This document shows, piece after piece, positions 1 through 42,304 of a stretch of 42,304 bases of DNA. Each line of letters starts with the position of its first letter. The stretch's first letter is position 1. Origin of the DNA: Butyrivibrio sp. (GTDB lineage: Bacteria; Bacillota; Clostridia; Lachnospirales; Lachnospiraceae); assembly GCA_023665525.1 (NCBI GenBank), contig JAMPDT010000007.1, positions 1-42,304 on the forward strand, read 5' to 3'. The notes below the pieces were generated by a model that was not told the origin of the DNA, did no database searches, and worked only from the letters and a program-made list of their open reading frames with translations. The translations under genes and the position numbers were made by a program.

Positions 1-3000
1 TGGGAGTTGATAAAAAGGATGTAAAATTAGTTATTCACTACGATATATCGGATTCGCTTGAGAATTATGTACAGGAGGCGGGACGCGCGGGGCGCGACCA
101 GTCCTTGCAGGCGGAATGCTATGTGCTGTTTAACGATAACGACCTTGATAAGCATTTTATACTTCTGAATCAGACCAAGCTCAGCATAAGCGAAATTCAG
201 CAGGTGTGGAAGGCTATTAAGGACTTGACCAAGACAAGAACGCGGGTATGCTGCTCGCCGCTTGAAATCGCGCGTCAGGCGGGCTGGGACGACGCGCCCG
301 GCTCGGACATCGAAGTGCGCGTAAGAACAGCCGTTGCGGCGCTGGAAAACGCAGGCTATGTCAAGCGCGGCAAAAATGTTCCTCATGTTTACGCTACAAG
401 CATACTTGCCGAAAATATGCGGGAGGCAAGCGATATAATTAATGACTCCGCTCTGTATGACGACAAACAGCGGGAAAACGCGCTGAGGATAGTAAAATCT
501 CTTATCTCAAGCAGAAGCATTGCCGAGGCGGGAAACGACGACGCGGAATCACGCGTTGATTATCTTGCCGATATATTGGGGCTTCAAAAGGAGGACGTCA
601 TTAACGCGATTACGCTTATGCGGGAGGACGGCTTGCTTGAGGACTCAAGAGATATGTCGGCGTATATCCGCCGCGCCGATTCGCAGAATAAATCAACTCA
701 GATATTTGAGCGCTTTGCAAGGCTTGAAGGCTTTATGATAGACGAGCTTGAGGAGGGTAAGCTATGCAGCGGCTTGAAGGAGCAAAAGGAGCTGAACGAG
801 CGCGCGATGGCGGCGGGTATAGCTCATTCGAGCGCAAAAAACATAAGGACGATTCTGTATTATTGGACAATCAAAAGCTATATACAGAAAGCCGCGGCAG
901 ACGGAGAAAGCGGCTCGGAGGTTATTCCGCTGATGAGTGTTGAACTGTTGCGCAGGAAGTATGAGCTTCGAGCGGATATATGCCGTTTTCTTGTGGAGGA
1001 GCTTTACCGTTTGGCGGAGGATAAGCCCGATGACGGCTCGGAGGAGGTGTTGGCGGAGTTTTCCCTGATAGGATTATGGAAGGCTTATTGCGACAGACCG
1101 CGCTTTGATTTTATCCAAGAGGAGCCGAGTGTGCATGACGTTGAGGACGCCATTTTGTATTTGTCCAAAATAGGCGCGCTTACCCTTGAGGGGGGGTTCC
1201 TTGTTCTGTACAGCGGTATGGAAATCAAGCGTATTGTCACCGACAACAAGATATGTTATAAGCGTAAGGATTATCGTATGCTTGACGAATTTTACAAGCA
1301 GAAAATACAGCAGATACATATTGTTGGTGAATACGCGCATCTTATGGTACGTGACTATGATGCCGCCTTGCAGTTTGTACAGGACTACTTTCAAATGGAT
1401 TTCAAGCAGTTTATAATGAAGTATTTTAAGGGAGAACGCGCCGCGGAGATCGTAAGAAATATCACGCCGGAGAAATATAAGCAGCTTTTTGCGGAGCTGT
1501 CCGAAACGCAGCGGCAAATTATTAATGATGATAAGTCGAAATGCATAGTTATCGCCGCCGGACCCGGAAGCGGAAAAACAAAGGTTCTTGTCCATAAGCT
1601 CGCCTCCCTGCTGCTTTTGGAGGAGGTAAAGCATGAACAGCTCCTTATGGTAACCTTTTCACGCGCCGCCGCTACGGAGTTCAAAAAAAGACTTATGGAG
1701 TTAATCGGTAATGCGGCGGGCTATGTGGAGATTAAAACCTTTCATTCATATTGCTTTGACCTTCTCGGCAGAATCGGAAGCCTTGAAGGAGCGGAGGACG
1801 TTGTAAAAAACGCGACCGAAATGATTTACAACGGCGAGGCGGAGCTTGGGCGCATTACAAAAACAGTGGTGGTAATTGACGAAGCGCAGGATATGGACGA
1901 GAATGAGTTTGCGCTTATCGAGGCGCTGATGTCCCGCAACGACGATATGAGAGTAATAGCGGTAGGCGACGACGACCAAAATATTTATGAATTTCGCGGC
2001 TCCGATTCAAAGTATCTGCGTTCGTTTATAACAAAGCATGGGGCGGTAACCTATGAAATGCCGGATAATTACCGCAGCGCTCCGAATATTGTGGAATTAG
2101 CCAACGCGTTTGCCGCTTCGATAACAAACCGTATGAAGAGCATTCCGTGCAGAGCGGTTTCATGCGATAACGGCACGGTACGCCTTACAAGGCATATCGG
2201 CGGCAATCTCGAGGAACCGATAGTTCGTGAAATTATATCATCTAAGCATGACGGGAGAGCTTGCGTCCTTACGAATACGAACGAGGAGGCTCTGCGGGTG
2301 CTTGGCTTGCTGAATATGTACGGGGTCCGCGCCAAGCTGATACAGTCGAACGACGGCTTTTGGATGTACAATCTTGCGGAAATACGTTTTTTCTTAAAGC
2401 AGATAGACAAAAAGCTGCAATACTCGAAAATTCCCGACGAGGTTTGGAACGCGGCGAAGCAGAGCCTGTTTGTCAGGTATAAATCAAGCGCGTGTCTTGA
2501 AAACTGCAAGAATCTGATATTGGATTTTGAAACGGTAAATCCCAATAAATACCGCTCCGATTTGGAGGAATTTATCAAGGAATCAAATTATGAGGATTTT
2601 TACGGTGACGACAAGGAATCGGTGATCGTATCTACGATACATAAGGCGAAGGGACGTGAATTTGACGCGGTCTATATGCTGATGAATGATATAGATATTG
2701 ACAGCGACGAAATGAAACGCAGAATTTATGTGGGAATGACAAGAGCAAGAAAAGAGCTTTATATTCATTACAATAACGCTGTTTTTGATAATTTTACCGC
2801 GTCGGGGGCAGAGCGGCGTTATGACAATAACTCTTATGCCGCCCCGAAAGAAATAATACTCCAAATGGGACATAAGGACGTTGCGCTCGGTTTTTTTAAG
2901 GGGAAGAAGGAGCTTATCTTTCAACTGCAAAGCGGCTCGCCCTTGGGGATTGACGGCAGCTATCTGACGGCGGAAATTGATTCGCATACGGTTCGTGTTG

Positions 3001-3170
3001 TCAAGCAGTCAAAGGCGTGCGCCGAACGGCTTAATATTTTGAGCAAAAAAGGCTATAAGCCGTATAAGGCGAGGGTACGCTTTATTGTCGCATGGAAGGA
3101 TAAGGATGACAATGAGGAATCCGCCGTGATTCTCCCCGAGATTTATTTGAAGGTCGAATATGACAGATAA
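1..3170 (+). CDS. RecQ-UvrD fusion DNA helicase, 5' end outside window
   Basis: The reading frame is open from base 3 and enters the window inside RecQ helicase motif VI (QEAGRAGRD, about bases 75-98), so the N-terminal RecQ motor lies upstream of the window. A winged-helix-like region follows. From about base 1490 there is a complete UvrD/Rep superfamily 1 helicase: Walker A AAGPGSGKT (about 1552-1578), Walker B DEAQD (1878-1892), then GDDDQNIYEFRG, an NYRS motif, TIHKAKGREFD and a C-terminal YVGMTRAR motif. The protein is therefore two ATP-driven DNA motors in one chain, expected to unwind DNA during repair or recombination. The four-cysteine zinc cluster usual after RecQ motif VI is not visible. 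An internal TTG at 105 is not a plausible start, because conserved RecQ sequence continues upstream of it. Such fusions are known in Firmicutes; the exact role is not established. Confidence 0.9.
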   Translation, partial: GVDKKDVKLVIHYDISDSLENYVQEAGRAGRDQSLQAECYVLFNDNDLDKHFILLNQTKLSISEIQQVWKAIKDLTKTRTRVCCSPLEIARQAGWDDAPGSDIEVRVRTAVAALENAGYVKRGKNVPHVYATSILAENMREASDIINDSALYDDKQRENALRIVKSLISSRSIAEAGNDDAESRVDYLADILGLQKEDVINAITLMREDGLLEDSRDMSAYIRRADSQNKSTQIFERFARLEGFMIDELEEGKLCSGLKEQKELNERAMAAGIAHSSAKNIRTILYYWTIKSYIQKAAADGESGSEVIPLMSVELLRRKYELRADICRFLVEELYRLAEDKPDDGSEEVLAEFSLIGLWKAYCDRPRFDFIQEEPSVHDVEDAILYLSKIGALTLEGGFLVLYSGMEIKRIVTDNKICYKRKDYRMLDEFYKQKIQQIHIVGEYAHLMVRDYDAALQFVQDYFQMDFKQFIMKYFKGERAAEIVRNITPEKYKQLFAELSETQRQIINDDKSKCIVIAAGPGSGKTKVLVHKLASLLLLEEVKHEQLLMVTFSRAAATEFKKRLMELIGNAAGYVEIKTFHSYCFDLLGRIGSLEGAEDVVKNATEMIYNGEAELGRITKTVVVIDEAQDMDENEFALIEALMSRNDDMRVIAVGDDDQNIYEFRGSDSKYLRSFITKHGAVTYEMPDNYRSAPNIVELANAFAASITNRMKSIPCRAVSCDNGTVRLTRHIGGNLEEPIVREIISSKHDGRACVLTNTNEEALRVLGLLNMYGVRAKLIQSNDGFWMYNLAEIRFFLKQIDKKLQYSKIPDEVWNAAKQSLFVRYKSSACLENCKNLILDFETVNPNKYRSDLEEFIKESNYEDFYGDDKESVIVSTIHKAKGREFDAVYMLMNDIDIDSDEMKRRIYVGMTRARKELYIHYNNAVFDNFTASGAERRYDNNSYAAPKEIILQMGHKDVALGFFKGKKELIFQLQSGSPLGIDGSYLTAEIDSHTVRVVKQSKACAERLNILSKKGYKPYKARVRFIVAWKDKDDNEESAVILPEIYLKVEYDR

Positions 3171-3175
3171 TAGTA

Positions 3176-3204
3176 TTGGAAAAACCGAAAGGATATGTTA
3201 TAAT
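3176..3204 (+). promoter_or_regulatory. Promoter of the erm leader
   Basis: TTGGAA (3176-3181) and TATAAT (3199-3204) are separated by 17 bases, a near-consensus housekeeping promoter. Transcription should begin near 3211. That leaves an mRNA leader of about 320 bases before the erm start codon, beginning with a short hairpin (3217-3240, AGCTT pairing with AAGCT). Confidence 0.75.
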
Positions 3205-3262
3205 AATCGAAAACAATGTGGAGCTTAAACAAGCTGCACAGTAACAGAAAGGTGGCATTAGA

Positions 3263-3307
3263 GTGATTATTATTTGCTGCGCCCGTATCCGTATACAGGG
3301 GCGATAG
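3263..3307 (+). CDS. Erm leader peptide 1 (14 residues, Arg-Ile-Arg motif)
   Basis: GTG start with AAAGGTGG ending seven bases upstream, then 14 codons and TAG. The product reads MIIICCARIRIQGR. Residues 8-10 are Arg-Ile-Arg, which fits the +X+ pattern known from ErmD-type leaders to stall ribosomes in the presence of macrolides or ketolides. The first five codons (3263-3277) are also the 5' arm of a long inverted repeat whose other arm is 3352-3366, so ribosome position on this ORF should change leader folding. That it is translated is inferred from the ribosome site, the motif and the location upstream of erm. Confidence 0.65.
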   Translation: MIIICCARIRIQGR

Positions 3308-3366
3308 AAAAGCGGACACGGATTTTCCGTAAAAACGGGCTTTTTTGGCGTGCAAATAATTATCAC
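3263..3366 (+). promoter_or_regulatory. Long-range inverted repeat in erm leader RNA
   Basis: Bases 3263-3277 and 3352-3366 are complementary at 14 of 15 positions. Inside them, GCCCGT (3281-3286) can pair with ACGGGC (3335-3340), which is followed directly by six T residues, so this fold may also act as a first terminator. ACGGA and TCCGT (3319-3331) form a smaller hairpin. The structure covers leader peptide 1 and its Arg-Ile-Arg codons and ends just before the ribosome site of leader 2. Confidence 0.6.
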
Positions 3367-3382
3367 ATATAGGCGGTGCAGA

Positions 3383-3490
3383 ATGCGGTATACCCGTATC
3401 CGGCGCTTTTTGCCTTGTTGCTTGGTTATGGCAGGTAAAATTCCGTTTTTGGGAGTTTTGCCTGCTTTTTTATTGCCTTTTCAAAAATAA
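3383..3490 (+). CDS. Erm leader peptide 2 (35 residues, Arg-Ile-Arg-Arg motif)
   Basis: ATG start with AGGCGG seven bases upstream and TAA at 3488-3490. The first residues are MRYTRIRRFLP, giving a second Arg-Ile-Arg (residues 5-7, extending to Arg-8). The codons CGT ATC CG occur identically in leader 1, so the two small ORFs share both motif and DNA. The second half of the ORF (from 3431) overlaps an intrinsic terminator, so a translating or stalled ribosome could influence termination before erm. Confidence 0.6.
   Translation: MRYTRIRRFLPCCLVMAGKIPFLGVLPAFLLPFQK
3431..3472 (+). terminator. Intrinsic terminator / attenuator before erm
   Basis: GCAGGTAAAATTCC (3431-3444) pairs with GGAGTTTTGCCTGC (3452-3465) through Watson-Crick and two G-T pairs. 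The loop is short and six T residues follow (3466-3471). It lies inside leader ORF 2 and 57 bases before the erm start, so it must be bypassed for erm to be expressed. Premature termination relieved by drug-stalled ribosomes is the simplest model and has precedent in ermK. Confidence 0.7.
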
Positions 3491-3528
3491 GGGCGCGCGC
3501 CGTCCTATGTAAAAGAAGGAGGCAGACC

Positions 3529-4329
3529 ATGCAAAAGAGCGGCAGGCACATAAAAGCCGACGGCAGGGAGCGTTTACCGCTGTCGGATTCGCAAAATTTT
3601 ATTACTGAAAAAAGACTTATCCAAAGAATAGTTAATTTGAGCAATATTTCCAAAGACGATACGGTAATTGAAATCGGGACGGGAAAGGGACATCTGACGG
3701 ACGCGCTGTGCAGAAAGGGCGGCAGCGTCCGCTCGGTTGAGTTGGATCGCAGACTGTATGAGCGGGCGGGAGAAAGGCTTGGCAAATATGACAATCTCGA
3801 GCTGATTTGCGGTGATTTCCTGAAATATCCGCTGCCGCCAAAGGGGAGCTACAAGGTTTTTGCCAATATTCCGTATTTTATTACCGCGCGGATTGTAAAA
3901 AAGCTGACGGAGGCGAAGAACCCGCCCACGGACATATGGCTTGTTATGGAAAAGGGGGCGGCAAAGAGATTTATGGGGCTTCCGAGGGAAAGCGCGGCGT
4001 CCCTTTGCCTCAAGGTAAATTGGGAAATGAAGATTGCATATTACTTTCGCAGGGAGGATTTTCACCCTGCGCCGTCGGTTGATTCGGTGCTGCTTTATTT
4101 TTCAAGGAAAGCGATACCCGATTTGAGCGGCGGCGAACGCGCCGCGTTTGCCGAATTTGCCGCGCACTGTATGAAATACGGAATCTGCGGAAAAAGGGGA
4201 TTGCTGACCAAAAGGCAGGCGGAAACGGCGCTGAAACGGGCGGGAATGGCGCCGCTGCCGAGGGACGGGGTTATTTTGTACGTGCAGTGGCTCTGCCTGT
4301 TTCGATATTGGCTGAGGCTGAAGCATTGA
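3529..4329 (+). CDS. erm: Erm-type 23S rRNA adenine N6-methyltransferase
   Basis: 266 residues, within the usual Erm range. It has the N-terminal LSDSQNFITEKRLIQRIV block that Erm and KsgA enzymes share, the S-adenosylmethionine motif IEIGTGKGHLT (about residues 46-56), an acidic residue after strand 2 (VELDRR) and the catalytic NIPYFIT motif. Family members methylate A2058 of 23S rRNA and give resistance to macrolides, lincosamides and streptogramin B. KsgA is the alternative, but KsgA usually has NLPYY, and this gene follows a drug-leader architecture. AAGGAGG lies about eight bases upstream of the ATG. The specific Erm class is not assigned. No transfer genes adjoin it directly, so it may be an intrinsic chromosomal copy. 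Confidence 0.85.
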   Translation: MQKSGRHIKADGRERLPLSDSQNFITEKRLIQRIVNLSNISKDDTVIEIGTGKGHLTDALCRKGGSVRSVELDRRLYERAGERLGKYDNLELICGDFLKYPLPPKGSYKVFANIPYFITARIVKKLTEAKNPPTDIWLVMEKGAAKRFMGLPRESAASLCLKVNWEMKIAYYFRREDFHPAPSVDSVLLYFSRKAIPDLSGGERAAFAEFAAHCMKYGICGKRGLLTKRQAETALKRAGMAPLPRDGVILYVQWLCLFRYWLRLKH

Positions 4330-4339
4330 AAAATCCTCG

Positions 4340-4390
4340 TTGACAGTACGCTTTTGCGGTGATATAACAAAAATTTTTTCGCCCGGCGAA
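4340..4390 (+). promoter_or_regulatory. Promoter with inverted repeat at the start site
   Basis: TTGACA (4340-4345) and TATAAC (4363-4368) are 17 bases apart. The predicted start region is followed by the perfect inverted repeat TTCGCC-C-GGCGAA (4378-4390), a likely repressor site. It reads toward the toxin-antitoxin pair and may be its upstream promoter, about 190 bases before the antitoxin start. Confidence 0.6.
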
Positions 4391-4478
4391 ATCCTGCTCA
4401 TTTGGATTGAGGCTTGGTGCCATGCATGTGTTCAATCTGACGCGCTTGATTGTAAGAACAACCAAATAAAGGTAGCTC

Positions 4479-4507
4479 TTGACATTATTTCGGTATACCG
4501 ATACAAT
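4479..4507 (+). promoter_or_regulatory. Toxin-antitoxin promoter with palindromic operator
   Basis: TTGACA (4479-4484) and TACAAT (4502-4507) are 17 bases apart. The spacer contains the perfect 12-base palindrome TCGGTATACCGA (4490-4501). A dimeric helix-turn-helix antitoxin bound there would block RNA polymerase, the usual autorepression of such modules. Confidence 0.8.
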
Positions 4508-4531
4508 CATAACAGAGAGGATGTGACCGAA

Positions 4532-4936
4532 ATGATAATCGAGAGCTTACTGAAAAAGCGGAACATGACCAAATACAGGTTAGCCATAGACGCGGGAATC
4601 CCACACGCTACCCTCAACGATATATGCAGCGGAAAGACAAGGCTGGAAAAATGCTCCGCCGAAACGGTATACAAGCTTGCAAAGGCGCTTGACGTGTCAA
4701 TGGAGCTGCTGACTGCCGAAGGGCTTCATCAGGCGCAGCGGGAACGCTCCTATGAATACGGTCTGCCCGCCTATTTGCAGCATGATTTGGACGCATACAA
4801 AGAGGGGCTGAAAAACAAATCGCCGCTGCTCGACTGTCTGTGGGGAGAGCTGTACGGCAGCATCAACATCGCGGAGATCAACGACGGCGTAATCACGAAG
4901 GAACACGCAGACTATCTGAGAGAAAAGTATCTTTAA
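4532..4936 (+). CDS. HipB-like Xre-family antitoxin/repressor
   Basis: 134 residues from ATG 4532. AGAGAGG lies about ten bases upstream; the longer open frame from 4340 crosses the promoter and is not used. Residues 1-62 are a helix-turn-helix of the Xre/Cro type (MTKYRLAIDAGIPHATLNDI, then VYKLAKALDVSMELL). The C-terminal half is acidic, with a repeated Tyr/Leu pattern, and probably binds the partner kinase. The downstream HipA-like gene starts 14 bases after the stop, so the two are co-transcribed from the promoter holding the palindrome at 4490. The inferred role is neutralising the kinase and repressing the operon. Confidence 0.8.
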   Translation: MIIESLLKKRNMTKYRLAIDAGIPHATLNDICSGKTRLEKCSAETVYKLAKALDVSMELLTAEGLHQAQRERSYEYGLPAYLQHDLDAYKEGLKNKSPLLDCLWGELYGSINIAEINDGVITKEHADYLREKYL

Positions 4937-4950
4937 GGGAGTGAGAGTAA

Positions 4951-5895
4951 GTGATTGAGGGAATAGATTTTACAGATTGCCGTGTGGTACTTGGCAAGGC
5001 ATACAACGGGGCAAACGGAAAGAAAATTGCTGTGGAATACAACGGAACGCTGTATATGTTGAAATTTCCGCCCTCGGGCAAGAATAAGCCCACGGAGCTT
5101 TCCTACACCAATAGCTGCTTCAGCGAGCATATCGCAAGCAGTATCTTCAACCTGATCGGCGTAAAAGCCCATGAAACCCTGCTCGGGACCTTCAAGGTCG
5201 GCGGCAAGGAAAAAATCGTCTGCGCCTGCAAAGACTTCACGGCGGACGGAAAGCGGTTCTTTGATTTCTGCTCCATCAAAAATACGATTTTAGAATCGGA
5301 TTCAAACGGGACGGGAACGGAGCTTGAGGATATTCTCGACACCATCGAAAAGCAGCGGTATGTACCGTCGGAGGAGTTGGAAAAATACTTTTGGGATGTA
5401 TTTGCAGTGGACGCGCTGCTTGGTAATTTCGACCGTCACAACGGCAACTGGGGCTTCCTGTTCGATGATAGCACGGGAGAAGCGAGTCTTGCGCCCATCT
5501 ATGACTGCGGAAGCTGTCTGCTGCCGCAGGCTGACGAAAGAATTATGAACGAGGTGCTGACAAACGAGGACGCGCTGAATGCGCGAATCTATCAGTACCC
5601 GACCTCCGCCATCAAGCAGAACGGCAGGAAAATCAATTACCGTGATTTTCTTATGAGCGCGGAATACGAGGGCTGCAATAAGGCGGTAAAGCGGATTGTG
5701 CCTCGTATCAATTTCGATAAGCTTGGCGCGCTGATTGATGAAGCGCCGTATCTGTCCGAAATGCAAAGGAAGTTTTATATGCATTATATCAAAGCAAGGT
5801 ATGATAGGATCCTTGCTCCGGCGTTGGATTTGGCAGTAAGCCTTGAACAGGAACAAAACGATTCCGTAATGGGAGTGCAGCAAGCAGACAGTTAA
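4951..5895 (+). CDS. HipA/CtkA-like Ser/Thr kinase toxin
   Basis: 314 residues from GTG 4951, with AAGGGAG upstream. The catalytic loop GNFDRHNGNWGF (about residues 159-170) has the Asp and Asn arrangement of HipA kinases, and PIYDCGSCL (about 183-191) is the metal-binding Asp motif. The N-terminal LYMLKFPPSGK carries the likely ATP-binding lysine. It lacks the separate HipA N1 domain, so it is closer to the short CtkA/HipA_C proteins. Family members phosphorylate translation-related proteins such as glutamyl-tRNA synthetase and slow growth; the target here is unknown. The terminator at 5900 follows the stop immediately, closing a two-gene unit. Confidence 0.82.
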   Translation: MIEGIDFTDCRVVLGKAYNGANGKKIAVEYNGTLYMLKFPPSGKNKPTELSYTNSCFSEHIASSIFNLIGVKAHETLLGTFKVGGKEKIVCACKDFTADGKRFFDFCSIKNTILESDSNGTGTELEDILDTIEKQRYVPSEELEKYFWDVFAVDALLGNFDRHNGNWGFLFDDSTGEASLAPIYDCGSCLLPQADERIMNEVLTNEDALNARIYQYPTSAIKQNGRKINYRDFLMSAEYEGCNKAVKRIVPRINFDKLGALIDEAPYLSEMQRKFYMHYIKARYDRILAPALDLAVSLEQEQNDSVMGVQQADS

Positions 5896-5899
5896 GCGG

Positions 5900-5928
5900 A
5901 GGACGCGGAAATCATCAGCGTCCTTTTG
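5900..5928 (+). terminator. Terminator of the HipBA-like operon
   Basis: AGGACGC (5900-5906) pairs with GCGTCCT (5919-5925), followed by TTTG. It begins five bases after the kinase stop codon. Confidence 0.65.
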
Positions 5929-5940
5929 TTATGCGGCATT

Positions 5941-6111
5941 GGACAGGAGATCGCGGTATATATTGAAATGTGTTTTGATGTGGATAAAAAATTCGGAATC
6001 CATATTGCGGACGATGACGGCGCTTGACTGAATATGTACGGCAAATGGCAGGTCCGGGGAAGCTTTCGCTTGAAGAAAATACGGCAGAAAGAAGTACTAC
6101 CAATAATATAA
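5941..6111 (+). pseudogene. Remnant of a small gene with an in-frame stop
   Basis: One frame encodes IEMCFDVDKKFGIHIADDDGA, then TGA, then LNMYGKWQVRGS up to a TAA at 6109. The text runs on smoothly across the TGA, which is one base away from a TGG tryptophan codon. No start codon with a ribosome site is seen. The DVDKKFG...LNMYGKW pattern resembles small uncharacterised proteins carried by conjugative elements of Clostridia, but I cannot name the family with confidence. The rest of 5929-6223 holds no other gene I can support. Confidence 0.35.
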
Positions 6112-6223
6112 ATTTAATGAAGAATTATTGCCGGATCAAGAAAGGTTATAATTCTATGTAACAAAGCGAAGAAAAAAACGAATATATAAGTAAAGGCGAA
6201 TGAAAGGAGGCGGTGCAAGGAGA

Positions 6224-6781
6224 ATGAATGATAATGAGATAATTGATTTATTCTTTAAACGTTCGGAAAAGGCAATCACTCATCTGTCGGATAAATACGG
6301 GTATGTGCTTATGAAAGTGTCGATGAATCTTGTAAATAATTACTCCGACGCCGAAGAATGTCTAAACGACGCATATTTAAATGTGTGGAATGCTATTCCG
6401 CCCCAAACCCCAAAATATTTATTGGCATTTGTATGCAGGATTGTACGTAATATTTCGATTGACAGATATAGACGCGACAATGCTCAGAAACGGAATGGAA
6501 ATTATGATTTATGCATTGAGGAATTGGAGGAATGTATTGCGTCTAAAAAATCAATAGATGAAGAGATTACCGAATCGGAACTGGCAGCTTGCATAAACGA
6601 ATTTTTGGGGACATTGGGAGAATTGGAGCAGATGATTTTTGTAAGAAGGTTTTGGTATTTTGATACTTATGAGGATATAGCCTCAAAAGCAAACATAAGA
6701 GCGAATACGATTCGGGTAAGGATATTCCGAACGAAAGCAAAAATGAAAGCGTTTCTTGAAGAAAGGGGAATACTTATATGA
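6224..6781 (+). CDS. ECF-type RNA polymerase sigma factor
   Basis: About 185 residues from ATG 6224; an ATG at 6200 precedes the AAAGGAGG at 6203-6210 and would lack a ribosome site. Region 2 is visible as YGYVLMKVSMNLVNNYSDAEECLNDAYLNVW followed by a region 2.4-like helix ending in NISIDRYRR. Region 4 is IFVRRFWYFDTYEDIASKANIRANTIRVRIFRTKAKMK, a helix-turn-helix. The stop overlaps the ATG of the next gene (ATGA), so sigma factor and anti-sigma factor are translationally coupled. The regulon is unknown; the subtilase downstream is a candidate. Confidence 0.88.
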   Translation: MNDNEIIDLFFKRSEKAITHLSDKYGYVLMKVSMNLVNNYSDAEECLNDAYLNVWNAIPPQTPKYLLAFVCRIVRNISIDRYRRDNAQKRNGNYDLCIEELEECIASKKSIDEEITESELAACINEFLGTLGELEQMIFVRRFWYFDTYEDIASKANIRANTIRVRIFRTKAKMKAFLEERGILI

Positions 6782-7758
6782 ATAAAGAAAAATTGATGAG
6801 TGCGATTAATGGAATCGACGACCGATATATTATAAAATTCGCCGAAGTAAAACCTGAGATTAAAACAAAGGCTATGTGGCTTAAAATTGCCGCGGTTGCC
6901 GCCTGTTTGTGTTTTGCTGTTACAGGTACGGCGCTCTTCATGAAAAATATAGAACCGCGGGGAAGCAGACCAAGCGCATATATACCGGAAGGAAGCGAAA
7001 CGAATGCATCTCAGAGCAGCAGTAAGCCGAATACTGACGTATCACAGAGTGTTGAAACAAGCGCCCCGCAGCCGGGAGAAACGATTTGGGCTGGTGACGG
7101 AGATCAAATCTGGAAGGATTATTCCGAACAAGCCGTAAAGGGTTCTATCATTCTCGCAGATGAGCTGAAAGCGGTGATGGAAAAATCGGATAATACAGCA
7201 GATGTATTTGCCGTTCGGGTAACCGATACAGCCGGCGCATCAAAGGAAGAGATATATAACGCCTTTGTGAAGCCGTTAGGCATAGCTGAAGAGTTTATGG
7301 AAAGCGATGTTATTTTTGTTACGGCAGAGCAAATAAATGCCTTGGTTTGTCCGCCGGAGCTTGCGCTTGTGCTGTATCTGAAAATAAAGCCGTATAAGGA
7401 TATTTGGATAGATCAGGAGTACCTTGAAACAGCAGGAACCGAAAAAATACAGGTCAATGTATTACTAAAATTTAACGATGGTGCTGTTTTGGCAAAATAC
7501 AAAGAGGAATTGGATGCTTTAGAAGGCAACGATGAAGAACGATTGATTTTGCAGCGATCAATTATCAAGAAGGAAGTTGCTCAAATAATAGATACATTCC
7601 TAAACGACTATGGAATTTCATATGAAGAAGTGAAAACCGGAATTTACACATCACAATTTACCGCAGAACTCGAACCGGAGCTTATAGTAAGGCTATTGAT
7701 GGATGATCGTATAGAAGGTATTTTGAAAACAACGGATACTCTGGATTTTGACCAATAG
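6778..7758 (+). CDS. Membrane anti-sigma factor with propeptide-like outer domains
   Basis: 326 residues. The first 32 are cytoplasmic (MNKEKLMSAINGIDDRYI, typical of clostridial anti-sigma proteins). A single membrane helix follows (about 34-55, WLKIAAVAACLCFAVTGTAL), then a Ser/Thr-rich linker to about 100. The outer part has two similar halves: a strand (VFAVRVTD), a helix, then VIFVTAEQINALVCPPELAL; and later VNVLLKFNDG, a long helix, then FTAELEPELIVRLLMDDRIEGI. Both match the strand-helix-strand-strand-helix-strand layout of inhibitor I9 / subtilisin propeptides, where a Thr/Glu-Pro/Ala-Glu-x-Ile helix precedes the last strand. The neighbour at 7967 is a subtilase whose own propeptide has LTPVQIQKLSASPEVVYI. 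Anti-sigma function is inferred from the overlap and topology. Confidence 0.7.
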   Translation: MNKEKLMSAINGIDDRYIIKFAEVKPEIKTKAMWLKIAAVAACLCFAVTGTALFMKNIEPRGSRPSAYIPEGSETNASQSSSKPNTDVSQSVETSAPQPGETIWAGDGDQIWKDYSEQAVKGSIILADELKAVMEKSDNTADVFAVRVTDTAGASKEEIYNAFVKPLGIAEEFMESDVIFVTAEQINALVCPPELALVLYLKIKPYKDIWIDQEYLETAGTEKIQVNVLLKFNDGAVLAKYKEELDALEGNDEERLILQRSIIKKEVAQIIDTFLNDYGISYEEVKTGIYTSQFTAELEPELIVRLLMDDRIEGILKTTDTLDFDQ

Positions 7759-7858
7759 TTTATGATTACATCGCTGTGTTAACGACGAGAGGTGATGCCT
7801 ATGGTTTAATGGACTTTATTCGACTACACGGCATTTACACAAATATTTGGGGAATTAA

Positions 7859-7901
7859 GGCAATCAAAGACACGGCTGCTGGTCGTGTCCATTGCCGTTT
7901 T
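7859..7901 (+). terminator. Hairpin after the sigma/anti-sigma pair
   Basis: GGCAAT (7859-7864) pairs with ATTGCC (7891-7896), and GACACG (7869-7874) with CGTGTC (7884-7889), followed by GTTTTG. Probably an intrinsic terminator, or an attenuator before the subtilase. The rest of 7759-7966 shows nothing further. Confidence 0.5.
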
Positions 7902-7966
7902 GTCCTGTCAGAAGATAGATATAAGGGGTTAGTCGTTTAACATTATTCTTTATACGGAGGATGCCT

Positions 7967-9757
7967 ATGAAAAAAATTAAATCACTCACAATAGCAATTA
8001 TGCTCGTTATCTCTCTTTTTATTACCTCAACGCAGGCAGCGGATATGATTGCCGTTGACCTTACTGCTTCTAAAGATTCTGCCGCAGCAGCAGCGACTAT
8101 CAGTGATGCTCTTCGTGAGCGTTTAGTAGAAGCGGAGGAAGATGAACGAATCCCGGTAACAATTGAGCTAACTGACAACATAGACTTGGAAAAGGTTGAT
8201 CAACGTGCGCTTGCCCGTGCACAGTTGTCTTCGGCAGAGCTGGCAATTATGAATGTGGATACCTCTACTTTCAGCGAAGAAATAAATGAAGCGCATCAGA
8301 AAATGATGTTGGAGCTTCACGATGAAATCGCTGTTCAAAAACAAGCGATCTTAAAGGAACATTATAGCAATAAAACTGCGGTATTCCTTTCCTCTGCTGG
8401 GCTTACAAAAGCAGAATATGGGAGCATCGGTATTTTTACTCCGTTTATAAGTAATATTTTGCTAACCCCTGTTCAAATACAAAAGCTTTCCGCTAGTCCA
8501 GAGGTTGTCTATATTGATTATCTTGGCGGCGTTGAAGATACAGACTTTGATTCAATTGAAAATACATATCGGATTATTAACGGCAATGTAGCTGTCGATG
8601 AAGGTTATACAGGGGGTGGGATTCGTGTCGGACTCGTTGAGTCTGGTGTCCCTAAACGCAGTATCATGGGCAATGATGCCCAAAATATACTTCGAACAAA
8701 TTCGACAAATGAAACAGAACATGCCGCGTTAACAAGCGGGATCATTAAAAAGATGGCTCCTGGCTGTACAATATATGCCCGTGCTATGACTACGGCAACT
8801 ATAATTGACGACATTGAAACATTAATTGACAAGTATAACGTTCATGTGGTTAATGTATCCTGTGGTGCTTTAAGTGAAGGCGTGTACACTACACGTTCCA
8901 GACGATTGGATCAGTTAGTTAAAAGGACAGGCGTAGCTATCGTTGTTTCATCCGGAAACGGGAATCCTTCCAGTGACTATATAAATGATTTAGCACTGGC
9001 TCCGAATGTTATTGCGGTTGGTGCTGTAAATTCTTCAGGTACAAATCCGGGAGCGGCTAGGGCATATATGCAGACGAACTATAGCATATATCGGGAGAAT
9101 ATTAAAACGGTCAATAAACCGGATGTTTGTGCTCCGGGTCAAATATTAATGTATTCCTTAATTGCAGAAGGTACAAGTTTTTCAGCACCCCATGTAACTG
9201 GGACAATCGTGCAGATGATTGCTCGGAACAGCGGTTTAAGGGACAAGCCACAAACATTGAAAGCAGCGCTTATGGCAAGCGCGTCATATAACTATGGCTC
9301 TTCTATGTCGTATGTCACAAATACAAGGGCTTCCGATCAGGAAGGGGCTGGGGTTATAGATGCAGGATTCTGTTATCAGGTAGCGCGAAACAGCAGAAGG
9401 ACACACTTTGATGCAACCGTTAATTCCACTTCTTTCGAGAAAAATGTGTATTGTGATTATACAACCATACCATTCCGTATTGCCTGCGCATGGGAGGCGC
9501 TTTCAACAGGCTCTACGACGAGTATATCCGATTATGATATGAAAGTTTATAAAAATGGAACGCTGGTCGCCTCGTCTTCTGCGTTTACAATTTCCTCCGA
9601 AAATCCGAAATCGAACTATGAGATTATCGAGATTGGCACGGCGACATTGGAGAAATACGGAGCAGGCTATTATCAGGTCAAAATAACCCGTTCCGGCGGA
9701 TTCAGCGGGGATGTAACCCAAACTGTCCGAATCGGTTTGGCTTGGGAGCAGCGTTAA
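7967..9757 (+). CDS. Secreted subtilisin-family (S8) peptidase, Asp-to-Glu variant
   Basis: 596 residues from ATG 7967, six bases after GGAGG; the ATG at 7961 abuts the ribosome site. A signal peptide ends near residue 24 (ITSTQAAD). A propeptide-like region runs to about 190, ending LTPVQIQKLSASPEVVYI. The catalytic domain has His-252 (in TEHAALTSGI), the oxyanion Asn in SSGNGNP and nucleophile Ser-404 in GTSFSAPHVTG. The first triad position reads VGLVESG, so Glu-225 stands where Asp is usual. A C-terminal beta-rich region (about 475-596) resembles a P-domain or jelly roll. Base composition is visibly more AT-rich than the helicase or permease genes. It may be active with Glu or be a reduced-activity sensor. 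It is followed by the terminator at 9884. Confidence 0.85.
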   Translation: MKKIKSLTIAIMLVISLFITSTQAADMIAVDLTASKDSAAAAATISDALRERLVEAEEDERIPVTIELTDNIDLEKVDQRALARAQLSSAELAIMNVDTSTFSEEINEAHQKMMLELHDEIAVQKQAILKEHYSNKTAVFLSSAGLTKAEYGSIGIFTPFISNILLTPVQIQKLSASPEVVYIDYLGGVEDTDFDSIENTYRIINGNVAVDEGYTGGGIRVGLVESGVPKRSIMGNDAQNILRTNSTNETEHAALTSGIIKKMAPGCTIYARAMTTATIIDDIETLIDKYNVHVVNVSCGALSEGVYTTRSRRLDQLVKRTGVAIVVSSGNGNPSSDYINDLALAPNVIAVGAVNSSGTNPGAARAYMQTNYSIYRENIKTVNKPDVCAPGQILMYSLIAEGTSFSAPHVTGTIVQMIARNSGLRDKPQTLKAALMASASYNYGSSMSYVTNTRASDQEGAGVIDAGFCYQVARNSRRTHFDATVNSTSFEKNVYCDYTTIPFRIACAWEALSTGSTTSISDYDMKVYKNGTLVASSSAFTISSENPKSNYEIIEIGTATLEKYGAGYYQVKITRSGGFSGDVTQTVRIGLAWEQR

Positions 9758-9883
9758 ATAACTTCATATTCCGAGGAACTGATGAAACAAAAAAATTTCA
9801 GCGCATTCTGATTTTAAATCAAGTGGGATGGAAAACAATGTACGCAGTTTGTCGCGGACAGTAATTATACGAGCATAAAATGA

Positions 9884-9935
9884 ATGAAGGCGGCTGCTTG
9901 ATTGCAATAAATCAAAACAGCCGCCTTCATTTTTT
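9884..9935 (+). terminator. Strong terminator after the subtilase
   Basis: ATGAAGGCGGCTG (9884-9896) pairs perfectly with CAGCCGCCTTCAT (9918-9930), followed by five T residues. The 3' arm overlaps the end of the convergent Xre gene. The rest of 9758-9883 shows no feature. Confidence 0.85.
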
Positions 9936-10250
9936 AAGCGTATCTGCCTGCTGACAGAGAAGGATATATTTCTGTACTTCCGCCTCATTTTTTTCAGAGA
10001 AAAAGTCAACAACGCTTTTTGACACCGTGGATGAAACCGAATCCGGGAACAGGATCGCATCAAGGCTAATGTTCAATTCCTTTGCCAAAAGCGCCACGGT
10101 TTCAAATTTGGGATTGCTGTGTCCTTGTTCCGCTTCGATAATTGTGCGGACGCTCATGTGTAATTTATCAGCCAATTCTCGCTGCGTTAGATTATGCCTT
10201 TTTCTGGCAGTGCGCAGCGCAATACTAAAGGAGTCAATCGGATTCTGCAT
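9927..10250 (-). CDS. Xre-family transcriptional regulator
   Basis: 107 residues. The helix-turn-helix spans about residues 9-63: ALRTARKRHNLTQRELADKLHMSVRTIIEAEQGHSNP, then VALLAKELNISLDAILFP. The C-terminal tail is helical and probably mediates dimerisation. GAGGTGA sits six bases upstream of the start. It is transcribed divergently from the leader and sigma-like gene, and an inverted repeat at 10308-10326 in the shared region is a candidate operator. Related short regulators are common in integrative elements, which agrees with the recombinases downstream. Confidence 0.85.
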   Translation of the reverse strand: MQNPIDSFSIALRTARKRHNLTQRELADKLHMSVRTIIEAEQGHSNPKFETVALLAKELNISLDAILFPDSVSSTVSKSVVDFFSEKNEAEVQKYILLCQQADTLKK

Positions 10251-10307
10251 TTCAGCTCACCTCATTTACATTTTATTCTGCGCTTCCGATTATATAAATA
10301 ACCATTG

Positions 10308-10326
10308 AACTCATCTAAAATGAGTT
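10308..10326. promoter_or_regulatory. Inverted repeat, candidate operator of the Xre regulator
   Basis: AACTCAT (10308-10314) and ATGAGTT (10320-10326) form a perfect 7-base inverted repeat with a five-base spacer. On the minus strand it overlaps the -35 region of a promoter whose -10 (TATAAT) reads as ATTATA near 10289-10294. Binding of the divergent Xre protein is inferred. Confidence 0.45.
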
Positions 10327-10429
10327 ATAAATCATATTTAGAGAGTGAGATAAAAAATATGGAGAAGAAACAAGAAGGGAGAATGGAATAAGGCGGCTTC
10401 CCTCCGCCAAAGAAATAAGGGGAATTACC

Positions 10430-10447
10430 ATGCATTGCATGAAATAG
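10430..10447 (+). CDS. Five-residue leader peptide MHCMK
   Basis: ATG CAT TGC ATG AAA TAG, with AAGGGGA seven bases upstream, a better ribosome site than many real genes here. A terminator hairpin starts ten bases after the stop. A small hairpin (GGCGG/CCGCC, 10392-10408) and a ten-codon ORF (10359-10391, MEKKQEGRME) precede it. A short ORF followed directly by a terminator is how ribosome-sensing attenuators before resistance genes (tet and ABC-F types) are built. No resistance gene follows; 10495-10704 appears to hold no gene. Confidence 0.45.
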   Translation: MHCMK

Positions 10448-10457
10448 GCATTGGGTT

Positions 10458-10494
10458 GAGCCGCGCTCATGATAGTGAGTTGCGGCTCTTTTTA
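10458..10494 (+). terminator. Terminator/attenuator after MHCMK leader
   Basis: GAGCCGC (10458-10464) pairs with GCGGCTC (10482-10488), with additional inner pairing of CTCAT and GTGAG, followed by six T residues from 10489. Confidence 0.75.
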
Positions 10495-10704
10495 TATGAG
10501 TTTAAAATTATATACAGGATAATCATCAATGGCACGAAGCGTTATATCAGATGCAAATACATTGCAGAACGAAATCTTACCAAATTTAATTTTGAGGTAA
10601 GGTTCGTATTTTTCATTACAGGTAATTACAAATTTATCTGTTGCCGCAGCCCTCCGTATCAATCGTTTTTGGAAATGCAAAACGGTTGATTGGAGGAAAA
10701 CGTG

Positions 10705-11208
10705 GTGAAATATGAACCGAAGAAGGTTTTTGTTTTAGAAGACGGCGTGTACATAGAATTGTCATATCAGGAATTTTACACCCGTGTTCAATCGTCCGAA
10801 GGGTATTCGGACAAGCTTTTTATCCCTTTGCATGGGATGCTGATGGAGGTGACGGAAGAAGATTACAGGGAATTTTATAGATCCCGCCGCCGTCAGAAAT
10901 ATTTAAAGGAGCAGTCTGAGAAAAACGGCGATTTTTCTTACGACATGCTTACGGCAGATGATTTTAATGGCGAGGATGTCCTTGTAGACGGGGCGCAGGA
11001 TACAGAAGGGAGTGCGATAGACAGAATTATGCTGGACAAGCTCCATAATGCATTGTCTTTGCTTCGGGAGGATGAGAGGCTGCTGATATACCGGCATTTC
11101 TTTGAAGGGAAATCCCAAACGGAATTGGGACGGATGTATGGGTTGAACCAGTCCAATATCAGCAGGCGGATTGCGGCAATTTTGCAGAAGCTCAAAGAAA
11201 TATTATAA
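10705..11208 (+). CDS. Sigma-70-like protein of mobile elements
   Basis: About 167 residues. The start is taken as GTG 10705, eight bases after TTGGAGG; GTG 10702 is equally possible, and the TTG at 10690 overlaps the ribosome site. The N-terminal half (YEPKKVFVLEDGVYIELSYQEF) is not a classical sigma region 2. The C-terminal about 60 residues are a region-4 helix-turn-helix: LREDERLLIYRHFFEGKSQTELGRMYGLNQSNISRRIAAILQKL. Proteins of this build are frequent in integrative elements of Firmicutes and are thought to control transfer or excision genes. It is followed by its own terminator. Confidence 0.75.
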   Translation: MKYEPKKVFVLEDGVYIELSYQEFYTRVQSSEGYSDKLFIPLHGMLMEVTEEDYREFYRSRRRQKYLKEQSEKNGDFSYDMLTADDFNGEDVLVDGAQDTEGSAIDRIMLDKLHNALSLLREDERLLIYRHFFEGKSQTELGRMYGLNQSNISRRIAAILQKLKEIL

Positions 11209-11228
11209 AATTTAAAATTTTTGCGCAT

Positions 11229-11270
11229 AGCCCCCTTTGCTTTTCGGCATGGAAAGTGAGGGGGCTTTTT
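11229..11270 (+). terminator. Terminator after the sigma-like gene
   Basis: AGCCCCCT (11229-11236) pairs with AGGGGGCT (11259-11266), followed by a T run to 11270. Confidence 0.85.
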
Positions 11271-11385
11271 CTCCCCTTGCTTCGTCCTTTGACAATTGAA
11301 TAGCACAGCGCATTTTTTACCTTCCCCCTGCTTCCCGGCTGAACTCCGGCAAGCCGCATGAGCAAGCGATATCAATAACTCAGAC

Positions 11386-11668
11386 GCTGCGGCGCATCCG
11401 CAGCGAAGGCGACGACAGGCAGGGGCATTAAAGATACTTCCGTCCAGTCCTAAAGCCGAGCGTTGAAGCGGTATTTTGTACCGTGGGCCGTCGCAGCAAA
11501 GGAGGGCGGCCCGGTGAGATCCACGGGGTGGTGAGATTCCAATGAGGCCAAATGCATGGCCGGAAAGTGCGTTCCCGTTTGCCGAGGGATGGCGTGGATC
11601 GAATATCGGCGGAAAACGATTGATACGAAACGGCAGGCGGCTGCTTGTTATGAGAACAGGCAGCCGCC
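11386..11668 (+). ncRNA. Candidate structured RNA upstream of mazF
   Basis: A gene-free stretch with a dense series of hairpins: GCTGCGG/CCGCAGC (11386-11404); CGGTA/TACCG (11469-11483); GGGCCG/CGGCCC (11485-11512); an 8-base stem GATCCACG/CGTGGATC (11518-11525 with 11593-11600) that encloses TTCC-GGCCA/TGGCC-GGAA (11537-11565); and a strong GGCGGCTGC/GCAGCCGCC hairpin (11636-11668) followed by GTTTACTT. A -35-like TTGACA lies at 11289, but no good -10 follows it. No convincing protein frame exists on either strand. It could be an independent RNA, a long leader of mazF, or part of the element's end or recombination site. Not matched to a known RNA family. Confidence 0.45.
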
Positions 11669-11693
11669 GTTTACTTAATGATGGAGGACGCAT

Positions 11694-12062
11694 ATGGAAA
11701 TTAAGAGGGGCGATATTTATTTTGCCAATTTAAGCCCGGTTGTCGGTAGCGAACAGGGCGGCATCCGTCCGGTACTGATTGTTCAGAATGATGTGGGGAA
11801 CCGTTATAGCCCTACGGTTATTGTTGCAGCAATTACCAGCAGAAGAAAAAGGTCAATGCCAACCCATGTACACCTCTTGAAAAAGGAAGGGCTGCCTATG
11901 GTTTCCACCGTCATGCTTGAACATCTGCGGGCTATAGATCGTACACGGCTTACACACTATATTGGGAGGCTGGATGGGAACAGCATGGCAGATATTAATA
12001 AAGCTATTTCTGTAAGTTTGGGATTGGAAATAGAACCGAAAACTAATTATGGCTATCGCTAG
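11694..12062 (+). CDS. mazF: MazF/PemK-family endoribonuclease toxin
   Basis: 122 residues, standard length. It has the hallmark KRGDIYFANLSPVVGSEQGG at the N terminus, RPVLIVQND, then VIVAAITSR and a C-terminal GRLDGNSMADINKAISVSLGL helix. The family cleaves mRNA at short sequence motifs and stops growth. GGAGG lies six bases upstream of the ATG. No MazE-like antitoxin frame is visible upstream (the preceding 485 bases appear non-coding) or before the integrase downstream. It is therefore an orphan by position, as is seen for MazF genes inside some clostridial mobile elements. Confidence 0.88.
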   Translation: MEIKRGDIYFANLSPVVGSEQGGIRPVLIVQNDVGNRYSPTVIVAAITSRRKRSMPTHVHLLKKEGLPMVSTVMLEHLRAIDRTRLTHYIGRLDGNSMADINKAISVSLGLEIEPKTNYGYR

Positions 12063-12162
12063 GTTATGGCCTTGCAAAAAGTGATTATTTATTGTTTTTT
12101 TGCTGGATATATCAAGCAGCTTCGAGTATCCTGTGTATGCAGCTAGGGAAGGAGGACGGACG

Positions 12163-13278
12163 ATGAAACGATACGCCGTAAAAATGGTTGCCGAAGGGAA
12201 ACGGAAATTTTATTACATTGAAGATCAGGAAAACTTTTGCATTGTCCCGTTCCCAAGCAAATTCCTAAAGCATAAAACTGAGTCGAACCGTTCGCCCAAT
12301 ACGGTGAAACGGCTCGCTTTCTCCCTGTGCTGCTACATGGAATACCTTGCAGAGCAGAAAATGGGGGTGGATGAAGTTGGGAGATTAGGGTTTGAAGAAC
12401 AGAGCAGGCATTTTGTGCAATTCCTTTACTGGCTGAAGGAAGGAAAACATATTACGGACAACCGCATAGGGACTACAGGGAACGGAACCTGCAACGCATA
12501 CCTTAAGGATGTGTTCGGGTTCTTTTTGTATCTTGCCGACTGCGGATGTGCCAAACCGTTGAAAGTATTATCCTATAACCAGATTACAGTTGCAAATGCT
12601 GCCGGCGTGAAACGGACAATCCGTTCCCAATCCTTTAAAGGATATTTCAGACCGAAAGATCGGAATGTCCGGGCGGCTGAGGAAAATGAAATTGTCGATA
12701 TTTTGAAGGCCTGTACGAACATCCGTGATCAACTTCTTCTGCTGCTCCTTGCGGAAACAGGGTTCCGTATTGGGGAATTGCTCGGCGTGGATTATACAAG
12801 GGATATTGATTATCAAAACCATACCATCAGCGTATATTTTCGGGAGGATAACGATAACAATGCCCGTGCTAAGAATGCAGAATTCCGCCGTGCCAAAATC
12901 AGCGATGATGCCTTCCATTTCCTTCTGCACTATATGAATCAATATAAAAAGCTACTGCAGCGGCAGACGTTCCTGTTTATCAATATCGCTGGAGAAACTG
13001 CAGGTCAGCCCTTAAAGGTAGAAAGCGTCAACGATATGTTAGAGCGGATGGAAAAGAAAACAGGCGTGAAGCTGACAGCCCATATGTTCCGGAGATATTT
13101 TGCCAATGCACGATGGAATGCAGGGTGGTCGCTGGAATTAATCAGTCAGGCGCTCGGACACAAGCATTTGGACACGACGATTAAATACCTTGGCATACTT
13201 GATGACAAACTGACAGAGGCCAGCCGGGAATTTTATGAACAGCATTCCAGTCTTTATGGAATCGAACAATTATTGTAA
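12163..13278 (+). CDS. Tyrosine recombinase, TnpA-like (first of three)
   Basis: 371 residues from ATG 12163, seven bases after AAGGAGG; the frame is open further upstream without a ribosome site. The catalytic domain has Arg in ETGFRIGELL, His-x-x-Arg in AHMFRRYF, a second His in LGHKHLDTTIKYLG and the nucleophile Tyr in that last motif. Length and position match TnpA of Tn554-type transposons, which move by site-specific recombination using TnpA, TnpB and TnpC. It is followed 14 bases later by the second recombinase. Confidence 0.85.
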   Translation: MKRYAVKMVAEGKRKFYYIEDQENFCIVPFPSKFLKHKTESNRSPNTVKRLAFSLCCYMEYLAEQKMGVDEVGRLGFEEQSRHFVQFLYWLKEGKHITDNRIGTTGNGTCNAYLKDVFGFFLYLADCGCAKPLKVLSYNQITVANAAGVKRTIRSQSFKGYFRPKDRNVRAAEENEIVDILKACTNIRDQLLLLLLAETGFRIGELLGVDYTRDIDYQNHTISVYFREDNDNNARAKNAEFRRAKISDDAFHFLLHYMNQYKKLLQRQTFLFINIAGETAGQPLKVESVNDMLERMEKKTGVKLTAHMFRRYFANARWNAGWSLELISQALGHKHLDTTIKYLGILDDKLTEASREFYEQHSSLYGIEQLL

Positions 13279-13292
13279 AGGGGATGAGAACT

Positions 13293-15068
13293 ATGCTCGC
13301 ACAGATATTGGGCCAATCCCAGCATCGGGAAAATATGGAACAGCTTAAGGCTCAATTGAAAGCGGAGCTGGACGAATGCACAGAGGCAAAGGCTACAGGG
13401 CGAAATCATGTCATGGAGTTCATGGCGCAGAATGGAATTTGGCATATTTCAGATTTGGATTATCCGCTGCGGCAACAGTTTCAAAAGGATTTGGAGCGAA
13501 AGAATTTTGTGAATGGTACAATTCGCTCCTATTTACAAGCATACGATAGAATCAAGCAGCATTCCGCACAGCGGAAAATGCGGCTGATTGCCGGCGGTGA
13601 AGCTGTAAAACCAGCCTATAAGAATGAAATCCTTTTTTTGCCGCATCATCCTAATACACAGATTGCAAGACAGTTTATAAAGGCAATAAAGAAAGAAGAC
13701 CTTGTGTGGGATTTTACGAGAAATGTGCCGGAAAAGTTAAAGCGTCAGGTGTATGATATCCTTCATTACGCTTTAGGCAATGAAATGAGCTCCGAAACAA
13801 CAAGAATAAATTTGCTGGGATTGCGGGCGTTATATGATTTTTGCTCAAAAGAAGGGATAGATGACATTGAGCAGTTAGAACTCCATCAAGCTAAGCGTTT
13901 TGTGGAAAAGACGAATGCAAGGATAAATTCTGAGAAACTGGTTGGCGCATTGTATTTTTGCCGCAAGGCGCTTTTTATGCAGGAAGATGAAATCCATTGG
14001 GACGCTCCCATATGGTACATGGAGCGCATCCATTTGCAGCCGGAACGCATTGATAAGGCATCGCCAGTTGTTCATATTTCATTTTTGGAAGTCACTAATA
14101 AAAAGAACCGGGAACTGTTGCAGCAGTATGCCAGGTATGGGATTGGGCTTACTAATTTATCTATCAACAAGTTAAGGTCAGAAATTACCTGCATTCGGAC
14201 TTTTTTAGCAGAACTGGATCAAGATGAAACAGAAAATATCTGTATGATTAGCCCGTCACAGATGGATGCATATTTCAAAAAGGAGCGCTATCGGGATGTG
14301 CAAGCAGAAACGTATAATAAAAAACTGATGAACATCCTACACTTTTTTGTATTTTTGCAAGCCAGACGCTATATTGAGAAAATCCCGTTTGATGCAGATT
14401 ACCATTTGATGAAACTGCAGCCAACCCATCATGATAGAAGTGTACCGCAGCAGGTGGTAAATGAAATTTTCAATAAGCTGTACGCTTTCCCTGAGCATCT
14501 TCGTTTGATGTTCCTGCACCTGTGGGGGACTGGGCTGCGAATCAGTGAAATATGTGAGCTTAAGAGCGACGCCTATTACATACAGGGACAGGATGCGTGG
14601 CTCCAAGTGTACCAAACTAAAATGCGCGATTACAAGCGAATCCCTATACCGTCCGCCTTATATCTCCTAATGCAGGTTTATTTGAAAAAATATGATATAA
14701 AAGCGGGTTCGTATGTATTTCCAAATCAAAAAGGCGAAGCGTATAGCAGCCGCAATTTTCGGAAGCAGATGCAGGAAAACTGCAAAAAGCTGCGAATTCA
14801 AGATGGAAAGTACACATTTAAATGCCATGATTACCGTCATACGTTGGCCACCTATTATTATGATTCAGATGTCCCGCTACAGAGCATCCGGGACTATCTG
14901 GGTCATGTGTACGAAGAAATGACGCAGCAGTATGTGGACTATATGCCGAAACGGATTGAAAAGGCCAATGAAGAATATTTCAGTCAGCATAGTATTGCCG
15001 CTGATATCGAAAGAGAGGGGTCGGACATTAATGGAGAACAAGATATGGCTTTTGGATTTATACGATAA
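13293..15068 (+). CDS. Tyrosine recombinase, TnpB-like (second of three)
   Basis: 591 residues from ATG 13293, with AAAGGGG about nine bases upstream; the ATG at 13284 overlaps the ribosome site. A long N-terminal core-binding region precedes the catalytic domain: GTGLRISEICEL (Arg), YQTKMRDYKRIPIP (Lys), KCHDYRHTLATYYY (His-x-x-Arg) and LGHVYEEMTQQYVDY (His, Tyr). The length suits TnpB of Tn554-like elements (about 630 residues). Its 3' end overlaps the next gene by 38 bases, which implies coupled translation and fixed stoichiometry. Confidence 0.85.
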   Translation: MLAQILGQSQHRENMEQLKAQLKAELDECTEAKATGRNHVMEFMAQNGIWHISDLDYPLRQQFQKDLERKNFVNGTIRSYLQAYDRIKQHSAQRKMRLIAGGEAVKPAYKNEILFLPHHPNTQIARQFIKAIKKEDLVWDFTRNVPEKLKRQVYDILHYALGNEMSSETTRINLLGLRALYDFCSKEGIDDIEQLELHQAKRFVEKTNARINSEKLVGALYFCRKALFMQEDEIHWDAPIWYMERIHLQPERIDKASPVVHISFLEVTNKKNRELLQQYARYGIGLTNLSINKLRSEITCIRTFLAELDQDETENICMISPSQMDAYFKKERYRDVQAETYNKKLMNILHFFVFLQARRYIEKIPFDADYHLMKLQPTHHDRSVPQQVVNEIFNKLYAFPEHLRLMFLHLWGTGLRISEICELKSDAYYIQGQDAWLQVYQTKMRDYKRIPIPSALYLLMQVYLKKYDIKAGSYVFPNQKGEAYSSRNFRKQMQENCKKLRIQDGKYTFKCHDYRHTLATYYYDSDVPLQSIRDYLGHVYEEMTQQYVDYMPKRIEKANEEYFSQHSIAADIEREGSDINGEQDMAFGFIR

Positions 15069-16539
15069 AAGAGAAATTACAGAATCACAGCGGAAAATGG
15101 TTGGGAAAAATCCTTATTATGATTTAGAACCAATCCCCTCCCCTGTTATACGCAAGGAAATAGCGGATTTTATCGTAGAGCGGAGCAGACAGGTGTGTAT
15201 TGCAAGGGTATACAGCGATCGCCAATATTTTAAAAAGCTTTGCCAATTTTTTCAAATTTACAGCACGCCGGAAAGCAGCCTTCGGGATAAAGACATTCCT
15301 GTATGGCTGCGCCAGTTTAAAGGATGGATGCTTGGAAGAGGGCTTCCGCTTACAATACAAAGAAAACAGGCAACCGGAAAATTCAATACAGCAAGGGCGC
15401 GTGAGATAACCTATTTTGAAAGGATGCTGAAGTTTGTATTACAGCGAGAACAGCCAGAAGATACATGGGAACTGGACAAGCTTGACATCGAGTTCCGCGC
15501 CAATCCGATCAAAAATTACAAGACAATTAATTTCACAGGAATAGCGCAAAAGCCGCTTCGGGAAGAAGTCAAAAAAGGGATATATTTAAATCTACAAGGG
15601 GAAGCGATTGCGTGCGTACAGAAGGAAATGACAGCAATCCGGCGTTTGTCACGCTATCTCAAAGAAAAGTATCCAAAGGTACAGTCAGCCAAAGACATCA
15701 GCCGGGAAGTAATTGAGGAATACTTGACTTATCTGAAAACCGAGGCGACGGAAACCAAGCATTACCATGCGGATTTAAACAGGCTGCGAGCGCTTCTCGA
15801 AAGCATTGGCTGGATGTGCAATTATCCTCACCTTTGCGGGCTGTTCCTCACGCGGGAAATTCCACCTGCTCCCAAAGCAAAATTCAAGGTCTATTCGGAC
15901 GCCGAACTGAGGCGGCTCAATGCTGCCATTGTAAAGATGGATGAGCAGATTGCGCGGCTGATGATTATCCATCAAATGCTTGGCACGCGGATTTCCGATA
16001 CGCTGACACTGGAACCTGGATGCGTTTACACCAAAAACGGAGAGAACATCATACGAATCCGGCAGATGAAAACCAATACTTACGAGAAGCCCGTTAGCGA
16101 AGAATTGGCGTCTTTGATTCAGAAAGCAGCGGACTATACAAAAGAGCGTTATGGGGATACGCCCTATATTTTTGTAAATGAAAAGGATATAAGCCGCCCG
16201 CTTCAATATAGCACAGTACAGAACAAAATCACAAGGATGATATATGAGCAGAACCTGCTGGACGACAAGGGGAAGCTGTTTGGATTCAACACACATATGT
16301 TCCGTCATTATTATGCGGTAAAGCTGACGGAGATGCATTTGGACGACTGGACAATTGCCAAACTGCTCGGCCATAACAATCTCAAGAACGTAAAATATTA
16401 TCGCAAAATGAGCAATCAAACGCTGGCGGACGACACACGAAAAGCCCGGAACAGGTTATCGGAGATAATTCTCTGCAATTTAGACGGATGGGAGGACGAG
16501 TATGAGCAAATACGACGCAATGATTGCCTGCAACCGTAA
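15031..16539 (+). CDS. Tyrosine recombinase (third of three)
   Basis: 502 residues from ATG 15031; GAGAGGGG lies ten bases upstream and the start sits within the 3' end of the previous gene. Catalytic residues are visible as Arg in LGTRISDTLTL, Lys in MKTNTYEKPV, His-x-x-Arg in NTHMFRHYYAVK, His in LLGHNNLKNVKYYR and Tyr in the same motif. It overlaps the next gene by 38 bases as well. Tn554 itself has only two tyrosine recombinases, so this is a three-recombinase variant. Whether all three act in one synaptic complex is unknown. Confidence 0.85.
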   Translation: MENKIWLLDLYDKREITESQRKMVGKNPYYDLEPIPSPVIRKEIADFIVERSRQVCIARVYSDRQYFKKLCQFFQIYSTPESSLRDKDIPVWLRQFKGWMLGRGLPLTIQRKQATGKFNTARAREITYFERMLKFVLQREQPEDTWELDKLDIEFRANPIKNYKTINFTGIAQKPLREEVKKGIYLNLQGEAIACVQKEMTAIRRLSRYLKEKYPKVQSAKDISREVIEEYLTYLKTEATETKHYHADLNRLRALLESIGWMCNYPHLCGLFLTREIPPAPKAKFKVYSDAELRRLNAAIVKMDEQIARLMIIHQMLGTRISDTLTLEPGCVYTKNGENIIRIRQMKTNTYEKPVSEELASLIQKAADYTKERYGDTPYIFVNEKDISRPLQYSTVQNKITRMIYEQNLLDDKGKLFGFNTHMFRHYYAVKLTEMHLDDWTIAKLLGHNNLKNVKYYRKMSNQTLADDTRKARNRLSEIILCNLDGWEDEYEQIRRNDCLQP

Positions 16540-16885
16540 AGTCAGTGTCCAAAAGATTGAACTCGCCCAAAAGACGATTCTTGATATGATGGACAAACAG
16601 GAAAAGATCACCGTGCCAAAATTGATGGCGCAAACGGGATTGTCCCGCGGTTTCTTTTATAAAAACCCAGCCATACGGAAGCTGCTTGATAAGGCGTTGG
16701 AGCAGCAGGCTGGGATGCCTGATCCGAGGCGCGGGATTTTTGATATGGCGATGGAGGATGAAATTCTAACGCTGAAAGAGCGGATTCGTAGATTGGAGCA
16801 GGAGAACAGAAATCTCAAAGAAGAAAATGAAAGGCTGCACCGAGCGGCGGACAGAAGGAATATCGGCTTGTTTCATAGCCTTTAA
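16502..16885 (+). CDS. TnpC-like DUF6262 accessory protein
   Basis: 127 residues, near the size of Tn554 TnpC (125). The N-terminal half has a helix-turn-helix look (ITVPKLMAQTGLSRGFFYKNPAIRKLL). The C-terminal half is a coiled coil (LKERIRRLEQENRNLKEENERLHRA). In Tn554, TnpC is not essential but improves transposition frequency and influences orientation. GGGAGGA is about five bases upstream and the start lies inside the third recombinase gene, so the four genes form one operon. After the stop, two small hairpins (near 16910-16950) are present without a T run. Confidence 0.8.
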   Translation: MSKYDAMIACNRKVSVQKIELAQKTILDMMDKQEKITVPKLMAQTGLSRGFFYKNPAIRKLLDKALEQQAGMPDPRRGIFDMAMEDEILTLKERIRRLEQENRNLKEENERLHRAADRRNIGLFHSL

Positions 16886-16973
16886 ATTTGGGATTGTTTT
16901 ATTGATCCATCCTGTGTCCATCAGGGGACATAGCGGTATTTATCCGCTGGAAAATCAGGCTGTATTCTCACTA

Positions 16974-17002
16974 TTTTCACGTTTTTGAGTTTGTGATATA
17001 AT
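16974..17002 (+). promoter_or_regulatory. Promoter of the P-loop kinase gene
   Basis: TTTTCA (16974-16979) and TATAAT (16997-17002) with a 17-base spacer. The -35 is weak (4 of 6 matches) and the -10 is consensus. Confidence 0.5.
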
Positions 17003-17044
17003 GAAATTATAAAATTAAAACTGTAATACGGCGGGGGGGGTTAT

Positions 17045-17575
17045 ATGAAAATAGCCATTATAGGATATAGCGGTTCAGGGAAATCCACGCTGGCAAAGAA
17101 GCTGGGCGTTTACTATGATTGTGAAGTCCTGCATCTCGACCGTATCCATTTTGCTCCAAATTGGGTTGAGCGAAACGATGAGGAAATGGCTTCTGATGTA
17201 AAATCATTTATGGAAAAAGAAAATTGGGTTATTGAAGGGAATTACTCCCGTGTTCTTTACGAAAAACGTATGGAAGAAGCCGATCAAATCATTTTTTTGG
17301 ATTTTAATAGGTTTTCTTGCCTATATAGGGCATACAGACGCTACCGCACATATAAAGGAGCGACACGTCCCGATATGGCAAATGGCTGCAATGAAAAATT
17401 TGATTGGGAATTTGTTTGCTGGATCCTTCGGAATGGCCGTTCCAAAACAGCAAAGACACGGTATAAAAAAGCCGCAGAAACTTATTGGCAGAAAGTAGTC
17501 ATCCTTAAAAATCAGCGAAAACTGGATCTCTTTGTCCGGCATACGCTCAGGGATTTCGCGACGGAAAAACCGTAG
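17045..17575 (+). CDS. FlaR/adenylate-kinase-like P-loop protein
   Basis: 176 residues. Walker A is GYSGSGKST (residues 7-15), followed by LHLDRIHFAPNW and WVIEGNYSRVLYEKR, the arrangement of the adenylate-kinase-like family often annotated as DNA topology modulation protein FlaR. The true substrate of this family is not established; phosphorylation of a small molecule or nucleotide is inferred from the fold. The only ribosome site is a run of eight G residues (17033-17040) ending four bases before the ATG, a tract liable to slippage. It is likely cargo of the recombinase element. Confidence 0.75.
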   Translation: MKIAIIGYSGSGKSTLAKKLGVYYDCEVLHLDRIHFAPNWVERNDEEMASDVKSFMEKENWVIEGNYSRVLYEKRMEEADQIIFLDFNRFSCLYRAYRRYRTYKGATRPDMANGCNEKFDWEFVCWILRNGRSKTAKTRYKKAAETYWQKVVILKNQRKLDLFVRHTLRDFATEKP

Positions 17576-17659
17576 GTAAAGTGTGCGGAGGAAGTGAAAC
17601 GGATCAACGGCGTAGTGAATTTTGAGGATGCGTAAAGATACCAAAGACAGGAGGGAAAG

Positions 17660-18981
17660 ATGGACGATATTGATTTGCGGTTTGAAATACAGGAATTGAT
17701 AGAACGCCGTGCAGAAGGGGAGTATTGGGATTTCAAACAGCAGTGGCATTCGTGCAACGCTGATCTGCTCCATGATATTATCTGTATGGCAAATAGTCCA
17801 GCCAACAGGGACTGCTATATCATAATCGGGATTGAAGATAAAACATATCATATTTTAGGAGTAAGCGATGAGAACCGTAAGAATCAGCAGAATGTGATCG
17901 ATCTGCTTCGGCAAAAGCCATCATGGGCTGGCGGATATATACCGGAGGCGTATGTCAAAACGATTTCCATAGCAGATAAGGAGGTAGACGTAATCGTTGC
18001 AAACAGAGTGATAACACGCCGTTTTATTTGCTGAAGGACTATAAAAACGACGGCTCGCCAATTTTTAAGGGAGCAATCTACACCAGGAAAGGGGATACAA
18101 ATACGCCAAAGACAGAAACCGCCAACCTTCATGATACAGAACTCTTGTGGAAACGGAGATTCGGGTTACTGTATAATCCATCCCAACGCGCCAAATTCTA
18201 TTTAAAAGATTTGGACAATTGGGAATCGGTTGAAGGAGAAGCAGATAAGTCTGGCAGAGATGACTGTTTCCTTTTTTATAGGCCTGATCCTGATTACACA
18301 GTTTATTTTGTTCACGAAGATGAAACGGGCAATGGTTTAACTTATGCGAAGGATGTTAATGACGATGCAGTTGGGACACAGTCCTATTATTTATTTGCGT
18401 TCTGCAATGTGAGTTACCATACAGATTATTCCAGCAGGTGGAAAGTCATTTTATATTACAAGGAGATTCCTCTGTTTTCCAGTGTAGTAGAAAGTGTGGA
18501 TGAGGGAAGAACCAAGGTGGCACCGCCGGAGTTTAGTACGATAGATCCACATTATATTGAGGACAGCTTTCGGTATCTGATGTTTGAGTTCGTATTTAGG
18601 CATTGGGGGAGAAACTATTCGCTAGAGGCAAGGGAAATGTTTCTGCGGGTGATTCCGGTATATAAGAATGAGGCAGAACATGAGGAATTCAGGGAATACG
18701 CCATGAACAATGGACTGCCTCCTTATATGCCAGGAAGGGACAAATTGAAGATGCAGGGAAAGGCGTTGGAACGCATCCAGCAAACAGAAATCGGCATCTA
18801 TCAACGACATGGGGATCCTTCTGTGACGGAAACTGCCGCGCAATTGGTAAAACGTACTCCGGGATTGGTAATCAACTTCGCAAGCCCGGAGAATAAATGT
18901 TTCCAGTGGATAACGGAGGATCTTCGAAAGGGAAAAATGATGGTTGACTGGCTGGAAAACTGGAGGCACAATAAGGACTAA
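17660..18981 (+). pseudogene. Frameshifted AlbA_2 (Schlafen-type) ATP-binding protein
   Basis: The first frame (17660-18034) begins with a typical AlbA_2 domain: IQELIERRAEGEYWDFKQQW, then DIICMANSPANRDCYIIIGIED. The rest (KDYKNDGSPIFKGAIYTRKGDTNTP and about 300 more residues) is in another frame overlapping it near 18003-18012, around AACAGAGTGATAAC. Reading NSDNTPFYLLKDY across this point restores the family's usual text, so a two-base insertion or one-base loss is the likely lesion. The C-terminal part ends about 18981 (LENWRHNKD). AlbA_2 proteins occur in regulators and defence-like contexts. As it stands the protein would stop after 124 residues, unless this is a sequencing error. Confidence 0.7.
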
Positions 18982-19181
18982 GCCATATGGAGCCAGAAAT
19001 AAAATAGAGTGATGGGAAAGACGGAGAGCAGAATGCTTTCCGTTTTTCTTTTGAAGGGGGAACTGCCATGCCAAGAATAGTATCCTTCTTTTAGGACAAT
19101 ACGAAAAAACAGAACACGATACACTCTTTTGTATGCTGTTAAAGCAAGGCGTATCAAGGCTTTGCGGAGTTGGGCTAAATT

Positions 19182-19441
19182 TTATGGACGAGCCGACTTT
19201 AGGACTTGACGCGGTTTCAAAGCTGGCGGTGCGGGAGTTCATACTGACGCAGAATAAGCTTCACAAAACCACCGTGATTCTTACGACTCACGATATGCAG
19301 GATATTGAGGCGCTGACAAGACGCATAATACTCATCGGCAAGGGGCGCATTCTTATGGACGGCTCAATCGACGGCATAAAGGGCGGCGAAAGCGGAATCG
19401 ACGAAACGGTGGCGCAGCTTTACCGCGAGTATGATATATAG
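19182..19441 (+). pseudogene. C-terminal fragment of an ABC transporter ATPase
   Basis: The sequence starts abruptly at Walker B (FMDEPTLGLDA, bases 19181-19213) and continues through the D-loop, the H-switch (VILTTHDMQDIEAL) and a normal C terminus. Walker A, the Q-loop and the ABC signature are missing and not present elsewhere in the window. The open frame extends upstream to 19055, but the text there (KNSILLLGQYEKTEHDTLF) is not ABC-like and has no start before ATG 19133. So 18982-19181 looks like foreign DNA joined at about 19181. The two permease genes follow directly. The transporter probably lacks its own motor in this genome, unless the N-terminal half lies beyond the window. Confidence 0.8.
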
Positions 19442-19452
19442 GGGGTGCGGCA

Positions 19453-20256
19453 ATGAAAAAATATCTTGCTTTTTTCAGACTGCGCTTCGTTATGGGCTTG
19501 CAGTACAGGGCGGCTGCGCTTGCCGGACTGGTCACCCAGTTTGTGTGGGGCGCTATGCAGATTTTTACATATAAGGCGTTTTACGACACCAATCCCGCGG
19601 CTTTCCCGATGTCGTTTGAGGCGACCGCGACATATATATGGTTCCAACAGGCTTTTTTGGCGTTGTTTGCGGCGTGGATAGGAGAAGCCGAGATTTTTGA
19701 TTCGATAGTCGGGGGCGGCATCGCGTACGAGCTTTGCAGACCTATAAGCATCTATAATATGTGGTTCGCAAGAAGCGCGGCAAACAGGCTTTCAAGCGCG
19801 GCATTAAGGTGCCTGCCGATACTTATTGTCGCGGTTTTTCTGCCGGAGCCCTACGGACTTACGGCTCCTGCGGGCTTGGGGAGCTTTGCTCTTTTTGTCG
19901 TGACGATGGCGCTGGGGTTTGCGGTTACCGTGGCGTTTTGTATGCTTGTTTACGGAATCTGCTTTTTTACCGTGTCGCCGCAGGGCGTGCGTATTGTTTT
20001 TACGTGCTCGGTGGAGCTTTTGGCGGGACAGATAATACCTCTGCCGTTTTTTCCGTCGAAGGTGCAAAAAATACTGGAGCTGCTGCCGTTTGCGGCGATG
20101 CAAAACGTGCCTCTGCGCATTTACAGCGGGAGCATGGAGGGGAGAGAAACGATAAGGGCAGTCGCGCTTCAGCTTGTATGGCTTGCGGCGATTGTGCTCG
20201 CGGGCAGATTTTTGTGCGGGCGCGGCGAGAAAAAAACCGTGATACAGGGAGGCTGA
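19453..20256 (+). CDS. ABC-2 type transporter permease (first)
   Basis: 267 residues with six predicted membrane helices, for example ALAGLVTQFVWGAMQIFTY, FVVTMALGFAVTVAFCMLVY and LVWLAAIVLAGRFLCG. The pattern fits ABC-2 permeases of the DUF990/ABC2_membrane_6 group, which pair with a second permease and an ATPase for export. GGGGGTGC precedes the ATG. It lies 11 bases after the truncated ATPase and four bases before the second permease. The cargo is unknown. With the ATPase broken, transport would need an ATPase from elsewhere. Confidence 0.8.
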   Translation: MKKYLAFFRLRFVMGLQYRAAALAGLVTQFVWGAMQIFTYKAFYDTNPAAFPMSFEATATYIWFQQAFLALFAAWIGEAEIFDSIVGGGIAYELCRPISIYNMWFARSAANRLSSAALRCLPILIVAVFLPEPYGLTAPAGLGSFALFVVTMALGFAVTVAFCMLVYGICFFTVSPQGVRIVFTCSVELLAGQIIPLPFFPSKVQKILELLPFAAMQNVPLRIYSGSMEGRETIRAVALQLVWLAAIVLAGRFLCGRGEKKTVIQGG

Positions 20257-20260
20257 CGGA

Positions 20261-21055
20261 ATGAAAAGAGTTAATCCGATAAAACTGTTTTTTCATTATA
20301 TTTCGATAAACATCAGAAGCATGATGCAGTACAAAATGTCGTTTTTTCTCACCGCGATAGGGCAGTTTCTGACGTCGTTCAACGTGCTGATAGGCGTGTA
20401 TTTTATGTTCCGCAGATTTCACGGCGTGAAGGGCTTTACCTACGGCGAGGTGATTTTGTGCTTTTCGGTTTTTCTTATGGGCTACACGCTCGCGGAGATG
20501 TGGGCGAGAGGCTTTGACGCTTTCTCGGGAACGGTGAGGAGCGGGGAATTCGACAGGCTGATTGTGCGTCCGCGCAGTGATGTTTTGCAGGTGCTCGGCA
20601 GTAAATTCGAGTTTACGAGAATCGCCAGATTTTTGCAGGCATTGGTTATGCTTGTTTACGGAATCGCAAAGGGCGGCGTGGAATGGACCGCGGGGCGCGT
20701 GCTTGCGGTGTTCTTTATGCTTTTGGGCGGTACGGCGCTTTTTGCGGGACTCTTTCTGATATACGCGGCGTTTTGTTTTTTCACGCTGGACAGCTTGGAA
20801 ATAATGAATGTGTTTACCGACGGCGCGCGGGAGTTCGGCAAATATCCTCTCGGCATTTACGGCAAAAAAATACTGCGGCTTACGACCCTTGTAATACCTT
20901 ACGCCGCCGTTCAGTATTATCCGTTTCTGTATCTGACGGGACGGAGCGAAAATATTTTTTATATCCTTGCGCCGCTTTTTGCGATGCTTTTTATAATTCC
21001 CGCCTACGGCTTTTGGCGCTTCGGCGTGAGCCGGTACAAATCCAGCGGCTCGTGA
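20261..21055 (+). CDS. ABC-2 type transporter permease (second)
   Basis: 264 residues and about six membrane helices (SFFLTAIGQFLTSFNVLIGVY, VLAVFFMLLGGTALFAGLFL, IFYILAPLFAMLFIIPAYGF). It has the RSGEFDRLIVRPRS loop typical of the second ABC-2 permease in DUF990-type systems. GGAGG lies nine bases upstream and the gene runs in one operon with 19453. The two permeases should form a heterodimeric channel. Confidence 0.8.
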   Translation: MKRVNPIKLFFHYISINIRSMMQYKMSFFLTAIGQFLTSFNVLIGVYFMFRRFHGVKGFTYGEVILCFSVFLMGYTLAEMWARGFDAFSGTVRSGEFDRLIVRPRSDVLQVLGSKFEFTRIARFLQALVMLVYGIAKGGVEWTAGRVLAVFFMLLGGTALFAGLFLIYAAFCFFTLDSLEIMNVFTDGAREFGKYPLGIYGKKILRLTTLVIPYAAVQYYPFLYLTGRSENIFYILAPLFAMLFIIPAYGFWRFGVSRYKSSGS

Positions 21056-21073
21056 GGCGCGCGCAAATATTGT

Positions 21074-21101
21074 TTGACATGCGCGAATATCACTGTATAA
21101 T
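21074..21101 (+). promoter_or_regulatory. Promoter of the GH113-like gene
   Basis: TTGACA (21074-21079) and TATAAT (21096-21101) with a 16-base spacer, both consensus, 80 bases upstream of the ATG at 21182. Confidence 0.8.
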
Positions 21102-21181
21102 GGTGCTGATAAGAAAAATTTCGTACATACCGCCGCGCGTCGGGGAGAGGCGCGGCAGCGGTAACAGGGAAGGGACGCTTT

Positions 21182-22153
21182 ATGAATAAGGATATTTTTT
21201 GCAAGGGATATACATGGGGCTTTTTTTCAAAGCCCGGAGAGATTATGTGCGAAAACGGCGAGGCGTCGATGGAGCGGCTCGCGTCAAACGGGCTTGACTG
21301 GATATGCATAACCGTCAACGGCTGGCAGGAAACCTTCGCAAGCACCGTCGTGTTTTCGCTTTACGGCAGGACGCAGACGGACGCGGAAATCGAGTTTGCG
21401 GTGCGCAAGGCAAAATCGCTCGGGCTTAAGGTCTGCTTAAAGCCGATGGTCAACTGCCTTGACAAGGCTTGGCGCGCGCGGATTGATTTTCCCGCGGAGG
21501 AGTATTCGCATTATTGGGAAAAATGGTTCGCCTCCTACAACAATTTTATGCTTTATTACGCGGAAATGGCGGAGCGGCTCGGCTGTGAAATGCTTTGCAC
21601 GGGCTGCGAAATGGCGGGCATGGACAAGCAGTCGGAATACTGCGTCGATATGGTGGCGAAGGTCAGGAGGGTTTATCACGGAATAATTATGCACAATATA
21701 AATCACGGCGACGAGCTGCGCTTTGACTGGCTGGAGGCGGTGGATCTGATCGGAATTTCCGCGTATTATCCCGTTACGACCGAAAAAAGCAGGGGAATCG
21801 AAGCAATGCGCGCGAGCTGGCTGCCCGTGATCGAGCGCCTTAAGCTCTGCCGCGAAAAATACAAAAGACCGATTATGTTTGCCGAGATAGGAATCAGGAA
21901 CGAGAGCGGCTGTTCCATGTATCCGTGGGATTTTAAGGACAGACCCGACAAGCCCTCGGACGAGCGGGAGCAGTCGGATTTCTATGAAACCGCGATGGAA
22001 GCGACGTGGGATTTGGACTGGTTCTGCGGTTATTTTTGGTGGGACTGGAAGGCGTATATGCCGCCGATTGAGGAGGCGCGGGCAAACAGGGACTTTACCG
22101 TGTACGGCAAGCTCGCAGAGCAGACGCTCAGGCGGTGGTACACGGAAAAATAA
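21182..22153 (+). CDS. GH113-like glycoside hydrolase (probable beta-mannanase)
   Basis: 323 residues with no signal peptide, so cytoplasmic. It is a (beta/alpha)8-type protein: the N-terminal KGYTWGFFSKPG and LDWICITVNGWQET strands, an acid/base Glu candidate in MLCTGCEMAG, AVDLIGISAYYP, and a nucleophile Glu candidate in PIMFAEIGIRNESG, then a C-terminal FCGYFWWDW. This order matches family GH113, whose known member is an endo-beta-1,4-mannanase. Activity on imported manno-oligosaccharides is inferred. GGGAAGGGA is the ribosome site and it has its own promoter. Confidence 0.75.
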   Translation: MNKDIFCKGYTWGFFSKPGEIMCENGEASMERLASNGLDWICITVNGWQETFASTVVFSLYGRTQTDAEIEFAVRKAKSLGLKVCLKPMVNCLDKAWRARIDFPAEEYSHYWEKWFASYNNFMLYYAEMAERLGCEMLCTGCEMAGMDKQSEYCVDMVAKVRRVYHGIIMHNINHGDELRFDWLEAVDLIGISAYYPVTTEKSRGIEAMRASWLPVIERLKLCREKYKRPIMFAEIGIRNESGCSMYPWDFKDRPDKPSDEREQSDFYETAMEATWDLDWFCGYFWWDWKAYMPPIEEARANRDFTVYGKLAEQTLRRWYTEK

Positions 22154-22174
22154 AACGGAAAATGGTAAAAGTGC

Positions 22175-22203
22175 TTGCATTATATTTTTTTGTATGGTAT
22201 CAT
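22175..22203 (+). promoter_or_regulatory. Promoter of the rpsF-ssb-rpsR operon
   Basis: TTGCAT (22175-22180) and TATCAT (22198-22203) with a 17-base spacer, giving an RNA leader of about 70 bases before rpsF. Confidence 0.65.
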
Positions 22204-22228
22204 ATATTTTCGTGATATAAAGATTATA

Positions 22229-22258
22229 TTCCTTGCTCCTCGGTGACGGGGAGCCACA
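22229..22258 (+). promoter_or_regulatory. rpsF leader hairpin, candidate S6:S18 binding site
   Basis: CTTG-CTCC pairs with GGAG-(CCA)-CAAG across a loop containing TCGGTGAC, located between the promoter and the ribosome site of rpsF. In many bacteria the S6:S18 complex binds a structured element at this place to repress its operon. The match is by position and shape, not by a scored model. Confidence 0.4.
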
Positions 22259-22283
22259 AGACCAGAAGGAGGTGCAGTACAGC

Positions 22284-22571
22284 ATGAACAAGTATGAATT
22301 AGTAGTCGTTGTAAACGCGGTTATTGAGGACGACGTAAGAACGGCTGTCATCGAGAAGGTTAAGGAGCTTATAGCCCGTTTCGGAGGAACCGTTACAGGT
22401 GTTGACGAACAGGGTAAGAAAAGGCTTGCTTACGAGATTCGGAAGATGAACGAAGGCTTCTATTACTTTATCCGTTTTGATGCGGAAGCGACAGCTCCGG
22501 CAGAGCTTGAAGCCCAGCTTCGTATCATGGACAACGTTCTCAGATATTTATGCGTTAAGGTAGAGGAATAA
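22284..22571 (+). CDS. rpsF: 30S ribosomal protein S6
   Basis: 95 residues, the normal length. It has the S6 text NKYELVVVVNAVIEDD, the KRLAYEIRKMNEGFYYFI core and a C-terminal RIMDNVLRYLCVKVE. S6 binds S18 on the platform of the small subunit. AGAAGGAGG precedes the ATG by ten bases; the upstream in-frame extension to 22233 is leader RNA. It is first in the conserved rpsF-ssb-rpsR order. Confidence 0.97.
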   Translation: MNKYELVVVVNAVIEDDVRTAVIEKVKELIARFGGTVTGVDEQGKKRLAYEIRKMNEGFYYFIRFDAEATAPAELEAQLRIMDNVLRYLCVKVEE

Positions 22572-22620
22572 TCGCTGAATCGGTTCGTGGCAGTTTGACG
22601 GACCGGGATTGGAGGCAGAT

Positions 22621-23064
22621 ATGAATAAAGTTATCTTAATGGGAAGATTGACAAGGGACCCCGAGGTGAGATATTCGCAGGGTGCGAGCCAGACGGCGGT
22701 TGCGAGGTTTTCCGTTGCGGTGGACAGGAGATTCAAGAGGGACGGAGAGCCCGACGCGGATTTTTTTAACTGCACGGCATTCGGCAAGCAGGCGGAATTT
22801 GTCGAGCGTTATCTCCATAAGGGGATCAAGATTGTTTTGAGCGGACGTGTTCAGAATGATAATTATACCAACAAGGACGGGCAGATGGTTTACAGTGTCC
22901 GCATAATTGTTGACGAGATTGAGTTTGCGGAAAGCAAGGCGGCGTCGTCGGGCGACGGCGGATATACTCCTGCTCCCGCGGCAAGCAGACCGGCGCCGAG
23001 CGCGGCGGGGGATGGATTTATGAATATTCCCGACGGCGTGGACGACGAGGGACTGCCCTTTTAA
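22621..23064 (+). CDS. ssb: Single-stranded DNA-binding protein
   Basis: 147 residues from ATG 22621, five bases after GGAGG. An OB fold is evident from MNKVILMGRLTRDPEVRYSQ, then FSVAVDRRF and FFNCTAFGKQAEFVERYLHKG. A Pro/Ala/Ser-rich linker leads to the acidic tail ending DDEGLPF, a variant of the usual DDxIPF tip that recruits repair and replication partners. It lies between the two ribosomal protein genes, as in most Firmicutes. Confidence 0.96.
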   Translation: MNKVILMGRLTRDPEVRYSQGASQTAVARFSVAVDRRFKRDGEPDADFFNCTAFGKQAEFVERYLHKGIKIVLSGRVQNDNYTNKDGQMVYSVRIIVDEIEFAESKAASSGDGGYTPAPAASRPAPSAAGDGFMNIPDGVDDEGLPF

Positions 23065-23100
23065 AAGCTTTGAAATTAAAATGCAAGGAGGTCATTGGAA

Positions 23101-23367
23101 ATGTCTAATCCGAGAGAAGGCAAGGGCGATTCTCCGATGAAGAAGAGAATGGGTCGCAGAAGAAAAAAGGTTTGCGTATTTTGCAGCGATAGCGCCAATA
23201 ATGCTATTGATTACAAAGATGTAAATAAATTAAAAAGATTTGTGTCCGAGAGAGGGAAGATTCTTCCCAGGAGAATTACGGGTACATGCTCGAAGCACCA
23301 GAGAGCGCTCACGGTTGCAATCAAAAGAGCAAGGCACATTGCGCTTCTTCCTTATTCGCTCGATTAA
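23101..23367 (+). CDS. rpsR: 30S ribosomal protein S18
   Basis: 88 residues from ATG 23101, nine bases after AAGGAGG. S18 text is clear: [20 protein letters not shown], then [18 protein letters not shown] and [24 protein letters not shown] basic N-terminal extension (about 22 residues) precedes the core. It is last in the operon and followed by a strong terminator. Confidence 0.97.
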
Positions 23368-23399
23368 TTACGGCGGATTTGCGCGAATCGAAAATACGG

Positions 23400-23429
23400 A
23401 CGGCTGCCCTTGGAGGGCAGCCGTTTTTT
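23400..23429 (+). terminator. Terminator of the rpsF operon
   Basis: ACGGCTGCCC (23400-23409) pairs perfectly with GGGCAGCCGT (23415-23424), with a five-base loop and a following T run. It also lies just past the convergent GH5 gene. Confidence 0.92.
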
Positions 23430-23447
23430 GCGTATGTGCCTGAACGC

Positions 23448-24473
23448 CTAAAGCAGGGCGCACAGCTCGTCGAAAACCGGCGCGCAGGGGCTGTCGGTCA
23501 GTCCGAAATCCATACCCTTGCAGCACCACATTGCCCGCCCGATTTCGTATTTTTCAAAAATCGAATGGAGGTCCCTTATATATGCGAGCTTGTATTCGGG
23601 CTTTGCCAAATTAATTACGCCGTATTCGCCGCAGTACAGAGGCACGCCGCGTTCGTCGGCGACCCGCAGCGCCTCCTCGAAAAGAGGAAGCAGCATATCT
23701 GCGCCCGAGGCTTGGGCGGGAACTTGACGGCAGGAATCGGCGCAGCAGCCGTTCAGACGCGTGTCGGACAGCTCGATATATTCCTGCGCGGTAAGCGGGT
23801 AAGAGGTCCGAAAAGCCGTGTCCATGCCGCCCACCCATTCGGCGCCCTGATGCGTAAAAATCATAGGCTCGTAGAAATGAAAGGAATATACGATCCGCTC
23901 GTCGGGCGGCAAAAGCAGACCCTTAACCGACGATATGCTGTTGAAATTCGTGCCTCCGACAAGGATCCAATTTCGCGGCGCAAGGCTTCGGATACGCGAG
24001 ATTGCTTTTGCCGCGAGGGTATTCCATATTTCGCATACGGAGTCGTCAACAATCTCGTTCAGCAGGTCGAAGGCGATGAAACCGTATTTGCCGTAATGCG
24101 CCGCGAGCTTGCTCCAAAGGGCGAGAAATCTGCCTTGCAGCGCCTCGCTTTCAAAAAATTCACCGCAGTTTGCCGCGTCGTCGAAAACGTAGCCCGCGGT
24201 TTTGTGCAGATCGAGGATCATATTCAGACCGTATTCGGCGCACAGCTCCACACAGCGGTCAATATAGCGGTAGCCCTCGGGTATCGGGGTTGCGTCCTCG
24301 CGCTCGATAAGCTCGTAATCAATGGGCAGGCGCACATGGTCTGCGCCCATGCTTTTGATTTTTTGAAAATCCGCCTCGGTTATGAAGCCCTCCATATGCT
24401 CTTTTTCCAATCGGCACTGCGACAGCCAGCCGCCGAGATTGATTCCTTTTTTAAATCCCGTAAACTCTTTCAT
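23448..24473 (-). CDS. GH5-family glycoside hydrolase
   Basis: 341 residues from the ATG whose complement is at 24471-24473, nine bases after AAGGGAG; the longer frame to 24557 runs through the promoter region. It shows KGINLGGWLSQ near the start, GADHVRLPIDYELI, LNMILDLHKTAG, the acid/base Glu in FDLLNEIVDD, SFHFYEP, and the nucleophile Glu in LYCGEYGV. There is no signal peptide, so it is likely intracellular. GH5 members cut beta-linked glucans, mannans or related chains; subfamily and substrate are not assigned. It is transcribed away from an AraC-type regulator that probably controls it. Confidence 0.88.
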   Translation of the reverse strand: MKEFTGFKKGINLGGWLSQCRLEKEHMEGFITEADFQKIKSMGADHVRLPIDYELIEREDATPIPEGYRYIDRCVELCAEYGLNMILDLHKTAGYVFDDAANCGEFFESEALQGRFLALWSKLAAHYGKYGFIAFDLLNEIVDDSVCEIWNTLAAKAISRIRSLAPRNWILVGGTNFNSISSVKGLLLPPDERIVYSFHFYEPMIFTHQGAEWVGGMDTAFRTSYPLTAQEYIELSDTRLNGCCADSCRQVPAQASGADMLLPLFEEALRVADERGVPLYCGEYGVINLAKPEYKLAYIRDLHSIFEKYEIGRAMWCCKGMDFGLTDSPCAPVFDELCALL

Positions 24474-24541
24474 AGAACAGCTCCCTTCTTGTTTTCCTGA
24501 GCTTATATTATTTCTTTTTTTATTACAAATATATAAAATCC

Positions 24542-24568
24542 GTTGCAAAAAAGTCAAATTTGTTGCAC
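24542..24568. promoter_or_regulatory. Direct repeat, candidate AraC-protein binding site
   Basis: GTTGCA occurs at 24542-24547 and again at 24562-24567, exactly 20 bases apart (two helical turns), within A/T-rich sequence between the divergent GH5 and AraC-type genes. AraC-family proteins bind such direct repeats. The assignment is by spacing and location only. Confidence 0.45.
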
Positions 24569-24591
24569 AATCAAAAGGGAGGGGTACGGAT

Positions 24592-25347
24592 ATGAGTATG
24601 AACAGGGAGCTGAATTCCAGACTTTTTACGCAGAGGGAGGAGCGGCTCGCGCACGTGGAATATAAGGACGAGTTCGGATTTTATAATATTGTTGTCCAAG
24701 GAAACGTCGAGGAGGTCAAAAGGGCGTTTGTCAGCCCCGACTATGTGGGGATTTATGACGAGCCTAGGTACGGGCGGCTTTCAAAGGATTCCCTGCGCAA
24801 TATGCGCTATCATTTCGTGGTGTCGGTATCGCTGATTACGCGGCTTTGCGTGGAGCACGGTCTTGAGCGTGAGCTTGCCTACACGTTAAGCGACCTTTAT
24901 ATCGGAAAAATGGATTTGCTCCGAGAAAAGGGGGAGATTATATCGCTTCATAATGAAATGCTTCTTGATTTCACCGTAAAAATGGCAAAGCTCCCCAAAG
25001 CCTCGCTCTATTCCGTTCGAGTAGTGCGCGCGATAGAGTATATATACAGGCATCGAAACGAGCGGCTTACGGTGGCTTCCGCGGCAAAGGCGCTCGGCGT
25101 GAACCGAAGCTATCTGTCGGCGCTTTTCGCAAGGGAAACGGGAAGAAGCATGGGAAGCTTTATCCGCAGCGAAAAAATCAAGGCGGCGGCAAATATGCTG
25201 AAATTCTCGGATTATTCCTACGCCGAGGTTTCGGAGTATTTCGGCTTTGCCTCGCAAAGCCATTTTATCCAATGCTTCAAAAAGGAGCTGGGCGTTACGC
25301 CGAGGGAATACCGCAAGAGGAACAGGGGATTCGAGCCGGAGATATAG
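24592..25347 (+). CDS. AraC-family transcriptional regulator
   Basis: 251 residues from ATG 24592, with AAAGGGAGG upstream. The N-terminal about 150 residues have no recognised sugar-binding fold signature. The C-terminal about 100 residues are the two helix-turn-helix AraC domain: LTVASAAKALGVNRSYLSALFARETG, then YSYAEVSEYFGFASQSHFIQCFKKELGVTPREYRK. It probably activates the divergent GH5 gene in response to a carbohydrate. Confidence 0.9.
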   Translation: MSMNRELNSRLFTQREERLAHVEYKDEFGFYNIVVQGNVEEVKRAFVSPDYVGIYDEPRYGRLSKDSLRNMRYHFVVSVSLITRLCVEHGLERELAYTLSDLYIGKMDLLREKGEIISLHNEMLLDFTVKMAKLPKASLYSVRVVRAIEYIYRHRNERLTVASAAKALGVNRSYLSALFARETGRSMGSFIRSEKIKAAANMLKFSDYSYAEVSEYFGFASQSHFIQCFKKELGVTPREYRKRNRGFEPEI

Positions 25348-25386
25348 GGGCGGGGGAATCATATAAGATACACATCAAAAAGGTCG

Positions 25387-25415
25387 TTGACATAATTTTT
25401 AAACAATGGTACAAT
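25387..25415 (+). promoter_or_regulatory. Promoter of the RHS/SleB-like gene
   Basis: TTGACA (25387-25392) and TACAAT (25410-25415) with a 17-base spacer, 27 bases upstream of the ATG. Confidence 0.8.
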
Positions 25416-25441
25416 AAACAAATAAAAGGAGGAATGCAAAT

Positions 25442-26881
25442 ATGAAAAATAAATTAATCATGTCTATGTCGATTGCTTTATCATTAGTCACTTTGTTTTC
25501 TTCAAGCACATCGGCAAGTGAGACTGTCCGTATGGAAAATGCAGAGGAGGTTTCCGATGTAAACAGCGTTATAGAGGAGGCGGTGTCTCAGGCTGTTTCG
25601 TCTCAGGCAAAAGTTTTCACTGACACAGTTTCACAGGAACAATATGAAAATATGAACTTAACGTGGGAATATTCGGGTGCGGAATTTAGTGATCTGCTGA
25701 CAGATATAGATGCTTCGGACTTTCACGTTCATTATGAATACGATGATAATTATAGAAGAATATCAAAGAACGTGGACGGAGAGATTACATATTTTATATG
25801 GAGTGAGAGCGGGGAACTGCTAAGCGAGGTAAAGAGCGATTACACCGTCAATTACATATATATACAAGGAGTTCTGATCGGTTTTGAGTATGATTCTGAG
25901 GAATATGATTATGTGTTTGACGACGATTTTACTATAATCGGATTAAAGCACAATGATTCCGTTATTTGTGAATATAAATATATTGACGATGTGCTTTGTT
26001 CGGTGTATCGGTTTGATGAAAACGGTCGAAAATTTTTAAATACAAATCCTCTGTACGCCGGAAATGTAAACGGATACAAATATAAAAGCAATTATGTGGA
26101 CAGCGAGACGGGCTGGATTTATAATGGACGCTATGTTGATTGGAAAAACGGAAGGTATGTTGACGGACTTGCTTGTGCTGATATGCAGCGTTATATAGCG
26201 GAAGCAGGAGATGTAACGCTTGAGATTATGTACCGTATCAATGATATAGGAATTGGCGGCAGAAAAAGCGAGCCATCGGACGATAATGAGTGCGCGAGCG
26301 CTTCGGCGGCATACGGCACTGCGGCAAGCGTTGTTCCGTATGTGGAACAGTTGGATAAAATATCAAGAACTATATGGTTTGAGTCTCCCAAAGACGCATT
26401 GGATCAAATCGGAGTTGCGCAGGTAATACAGAATCGTATGGCAAAAGATTCAAAAACGGCGTTTGAGGTGATAAGCGGAGGTGAGTTCTCGGCATATGAA
26501 AGGGTATTGGCGGGAGAACTTCCCGATACAACTTCGTCGGTATGGAGTCAGGCGCTTGAGAACGCAAGAAGATTGATAAACAAGACTTCACTTGTATATC
26601 ATAGTTATTGGTTTGACGATGTGTATCATTTTATGGGACTGAATAATGCTGTTACGGGACAATTTCCCAAATTTAAATACATGAACGGAACAAAATGGCA
26701 TGCACGAGTGGCAACGACATCCGGGTATACATATGTACCAATTAAAGACGTTTATACGGTGGTTAGTGAGAATGGAGTATCGTATGCTAACGGATATATT
26801 ACATCAATAGAAGTGCTGGCTTCTTTGTCTGCTCGTTATGGAGGACTGTTCAAATACAACGTTTTTTATAAATTAGCATAA
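25442..26881 (+). CDS. Secreted protein with RHS-core-like repeats and SleB-like hydrolase domain
   Basis: 479 residues, preceded by AAAGGAGG. A signal peptide ends near residue 25 (SSSTSASE). Residues about 95-245 resemble YD repeats and the RHS core end: YEYDDNYRRISKNVDG, YRFDENGR, and NPLYAGNVNGYKYKSNYVDSETGWIYNGRYVD cut short into GRYVDG, compared with the usual core ending DSETGLYYLxxRYYDPxxGRF. Residues about 301-479 look like a SleB/CwlJ cell-wall hydrolase: ISRTIWFESPKDALDQIGVAQVIQNRM with Glu-314 at the catalytic place, then GGEFSAYERVLAG. The protein may be a small surface toxin or a peptidoglycan-remodelling enzyme. It is co-transcribed with the lipoprotein gene 17 bases downstream. 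Confidence 0.65.
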   Translation: MKNKLIMSMSIALSLVTLFSSSTSASETVRMENAEEVSDVNSVIEEAVSQAVSSQAKVFTDTVSQEQYENMNLTWEYSGAEFSDLLTDIDASDFHVHYEYDDNYRRISKNVDGEITYFIWSESGELLSEVKSDYTVNYIYIQGVLIGFEYDSEEYDYVFDDDFTIIGLKHNDSVICEYKYIDDVLCSVYRFDENGRKFLNTNPLYAGNVNGYKYKSNYVDSETGWIYNGRYVDWKNGRYVDGLACADMQRYIAEAGDVTLEIMYRINDIGIGGRKSEPSDDNECASASAAYGTAASVVPYVEQLDKISRTIWFESPKDALDQIGVAQVIQNRMAKDSKTAFEVISGGEFSAYERVLAGELPDTTSSVWSQALENARRLINKTSLVYHSYWFDDVYHFMGLNNAVTGQFPKFKYMNGTKWHARVATTSGYTYVPIKDVYTVVSENGVSYANGYITSIEVLASLSARYGGLFKYNVFYKLA

Positions 26882-26898
26882 AAGAAAGGGGTATAAAT

Positions 26899-28026
26899 AT
26901 GAAGCTTATTACAAAGAAAACGGCGTTTTTGGGACTTACATTATGTATGGCAGTTCAAATAGCGGGCTGCGCCTCGTCGGGGACGGGGAACGGCGGCTCC
27001 GATGAGAGCAAGGGGACGGCGGCGGAGCAGACGGAAATAAGCACGACGGAAAGCGTAACGGAGCAGACAACGGCAAACGCGGCGGAAGCGGCGGCTCTTA
27101 ATGAGAAGGAAACAAAGCCCGAGGAACCCGGGATAATGAGTGTAACGGCGTGGTCCCGGCCCGATTTGAGCGATTTTCGTGAGATTTTTTATCCCGGCTT
27201 CGAGCTTGAAACGGAGGTAATCGACGGCAAGAGCTACCGCAAATTCGTTGCGGATAACGGCTGGTATGTAATTGACAAGGGCAAAAAGTCAGGGGAGGAC
27301 GACTGTATTATAGAGATTGGCAGGGCAGGTCAGAGCGGGGAATATCCGATATGCGATACGATAGGCGGAGTAATTTTTGATGTTCTTAGGCGCGACGCAT
27401 ATTCTGTGTACGGAAATAAAACCTCTATTGCGCCAAGACTCTTTTGGTCGGACGTTACAGGCGACGGACAGGAGGATATATGCATACGCTTAGACAGTAT
27501 TATTTGGGAAAATGGAAATAGTATTTTCTGCTGCCTCTATGTTTACGACTGTGCTAATGACAATTTCATTACTATTGCCGGAGACAGCTTCTGTGAAGCG
27601 CTCAAAAATGAAATTACTGTAAGCGATGCCGAAATTACTGCGGACGGCAACATATCCTTATCTGTTACAGAGTCTGAAGAAAAACGAGATTTTACGGTAG
27701 AAGTCGAATTCGGTATAACGGACAGAGCTTTGGGTGGATGTTCGTTATCTCCCTATAAGCAGTATATTGTCGTTCGGGACGGAAAAATCAGTGTCGGCAA
27801 CTGGATTAATGTATTTATTGAGCCTAGGTCCAATGATGTGGCGTCGGGCGTTAGCCTTGACGGACCGCTGGTATACAAGACGCTCGAATTTAACGCCGAA
27901 ACGGATTGCTTTGATTTTACGGGGGAGACGCAAATGGAGCTTGTCGATACGTATAGATATGCGGACACCGTAGATTTCAAGAGCGAGTATTGGGAAAATT
28001 ATATAAAGGAGCATAAGGAGCAATAG
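26899..28026 (+). CDS. Lipoprotein of unknown function
   Basis: 375 residues. A lipoprotein signal with lipobox (VQIAGC, Cys at about residue 24) is followed by a Thr/Ser/Glu-rich linker to about residue 75. The folded part has no recognised family, but it contains FWSDVTGDGQEDICIRL, an Asp-rich loop like those in VCBS/FG-GAP calcium-binding repeats. AAAGAAAGGGG is the ribosome site. It shares an operon with the RHS/SleB-like protein, so an accessory or immunity role is possible but unproven. It ends at a strong terminator. Confidence 0.7.
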   Translation: MKLITKKTAFLGLTLCMAVQIAGCASSGTGNGGSDESKGTAAEQTEISTTESVTEQTTANAAEAAALNEKETKPEEPGIMSVTAWSRPDLSDFREIFYPGFELETEVIDGKSYRKFVADNGWYVIDKGKKSGEDDCIIEIGRAGQSGEYPICDTIGGVIFDVLRRDAYSVYGNKTSIAPRLFWSDVTGDGQEDICIRLDSIIWENGNSIFCCLYVYDCANDNFITIAGDSFCEALKNEITVSDAEITADGNISLSVTESEEKRDFTVEVEFGITDRALGGCSLSPYKQYIVVRDGKISVGNWINVFIEPRSNDVASGVSLDGPLVYKTLEFNAETDCFDFTGETQMELVDTYRYADTVDFKSEYWENYIKEHKEQ

Positions 28027-28057
28027 AAGGCGCTTTTATAAAAGCAATAAAACAAAA

Positions 28058-28090
28058 ACGGACGAACGGCATTAAGCCTCGTCCGTTTTT
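28058..28090 (+). terminator. Terminator after the lipoprotein gene
   Basis: ACGGACGA (28058-28065) pairs with TCGTCCGT (28079-28086), followed by a run of T residues. It may also stop the convergent GH31 gene weakly, through the A-rich sequence on the other side. Confidence 0.85.
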
Positions 28091-28149
28091 TGCGCGGGGG
28101 CGCGCCCCGCGCGGCAGGCAGGGGGCACAAGCCCCCTGTCCGATTTAAT

Positions 28150-30441
28150 TTAAACCGTCACGGTATAGGTCATGCTGCCCGCGATTTCGATTTCGTCCGC
28201 AAGTCCGCAAAGCCTTACCTTGCAGGGCTTTTTTGTATCGATGGTGAGATTTACGGTGTTTTGCGTGCGAACTGCCCGAAGGCTCGCGACGGGAGCTTTA
28301 TCCATTGCGTACACGGTGGTTTCGGCAGTATCCGTAAGCCCCATTACGCAGAAAACAAGGTTTTCCGAGTAGTCGTATTCGGGACCGAAGGCGTCGGGAT
28401 TAACCGCGATTATGCTGTTTTCCCTTGCAAGAAGCGGAATGTGCAGATAATCGACGGTTTCGGCGTACCATTTGCCGCCCTCGTAGACCCTGCCCGTGAG
28501 GAAGTCCGTCCAAATGCCCTCGGGAAGATAGAAGGAAGCCTCGCCCCTGTCGTTGAAAATCGGCGCGACGAGAAGCGAATCTCCGAGCATATACTGCTTG
28601 TCAAGGTAAGCTGCGCCGCGTTCCTCGGGAAATTCGAGAACCATGCTGCGCATCATCGGGATTCCCGTTTGGGAGGTGTAAATCGCGTTTCGGTAAAGAT
28701 ACGGCATAAGCGCCGACTTGAGCCTTGTGAATTTTCTCACGACATCGACAGCCTCCTCGTCATAAACCCACGGAACCCGGTAGGACTGGCTGCCGTGGAG
28801 ACGCGAGTGCGTCGAGAGAAGTCCGAACGCCGCCCATCTTTTGTACACGTCGGGCGTTGAGGTATGCTCGAAGCCGCCGATGTCGTGGCTCCAAAAGCCG
28901 AAGCCCGACATACACAGGGAAAGACCGCCGCGCAGGCTTTCCTCCATTGATTCGTAGTCGGACCAGCAGTCGCCGCCCCAGTGAACGGGGAATTTCTGCC
29001 CGCCCACGGTCGCCGAGCGCGCGAAAAGAACCGCCTCGTCCCTGCCGCGCTTGCGGACGAGAAGCTCGTACACGGTTTTGTTGTAAATATAGGTATAATA
29101 ATTGTGCATTTTTACGGGGTCAGAGCCGTCGAAGTACATCACGTCCTCGGTGGGGATCCTCTCGCCGAAATCGGTCTTGAAGCAGTCCACGCCCATATCG
29201 AGAAGCGCCTCGAGCTTATCCTGAAACCATGTGCGGGCGAAAGGATTTGTGAAGTCCACGATCGCCATGCCGGGCTGCCACATATCCCACTGCCATACGT
29301 CGCCGTTTTTGCGCTTGATAAAATAGCCCCGCTCGCAGCCCTCCTTGAAAATGGACGCCTCCTGACCGACGTAGGGGTTGATCCATACGCAGATGTTAAG
29401 CCCCTTCTCCTTCATTCGCCTGAGCATTCCCTTTGCGTCGGGGAATATTCTGTCGTCCCAAACGAAGTCGCACCAGTGGAACTCCTTCATCCAAAAGGCG
29501 TCGAAATGGAAGGTCCGCAGGGGGATACCGCGCTCAAGCATACCGTCCGCAAAGCTCATTACCGTCGCCTCGTCGTAATTTGTCGTAAAGGAGGTCGAAA
29601 GCCAAAGACCGAAGGTCCAAGGGGCGGGAAGCGCGGGTTTGCCCGACAAATCGGTGTATTTTACGAGCACGTCCTTCATTGAGGGACCGTCAAAAAGAAA
29701 GTAGTCAAGATAGCCGCTGGGCACGGAAAATTCCGTTTTGGTGACCGTTTCGGTCCCGATTTCAAATTCGACCCTTTCGGGGTGGTTGACGAGGACGCCG
29801 TAGCCCTTATTTGATATGAAAAAAGGGATATTTTTGTAGGACTGCTCGGTGCTCGTGCCGCCGTCGGCGTTCCATATTTCCACGCTCTGCCCGTTCTTGG
29901 CAAACGGAGTGAAGCGCTCGCCCAAGCCGTAGATAAGCTCGCCCACGCCTATGCTGAGCTGCTGGCGGATATAGGTATCCTTTGAATCGCCCCTGTCATA
30001 GGGAAGCCCTCTCCGGTCGGTTTTTATAAGCGCGAGATCCTTTCCCGAGCTTTTTGTGATGATCCTGTCTCCGCTTCTGTAAGTCATGCAAAAGGGGAGC
30101 TTGTCTATGTCGAGAGTAAGGCTCCCGCTTGTTATGCTTATGCGTCCGTCGCTGTCCTCAACCTCAAGAATTTCGCCGCCGCCGAGGTTAAGCTCAAATT
30201 CGGGAGACTTGCGGTCCTCCCCGAGAAAATGAGCCGTCTGCACGCGGAGAACTCCGGGCATGGGCGACGTTACGGTTATCGTGAGATTTATGCCGCCGAG
30301 GGTGCAGCCTCGGTTGGCGACCCTGTATGTGGGGGCGCACAGAGTTACCTTGCGCTCCTTGACCTTGGAATAGTAAACCTCCTGCGGCGAAAAGCATTCG
30401 ACGCCCTCCTTTTGAAGCCAGCATCCGTTACTGAATTTCAT
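28150..30441 (-). CDS. GH31 alpha-xylosidase, YicI-like
   Basis: 763 residues, close to E. coli YicI (772). It shows the N-terminal beta domain, then the catalytic barrel with FHFDAFWMKEFHWCDFVWD, ICVWINPYVGQEASIF, the nucleophile Asp in VDCFKTDFGERIPTEDV and the acid/base Asp in HWGGDCWSDYESM. GFWSHDIGGFE and the C-terminal beta domains follow. The family removes alpha-xylose from xyloglucan oligosaccharides (isoprimeverose unit). No signal peptide, so intracellular. AAGGAGG lies upstream of the start. It is divergent from the sensor kinase gene, which supports a shared sugar-response locus. Confidence 0.93.
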   Translation of the reverse strand: MKFSNGCWLQKEGVECFSPQEVYYSKVKERKVTLCAPTYRVANRGCTLGGINLTITVTSPMPGVLRVQTAHFLGEDRKSPEFELNLGGGEILEVEDSDGRISITSGSLTLDIDKLPFCMTYRSGDRIITKSSGKDLALIKTDRRGLPYDRGDSKDTYIRQQLSIGVGELIYGLGERFTPFAKNGQSVEIWNADGGTSTEQSYKNIPFFISNKGYGVLVNHPERVEFEIGTETVTKTEFSVPSGYLDYFLFDGPSMKDVLVKYTDLSGKPALPAPWTFGLWLSTSFTTNYDEATVMSFADGMLERGIPLRTFHFDAFWMKEFHWCDFVWDDRIFPDAKGMLRRMKEKGLNICVWINPYVGQEASIFKEGCERGYFIKRKNGDVWQWDMWQPGMAIVDFTNPFARTWFQDKLEALLDMGVDCFKTDFGERIPTEDVMYFDGSDPVKMHNYYTYIYNKTVYELLVRKRGRDEAVLFARSATVGGQKFPVHWGGDCWSDYESMEESLRGGLSLCMSGFGFWSHDIGGFEHTSTPDVYKRWAAFGLLSTHSRLHGSQSYRVPWVYDEEAVDVVRKFTRLKSALMPYLYRNAIYTSQTGIPMMRSMVLEFPEERGAAYLDKQYMLGDSLLVAPIFNDRGEASFYLPEGIWTDFLTGRVYEGGKWYAETVDYLHIPLLARENSIIAVNPDAFGPEYDYSENLVFCVMGLTDTAETTVYAMDKAPVASLRAVRTQNTVNLTIDTKKPCKVRLCGLADEIEIAGSMTYTVTV

Positions 30442-30512
30442 AATTTTACGTTCCTCCTTATCGTCCTCGGCAAGCCGCGGGAAATGAAAGCCTGCTTGGT
30501 CGGCTTTTGTAT

Positions 30513-30518
30513 ATTATA
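30513..30518 (-). promoter_or_regulatory. Extended -10 element of the GH31 gene
   Basis: On the minus strand the sequence reads TGCTATAAT, an extended -10 motif, about 70 bases upstream of the GH31 start. No clear -35 is seen. Confidence 0.45.
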
Positions 30519-30564
30519 GCATCGGACGGCTGAAAATACATTCATTATTTTATTTTCGTATGGT

Positions 30565-30593
30565 TTGACAGGCATACGCGCGCCAATTATAAT
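30565..30593 (+). promoter_or_regulatory. Promoter of the sensor kinase gene, start site at the ATG
   Basis: TTGACA (30565-30570) and TATAAT (30588-30593), both consensus, with a 17-base spacer. The predicted transcription start (about 30599-30602) coincides with the ATG at 30600, so the mRNA would have no 5' leader. Confidence 0.8.
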
Positions 30594-30599
30594 AAAAAT

Positions 30600-32402
30600 A
30601 TGAACAAATTATTCGGAAATATCGCCGCCGCGTTTCGGCAGACCAAAATGAAAACGCAGATGATAATAATGTACTTTGCGGCGGTTTTTACACCGATACT
30701 GTGTATCGGCGCCATATTGATCGCGTACAATGTCAGCCGTTTGGAGGAGTACCATTCGGGGCTTTTGAACGCCAATAACAACAGGGTGCGCTCCGTAATG
30801 TATGAAATAACCAATCAAATTCAGAGCATTTCCGACGAAATCGCCTTTGACGGCGCGCTTACGGAGCTTCTTTCAAGGGAATATCCGATGGACAAGGCGT
30901 TCTGCGAGGCGGTGGACGGCTACGGCGCGCTTGAATCGTACAAGCTGAATTACGCGGGTGTGGCTGACGTATTTGTTTATACGAATCAAAAGGGCGCGTC
31001 CGACTACCGCAATTTCAGGGCGGTCACGGACGAAATCGAAACGCAGAGCTGGTATATGGTCGCGAAAAGCCGTTACAGCGTGTACTGGGATATTATCGAA
31101 AACGCCGATTCCTACGGAAACAGCTACTGGAACCTGACGCTTGTGCGCAAGATCACGCTTTACGATACGGACGCAGAGGCGATCCTCATGATAAAGGTGA
31201 GCGACAATTATCTCGGCAGCCGAATCGAGGACAACGATTGCAGCATAATGCTCGCGATTGACGACGGGCGCGTTTTTTACGGTCCCGACAGAAGTGAATA
31301 CGGGCGCAGCGATATGCTTGATTTTGTCAATCCCGACGACAATTATTTTACCTATGAGGGTGAAATCGCATACAACGGTGCAATGATCAAATCCTGCGTA
31401 TCGACGTTAAATATGCCGCGTTCCGATTCGTGGGTCTACGTGGTCACGATGAGCAATTCCGCTTACGCGAGCATTTGGCAGCTCACGGTGACGAGCGCCA
31501 TAATAATTATGTTCGCGCTGGTGCTGCCCGCCGTTATTATGAGCGTGTTCATAAAAATTTTCAGCAAGCAGGTAAACGCTATGCGCGACGAAATGTACCG
31601 CGCAAGTCAGGGCGATTACGATATGCTTGAGCGCTTTGAGGGCTGTTACGAGCTGAACGCCGCATACGGCGACCTTAAGATAATGGTTGAAAAAATCAAA
31701 GAAAAGGACGAGCGTATGTACGAGGGCGTGATAAACGAGCAGAGGCTTTTGAACGAGCAGCAGAAAATGGAGTTCCGAATGCTCGCGAGCCAGATAAATC
31801 CTCATTTTCTTTACAATACGCTCGAGATGATAAGAATGAAGGCGATTGTGGCCGGGGACGGGGAAACCGCCACCGCGATCAAGCTTTTGGGCAAATCCAT
31901 GAGGTATGTGCTGGATAACACGGGGATTCAGTACACGACGCTGGACTGCGAGCTTTCGCATATCGAAACCTATTTGCAGATCCAGAGGCTGCGCTTCGGC
32001 GACAGGGTGAACTATGCTCTCGAATGCCGGGACGGGCTGGAGCCAGAGCATATTCAGGTGCTTCCGCTTCTTTTGCAGCCTATTGTCGAAAACGCCATTG
32101 TCCACGGGCTTGAGGAGGTTGAAAAGGACGGAATGATAAGGGTTTCTGTAACAAGGGACGAAAGCCGCCGCTTCACCGTGATCGCAATATCCGACAACGG
32201 CTGCGGCATGGACGCCAAGGCTCTCAAAAGTATGCGCCGCAACCTTGAAAAGGGAACAATGAGCGGCAGATACGGAATCGGGCTGTACAATGTCAGTCAA
32301 AGAATCAGACTGTGCTACGGTGAGGGCTGCGGGCTTACGGTGGACAGCATATGCGGCGAGGGCACTACCGTCACTGCCAAAATCCGCTATGTGAATGTCT
32401 AA
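30600..32402 (+). CDS. YesM-type sensor histidine kinase
   Basis: 600 residues. There is a membrane helix at about 22-45 (IIMYFAAVFTPILCIGAIL), a large outer sensor region, a second helix at about 300-325 (IIIMFALVLPAVIMSVFI), then HAMP-like and coiled-coil segments. The phospho-acceptor His is in QINPHFLYNTLEMIR, followed by the ATPase motifs VENAIVHGLEE and ISDNGCGMDAKAL, and GRYGIGLYNVSQRI. These features define LytS/YesM kinases that sense extracellular carbohydrates and phosphorylate YesN-type regulators; the partner is probably the protein at 40699. No ribosome site is visible before the ATG. Confidence 0.92.
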   Translation: MNKLFGNIAAAFRQTKMKTQMIIMYFAAVFTPILCIGAILIAYNVSRLEEYHSGLLNANNNRVRSVMYEITNQIQSISDEIAFDGALTELLSREYPMDKAFCEAVDGYGALESYKLNYAGVADVFVYTNQKGASDYRNFRAVTDEIETQSWYMVAKSRYSVYWDIIENADSYGNSYWNLTLVRKITLYDTDAEAILMIKVSDNYLGSRIEDNDCSIMLAIDDGRVFYGPDRSEYGRSDMLDFVNPDDNYFTYEGEIAYNGAMIKSCVSTLNMPRSDSWVYVVTMSNSAYASIWQLTVTSAIIIMFALVLPAVIMSVFIKIFSKQVNAMRDEMYRASQGDYDMLERFEGCYELNAAYGDLKIMVEKIKEKDERMYEGVINEQRLLNEQQKMEFRMLASQINPHFLYNTLEMIRMKAIVAGDGETATAIKLLGKSMRYVLDNTGIQYTTLDCELSHIETYLQIQRLRFGDRVNYALECRDGLEPEHIQVLPLLLQPIVENAIVHGLEEVEKDGMIRVSVTRDESRRFTVIAISDNGCGMDAKALKSMRRNLEKGTMSGRYGIGLYNVSQRIRLCYGEGCGLTVDSICGEGTTVTAKIRYVNV

Positions 32403-32523
32403 AATTATCTGTATAAAATATCTAAAAAGGCGGGTATTTGCACCTCGGTTCATATATTATAATCTAATGGTGATTTTTCACAATATTTTGGCGGTTTTAC
32501 CGCGAAAAGGAGGACAATTAGCA

Positions 32524-33915
32524 ATGAAAATCAAAAAGTTTTTGGCGCTGCTGCTTGCGGGAATAATGGCACTTGGCTGTTTCGCGGTTTCAGCGGCGGC
32601 AGACGAGGGCGACAGCTTTGATTTGTTTATCGCTTTCGGCGGAGATCCTGCGGACAGCACCGACTGGGCTTACCAGTATTACGGTGAGGGCGGAGAAAAC
32701 AAGGGCGATGTGGTTGCCGCAAACGAGAAGATTGCGGTCGGAGAAACCAAGACCGTATCCCTTACGCTTCCCGCCGAGGCAGCTACCACATATTTTATAG
32801 CTCCCTGCCTTATAGCAGGAGCGGACTATAAGCAGATGGATTTTGACGTTAAGGTTACCATTGACGGAAATGACGTTACAAGCCAGCTTGACTTTGAGGT
32901 AGACGCAGGAGAGGACAGCAGGAAATGGTGGTACGAGGACACGGGCAATTTCAAGGGCGACTGCATTCGTCTTGCGGGCGGCTTCAATACCTATGCGCCT
33001 GCCAGAAGCTATCTGAAGGAAATGCCCGCATTCACCAAGATTGAGTATACCGTAACCCTTAATTCCATCTCAACGGAAGAACCCGAAGCACCGACCGGCG
33101 AGGACGAGAGCGGAGAAGACGAGCCCGCAGCGGCTTTCGATCCTTCCTCCGATGAATATATTGCTCAGATGTATGTTCAGGTTGACGGCTCATGGGTATT
33201 CAGAAATCAGTGGGCAGAGGAAAACTACGGCGGTATTACCGATTATCAGTATGCAGATCAGCTTTCGGATGTCCAGGATACGGCGAACCCCGTGCCTCAT
33301 GACGGCACGTTTACCGATGTTGTGCTTAAAGGAAACGGTACATATACGCTTTCGCTCGAAAATCCGGATTTTACCAACGGAAGCGGAACCGAGGGAACGA
33401 AGTTCAATCTTATCGGAATATCGACCAATATGCCCGCATCTGCCGCAGATGTGATCAAGGTTACCGATATGACGATTCAGGTCAACGATTCGGCAATGCT
33501 TAAATATACATATCCTGAGGCATATCTTGATGAAGAGGGCTTGAAGAACACGGGATATTTAAACGTTCTCGGAGCAAACAGCTATAATAGTGACGCCGAG
33601 ATGGCAGACTGCAAGGCTATATTCTGTGACGCTGCCAACTGGCCCGGACAGGTATCCAAGATAACGATAACTTTTACTATCAGCGGCTTTGACCATGACG
33701 CACCCGCAGGCGGCGGAGATGAGACGGATGCGGCAAACGGCGAGACCAAGGCTGACGACGGAGCAACGAAGGCTGACTCAAGCAGCAGCGATAAGAAGGA
33801 CGATTCCAAGGGCGGACTTCCCACGGGGGCAATCATCGGAATTATCGCGGGCGTTGTGCTTGTAGTGGTTGTAGTAGTGGTTGTAGTAACCTCCAAGAAG
33901 AAAAAGAGCAATTAA
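32524..33915 (+). CDS. Membrane-anchored surface protein, paralog A
   Basis: 463 residues from ATG 32524, ten bases after AAAAGGAGG; the longer frame from 32395 includes the promoter region. A signal peptide ends near residue 26 (FAVSAAADE). An N-terminal beta-rich domain (about 27-180) is followed by an acidic linker. A second beta-rich domain (about 205-400: SSDEYIAQMYVQVDGSWVFR, VIKVTDMTIQVND, WPGQVSKITITF) comes next, then a Gly/Asp/Lys linker and a C-terminal membrane helix (GAIIGIIAGVVLVVVVV) ending in a lysine cluster. The paralog lies at 39166. The family is not recognised; carbohydrate capture for the adjacent importer is inferred. Confidence 0.85.
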   Translation: MKIKKFLALLLAGIMALGCFAVSAAADEGDSFDLFIAFGGDPADSTDWAYQYYGEGGENKGDVVAANEKIAVGETKTVSLTLPAEAATTYFIAPCLIAGADYKQMDFDVKVTIDGNDVTSQLDFEVDAGEDSRKWWYEDTGNFKGDCIRLAGGFNTYAPARSYLKEMPAFTKIEYTVTLNSISTEEPEAPTGEDESGEDEPAAAFDPSSDEYIAQMYVQVDGSWVFRNQWAEENYGGITDYQYADQLSDVQDTANPVPHDGTFTDVVLKGNGTYTLSLENPDFTNGSGTEGTKFNLIGISTNMPASAADVIKVTDMTIQVNDSAMLKYTYPEAYLDEEGLKNTGYLNVLGANSYNSDAEMADCKAIFCDAANWPGQVSKITITFTISGFDHDAPAGGGDETDAANGETKADDGATKADSSSSDKKDDSKGGLPTGAIIGIIAGVVLVVVVVVVVVTSKKKKSN

Positions 33916-33946
33916 TTCTGTTTGTTAAAGATTTGTTGCAGAGCAG

Positions 33947-33978
33947 AGAGGACGAGCAAATGCCTCGTCCTCTTTTTT
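33947..33978 (+). terminator. Terminator after surface protein A
   Basis: AGAGGACGAG (33947-33956) pairs with CTCGTCCTCT (33964-33973), followed by six T residues. Confidence 0.9.
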
Positions 33979-33987
33979 ATGCACTGA

Positions 33988-34036
33988 GGCGGATTGGAAT
34001 ATGTCGCTAATGCGACCCGCCTGCGGCGGAACCGCC
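33988..34036. repeat. Nested GC-rich inverted repeats before the importer operon
   Basis: GGCGG (33988-33992) and CCGCC (34017-34021) enclose GTCGC-TAAT-GCGAC (34003-34016). Immediately after comes GGCGG-AA-CCGCC (34025-34036). They lie between the terminator and the permease gene in otherwise A/T-rich sequence. They may be an interspersed palindrome or a regulatory RNA fold; copies elsewhere in the genome would distinguish these. The rest of 34037-34176 is A/T-rich leader with no clear promoter. Confidence 0.4.
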
Positions 34037-34176
34037 CGTTTCACAAAAATAAAATAATTACTGTATTTTGTATAAATAATTTATTGTAGCCCGCAAAGCG
34101 GCGATAATTTATAATAATACATAATGCAGTTCTTATAAATTTTACGCAGTAAAAATAAAATGAATGGAGGTAAAGG

Positions 34177-35607
34177 ATGAATAAAGTAGAATCCAAAACA
34201 GCCGTAACCGACAAACTGTACTGGGTTGTCAGGACGGCAGTGTTGGCGGCGGTAGTGCTTATTTTCCTGCCGGCGATCAATCCCGCGAGGATCACGGCAT
34301 TGATTAACAAGAATATGTCGCTGTTCACATCTGCGGTTTCGATTGACGGACTTACGCAGGATGTCGGCATAAAAATCAGGACTACGACATATACGCCGTT
34401 CTATTTGGTACAGACGGCGTCGATATGTATGCTGGTCGGAATTATAGTTATGGCTGTCGGCGCAAGTATGTCGCTCGGTAATCTTAAGCTTAAGAAGAGG
34501 GGCAATATCGCGTCGCTGGTCGGAGCCCTTGTCACGGGCGGCAGCTTTGCCGTTTTTATGGTGGCAAGCAATATGTTTTCGGATAAGCTTGCGGGAGGAG
34601 ACGCGGCGGATCTTCCGTTTATTCCCGCCGGTATGTACGTCTATTTGGGGATTGCAGCCGCAGTGCTTGTCTTTACGCTGATTGCGATGCTTATGCTTCC
34701 CAAGCTGAACGGGGACGAGAAATGCGAGATGCCCACAAAGTACACTCTGTTTCTCATAATGCTTCCTTTTCTTGTGCTTGTATTCGCGTTTTCGTATCTG
34801 CCTCTTTGGGGCTGGAGATACTCCTTCTTCGATTACAAGCCGGGACAGGAGCTGAGCATGGACAACTGGGTCGGCTTTAAGTGGTTCACGAGGCTTTTAT
34901 CGGATCCCGCGACGCGAAAGGACGTTATGAACGTTCTGCGCAACACCCTTGTAATGAGCGGCTTGGGTATAGCTACGAGCTGGGTGCCCATGGCGTTTGC
35001 GATTCTCCTTAACGAAATCAAGACAAAGTGGTTCAGAAAGGGAGTGCAGGTAATCACCACGATTCCCAACTTTGTAAGCTGGGTGCTTGTATTTGCTCTT
35101 GCTTTCGCTATTTTCTCGGGTGACGGCTTTATCAACACGGTTTTGGGTACTCATGTGGACTTCCTCGGAAACGCCAAGGGAACATGGTTCAAGATGTTGG
35201 CGTGGGGTATGTGGAAGTCGGTAGGCTGGAGCGCGATTATCTATGTTGCGGGTATTTCGGGTATCGACCCTCAGCTTTATGAGGCGGCTACCGTTGACGG
35301 CGCGGGGCGCGGTCAGAAAATGTGGCATATTACGGTTCCCGGACTTATACCTACATATATGGTGCTTTTGCTTATGTCAATAGGTAACATTCTTTCAAAC
35401 GGTATGGATCAGTATCTCGTATTCTCGAATTCGCATAACATATCGCTTATCCAGGTTCTCGACCTGTATGTTTACAATCTGGGACTTGAAGGCGGAGCGA
35501 TTTCACTGTCCACCGTCGTAAGTATGACCAAGTCGATTATCAGCGTTATCCTGCTGTTCACGGCGAACGGCATTTCCAAGCTGATACGCGGCGAGAGTAT
35601 AATGTAG
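34177..35607 (+). CDS. Sugar ABC importer permease with N-terminal membrane extension
   Basis: 476 residues, against about 300 for LplB/UgpA-type permeases. The first about 185 residues form an extra membrane region of four helices (VVRTAVLAAVVLIFLPAI; TASICMLVGIIVMAVGASM; LVGALVTGGSFAVFMVASN; VYLGIAAAVLVFTLIAMLML). The normal permease core follows (YTLFLIMLPFLVLVFAFSYL), with the ATPase-contact EAA loop EAATVDGAGRGQKMWHITVPG. GGAGG is six bases upstream. It is in an operon with the second permease and the binding protein. No ATPase gene is present, so a shared MsmK-type ATPase elsewhere is expected. Confidence 0.9.
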   Translation: MNKVESKTAVTDKLYWVVRTAVLAAVVLIFLPAINPARITALINKNMSLFTSAVSIDGLTQDVGIKIRTTTYTPFYLVQTASICMLVGIIVMAVGASMSLGNLKLKKRGNIASLVGALVTGGSFAVFMVASNMFSDKLAGGDAADLPFIPAGMYVYLGIAAAVLVFTLIAMLMLPKLNGDEKCEMPTKYTLFLIMLPFLVLVFAFSYLPLWGWRYSFFDYKPGQELSMDNWVGFKWFTRLLSDPATRKDVMNVLRNTLVMSGLGIATSWVPMAFAILLNEIKTKWFRKGVQVITTIPNFVSWVLVFALAFAIFSGDGFINTVLGTHVDFLGNAKGTWFKMLAWGMWKSVGWSAIIYVAGISGIDPQLYEAATVDGAGRGQKMWHITVPGLIPTYMVLLLMSIGNILSNGMDQYLVFSNSHNISLIQVLDLYVYNLGLEGGAISLSTVVSMTKSIISVILLFTANGISKLIRGESIM

Positions 35608-35618
35608 GAGGTGACGGT

Positions 35619-36593
35619 ATGGCTAAAATGTCGGAAAAAATGAAGCAGGAGCTTAAGGCAGAGAAAGAGTACAACAAGAAGCATAAAAGAATGTACCGTC
35701 TTACCTTTAAGGACATAATTTTTAACATTATCAACTACGCGCTTTTTGCGGTGTTTATGATTATATGTCTGTTCCCGTTTTATTATATTTTCATAAACTC
35801 AATATCGTCGCCCGCCGAGGTTACGAAGGGAGCGGTTACTTTCTTCCCCAAGGGCTTTTCGCTTCAGACCTACAAGGCGATATTGCAGGTGCAGGATATA
35901 GGACGTTCGTTCTTGGTGACAATCAGCAAGACGGTTCTGTCAACGGCGCTGATGGTTCTTGCGTCGGCTCTTATCGGTTATCTTGTCACCAAAAAAGAAA
36001 TGTGGCACAGAAAGCTGTGGTACAGGTTCCTTGTAATAACAATGTATTTTAATGCGGGTATCATACCTTGGTTTATGAATATGCAGATGCTGGGACTGAC
36101 CAACAACTATATGGCATATATCATTCCCGCCGTGGTTGCGCCCTACAATATAATACTTGTCAAGACCTACATAGAGTCTATACCCGCGGAGCTGGAGGAG
36201 AGCGCGTTTATAGACGGCGCGGGATATATGACGATTTTCCGCAAGATTATCTGGCCCTTGTGCAAGCCGATTCTTGCGACAATCACGATTTTCGGCGCGG
36301 TCGGAAGCTGGAACTCCTTTACGGATTCCCTTATGCTCATGGGCTCCGCACCTCAGTACCAGACGCTTCAGCATAAGCTGTACAACTACCTTAATTCATC
36401 AAGCGACTTGAAGATGCTTATACAGGGCAACGTGTCCAGCGAGGCGATAAAGAACGCGATGAACAACGCGGATTTCGCTAACGTAATCAAGTACACGGTA
36501 TCAATGGTTTCCATTATTCCGATACTGATCGTATATCCCTTCATGCAGAGATATTTTGAGGAGGGAATTATGCTCGGCGCGGTTAAGGGCTGA
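35619..36593 (+). CDS. Sugar ABC importer permease, second subunit
   Basis: 324 residues, YtcP/UgpE-type. Six helices are expected, starting with IINYALFAVFMIICLFPFYYIFI, then the periplasmic-side SPAEVTKGAVTFFPKGFSLQTY text typical of the family and the EAA loop ESAFIDGAGYMTIFRKIIWPLCKPIL. AGGAGGTGA precedes the ATG and only 11 bases separate it from the first permease, so the two form the heterodimeric channel. The 75 bases after it contain only the ribosome site of the next gene. Confidence 0.93.
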   Translation: MAKMSEKMKQELKAEKEYNKKHKRMYRLTFKDIIFNIINYALFAVFMIICLFPFYYIFINSISSPAEVTKGAVTFFPKGFSLQTYKAILQVQDIGRSFLVTISKTVLSTALMVLASALIGYLVTKKEMWHRKLWYRFLVITMYFNAGIIPWFMNMQMLGLTNNYMAYIIPAVVAPYNIILVKTYIESIPAELEESAFIDGAGYMTIFRKIIWPLCKPILATITIFGAVGSWNSFTDSLMLMGSAPQYQTLQHKLYNYLNSSSDLKMLIQGNVSSEAIKNAMNNADFANVIKYTVSMVSIIPILIVYPFMQRYFEEGIMLGAVKG

Positions 36594-36668
36594 TTTAAAT
36601 TACGATATGCAAACCGTATCCATTGGCGGGGGCGGTTCATATAAAAAATAAAAAGGAGGAGAAAATTA

Positions 36669-38417
36669 ATGAAGATAATGAAACGAGTTATCGTTGCATT
36701 ACTTGTTGCCGTAATGGCGGCATCCGCATTTTCCGCCTGCGGCAAAGATACCGGAAGCGGCACGGTTACGCTCACTGTATTTTCACAAAGAGCCAACGAC
36801 GAAGGAATTCAGGGCGGCTGGATGGGCGCTATTCTGAAGGATAAGTTTAACGTCGAGCTTAACATCGTAAAGGAGAGCGGAAACACCCTTACGACAAGAA
36901 TGGAAGCGGGTGACCTCGGAGATCTTGTTATCTGGGGCGCGGACGGCGAGGATTACAAGGCTGCCGTAGACGCAGGACTGCTTCTTGACTGGGAGTATGA
37001 AGATCTTCTTAAGGAGCACGGAACATATATGTATGAGCATATGCAGTCGGCTCTTGAGAAGAACAGACGTATTTCCGGCGATGGCAAGATTCACGGAATC
37101 GGACAGGGAATTGCTGCCGAGGACGAGAGCGGAAGAGAGCAGCATCAGGAGTTTATGTACGCTTGGGAACTTCGCTATGATTATTATGTAGAGCTTGGCT
37201 GTCCCGAGGTAAAGGATCTTGACGACCTCTTTGACGTATTCGTAAAGATGAAGGAGAATCATCCTACCGACGATGAGGGCAAGGAAACCTACGCTATAAC
37301 GATTTGGCCCGACTGGGACGGCAACATGGTAATGTACCCGAAGTCGCTTGCGTCGGCTTATTACGGAATAGACGAGTTCGCGCTTGGCTTTTATGATTTC
37401 ACTACCAACGAGTTTATCGATCCCCTGAGGATTAACGAGGACGGAAGCTACGGTCCTTACCTTGAAATGATTCAGTATTTCAACAGGCTTTACAGGGCAG
37501 GACTTCTCGATCCCGACTCGGATATTCAGAAGAATGAGCAGGCAAACGCCAAGATTAAATCGGGACGTTCGTTCTGGTCGATCTTCAACTATGCGGGAAG
37601 CGCACAGTTCAATTCCGTAGAGAATCTTGCGAACGGAAAGGGTATGTATACCGTTATTCCCGAGGAGGCAACCCCCGTAGTATACGGACTCAGTCCTCTC
37701 GGCGGAAGCTCACTTTGGACAATCGGTTCCAAGACCAAGCAGCCCGAGCTTTGTATGCAGATAATCAACTGGTTCGCGACCCCTCAGGGCAACCTTGAGC
37801 AGCAGTACGGACCTAAGGGACTTTGCTGGGATTATGACGAGAACGGCAAGACCTATCTCACCGAGCTCGGAAAGCTTACCGCAACCGACAATAACACCGA
37901 GATGACCTCGGATAACCCCGATTATCAGATTTACTGCGGCGACACCTTCCGTAACGGAATGCAGAAGATTAATAACATCGTATGGTCGCTTGACGCAATA
38001 AATCCCGAGAGCGGAGAGACCTTCAACAAGAAGGGCTGGGCGAGCGAGCAGGTTCCGCCCGCGGAAGGAAGCATAGAGGCTATATGGAGAGAGAACAACA
38101 ACGCCGAAAGCATGGATAAGTATCTTGACGCAAGAGGCAAGTTCATAATCTCGCAGAAGTACAGCTATGCCGAGGGCAAAAAGGACGCAGACCTTAAGCT
38201 TGTTTGGGAGCAGGTTACAAAGTCCATAACCACTTGGTCGTGGAGAGCAATCGAGGCGGATACCGAGGAGGAATTTGAGAACGCTGTCAACGAGATGCTT
38301 AAGGAAGCTAAATCCTATAACAACGGAGAAGGCTACAACCAGTGCGTTGAGTGGTCAGAAAATGAGGCCAAGATTCTCACCGATATTATCAAAGAGGCAC
38401 AGTCTGCTCAGAAGTAA
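36669..38417 (+). CDS. Extracellular solute-binding lipoprotein of the sugar importer
   Basis: 582 residues. A lipobox at ASAFSAC (Cys about residue 24) anchors it to the outer face. The length and text (VTLTVFSQRANDEGIQGGWMG, then NTLTTRMEAGDLGDLVIW) fit the large LplA-like binding proteins that accompany YtcP-type permeases and often bind complex oligosaccharides. AGGAGGAGA is the ribosome site. The substrate is not deducible; a xyloglucan- or mannan-derived oligosaccharide is suggested by the GH31, GH5 and GH113 genes nearby. Confidence 0.92.
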   Translation: MKIMKRVIVALLVAVMAASAFSACGKDTGSGTVTLTVFSQRANDEGIQGGWMGAILKDKFNVELNIVKESGNTLTTRMEAGDLGDLVIWGADGEDYKAAVDAGLLLDWEYEDLLKEHGTYMYEHMQSALEKNRRISGDGKIHGIGQGIAAEDESGREQHQEFMYAWELRYDYYVELGCPEVKDLDDLFDVFVKMKENHPTDDEGKETYAITIWPDWDGNMVMYPKSLASAYYGIDEFALGFYDFTTNEFIDPLRINEDGSYGPYLEMIQYFNRLYRAGLLDPDSDIQKNEQANAKIKSGRSFWSIFNYAGSAQFNSVENLANGKGMYTVIPEEATPVVYGLSPLGGSSLWTIGSKTKQPELCMQIINWFATPQGNLEQQYGPKGLCWDYDENGKTYLTELGKLTATDNNTEMTSDNPDYQIYCGDTFRNGMQKINNIVWSLDAINPESGETFNKKGWASEQVPPAEGSIEAIWRENNNAESMDKYLDARGKFIISQKYSYAEGKKDADLKLVWEQVTKSITTWSWRAIEADTEEEFENAVNEMLKEAKSYNNGEGYNQCVEWSENEAKILTDIIKEAQSAQK

Positions 38418-38438
38418 TATCTAATTGTAATCATATAC

Positions 38439-38465
38439 GGGCTGTCCGAGTATGGGCAGCCCTTT
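38439..38465 (+). terminator. Weak hairpin between binding protein and DUF624 genes
   Basis: GGGCTG (38439-38444) pairs with CAGCCC (38457-38462), followed by TTTAT. Partial termination here would keep expression of the binding protein above that of the DUF624 gene. Confidence 0.5.
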
Positions 38466-38495
38466 ATGTGTAAAAGGAAGTTTGAGGAGCAAGCA

Positions 38496-39155
38496 ATGAA
38501 GTTTTTCAGTACCGAGGGCGCGCTGTATAAATTTATATCCCGATTTTGGGATATGGTTAAATTGAATTTCATATGGCTCGTTTGCTCTCTGCCCGTTATT
38601 ACGGTGGGAGTTTCCACGATTGCGGCGTACACCGTTACGCTCAGAATGATTGAGGAGCATGAGGGGTATGTCGTTAGTAATTTTTTTAAGGCGTTCAAGG
38701 AGAATTTTAAGCAGGGTATGGCGATAGGTCCGATAACCGTTCTCTTTGCCGCGGTATTGTATATCGATTTCACCCTCGCAGGACGGCACACGGGCTTTGC
38801 CGTGCTGGGCGTATTCTCGGCGTTTTTGTTCGTGATTGCGCTCATATACGCTTACCCGCTTCTTGCAAGGTATGAAAATAAGCTCTTTCAGACAATCAAA
38901 AATTCTATGCGTATTGCGCTGAGATATTTCGGAAGAACGGTCTTTTTGGCAGTGCTGCTCGTTGCGGAGGCAATGGTTTTCAGAATAACCAATATCACGC
39001 TCATAATAGGGCTGCTTATAGGTCCGGCGTGTATGATGCTCACGGTCAGCGGCTTCGCGATGATGTTTTTCAAGGAGATTGAAAAAGAGGGCGGAGTTAT
39101 GCAAAAAAAGGACGCCGACGACGATCGCGGCGGCGATACGGAATCAAATGTTTAG
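38496..39155 (+). CDS. DUF624 (YesL-like) membrane protein
   Basis: 219 residues from ATG 38496, six bases after GAGGAG. It has five to six membrane helices, beginning with FWDMVKLNFIWLVCSLPVITVG, the hallmark DUF624 segment. The family accompanies YesM/YesN and YtcP-type sugar importers across Firmicutes; its biochemical role is unknown. The C-terminal 20 residues are charged (KKDADDDRGGDTESNV) and would be cytoplasmic. The stop is ten bases before the next start. Confidence 0.9.
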   Translation: MKFFSTEGALYKFISRFWDMVKLNFIWLVCSLPVITVGVSTIAAYTVTLRMIEEHEGYVVSNFFKAFKENFKQGMAIGPITVLFAAVLYIDFTLAGRHTGFAVLGVFSAFLFVIALIYAYPLLARYENKLFQTIKNSMRIALRYFGRTVFLAVLLVAEAMVFRITNITLIIGLLIGPACMMLTVSGFAMMFFKEIEKEGGVMQKKDADDDRGGDTESNV

Positions 39156-39165
39156 GAGGAATGAG

Positions 39166-40611
39166 ATGAGATTTACAAGTAAGCTGCGCAAGGTATGCGC
39201 CGCCGCAATGAGCGGACTTCTTGCGCTTGGACTTGCGTTTTCAATGGGAAAGGCTCCCGTCAAGGCGGAGGACGAGCTTAATATGCCGCTCGCGCTTAAT
39301 ATTTTTGCGTTCGGCGGCAGCAGCAGCGCCGAGAAGGGACAGCCCGTAACGGTTACGGGAGAGGGACAGTACGAGGTAAGCTTCGATATGGCGACCGACC
39401 TTTCCGAGGAAGGAAAGGCTACGGGAGCGACCGGGATTAAGGATTTCGGCGCGATTTATATTTTGGACGAAAGCTCGCTTACCACGGGAGAATCGCCCGT
39501 CTCCTCGTGTATGATTAAGTATGACGCGGTTATTGTTGACGGAACGGAGCTTACCGTTACGCAGACCGAGCCCAAGGAGGCGGTTAAGTCAAACGGTATT
39601 TTTGATACAAACGATCCTCTGAACGCATGGGACGGCAGCGTTGTTGAGGAGGTTACCACCGACCTGAACGCGTTTACCGTGAATTTTACAACTGTTGAGA
39701 ATCCTCAGAAAATAACGGTTAGGTTCACGCTTTCGGACATCGTTATGGCTGAGGGCGGCGGAGAGGAAAAGACCGACGCGCCCGAAACGACAGGGGCGAC
39801 AGAGGAAACAAAGGCAGAGGGGGGTGACGCGGCTCCTGCTGAATTTGACGCTTCGTCCGACGAGTACGTCGCTCAGATGTACGTTCAGGTCAACGGCTCA
39901 TGGGTATTCAGAAACGCATGGGGCGAGCCTAATTACGGCGCAGTCACAGGCTATAAATACGCCAATCAGCTTTCGGACGTTCAGGACACGGCAAATCCTG
40001 TGCCCCATGACGGAGAATTTACCGATGTAGTCATTAAAGGAAACGGTACATACACGGTTTCGCTTGAAAATGCGGATTTTACCAACGGAGGCGGAACGGA
40101 GGGAACGCAATTTAACCTTATAGGTCTGTCCACAAATATTCCCGCGTCGGGAGCGGATACCGTCAAAATTACCGATATGACGATTCAGGTAAACGATTCG
40201 GCGATGCTGAAATATACCTATCCCGAGGCAAGCTATGACGAGTCAACAGCCAAATCCGAGGGCTATTTGACGTATCTCGGCGCGAATAGCTATAACAGCG
40301 ATATTTGTACGGACGCCAACGCCGTATTCTGCGACGCCTCGAACTGGCCCGGGCAGGTATCAAAGATAACGATAACCTTCACGGTTTCGGGCTTCGACCA
40401 TGACGCGCCCGCAGGCGGCGGAGAGGAAACGAAGGCGGAGGACGAGAACAAGCTTGACGACGGAGCAACGAAGGCGGACTCAAACAACAGCGATAAAAAG
40501 GACGATTCCAAGGGCGGACTTCCCACGGGAGCGATCATCGGAATTATCGCGGGCGTTGTGTGTGTAGTAGTTGCAGTAGTGGTTGTTGTTTTAAAGAAAA
40601 AGAAGAAATAA
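39166..40611 (+). CDS. Membrane-anchored surface protein, paralog B
   Basis: 481 residues from ATG 39166; TTTAGGAGG is nine bases upstream, and the frame upstream overlaps DUF624. A signal peptide ends near residue 35 (KAPVKAED). The N-terminal domain (about 36-205) differs from paralog A but repeats the same plan as the second domain: GEGQYEVSFDM matches GNGTYTVSLEN, and KITVRFTLSD matches KITITFTVSGFD. The second domain, the linker (DDGATKADSNNSDKKDDSKG) and the membrane helix (GAIIGIIAGVVCVVVAVVVVV) are nearly the same as paralog A. Surface display with ligand-binding beta domains is the best reading; the family is not named. Confidence 0.85.
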   Translation: MRFTSKLRKVCAAAMSGLLALGLAFSMGKAPVKAEDELNMPLALNIFAFGGSSSAEKGQPVTVTGEGQYEVSFDMATDLSEEGKATGATGIKDFGAIYILDESSLTTGESPVSSCMIKYDAVIVDGTELTVTQTEPKEAVKSNGIFDTNDPLNAWDGSVVEEVTTDLNAFTVNFTTVENPQKITVRFTLSDIVMAEGGGEEKTDAPETTGATEETKAEGGDAAPAEFDASSDEYVAQMYVQVNGSWVFRNAWGEPNYGAVTGYKYANQLSDVQDTANPVPHDGEFTDVVIKGNGTYTVSLENADFTNGGGTEGTQFNLIGLSTNIPASGADTVKITDMTIQVNDSAMLKYTYPEASYDESTAKSEGYLTYLGANSYNSDICTDANAVFCDASNWPGQVSKITITFTVSGFDHDAPAGGGEETKAEDENKLDDGATKADSNNSDKKDDSKGGLPTGAIIGIIAGVVCVVVAVVVVVLKKKKK

Positions 40612-40632
40612 TAAGACGCTGAGCCTTAACGT

Positions 40633-40670
40633 AAAGCGGACGTTTCCGAAATCGGAAGCGTCCGCTTTTT
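40633..40670 (+). terminator. Bidirectional terminator closing the importer operon
   Basis: AAAGCGGACG (40633-40642) pairs with CGTCCGCTTT (40659-40668), with inner TTCCGA/TCGGAA pairing, followed by T residues. It lies between convergent genes (paralog B and the response regulator) and has A residues on its 5' side to serve the other strand. Confidence 0.88.
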
Positions 40671-40698
40671 GCGTCCATCACGCTCACAATTACCGTTG

Positions 40699-42273
40699 TC
40701 AATGCTTTTCGGCTTCATCGGAACCGTCCTCCGTACAGTGAAGCTTGCGGTATTCCGCGGGGCTTTGCCCCACGTATTTTTTGAATTTCTTGTGAAAATA
40801 ATCGACGTTTTTGTAGCCGACAGCCTCCGAAATTTCATAAACCTTAAGCTTATTTTCGATGATAAGTCGCTTTGCGTGCTTTATGCGTATGCTGTCAACG
40901 TAATTGTTGAAGTTCTCGCCCACCGTCTTGCTGAAAATCTTGCCCAAATAGGCGCTGTTGTAGCCGAAAAGCGGGGCGATGGTTTCAAGCTTGATATTCG
41001 ACTGGTAATTATGGTCAATGTAAAAAATTATATCGTCGAGAATGCTGTCCCTTGAGGAATTGCCGATAGCGTTCATAACCGCCTCAAACTGCGCGGTAAA
41101 AAACTCCGTAATTTCGTAGAGATAGAATTTTTTGTCAATTATCGCTATTATATCCGAATTGGAGGGAAAGGAAAGGGGAGCGGAGCTGTAAGTATGGCTT
41201 ATATGCTCCTTTATGCGCAAAAACAGATCCGTCAGGAAAAGCTTTACTGCTCCGATACCGTCCGACACGCCGTAAAGGTAATCCGACAGCTCGGCGAGCG
41301 CGGAGGCGATTTTTTTGCGGTTAAACGCCTGAATGTAATCGCTGATTGCCGTACAGTAATCACCGAGAACGGAATGGTCTATGCGGTCGTTTTTTATCTC
41401 GCGCGGGGGAAGGGCGTCGCAGCCCAGGGTATGCTGTTCGGGGGCGCAGAAAAAACGGCGGCTTATCAGTATGTGCGCCTGCTCGTAGGAAATATGTATG
41501 TCAAAGAGGCTCGTGACCGTAGAGCCGTAGGTAAGGAACAGGGAATCGAGCGGGCTCCCCTTCTGAGGGGGAGTGCTGTAATGGTCGAGGAAGCGCCGAA
41601 ATTTGTCGAGCGCGTACTGCCCCTTAAGTATGATGACGTTTTTGCCGTCCTTTTCTATATGCTCAAAGGTGTAGCTGCCATTGTTGGTAACGCGCAGAAG
41701 CTCCGAAAACTGATAGGGCATGGTTTCGTTTTCGCGCATATACTGCTCGTATATGACGACTTGATATATTTCCGCGTCAAGATGAAGCTCGTCCGCGTTT
41801 ATAAGAGAAATGTCGGCTTTGCCCGAAACGAGGTCGTCCAAAATCTCCCTTTTGGCTTTTTCCTGATAATGGAGAAGCACCTGCGAGGTCTTTTTTTCGT
41901 CCGAAAGGCTGGCGCTTATCTGCGAAATTATGTCGGTCAGCTCGTCCTCGTCCACGGGCTTGGTAAGATAGTAATCAACCCCGTAGCGGATCGCCTGCTG
42001 CGCGTACTTGAAATCGGAATAGCCGCTTATGATGATGATTTTGCCCGAAAAGCCCCGGTTCCTCAGCTCCCTTATAACGTCGATGCCGTGCATTTTGGGC
42101 ATACGGATGTCGATAATTACAAGACCGGGGCTTAGGGCGAGAATGCGGGCGAGGGCGTCCTCGCCGTTGGAGGCTTCGCCGCATATTTCAAAATCAAAGG
42201 CTTTCCAGTTGACTATGCATTTAAGACCCTCGCGGATCGCCTGCTCATCATCTGCAATAAATACGGTTTCCAT
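40699..42273 (-). CDS. YesN-type response regulator with AraC DNA-binding domain
   Basis: 524 residues from the ATG at 42273 (complement at 42271), seven bases after GAAGGAG. The receiver domain shows METVFIADDEQAIREGL (acidic pocket), the phosphorylated Asp in LVIIDIRMPKMHG, the Ser/Thr position in IIISGYSDFKYA and Lys in YYLTKPVDEDEL. A central linker of about 270 residues precedes the AraC domain: IKLETIAPLFGYNSAYLGKIFSKTVG, then LKVYEISEAVGYKNVDYFHKKFKKYVGQSPAEYRKL. It is probably the partner of the sensor kinase at 30600 and the activator of the importer operon, although transcribed convergently to it. Confidence 0.93.
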   Translation of the reverse strand: METVFIADDEQAIREGLKCIVNWKAFDFEICGEASNGEDALARILALSPGLVIIDIRMPKMHGIDVIRELRNRGFSGKIIIISGYSDFKYAQQAIRYGVDYYLTKPVDEDELTDIISQISASLSDEKKTSQVLLHYQEKAKREILDDLVSGKADISLINADELHLDAEIYQVVIYEQYMRENETMPYQFSELLRVTNNGSYTFEHIEKDGKNVIILKGQYALDKFRRFLDHYSTPPQKGSPLDSLFLTYGSTVTSLFDIHISYEQAHILISRRFFCAPEQHTLGCDALPPREIKNDRIDHSVLGDYCTAISDYIQAFNRKKIASALAELSDYLYGVSDGIGAVKLFLTDLFLRIKEHISHTYSSAPLSFPSNSDIIAIIDKKFYLYEITEFFTAQFEAVMNAIGNSSRDSILDDIIFYIDHNYQSNIKLETIAPLFGYNSAYLGKIFSKTVGENFNNYVDSIRIKHAKRLIIENKLKVYEISEAVGYKNVDYFHKKFKKYVGQSPAEYRKLHCTEDGSDEAEKH

Positions 42274-42304
42274 TAAAAACTCCTTCACCCAATAAAAAAA
42301 GCTG

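Follow-up and report, generated by a model that had tools for sequence, protein, structure and literature searches.

The window analysed here by computation, a stretch of 42,304 nt from a Butyrivibrio sp. genome, carries a putative erm gene preceded by a 350-nt leader. The broad NCBIfam Erm model NF000499 matched the gene product at 212.9 bits, barely above its cut-off of 212, and PF00398 matched it at 133 bits, with none of the allele-specific NCBIfam erm models reaching its cut-off. By the broad-model cut-off, which it just exceeds, the gene can be assigned to Erm, and methylation of A2058 is predicted.

The host genome (190 contigs, 2.52 Mb) contains a second copy that is probably RsmA, and searching the genus revealed, in four other genomes, only matches resembling this second copy. 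The plasmid search gave no closer erm relatives. Viral contigs yielded three loci at 32-34% identity to the window erm, which we take to be ErmB, and a further search of the viral contigs, with A2, gave none. Counting the host, 8 of 250 family genomes matched at E 1e-30 or better; in the order, with the limit at E 1e-40, there were 12 matches among 392 genomes (11 relatives and the window). The gene appears to be patchily distributed, as only 4 of 397 family genomes, host included, match at E 1e-60 or better. A scan of genome contigs gave 416 erm relatives, the best 80 of which were taken (48-69% identity, 45 of them titled Lachnospiraceae); the closest relative among these 80 is 69% identical to the window erm.

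Other features of the contig include an HTH regulator gene and, behind it, a HipA-like gene (4532-5895), which adjoin erm and are a possible toxin-antitoxin pair, and two neighbouring phage-integrase-family genes (12100-15068), which perhaps mark a mobile element. A pemK RNA (RF02913, 65.4 bits) lies at 11428-11545, and from its sequence the ORF 3' of it (11695-12063) looks like a PemK-type toxin gene.

The features of the erm locus, in order, are:

3176-3204, + strand: candidate promoter TTGGAA, 17 nt, TG-TATAAT, by consensus match only (10/12)
3248-3255, + strand: ORF1 ribosome-binding site AAAGGTGG, with a similar motif 5' of ORF1 in related leaders
3263-3307, + strand: ORF1, leader peptide MIIICCARIRIQGR, GTG start, TAG stop, RIR at residues 8-10
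3263-3277, + strand: 5' arm of P1, the putative anti-antiterminator helix (inverted repeat, covariation, own versus swapped duplexes)
3284-3292, + strand: Arg8-Ile9-Arg10 codons CGT ATC CGT, the predicted drug-dependent stall site, with Ile9 placed in the P site by analogy with ErmDL
3326-3346, + strand: small hairpin and T run in the P1 loop, the 3' half being part of the antiterminator 5' strand
3331-3344, + strand: putative antiterminator 5' strand, in the P1 loop, complementary to 3437-3450 (86% over 14 nt)
3352-3366, + strand: 3' arm of P1, on the same evidence as the 5' arm
3371-3414, + strand: P2, a variable hairpin that would cap the antiterminator and contains the ORF2 start (folding, leader comparison)
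3383-3490, + strand: ORF2, MRYTRIRRFLPCCLVMAGKIPFLGVLPAFLLPFQK, ATG start, RIRR at residues 5-8, probably no sensor
3430-3471, + strand: T2, intrinsic terminator hairpin and T run, predicted from sequence, inside ORF2
3437-3450, + strand: putative antiterminator 3' strand, formed by the T2 5' arm and loop (complementarity, folding)
3516-3522, + strand: erm ribosome-binding site AAGGAGG, from the sequence
3529-4329, + strand: erm, putative 23S rRNA adenine methyltransferase, 266 aa (NF000499 and PF00398 matches)

The promoter, ORF1, ORF2, a 15-base inverted repeat and T2 had been named in an original prediction made from this DNA, and all are present at the positions it gave. The long-range repeat (3263-3277/3352-3366) includes the ORF1 start, as claimed, and corresponds to P1; the terminator lies within ORF2, with 15 pairs in 3430-3466 followed by T's. 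The antiterminator formed by 3331-3344 and 3437-3450 was absent from that description.

Taken alone, the promoter match is not strong, because 11 promoter-like sites occur in the 3-kb region and shuffled versions hold 4.7 on average, and the terminator scan alone is no evidence, because 4 terminator-like sites were found against 3.7 in shuffles. The 350-nt leader folds better than shuffled versions of itself (z -3.7, with 1 of 100 shuffles equally good), and the predicted fold energy of T2 is -22.9 kcal/mol. No Rfam 15 family matches the window leader; the element, found in 39 dereplicated leaders mostly titled Lachnospiraceae, is absent from that collection. All 39 compared leaders share one order of elements: ribosome site, ORF1, small hairpin with T run, a segment that complements the ORF1 start, a variable region that is often a hairpin (P2), T2 and the erm ribosome site, with T2 detected in 38 of the 39 dereplicated leaders (L076 being without it). 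The T run at 3341-3346 was considered as a first terminator and rejected, the preceding hairpin being better explained as holding the antiterminator strand; this small hairpin and its T run may act as a pause site or weak terminator as well.

Conservation of the leader peptide

Leaders were sought within 560 nt upstream of erm as ORFs of 6-20 codons with a ribosome site and an R-X-R motif, at 91 loci comprising the 80 best relatives, 12 others (L014-L024 and L109) and the window, minus two with short upstream DNA. Such a leader precedes erm at 80 of the 91 loci, compared with 88 of 910 base-shuffled upstream regions and 1 of 91 opposite strands. Among the 11 loci lacking R-X-R, two have K-S-R (L042 and L066) and one has RIRIR farther upstream (L056). 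Thr, Ile or Leu fills the X position in 78 of the 80 leaders, and the Arg codons of the motif include CGT, CGC, CGG, CGA, AGA and AGG (L053 and L022 having been entered in the codon table with another ORF or motif). As the Arg codons vary synonymously and X is nearly always one of three residues, it is the ORF1 peptide that is kept. The original prediction had looked to related leaders for conservation of the RIR codons, and for ORF1 this holds at the level of the motif, through varying codons.

A short +X+ leader is also present in all 11 relatives from the order. In four leaders (L048, L055, L062 and L068) the peptide ends directly after RTR and the following nucleotides remain similar, as expected if nothing past the motif is required. 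Outside the 91-locus criterion, inspection of the other seven family loci of the E 1e-30 search and of the three viral loci showed no R-X-R leader on the gene strand; L004 (KIR) and L011 have weak, Lys-containing +X+ ORFs. The leaders MTHSMRIRK (L080), MLYSMRIRK (L082) and MTASIRLR (L085), which precede more distant erm genes, closely resemble the ErmD/ErmK and Msr/Mef leaders given in the available part of PMC4335068.

Long-range pairing and the predicted switch

The leader sample was drawn from 51 loci and the window, L047, L072 and lower-identity loci having been excluded earlier and three loci re-anchored; removal of L061, L075, L103 and L107 left 48, and of nine near-duplicates, 39. For the duplex and mask tests L076, with no detected T2, was replaced by L109 (again 39 leaders), and for column-wise covariation of the antiterminator L056 was also omitted (38 leaders).

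P1, a 15-nt helix of 93% complementarity, shows two-sided changes in 8 of 11 pairs, compared with none in six further pairs of the small hairpin, which are formed in 96.0% of cells. Over all 17 pairs, 44 cells carry a two-sided change (13.7 in shuffles, 7-30 in slid versions) and the covariation score is 0.254 (0.123 in shuffles, at most 0.111 in slid versions), values inflated by the relatedness of the leaders. Eight or more doubly changed pairs also occur in two slid versions (with 8 and 9 pairs) and in 11 of 500 shuffles; for cells, share paired and covariation score of P1, no slid version reaches the observed value. Across the 39 leaders, differing ORF1 starts keep matching P1 3' arms: own strands pair at -21.8 kcal/mol, 5.5 kcal/mol better than swapped strands (-16.4), with shuffled strands at -10.1, a difference likewise inflated by relatedness. 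Unaided, RNAalifold placed the outer helix in a different register, and among the parts listed of its whole-alignment fold there was neither P1 nor the antiterminator.

The antiterminator strands pair at -21.4 kcal/mol with their own partners, -19.8 when swapped and -8.1 when shuffled (39 leaders), in duplexes of 16-23 pairs (median 22) that are interrupted in many leaders. In 38 leaders 86.6% of antiterminator cells are paired, against 50-63% in slid versions; column-wise covariation is weak, with 70-242 of 500 swaps equalling the observed values. The support for this element thus lies in a strand complementarity far above that of shuffled strands.

At -15.8 kcal/mol the window antiterminator is less stable than the average of -21.4 kcal/mol, which would be in keeping with a constitutive erm whose leader, repeats and terminator are relics of a switch. 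Against this stand the retention in the window of ORF1 with its ribosome site, of P1 at -25.2 kcal/mol, of T2 and of an open 266-codon erm frame, and loss of function is considered exceedingly improbable.

The effect of a stalled ribosome was modelled by masking an assumed footprint over the ORF1 RXR codons, using equilibrium rather than co-transcriptional folding. In unmasked transcripts ending in the T2 loop P1 forms, and the T2 5' arm barely pairs with the T-run region; with ORF1 masked, the T-run region is predicted to pair with the T2 5' arm and loop, which would prevent T2. A predicted antiterminator value above 0.3 was reached in none of the 39 free leaders and in 25 of the 39 when ORF1 was masked, compared with 2 of 39 when P2 and 6 of 39 when the first 20 nt were masked. 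In the window leader masking of ORF1 raised the value from 0 to 0.83, or 0.77 with the arm shifted by one base. The 14 leaders that stayed below 0.3 under the ORF1 mask include L081 and L031, whose erm genes are closest to that of the window.

ORF2 and the question of a second sensor

The original prediction had proposed an attenuator in two steps, in which stalls at the RIR of ORF1 and the RIRR of ORF2 are both needed to pass T2. ORF2 does have an ATG, a ribosome site and RIRR, and the identity claimed for the two frames is borne out: the common stretch CCCGTATCCG occurs at 3282-3291 and 3393-3402, giving CGT ATC CG in both, with the third, Arg, codon differing (CGT in ORF1, CGG in ORF2). The repeat is mildly unlikely to be due to chance, since a 10-base match to ORF1 arises in 1.3% of 4000 shuffles of the ORF2 region (1.8% when compared with all upstream leader sequence). 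Of the shuffles, 2.1% yield an ATG-started ORF that has both a ribosome site and +X+, and 7.8% do so when any start codon is allowed; the rarity of the repeat and of such an ORF makes a local duplication a possible origin of the ORF2 RIRR.

Comparison with related leaders points the other way. RIRR is absent from its place in all 38 other leaders, the erm genes of which are at most 69% identical to the window's, and a start with a ribosome site and +X+ occurs in the ORF2 region of only one of them, L031 (TTG, KFR). By looser counts R-X-R motifs are common in this region: with no ribosome site required, 7 of the 39 leaders, among them the window's, have one in the first 12 codons from a start, and 12 of 39 have one in some frame. 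The open frame over T2 is similarly ordinary, since ATG-started frames reach T2 in 23 of 39 leaders, again counting the window, and ORF2 begins inside P2, the least conserved part of the leader.

The second frame would also be poorly placed for the proposed role. The prediction had given both ORFs a ribosome site, which is upheld for ORF1; that of ORF2, AGGCGG, is a weak one within a predicted hairpin, with a mean unpaired value of 0.11, and 0.07 for the start codon. In the predicted fold, masking ORF2 alone frees no window antiterminator (0.0), and masking both ORFs gives 0.53, less than the 0.77 obtained with ORF1 alone. By simple arithmetic, a ribosome on RIRR would, with the assumed footprint, reach to about 3414, 5' of T2. 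The prediction had in addition treated the double-sensor arrangement as apparently undescribed; a leader region with two small ORFs would not be new: in the available parts of the sources, two leader peptides are reported for ermA (PMC8615237) and ermB (PMC8274638), and two attenuators with two leaders for mefA/msrD (PMC10314930). The latter two systems (PMC8274638, PMC10314930) offer a precedent for a two-sensor arrangement in the window, which we nevertheless regard as very unlikely; on the conservation, accessibility and mask tests ORF2 is probably not a second sensor.

A probable attenuator with one sensor, and its counterparts

It is likely that erm is controlled by a single-sensor, ribosome-mediated transcription attenuator. 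This reading draws on a conserved ORF1 motif, a covarying P1, antiterminator strands that stay complementary in the relatives, the conserved T2 and the predicted fold switch, from which we infer ORF1 translation, drug-dependent stalling, termination and read-through, and the identity of the inducing drugs. Of the drug-dependent attenuator originally proposed, comparison and folding thus favour the attenuator and its +X+ sensor in ORF1, and speak against two sensors acting in two steps.

Without drug, the ribosome would translate ORF1 and depart, allowing the ORF1 start to pair with 3352-3366 as P1. The antiterminator strand would then stay engaged in the P1 loop, T2 would form, and transcription would end before erm. 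With a macrolide or ketolide bound, the ribosome would stall at Arg8-Ile9-Arg10 of ORF1 and cover the P1 5' arm, and 3331-3344 would therefore pair with 3437-3450. The resulting antiterminator would take up the T2 5' arm and loop, with P2 as its cap, and RNA polymerase would proceed into erm. ORF2 would be a dispensable open frame arising from the P2 and T2 sequences.

The leader might instead act by translational attenuation, its main effect being to hide the erm ribosome site and termination coming second, or both levels being combined as in tlrB (described in part in PMC6851288). In a more distant group, of which L016 is an example, the RIR codons seem, by eye, complementary to the sequence just 5' of the erm ribosome site; in the window's own clade that site is preceded by a conserved T2 and conserved antiterminator strands, and for the window control at the level of translation is judged improbable. 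Within L016-L023, where the leaders lie mostly within ~150 nt before erm, the complementarity of the RIR codons, clearest in L016, suggests a translational or mixed switch.

If the single-sensor attenuator holds, drug-inducible macrolide resistance with an RXR sensor would be common in Lachnospiraceae, and the leaders would offer a natural collection of variants with which to find the residues flanking +X+ that determine drug specificity.

A covariance model of the 5' part of the leader, searched in the 397 family genomes, gave 17 matches, of which four are erm leaders, one of them that of the window, and the remaining 13 are these:

about 1480-1800, along the gene: leader and gene start of L116-L128, matched by the covariance model in 13 of the 397 family genomes

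In all four of these 13 loci with downstream DNA read, an MFS gene lies 3' of the leader, and the other nine have the leader and gene-start motif at the same places. The two MFS genes scanned matched Mef(A) best (542 and 556 bits, below the cut-off of 675). Their leaders contain no RXR: ten read MLICVR-stop, identical over the stretch printed, and three MLIFVR-stop. The three that were folded show the switch predicted for the erm leaders, as placing the mask at the stop codon raised the predicted antiterminator from 0 to 0.64-0.69. The sequence shared around the ribosome site and start suggests common descent of these leaders and those of erm. It can be tentatively proposed, with slightly less than even confidence, that one P1-antiterminator-terminator scaffold has carried exchangeable sensors, RXR before erm and the six-codon MLI(C/F)VR-stop before Mef(A)-like genes, the sensor having changed and the switch having been kept; if so, the scaffold would show how such sensors evolve. 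The MLI(C/F)VR leader would stall differently, perhaps at its stop codon in the manner of MsrDL (MYLIFM), which is described, in the accessible part of PMC10314930, as blocking termination on its own stop codon. The likeness to MsrDL is a lead only.

In the library searched, no publication joins Lachnospiraceae, Erm, leader peptide and attenuation, which is no proof of absence in print. According to the available part of PMC13170274, all erm subfamilies sit behind a stalling leader; the portions available of that paper, PMC10219788 and PMC11264731 hold nothing on the window leader. The comparisons that follow likewise draw on excerpts of the cited papers.

The tlrB leader (RYR) of Bacillus subtilis is similar in that stalling at RXR governs a terminator that precedes the gene of an rRNA methyltransferase; it differs in that the ribosome directly covers the terminator base, in its SD-sequestering hairpin and NusG pausing, and in the enzyme, RlmAII (PMC6851288). 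On ErmDL the ribosome stalls at RLR, Leu7 occupying the P site; +X+ is required when the drug is telithromycin and is dispensable when it is erythromycin (PMC8298421). The ErmD-type ermK of Bacillus licheniformis, with the leader MTHSMRLRFPTLNQ, shares with the window an erm gene, a +X+ leader and transcription attenuation with an antiterminator (PMC4335068, PMC5418344, PMC8298421), and is described as being of the same kind as the hflXr and mef(E)/mel order (PMC5418344). The peptides differ, that of the window having ARIRIQGR and those of many relatives RCARTRIQGQ.

The closest parallels in layout control other resistance genes. The 327-base mef(E)/mel leader of Streptococcus pneumoniae encodes Mef(E)L, MTASMRLR, and has no discernible homology even to the erm(K) leader; like the window leader it combines a short +X+ peptide with two repeats, the first lying just 3' of it and released when the ribosome stalls, the second overlapping with an intrinsic terminator, the genes controlled being efflux genes and the likeness being to the described design (PMC4335068). 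In hflXr/rli80 of Listeria monocytogenes, a different resistance gene likened by its described order, a +X+ leader, an anti-antiterminator over the ORF, an antiterminator and a terminator follow one another in the same way (PMC6310831). Four attenuator features of this type were found in the window leader, namely the +X+ ORF, the anti-antiterminator, the antiterminator (as a predicted fold) and the terminator, and the window leader would thus follow the published mef(E)/mel and hflXr design, with a putative sensor.
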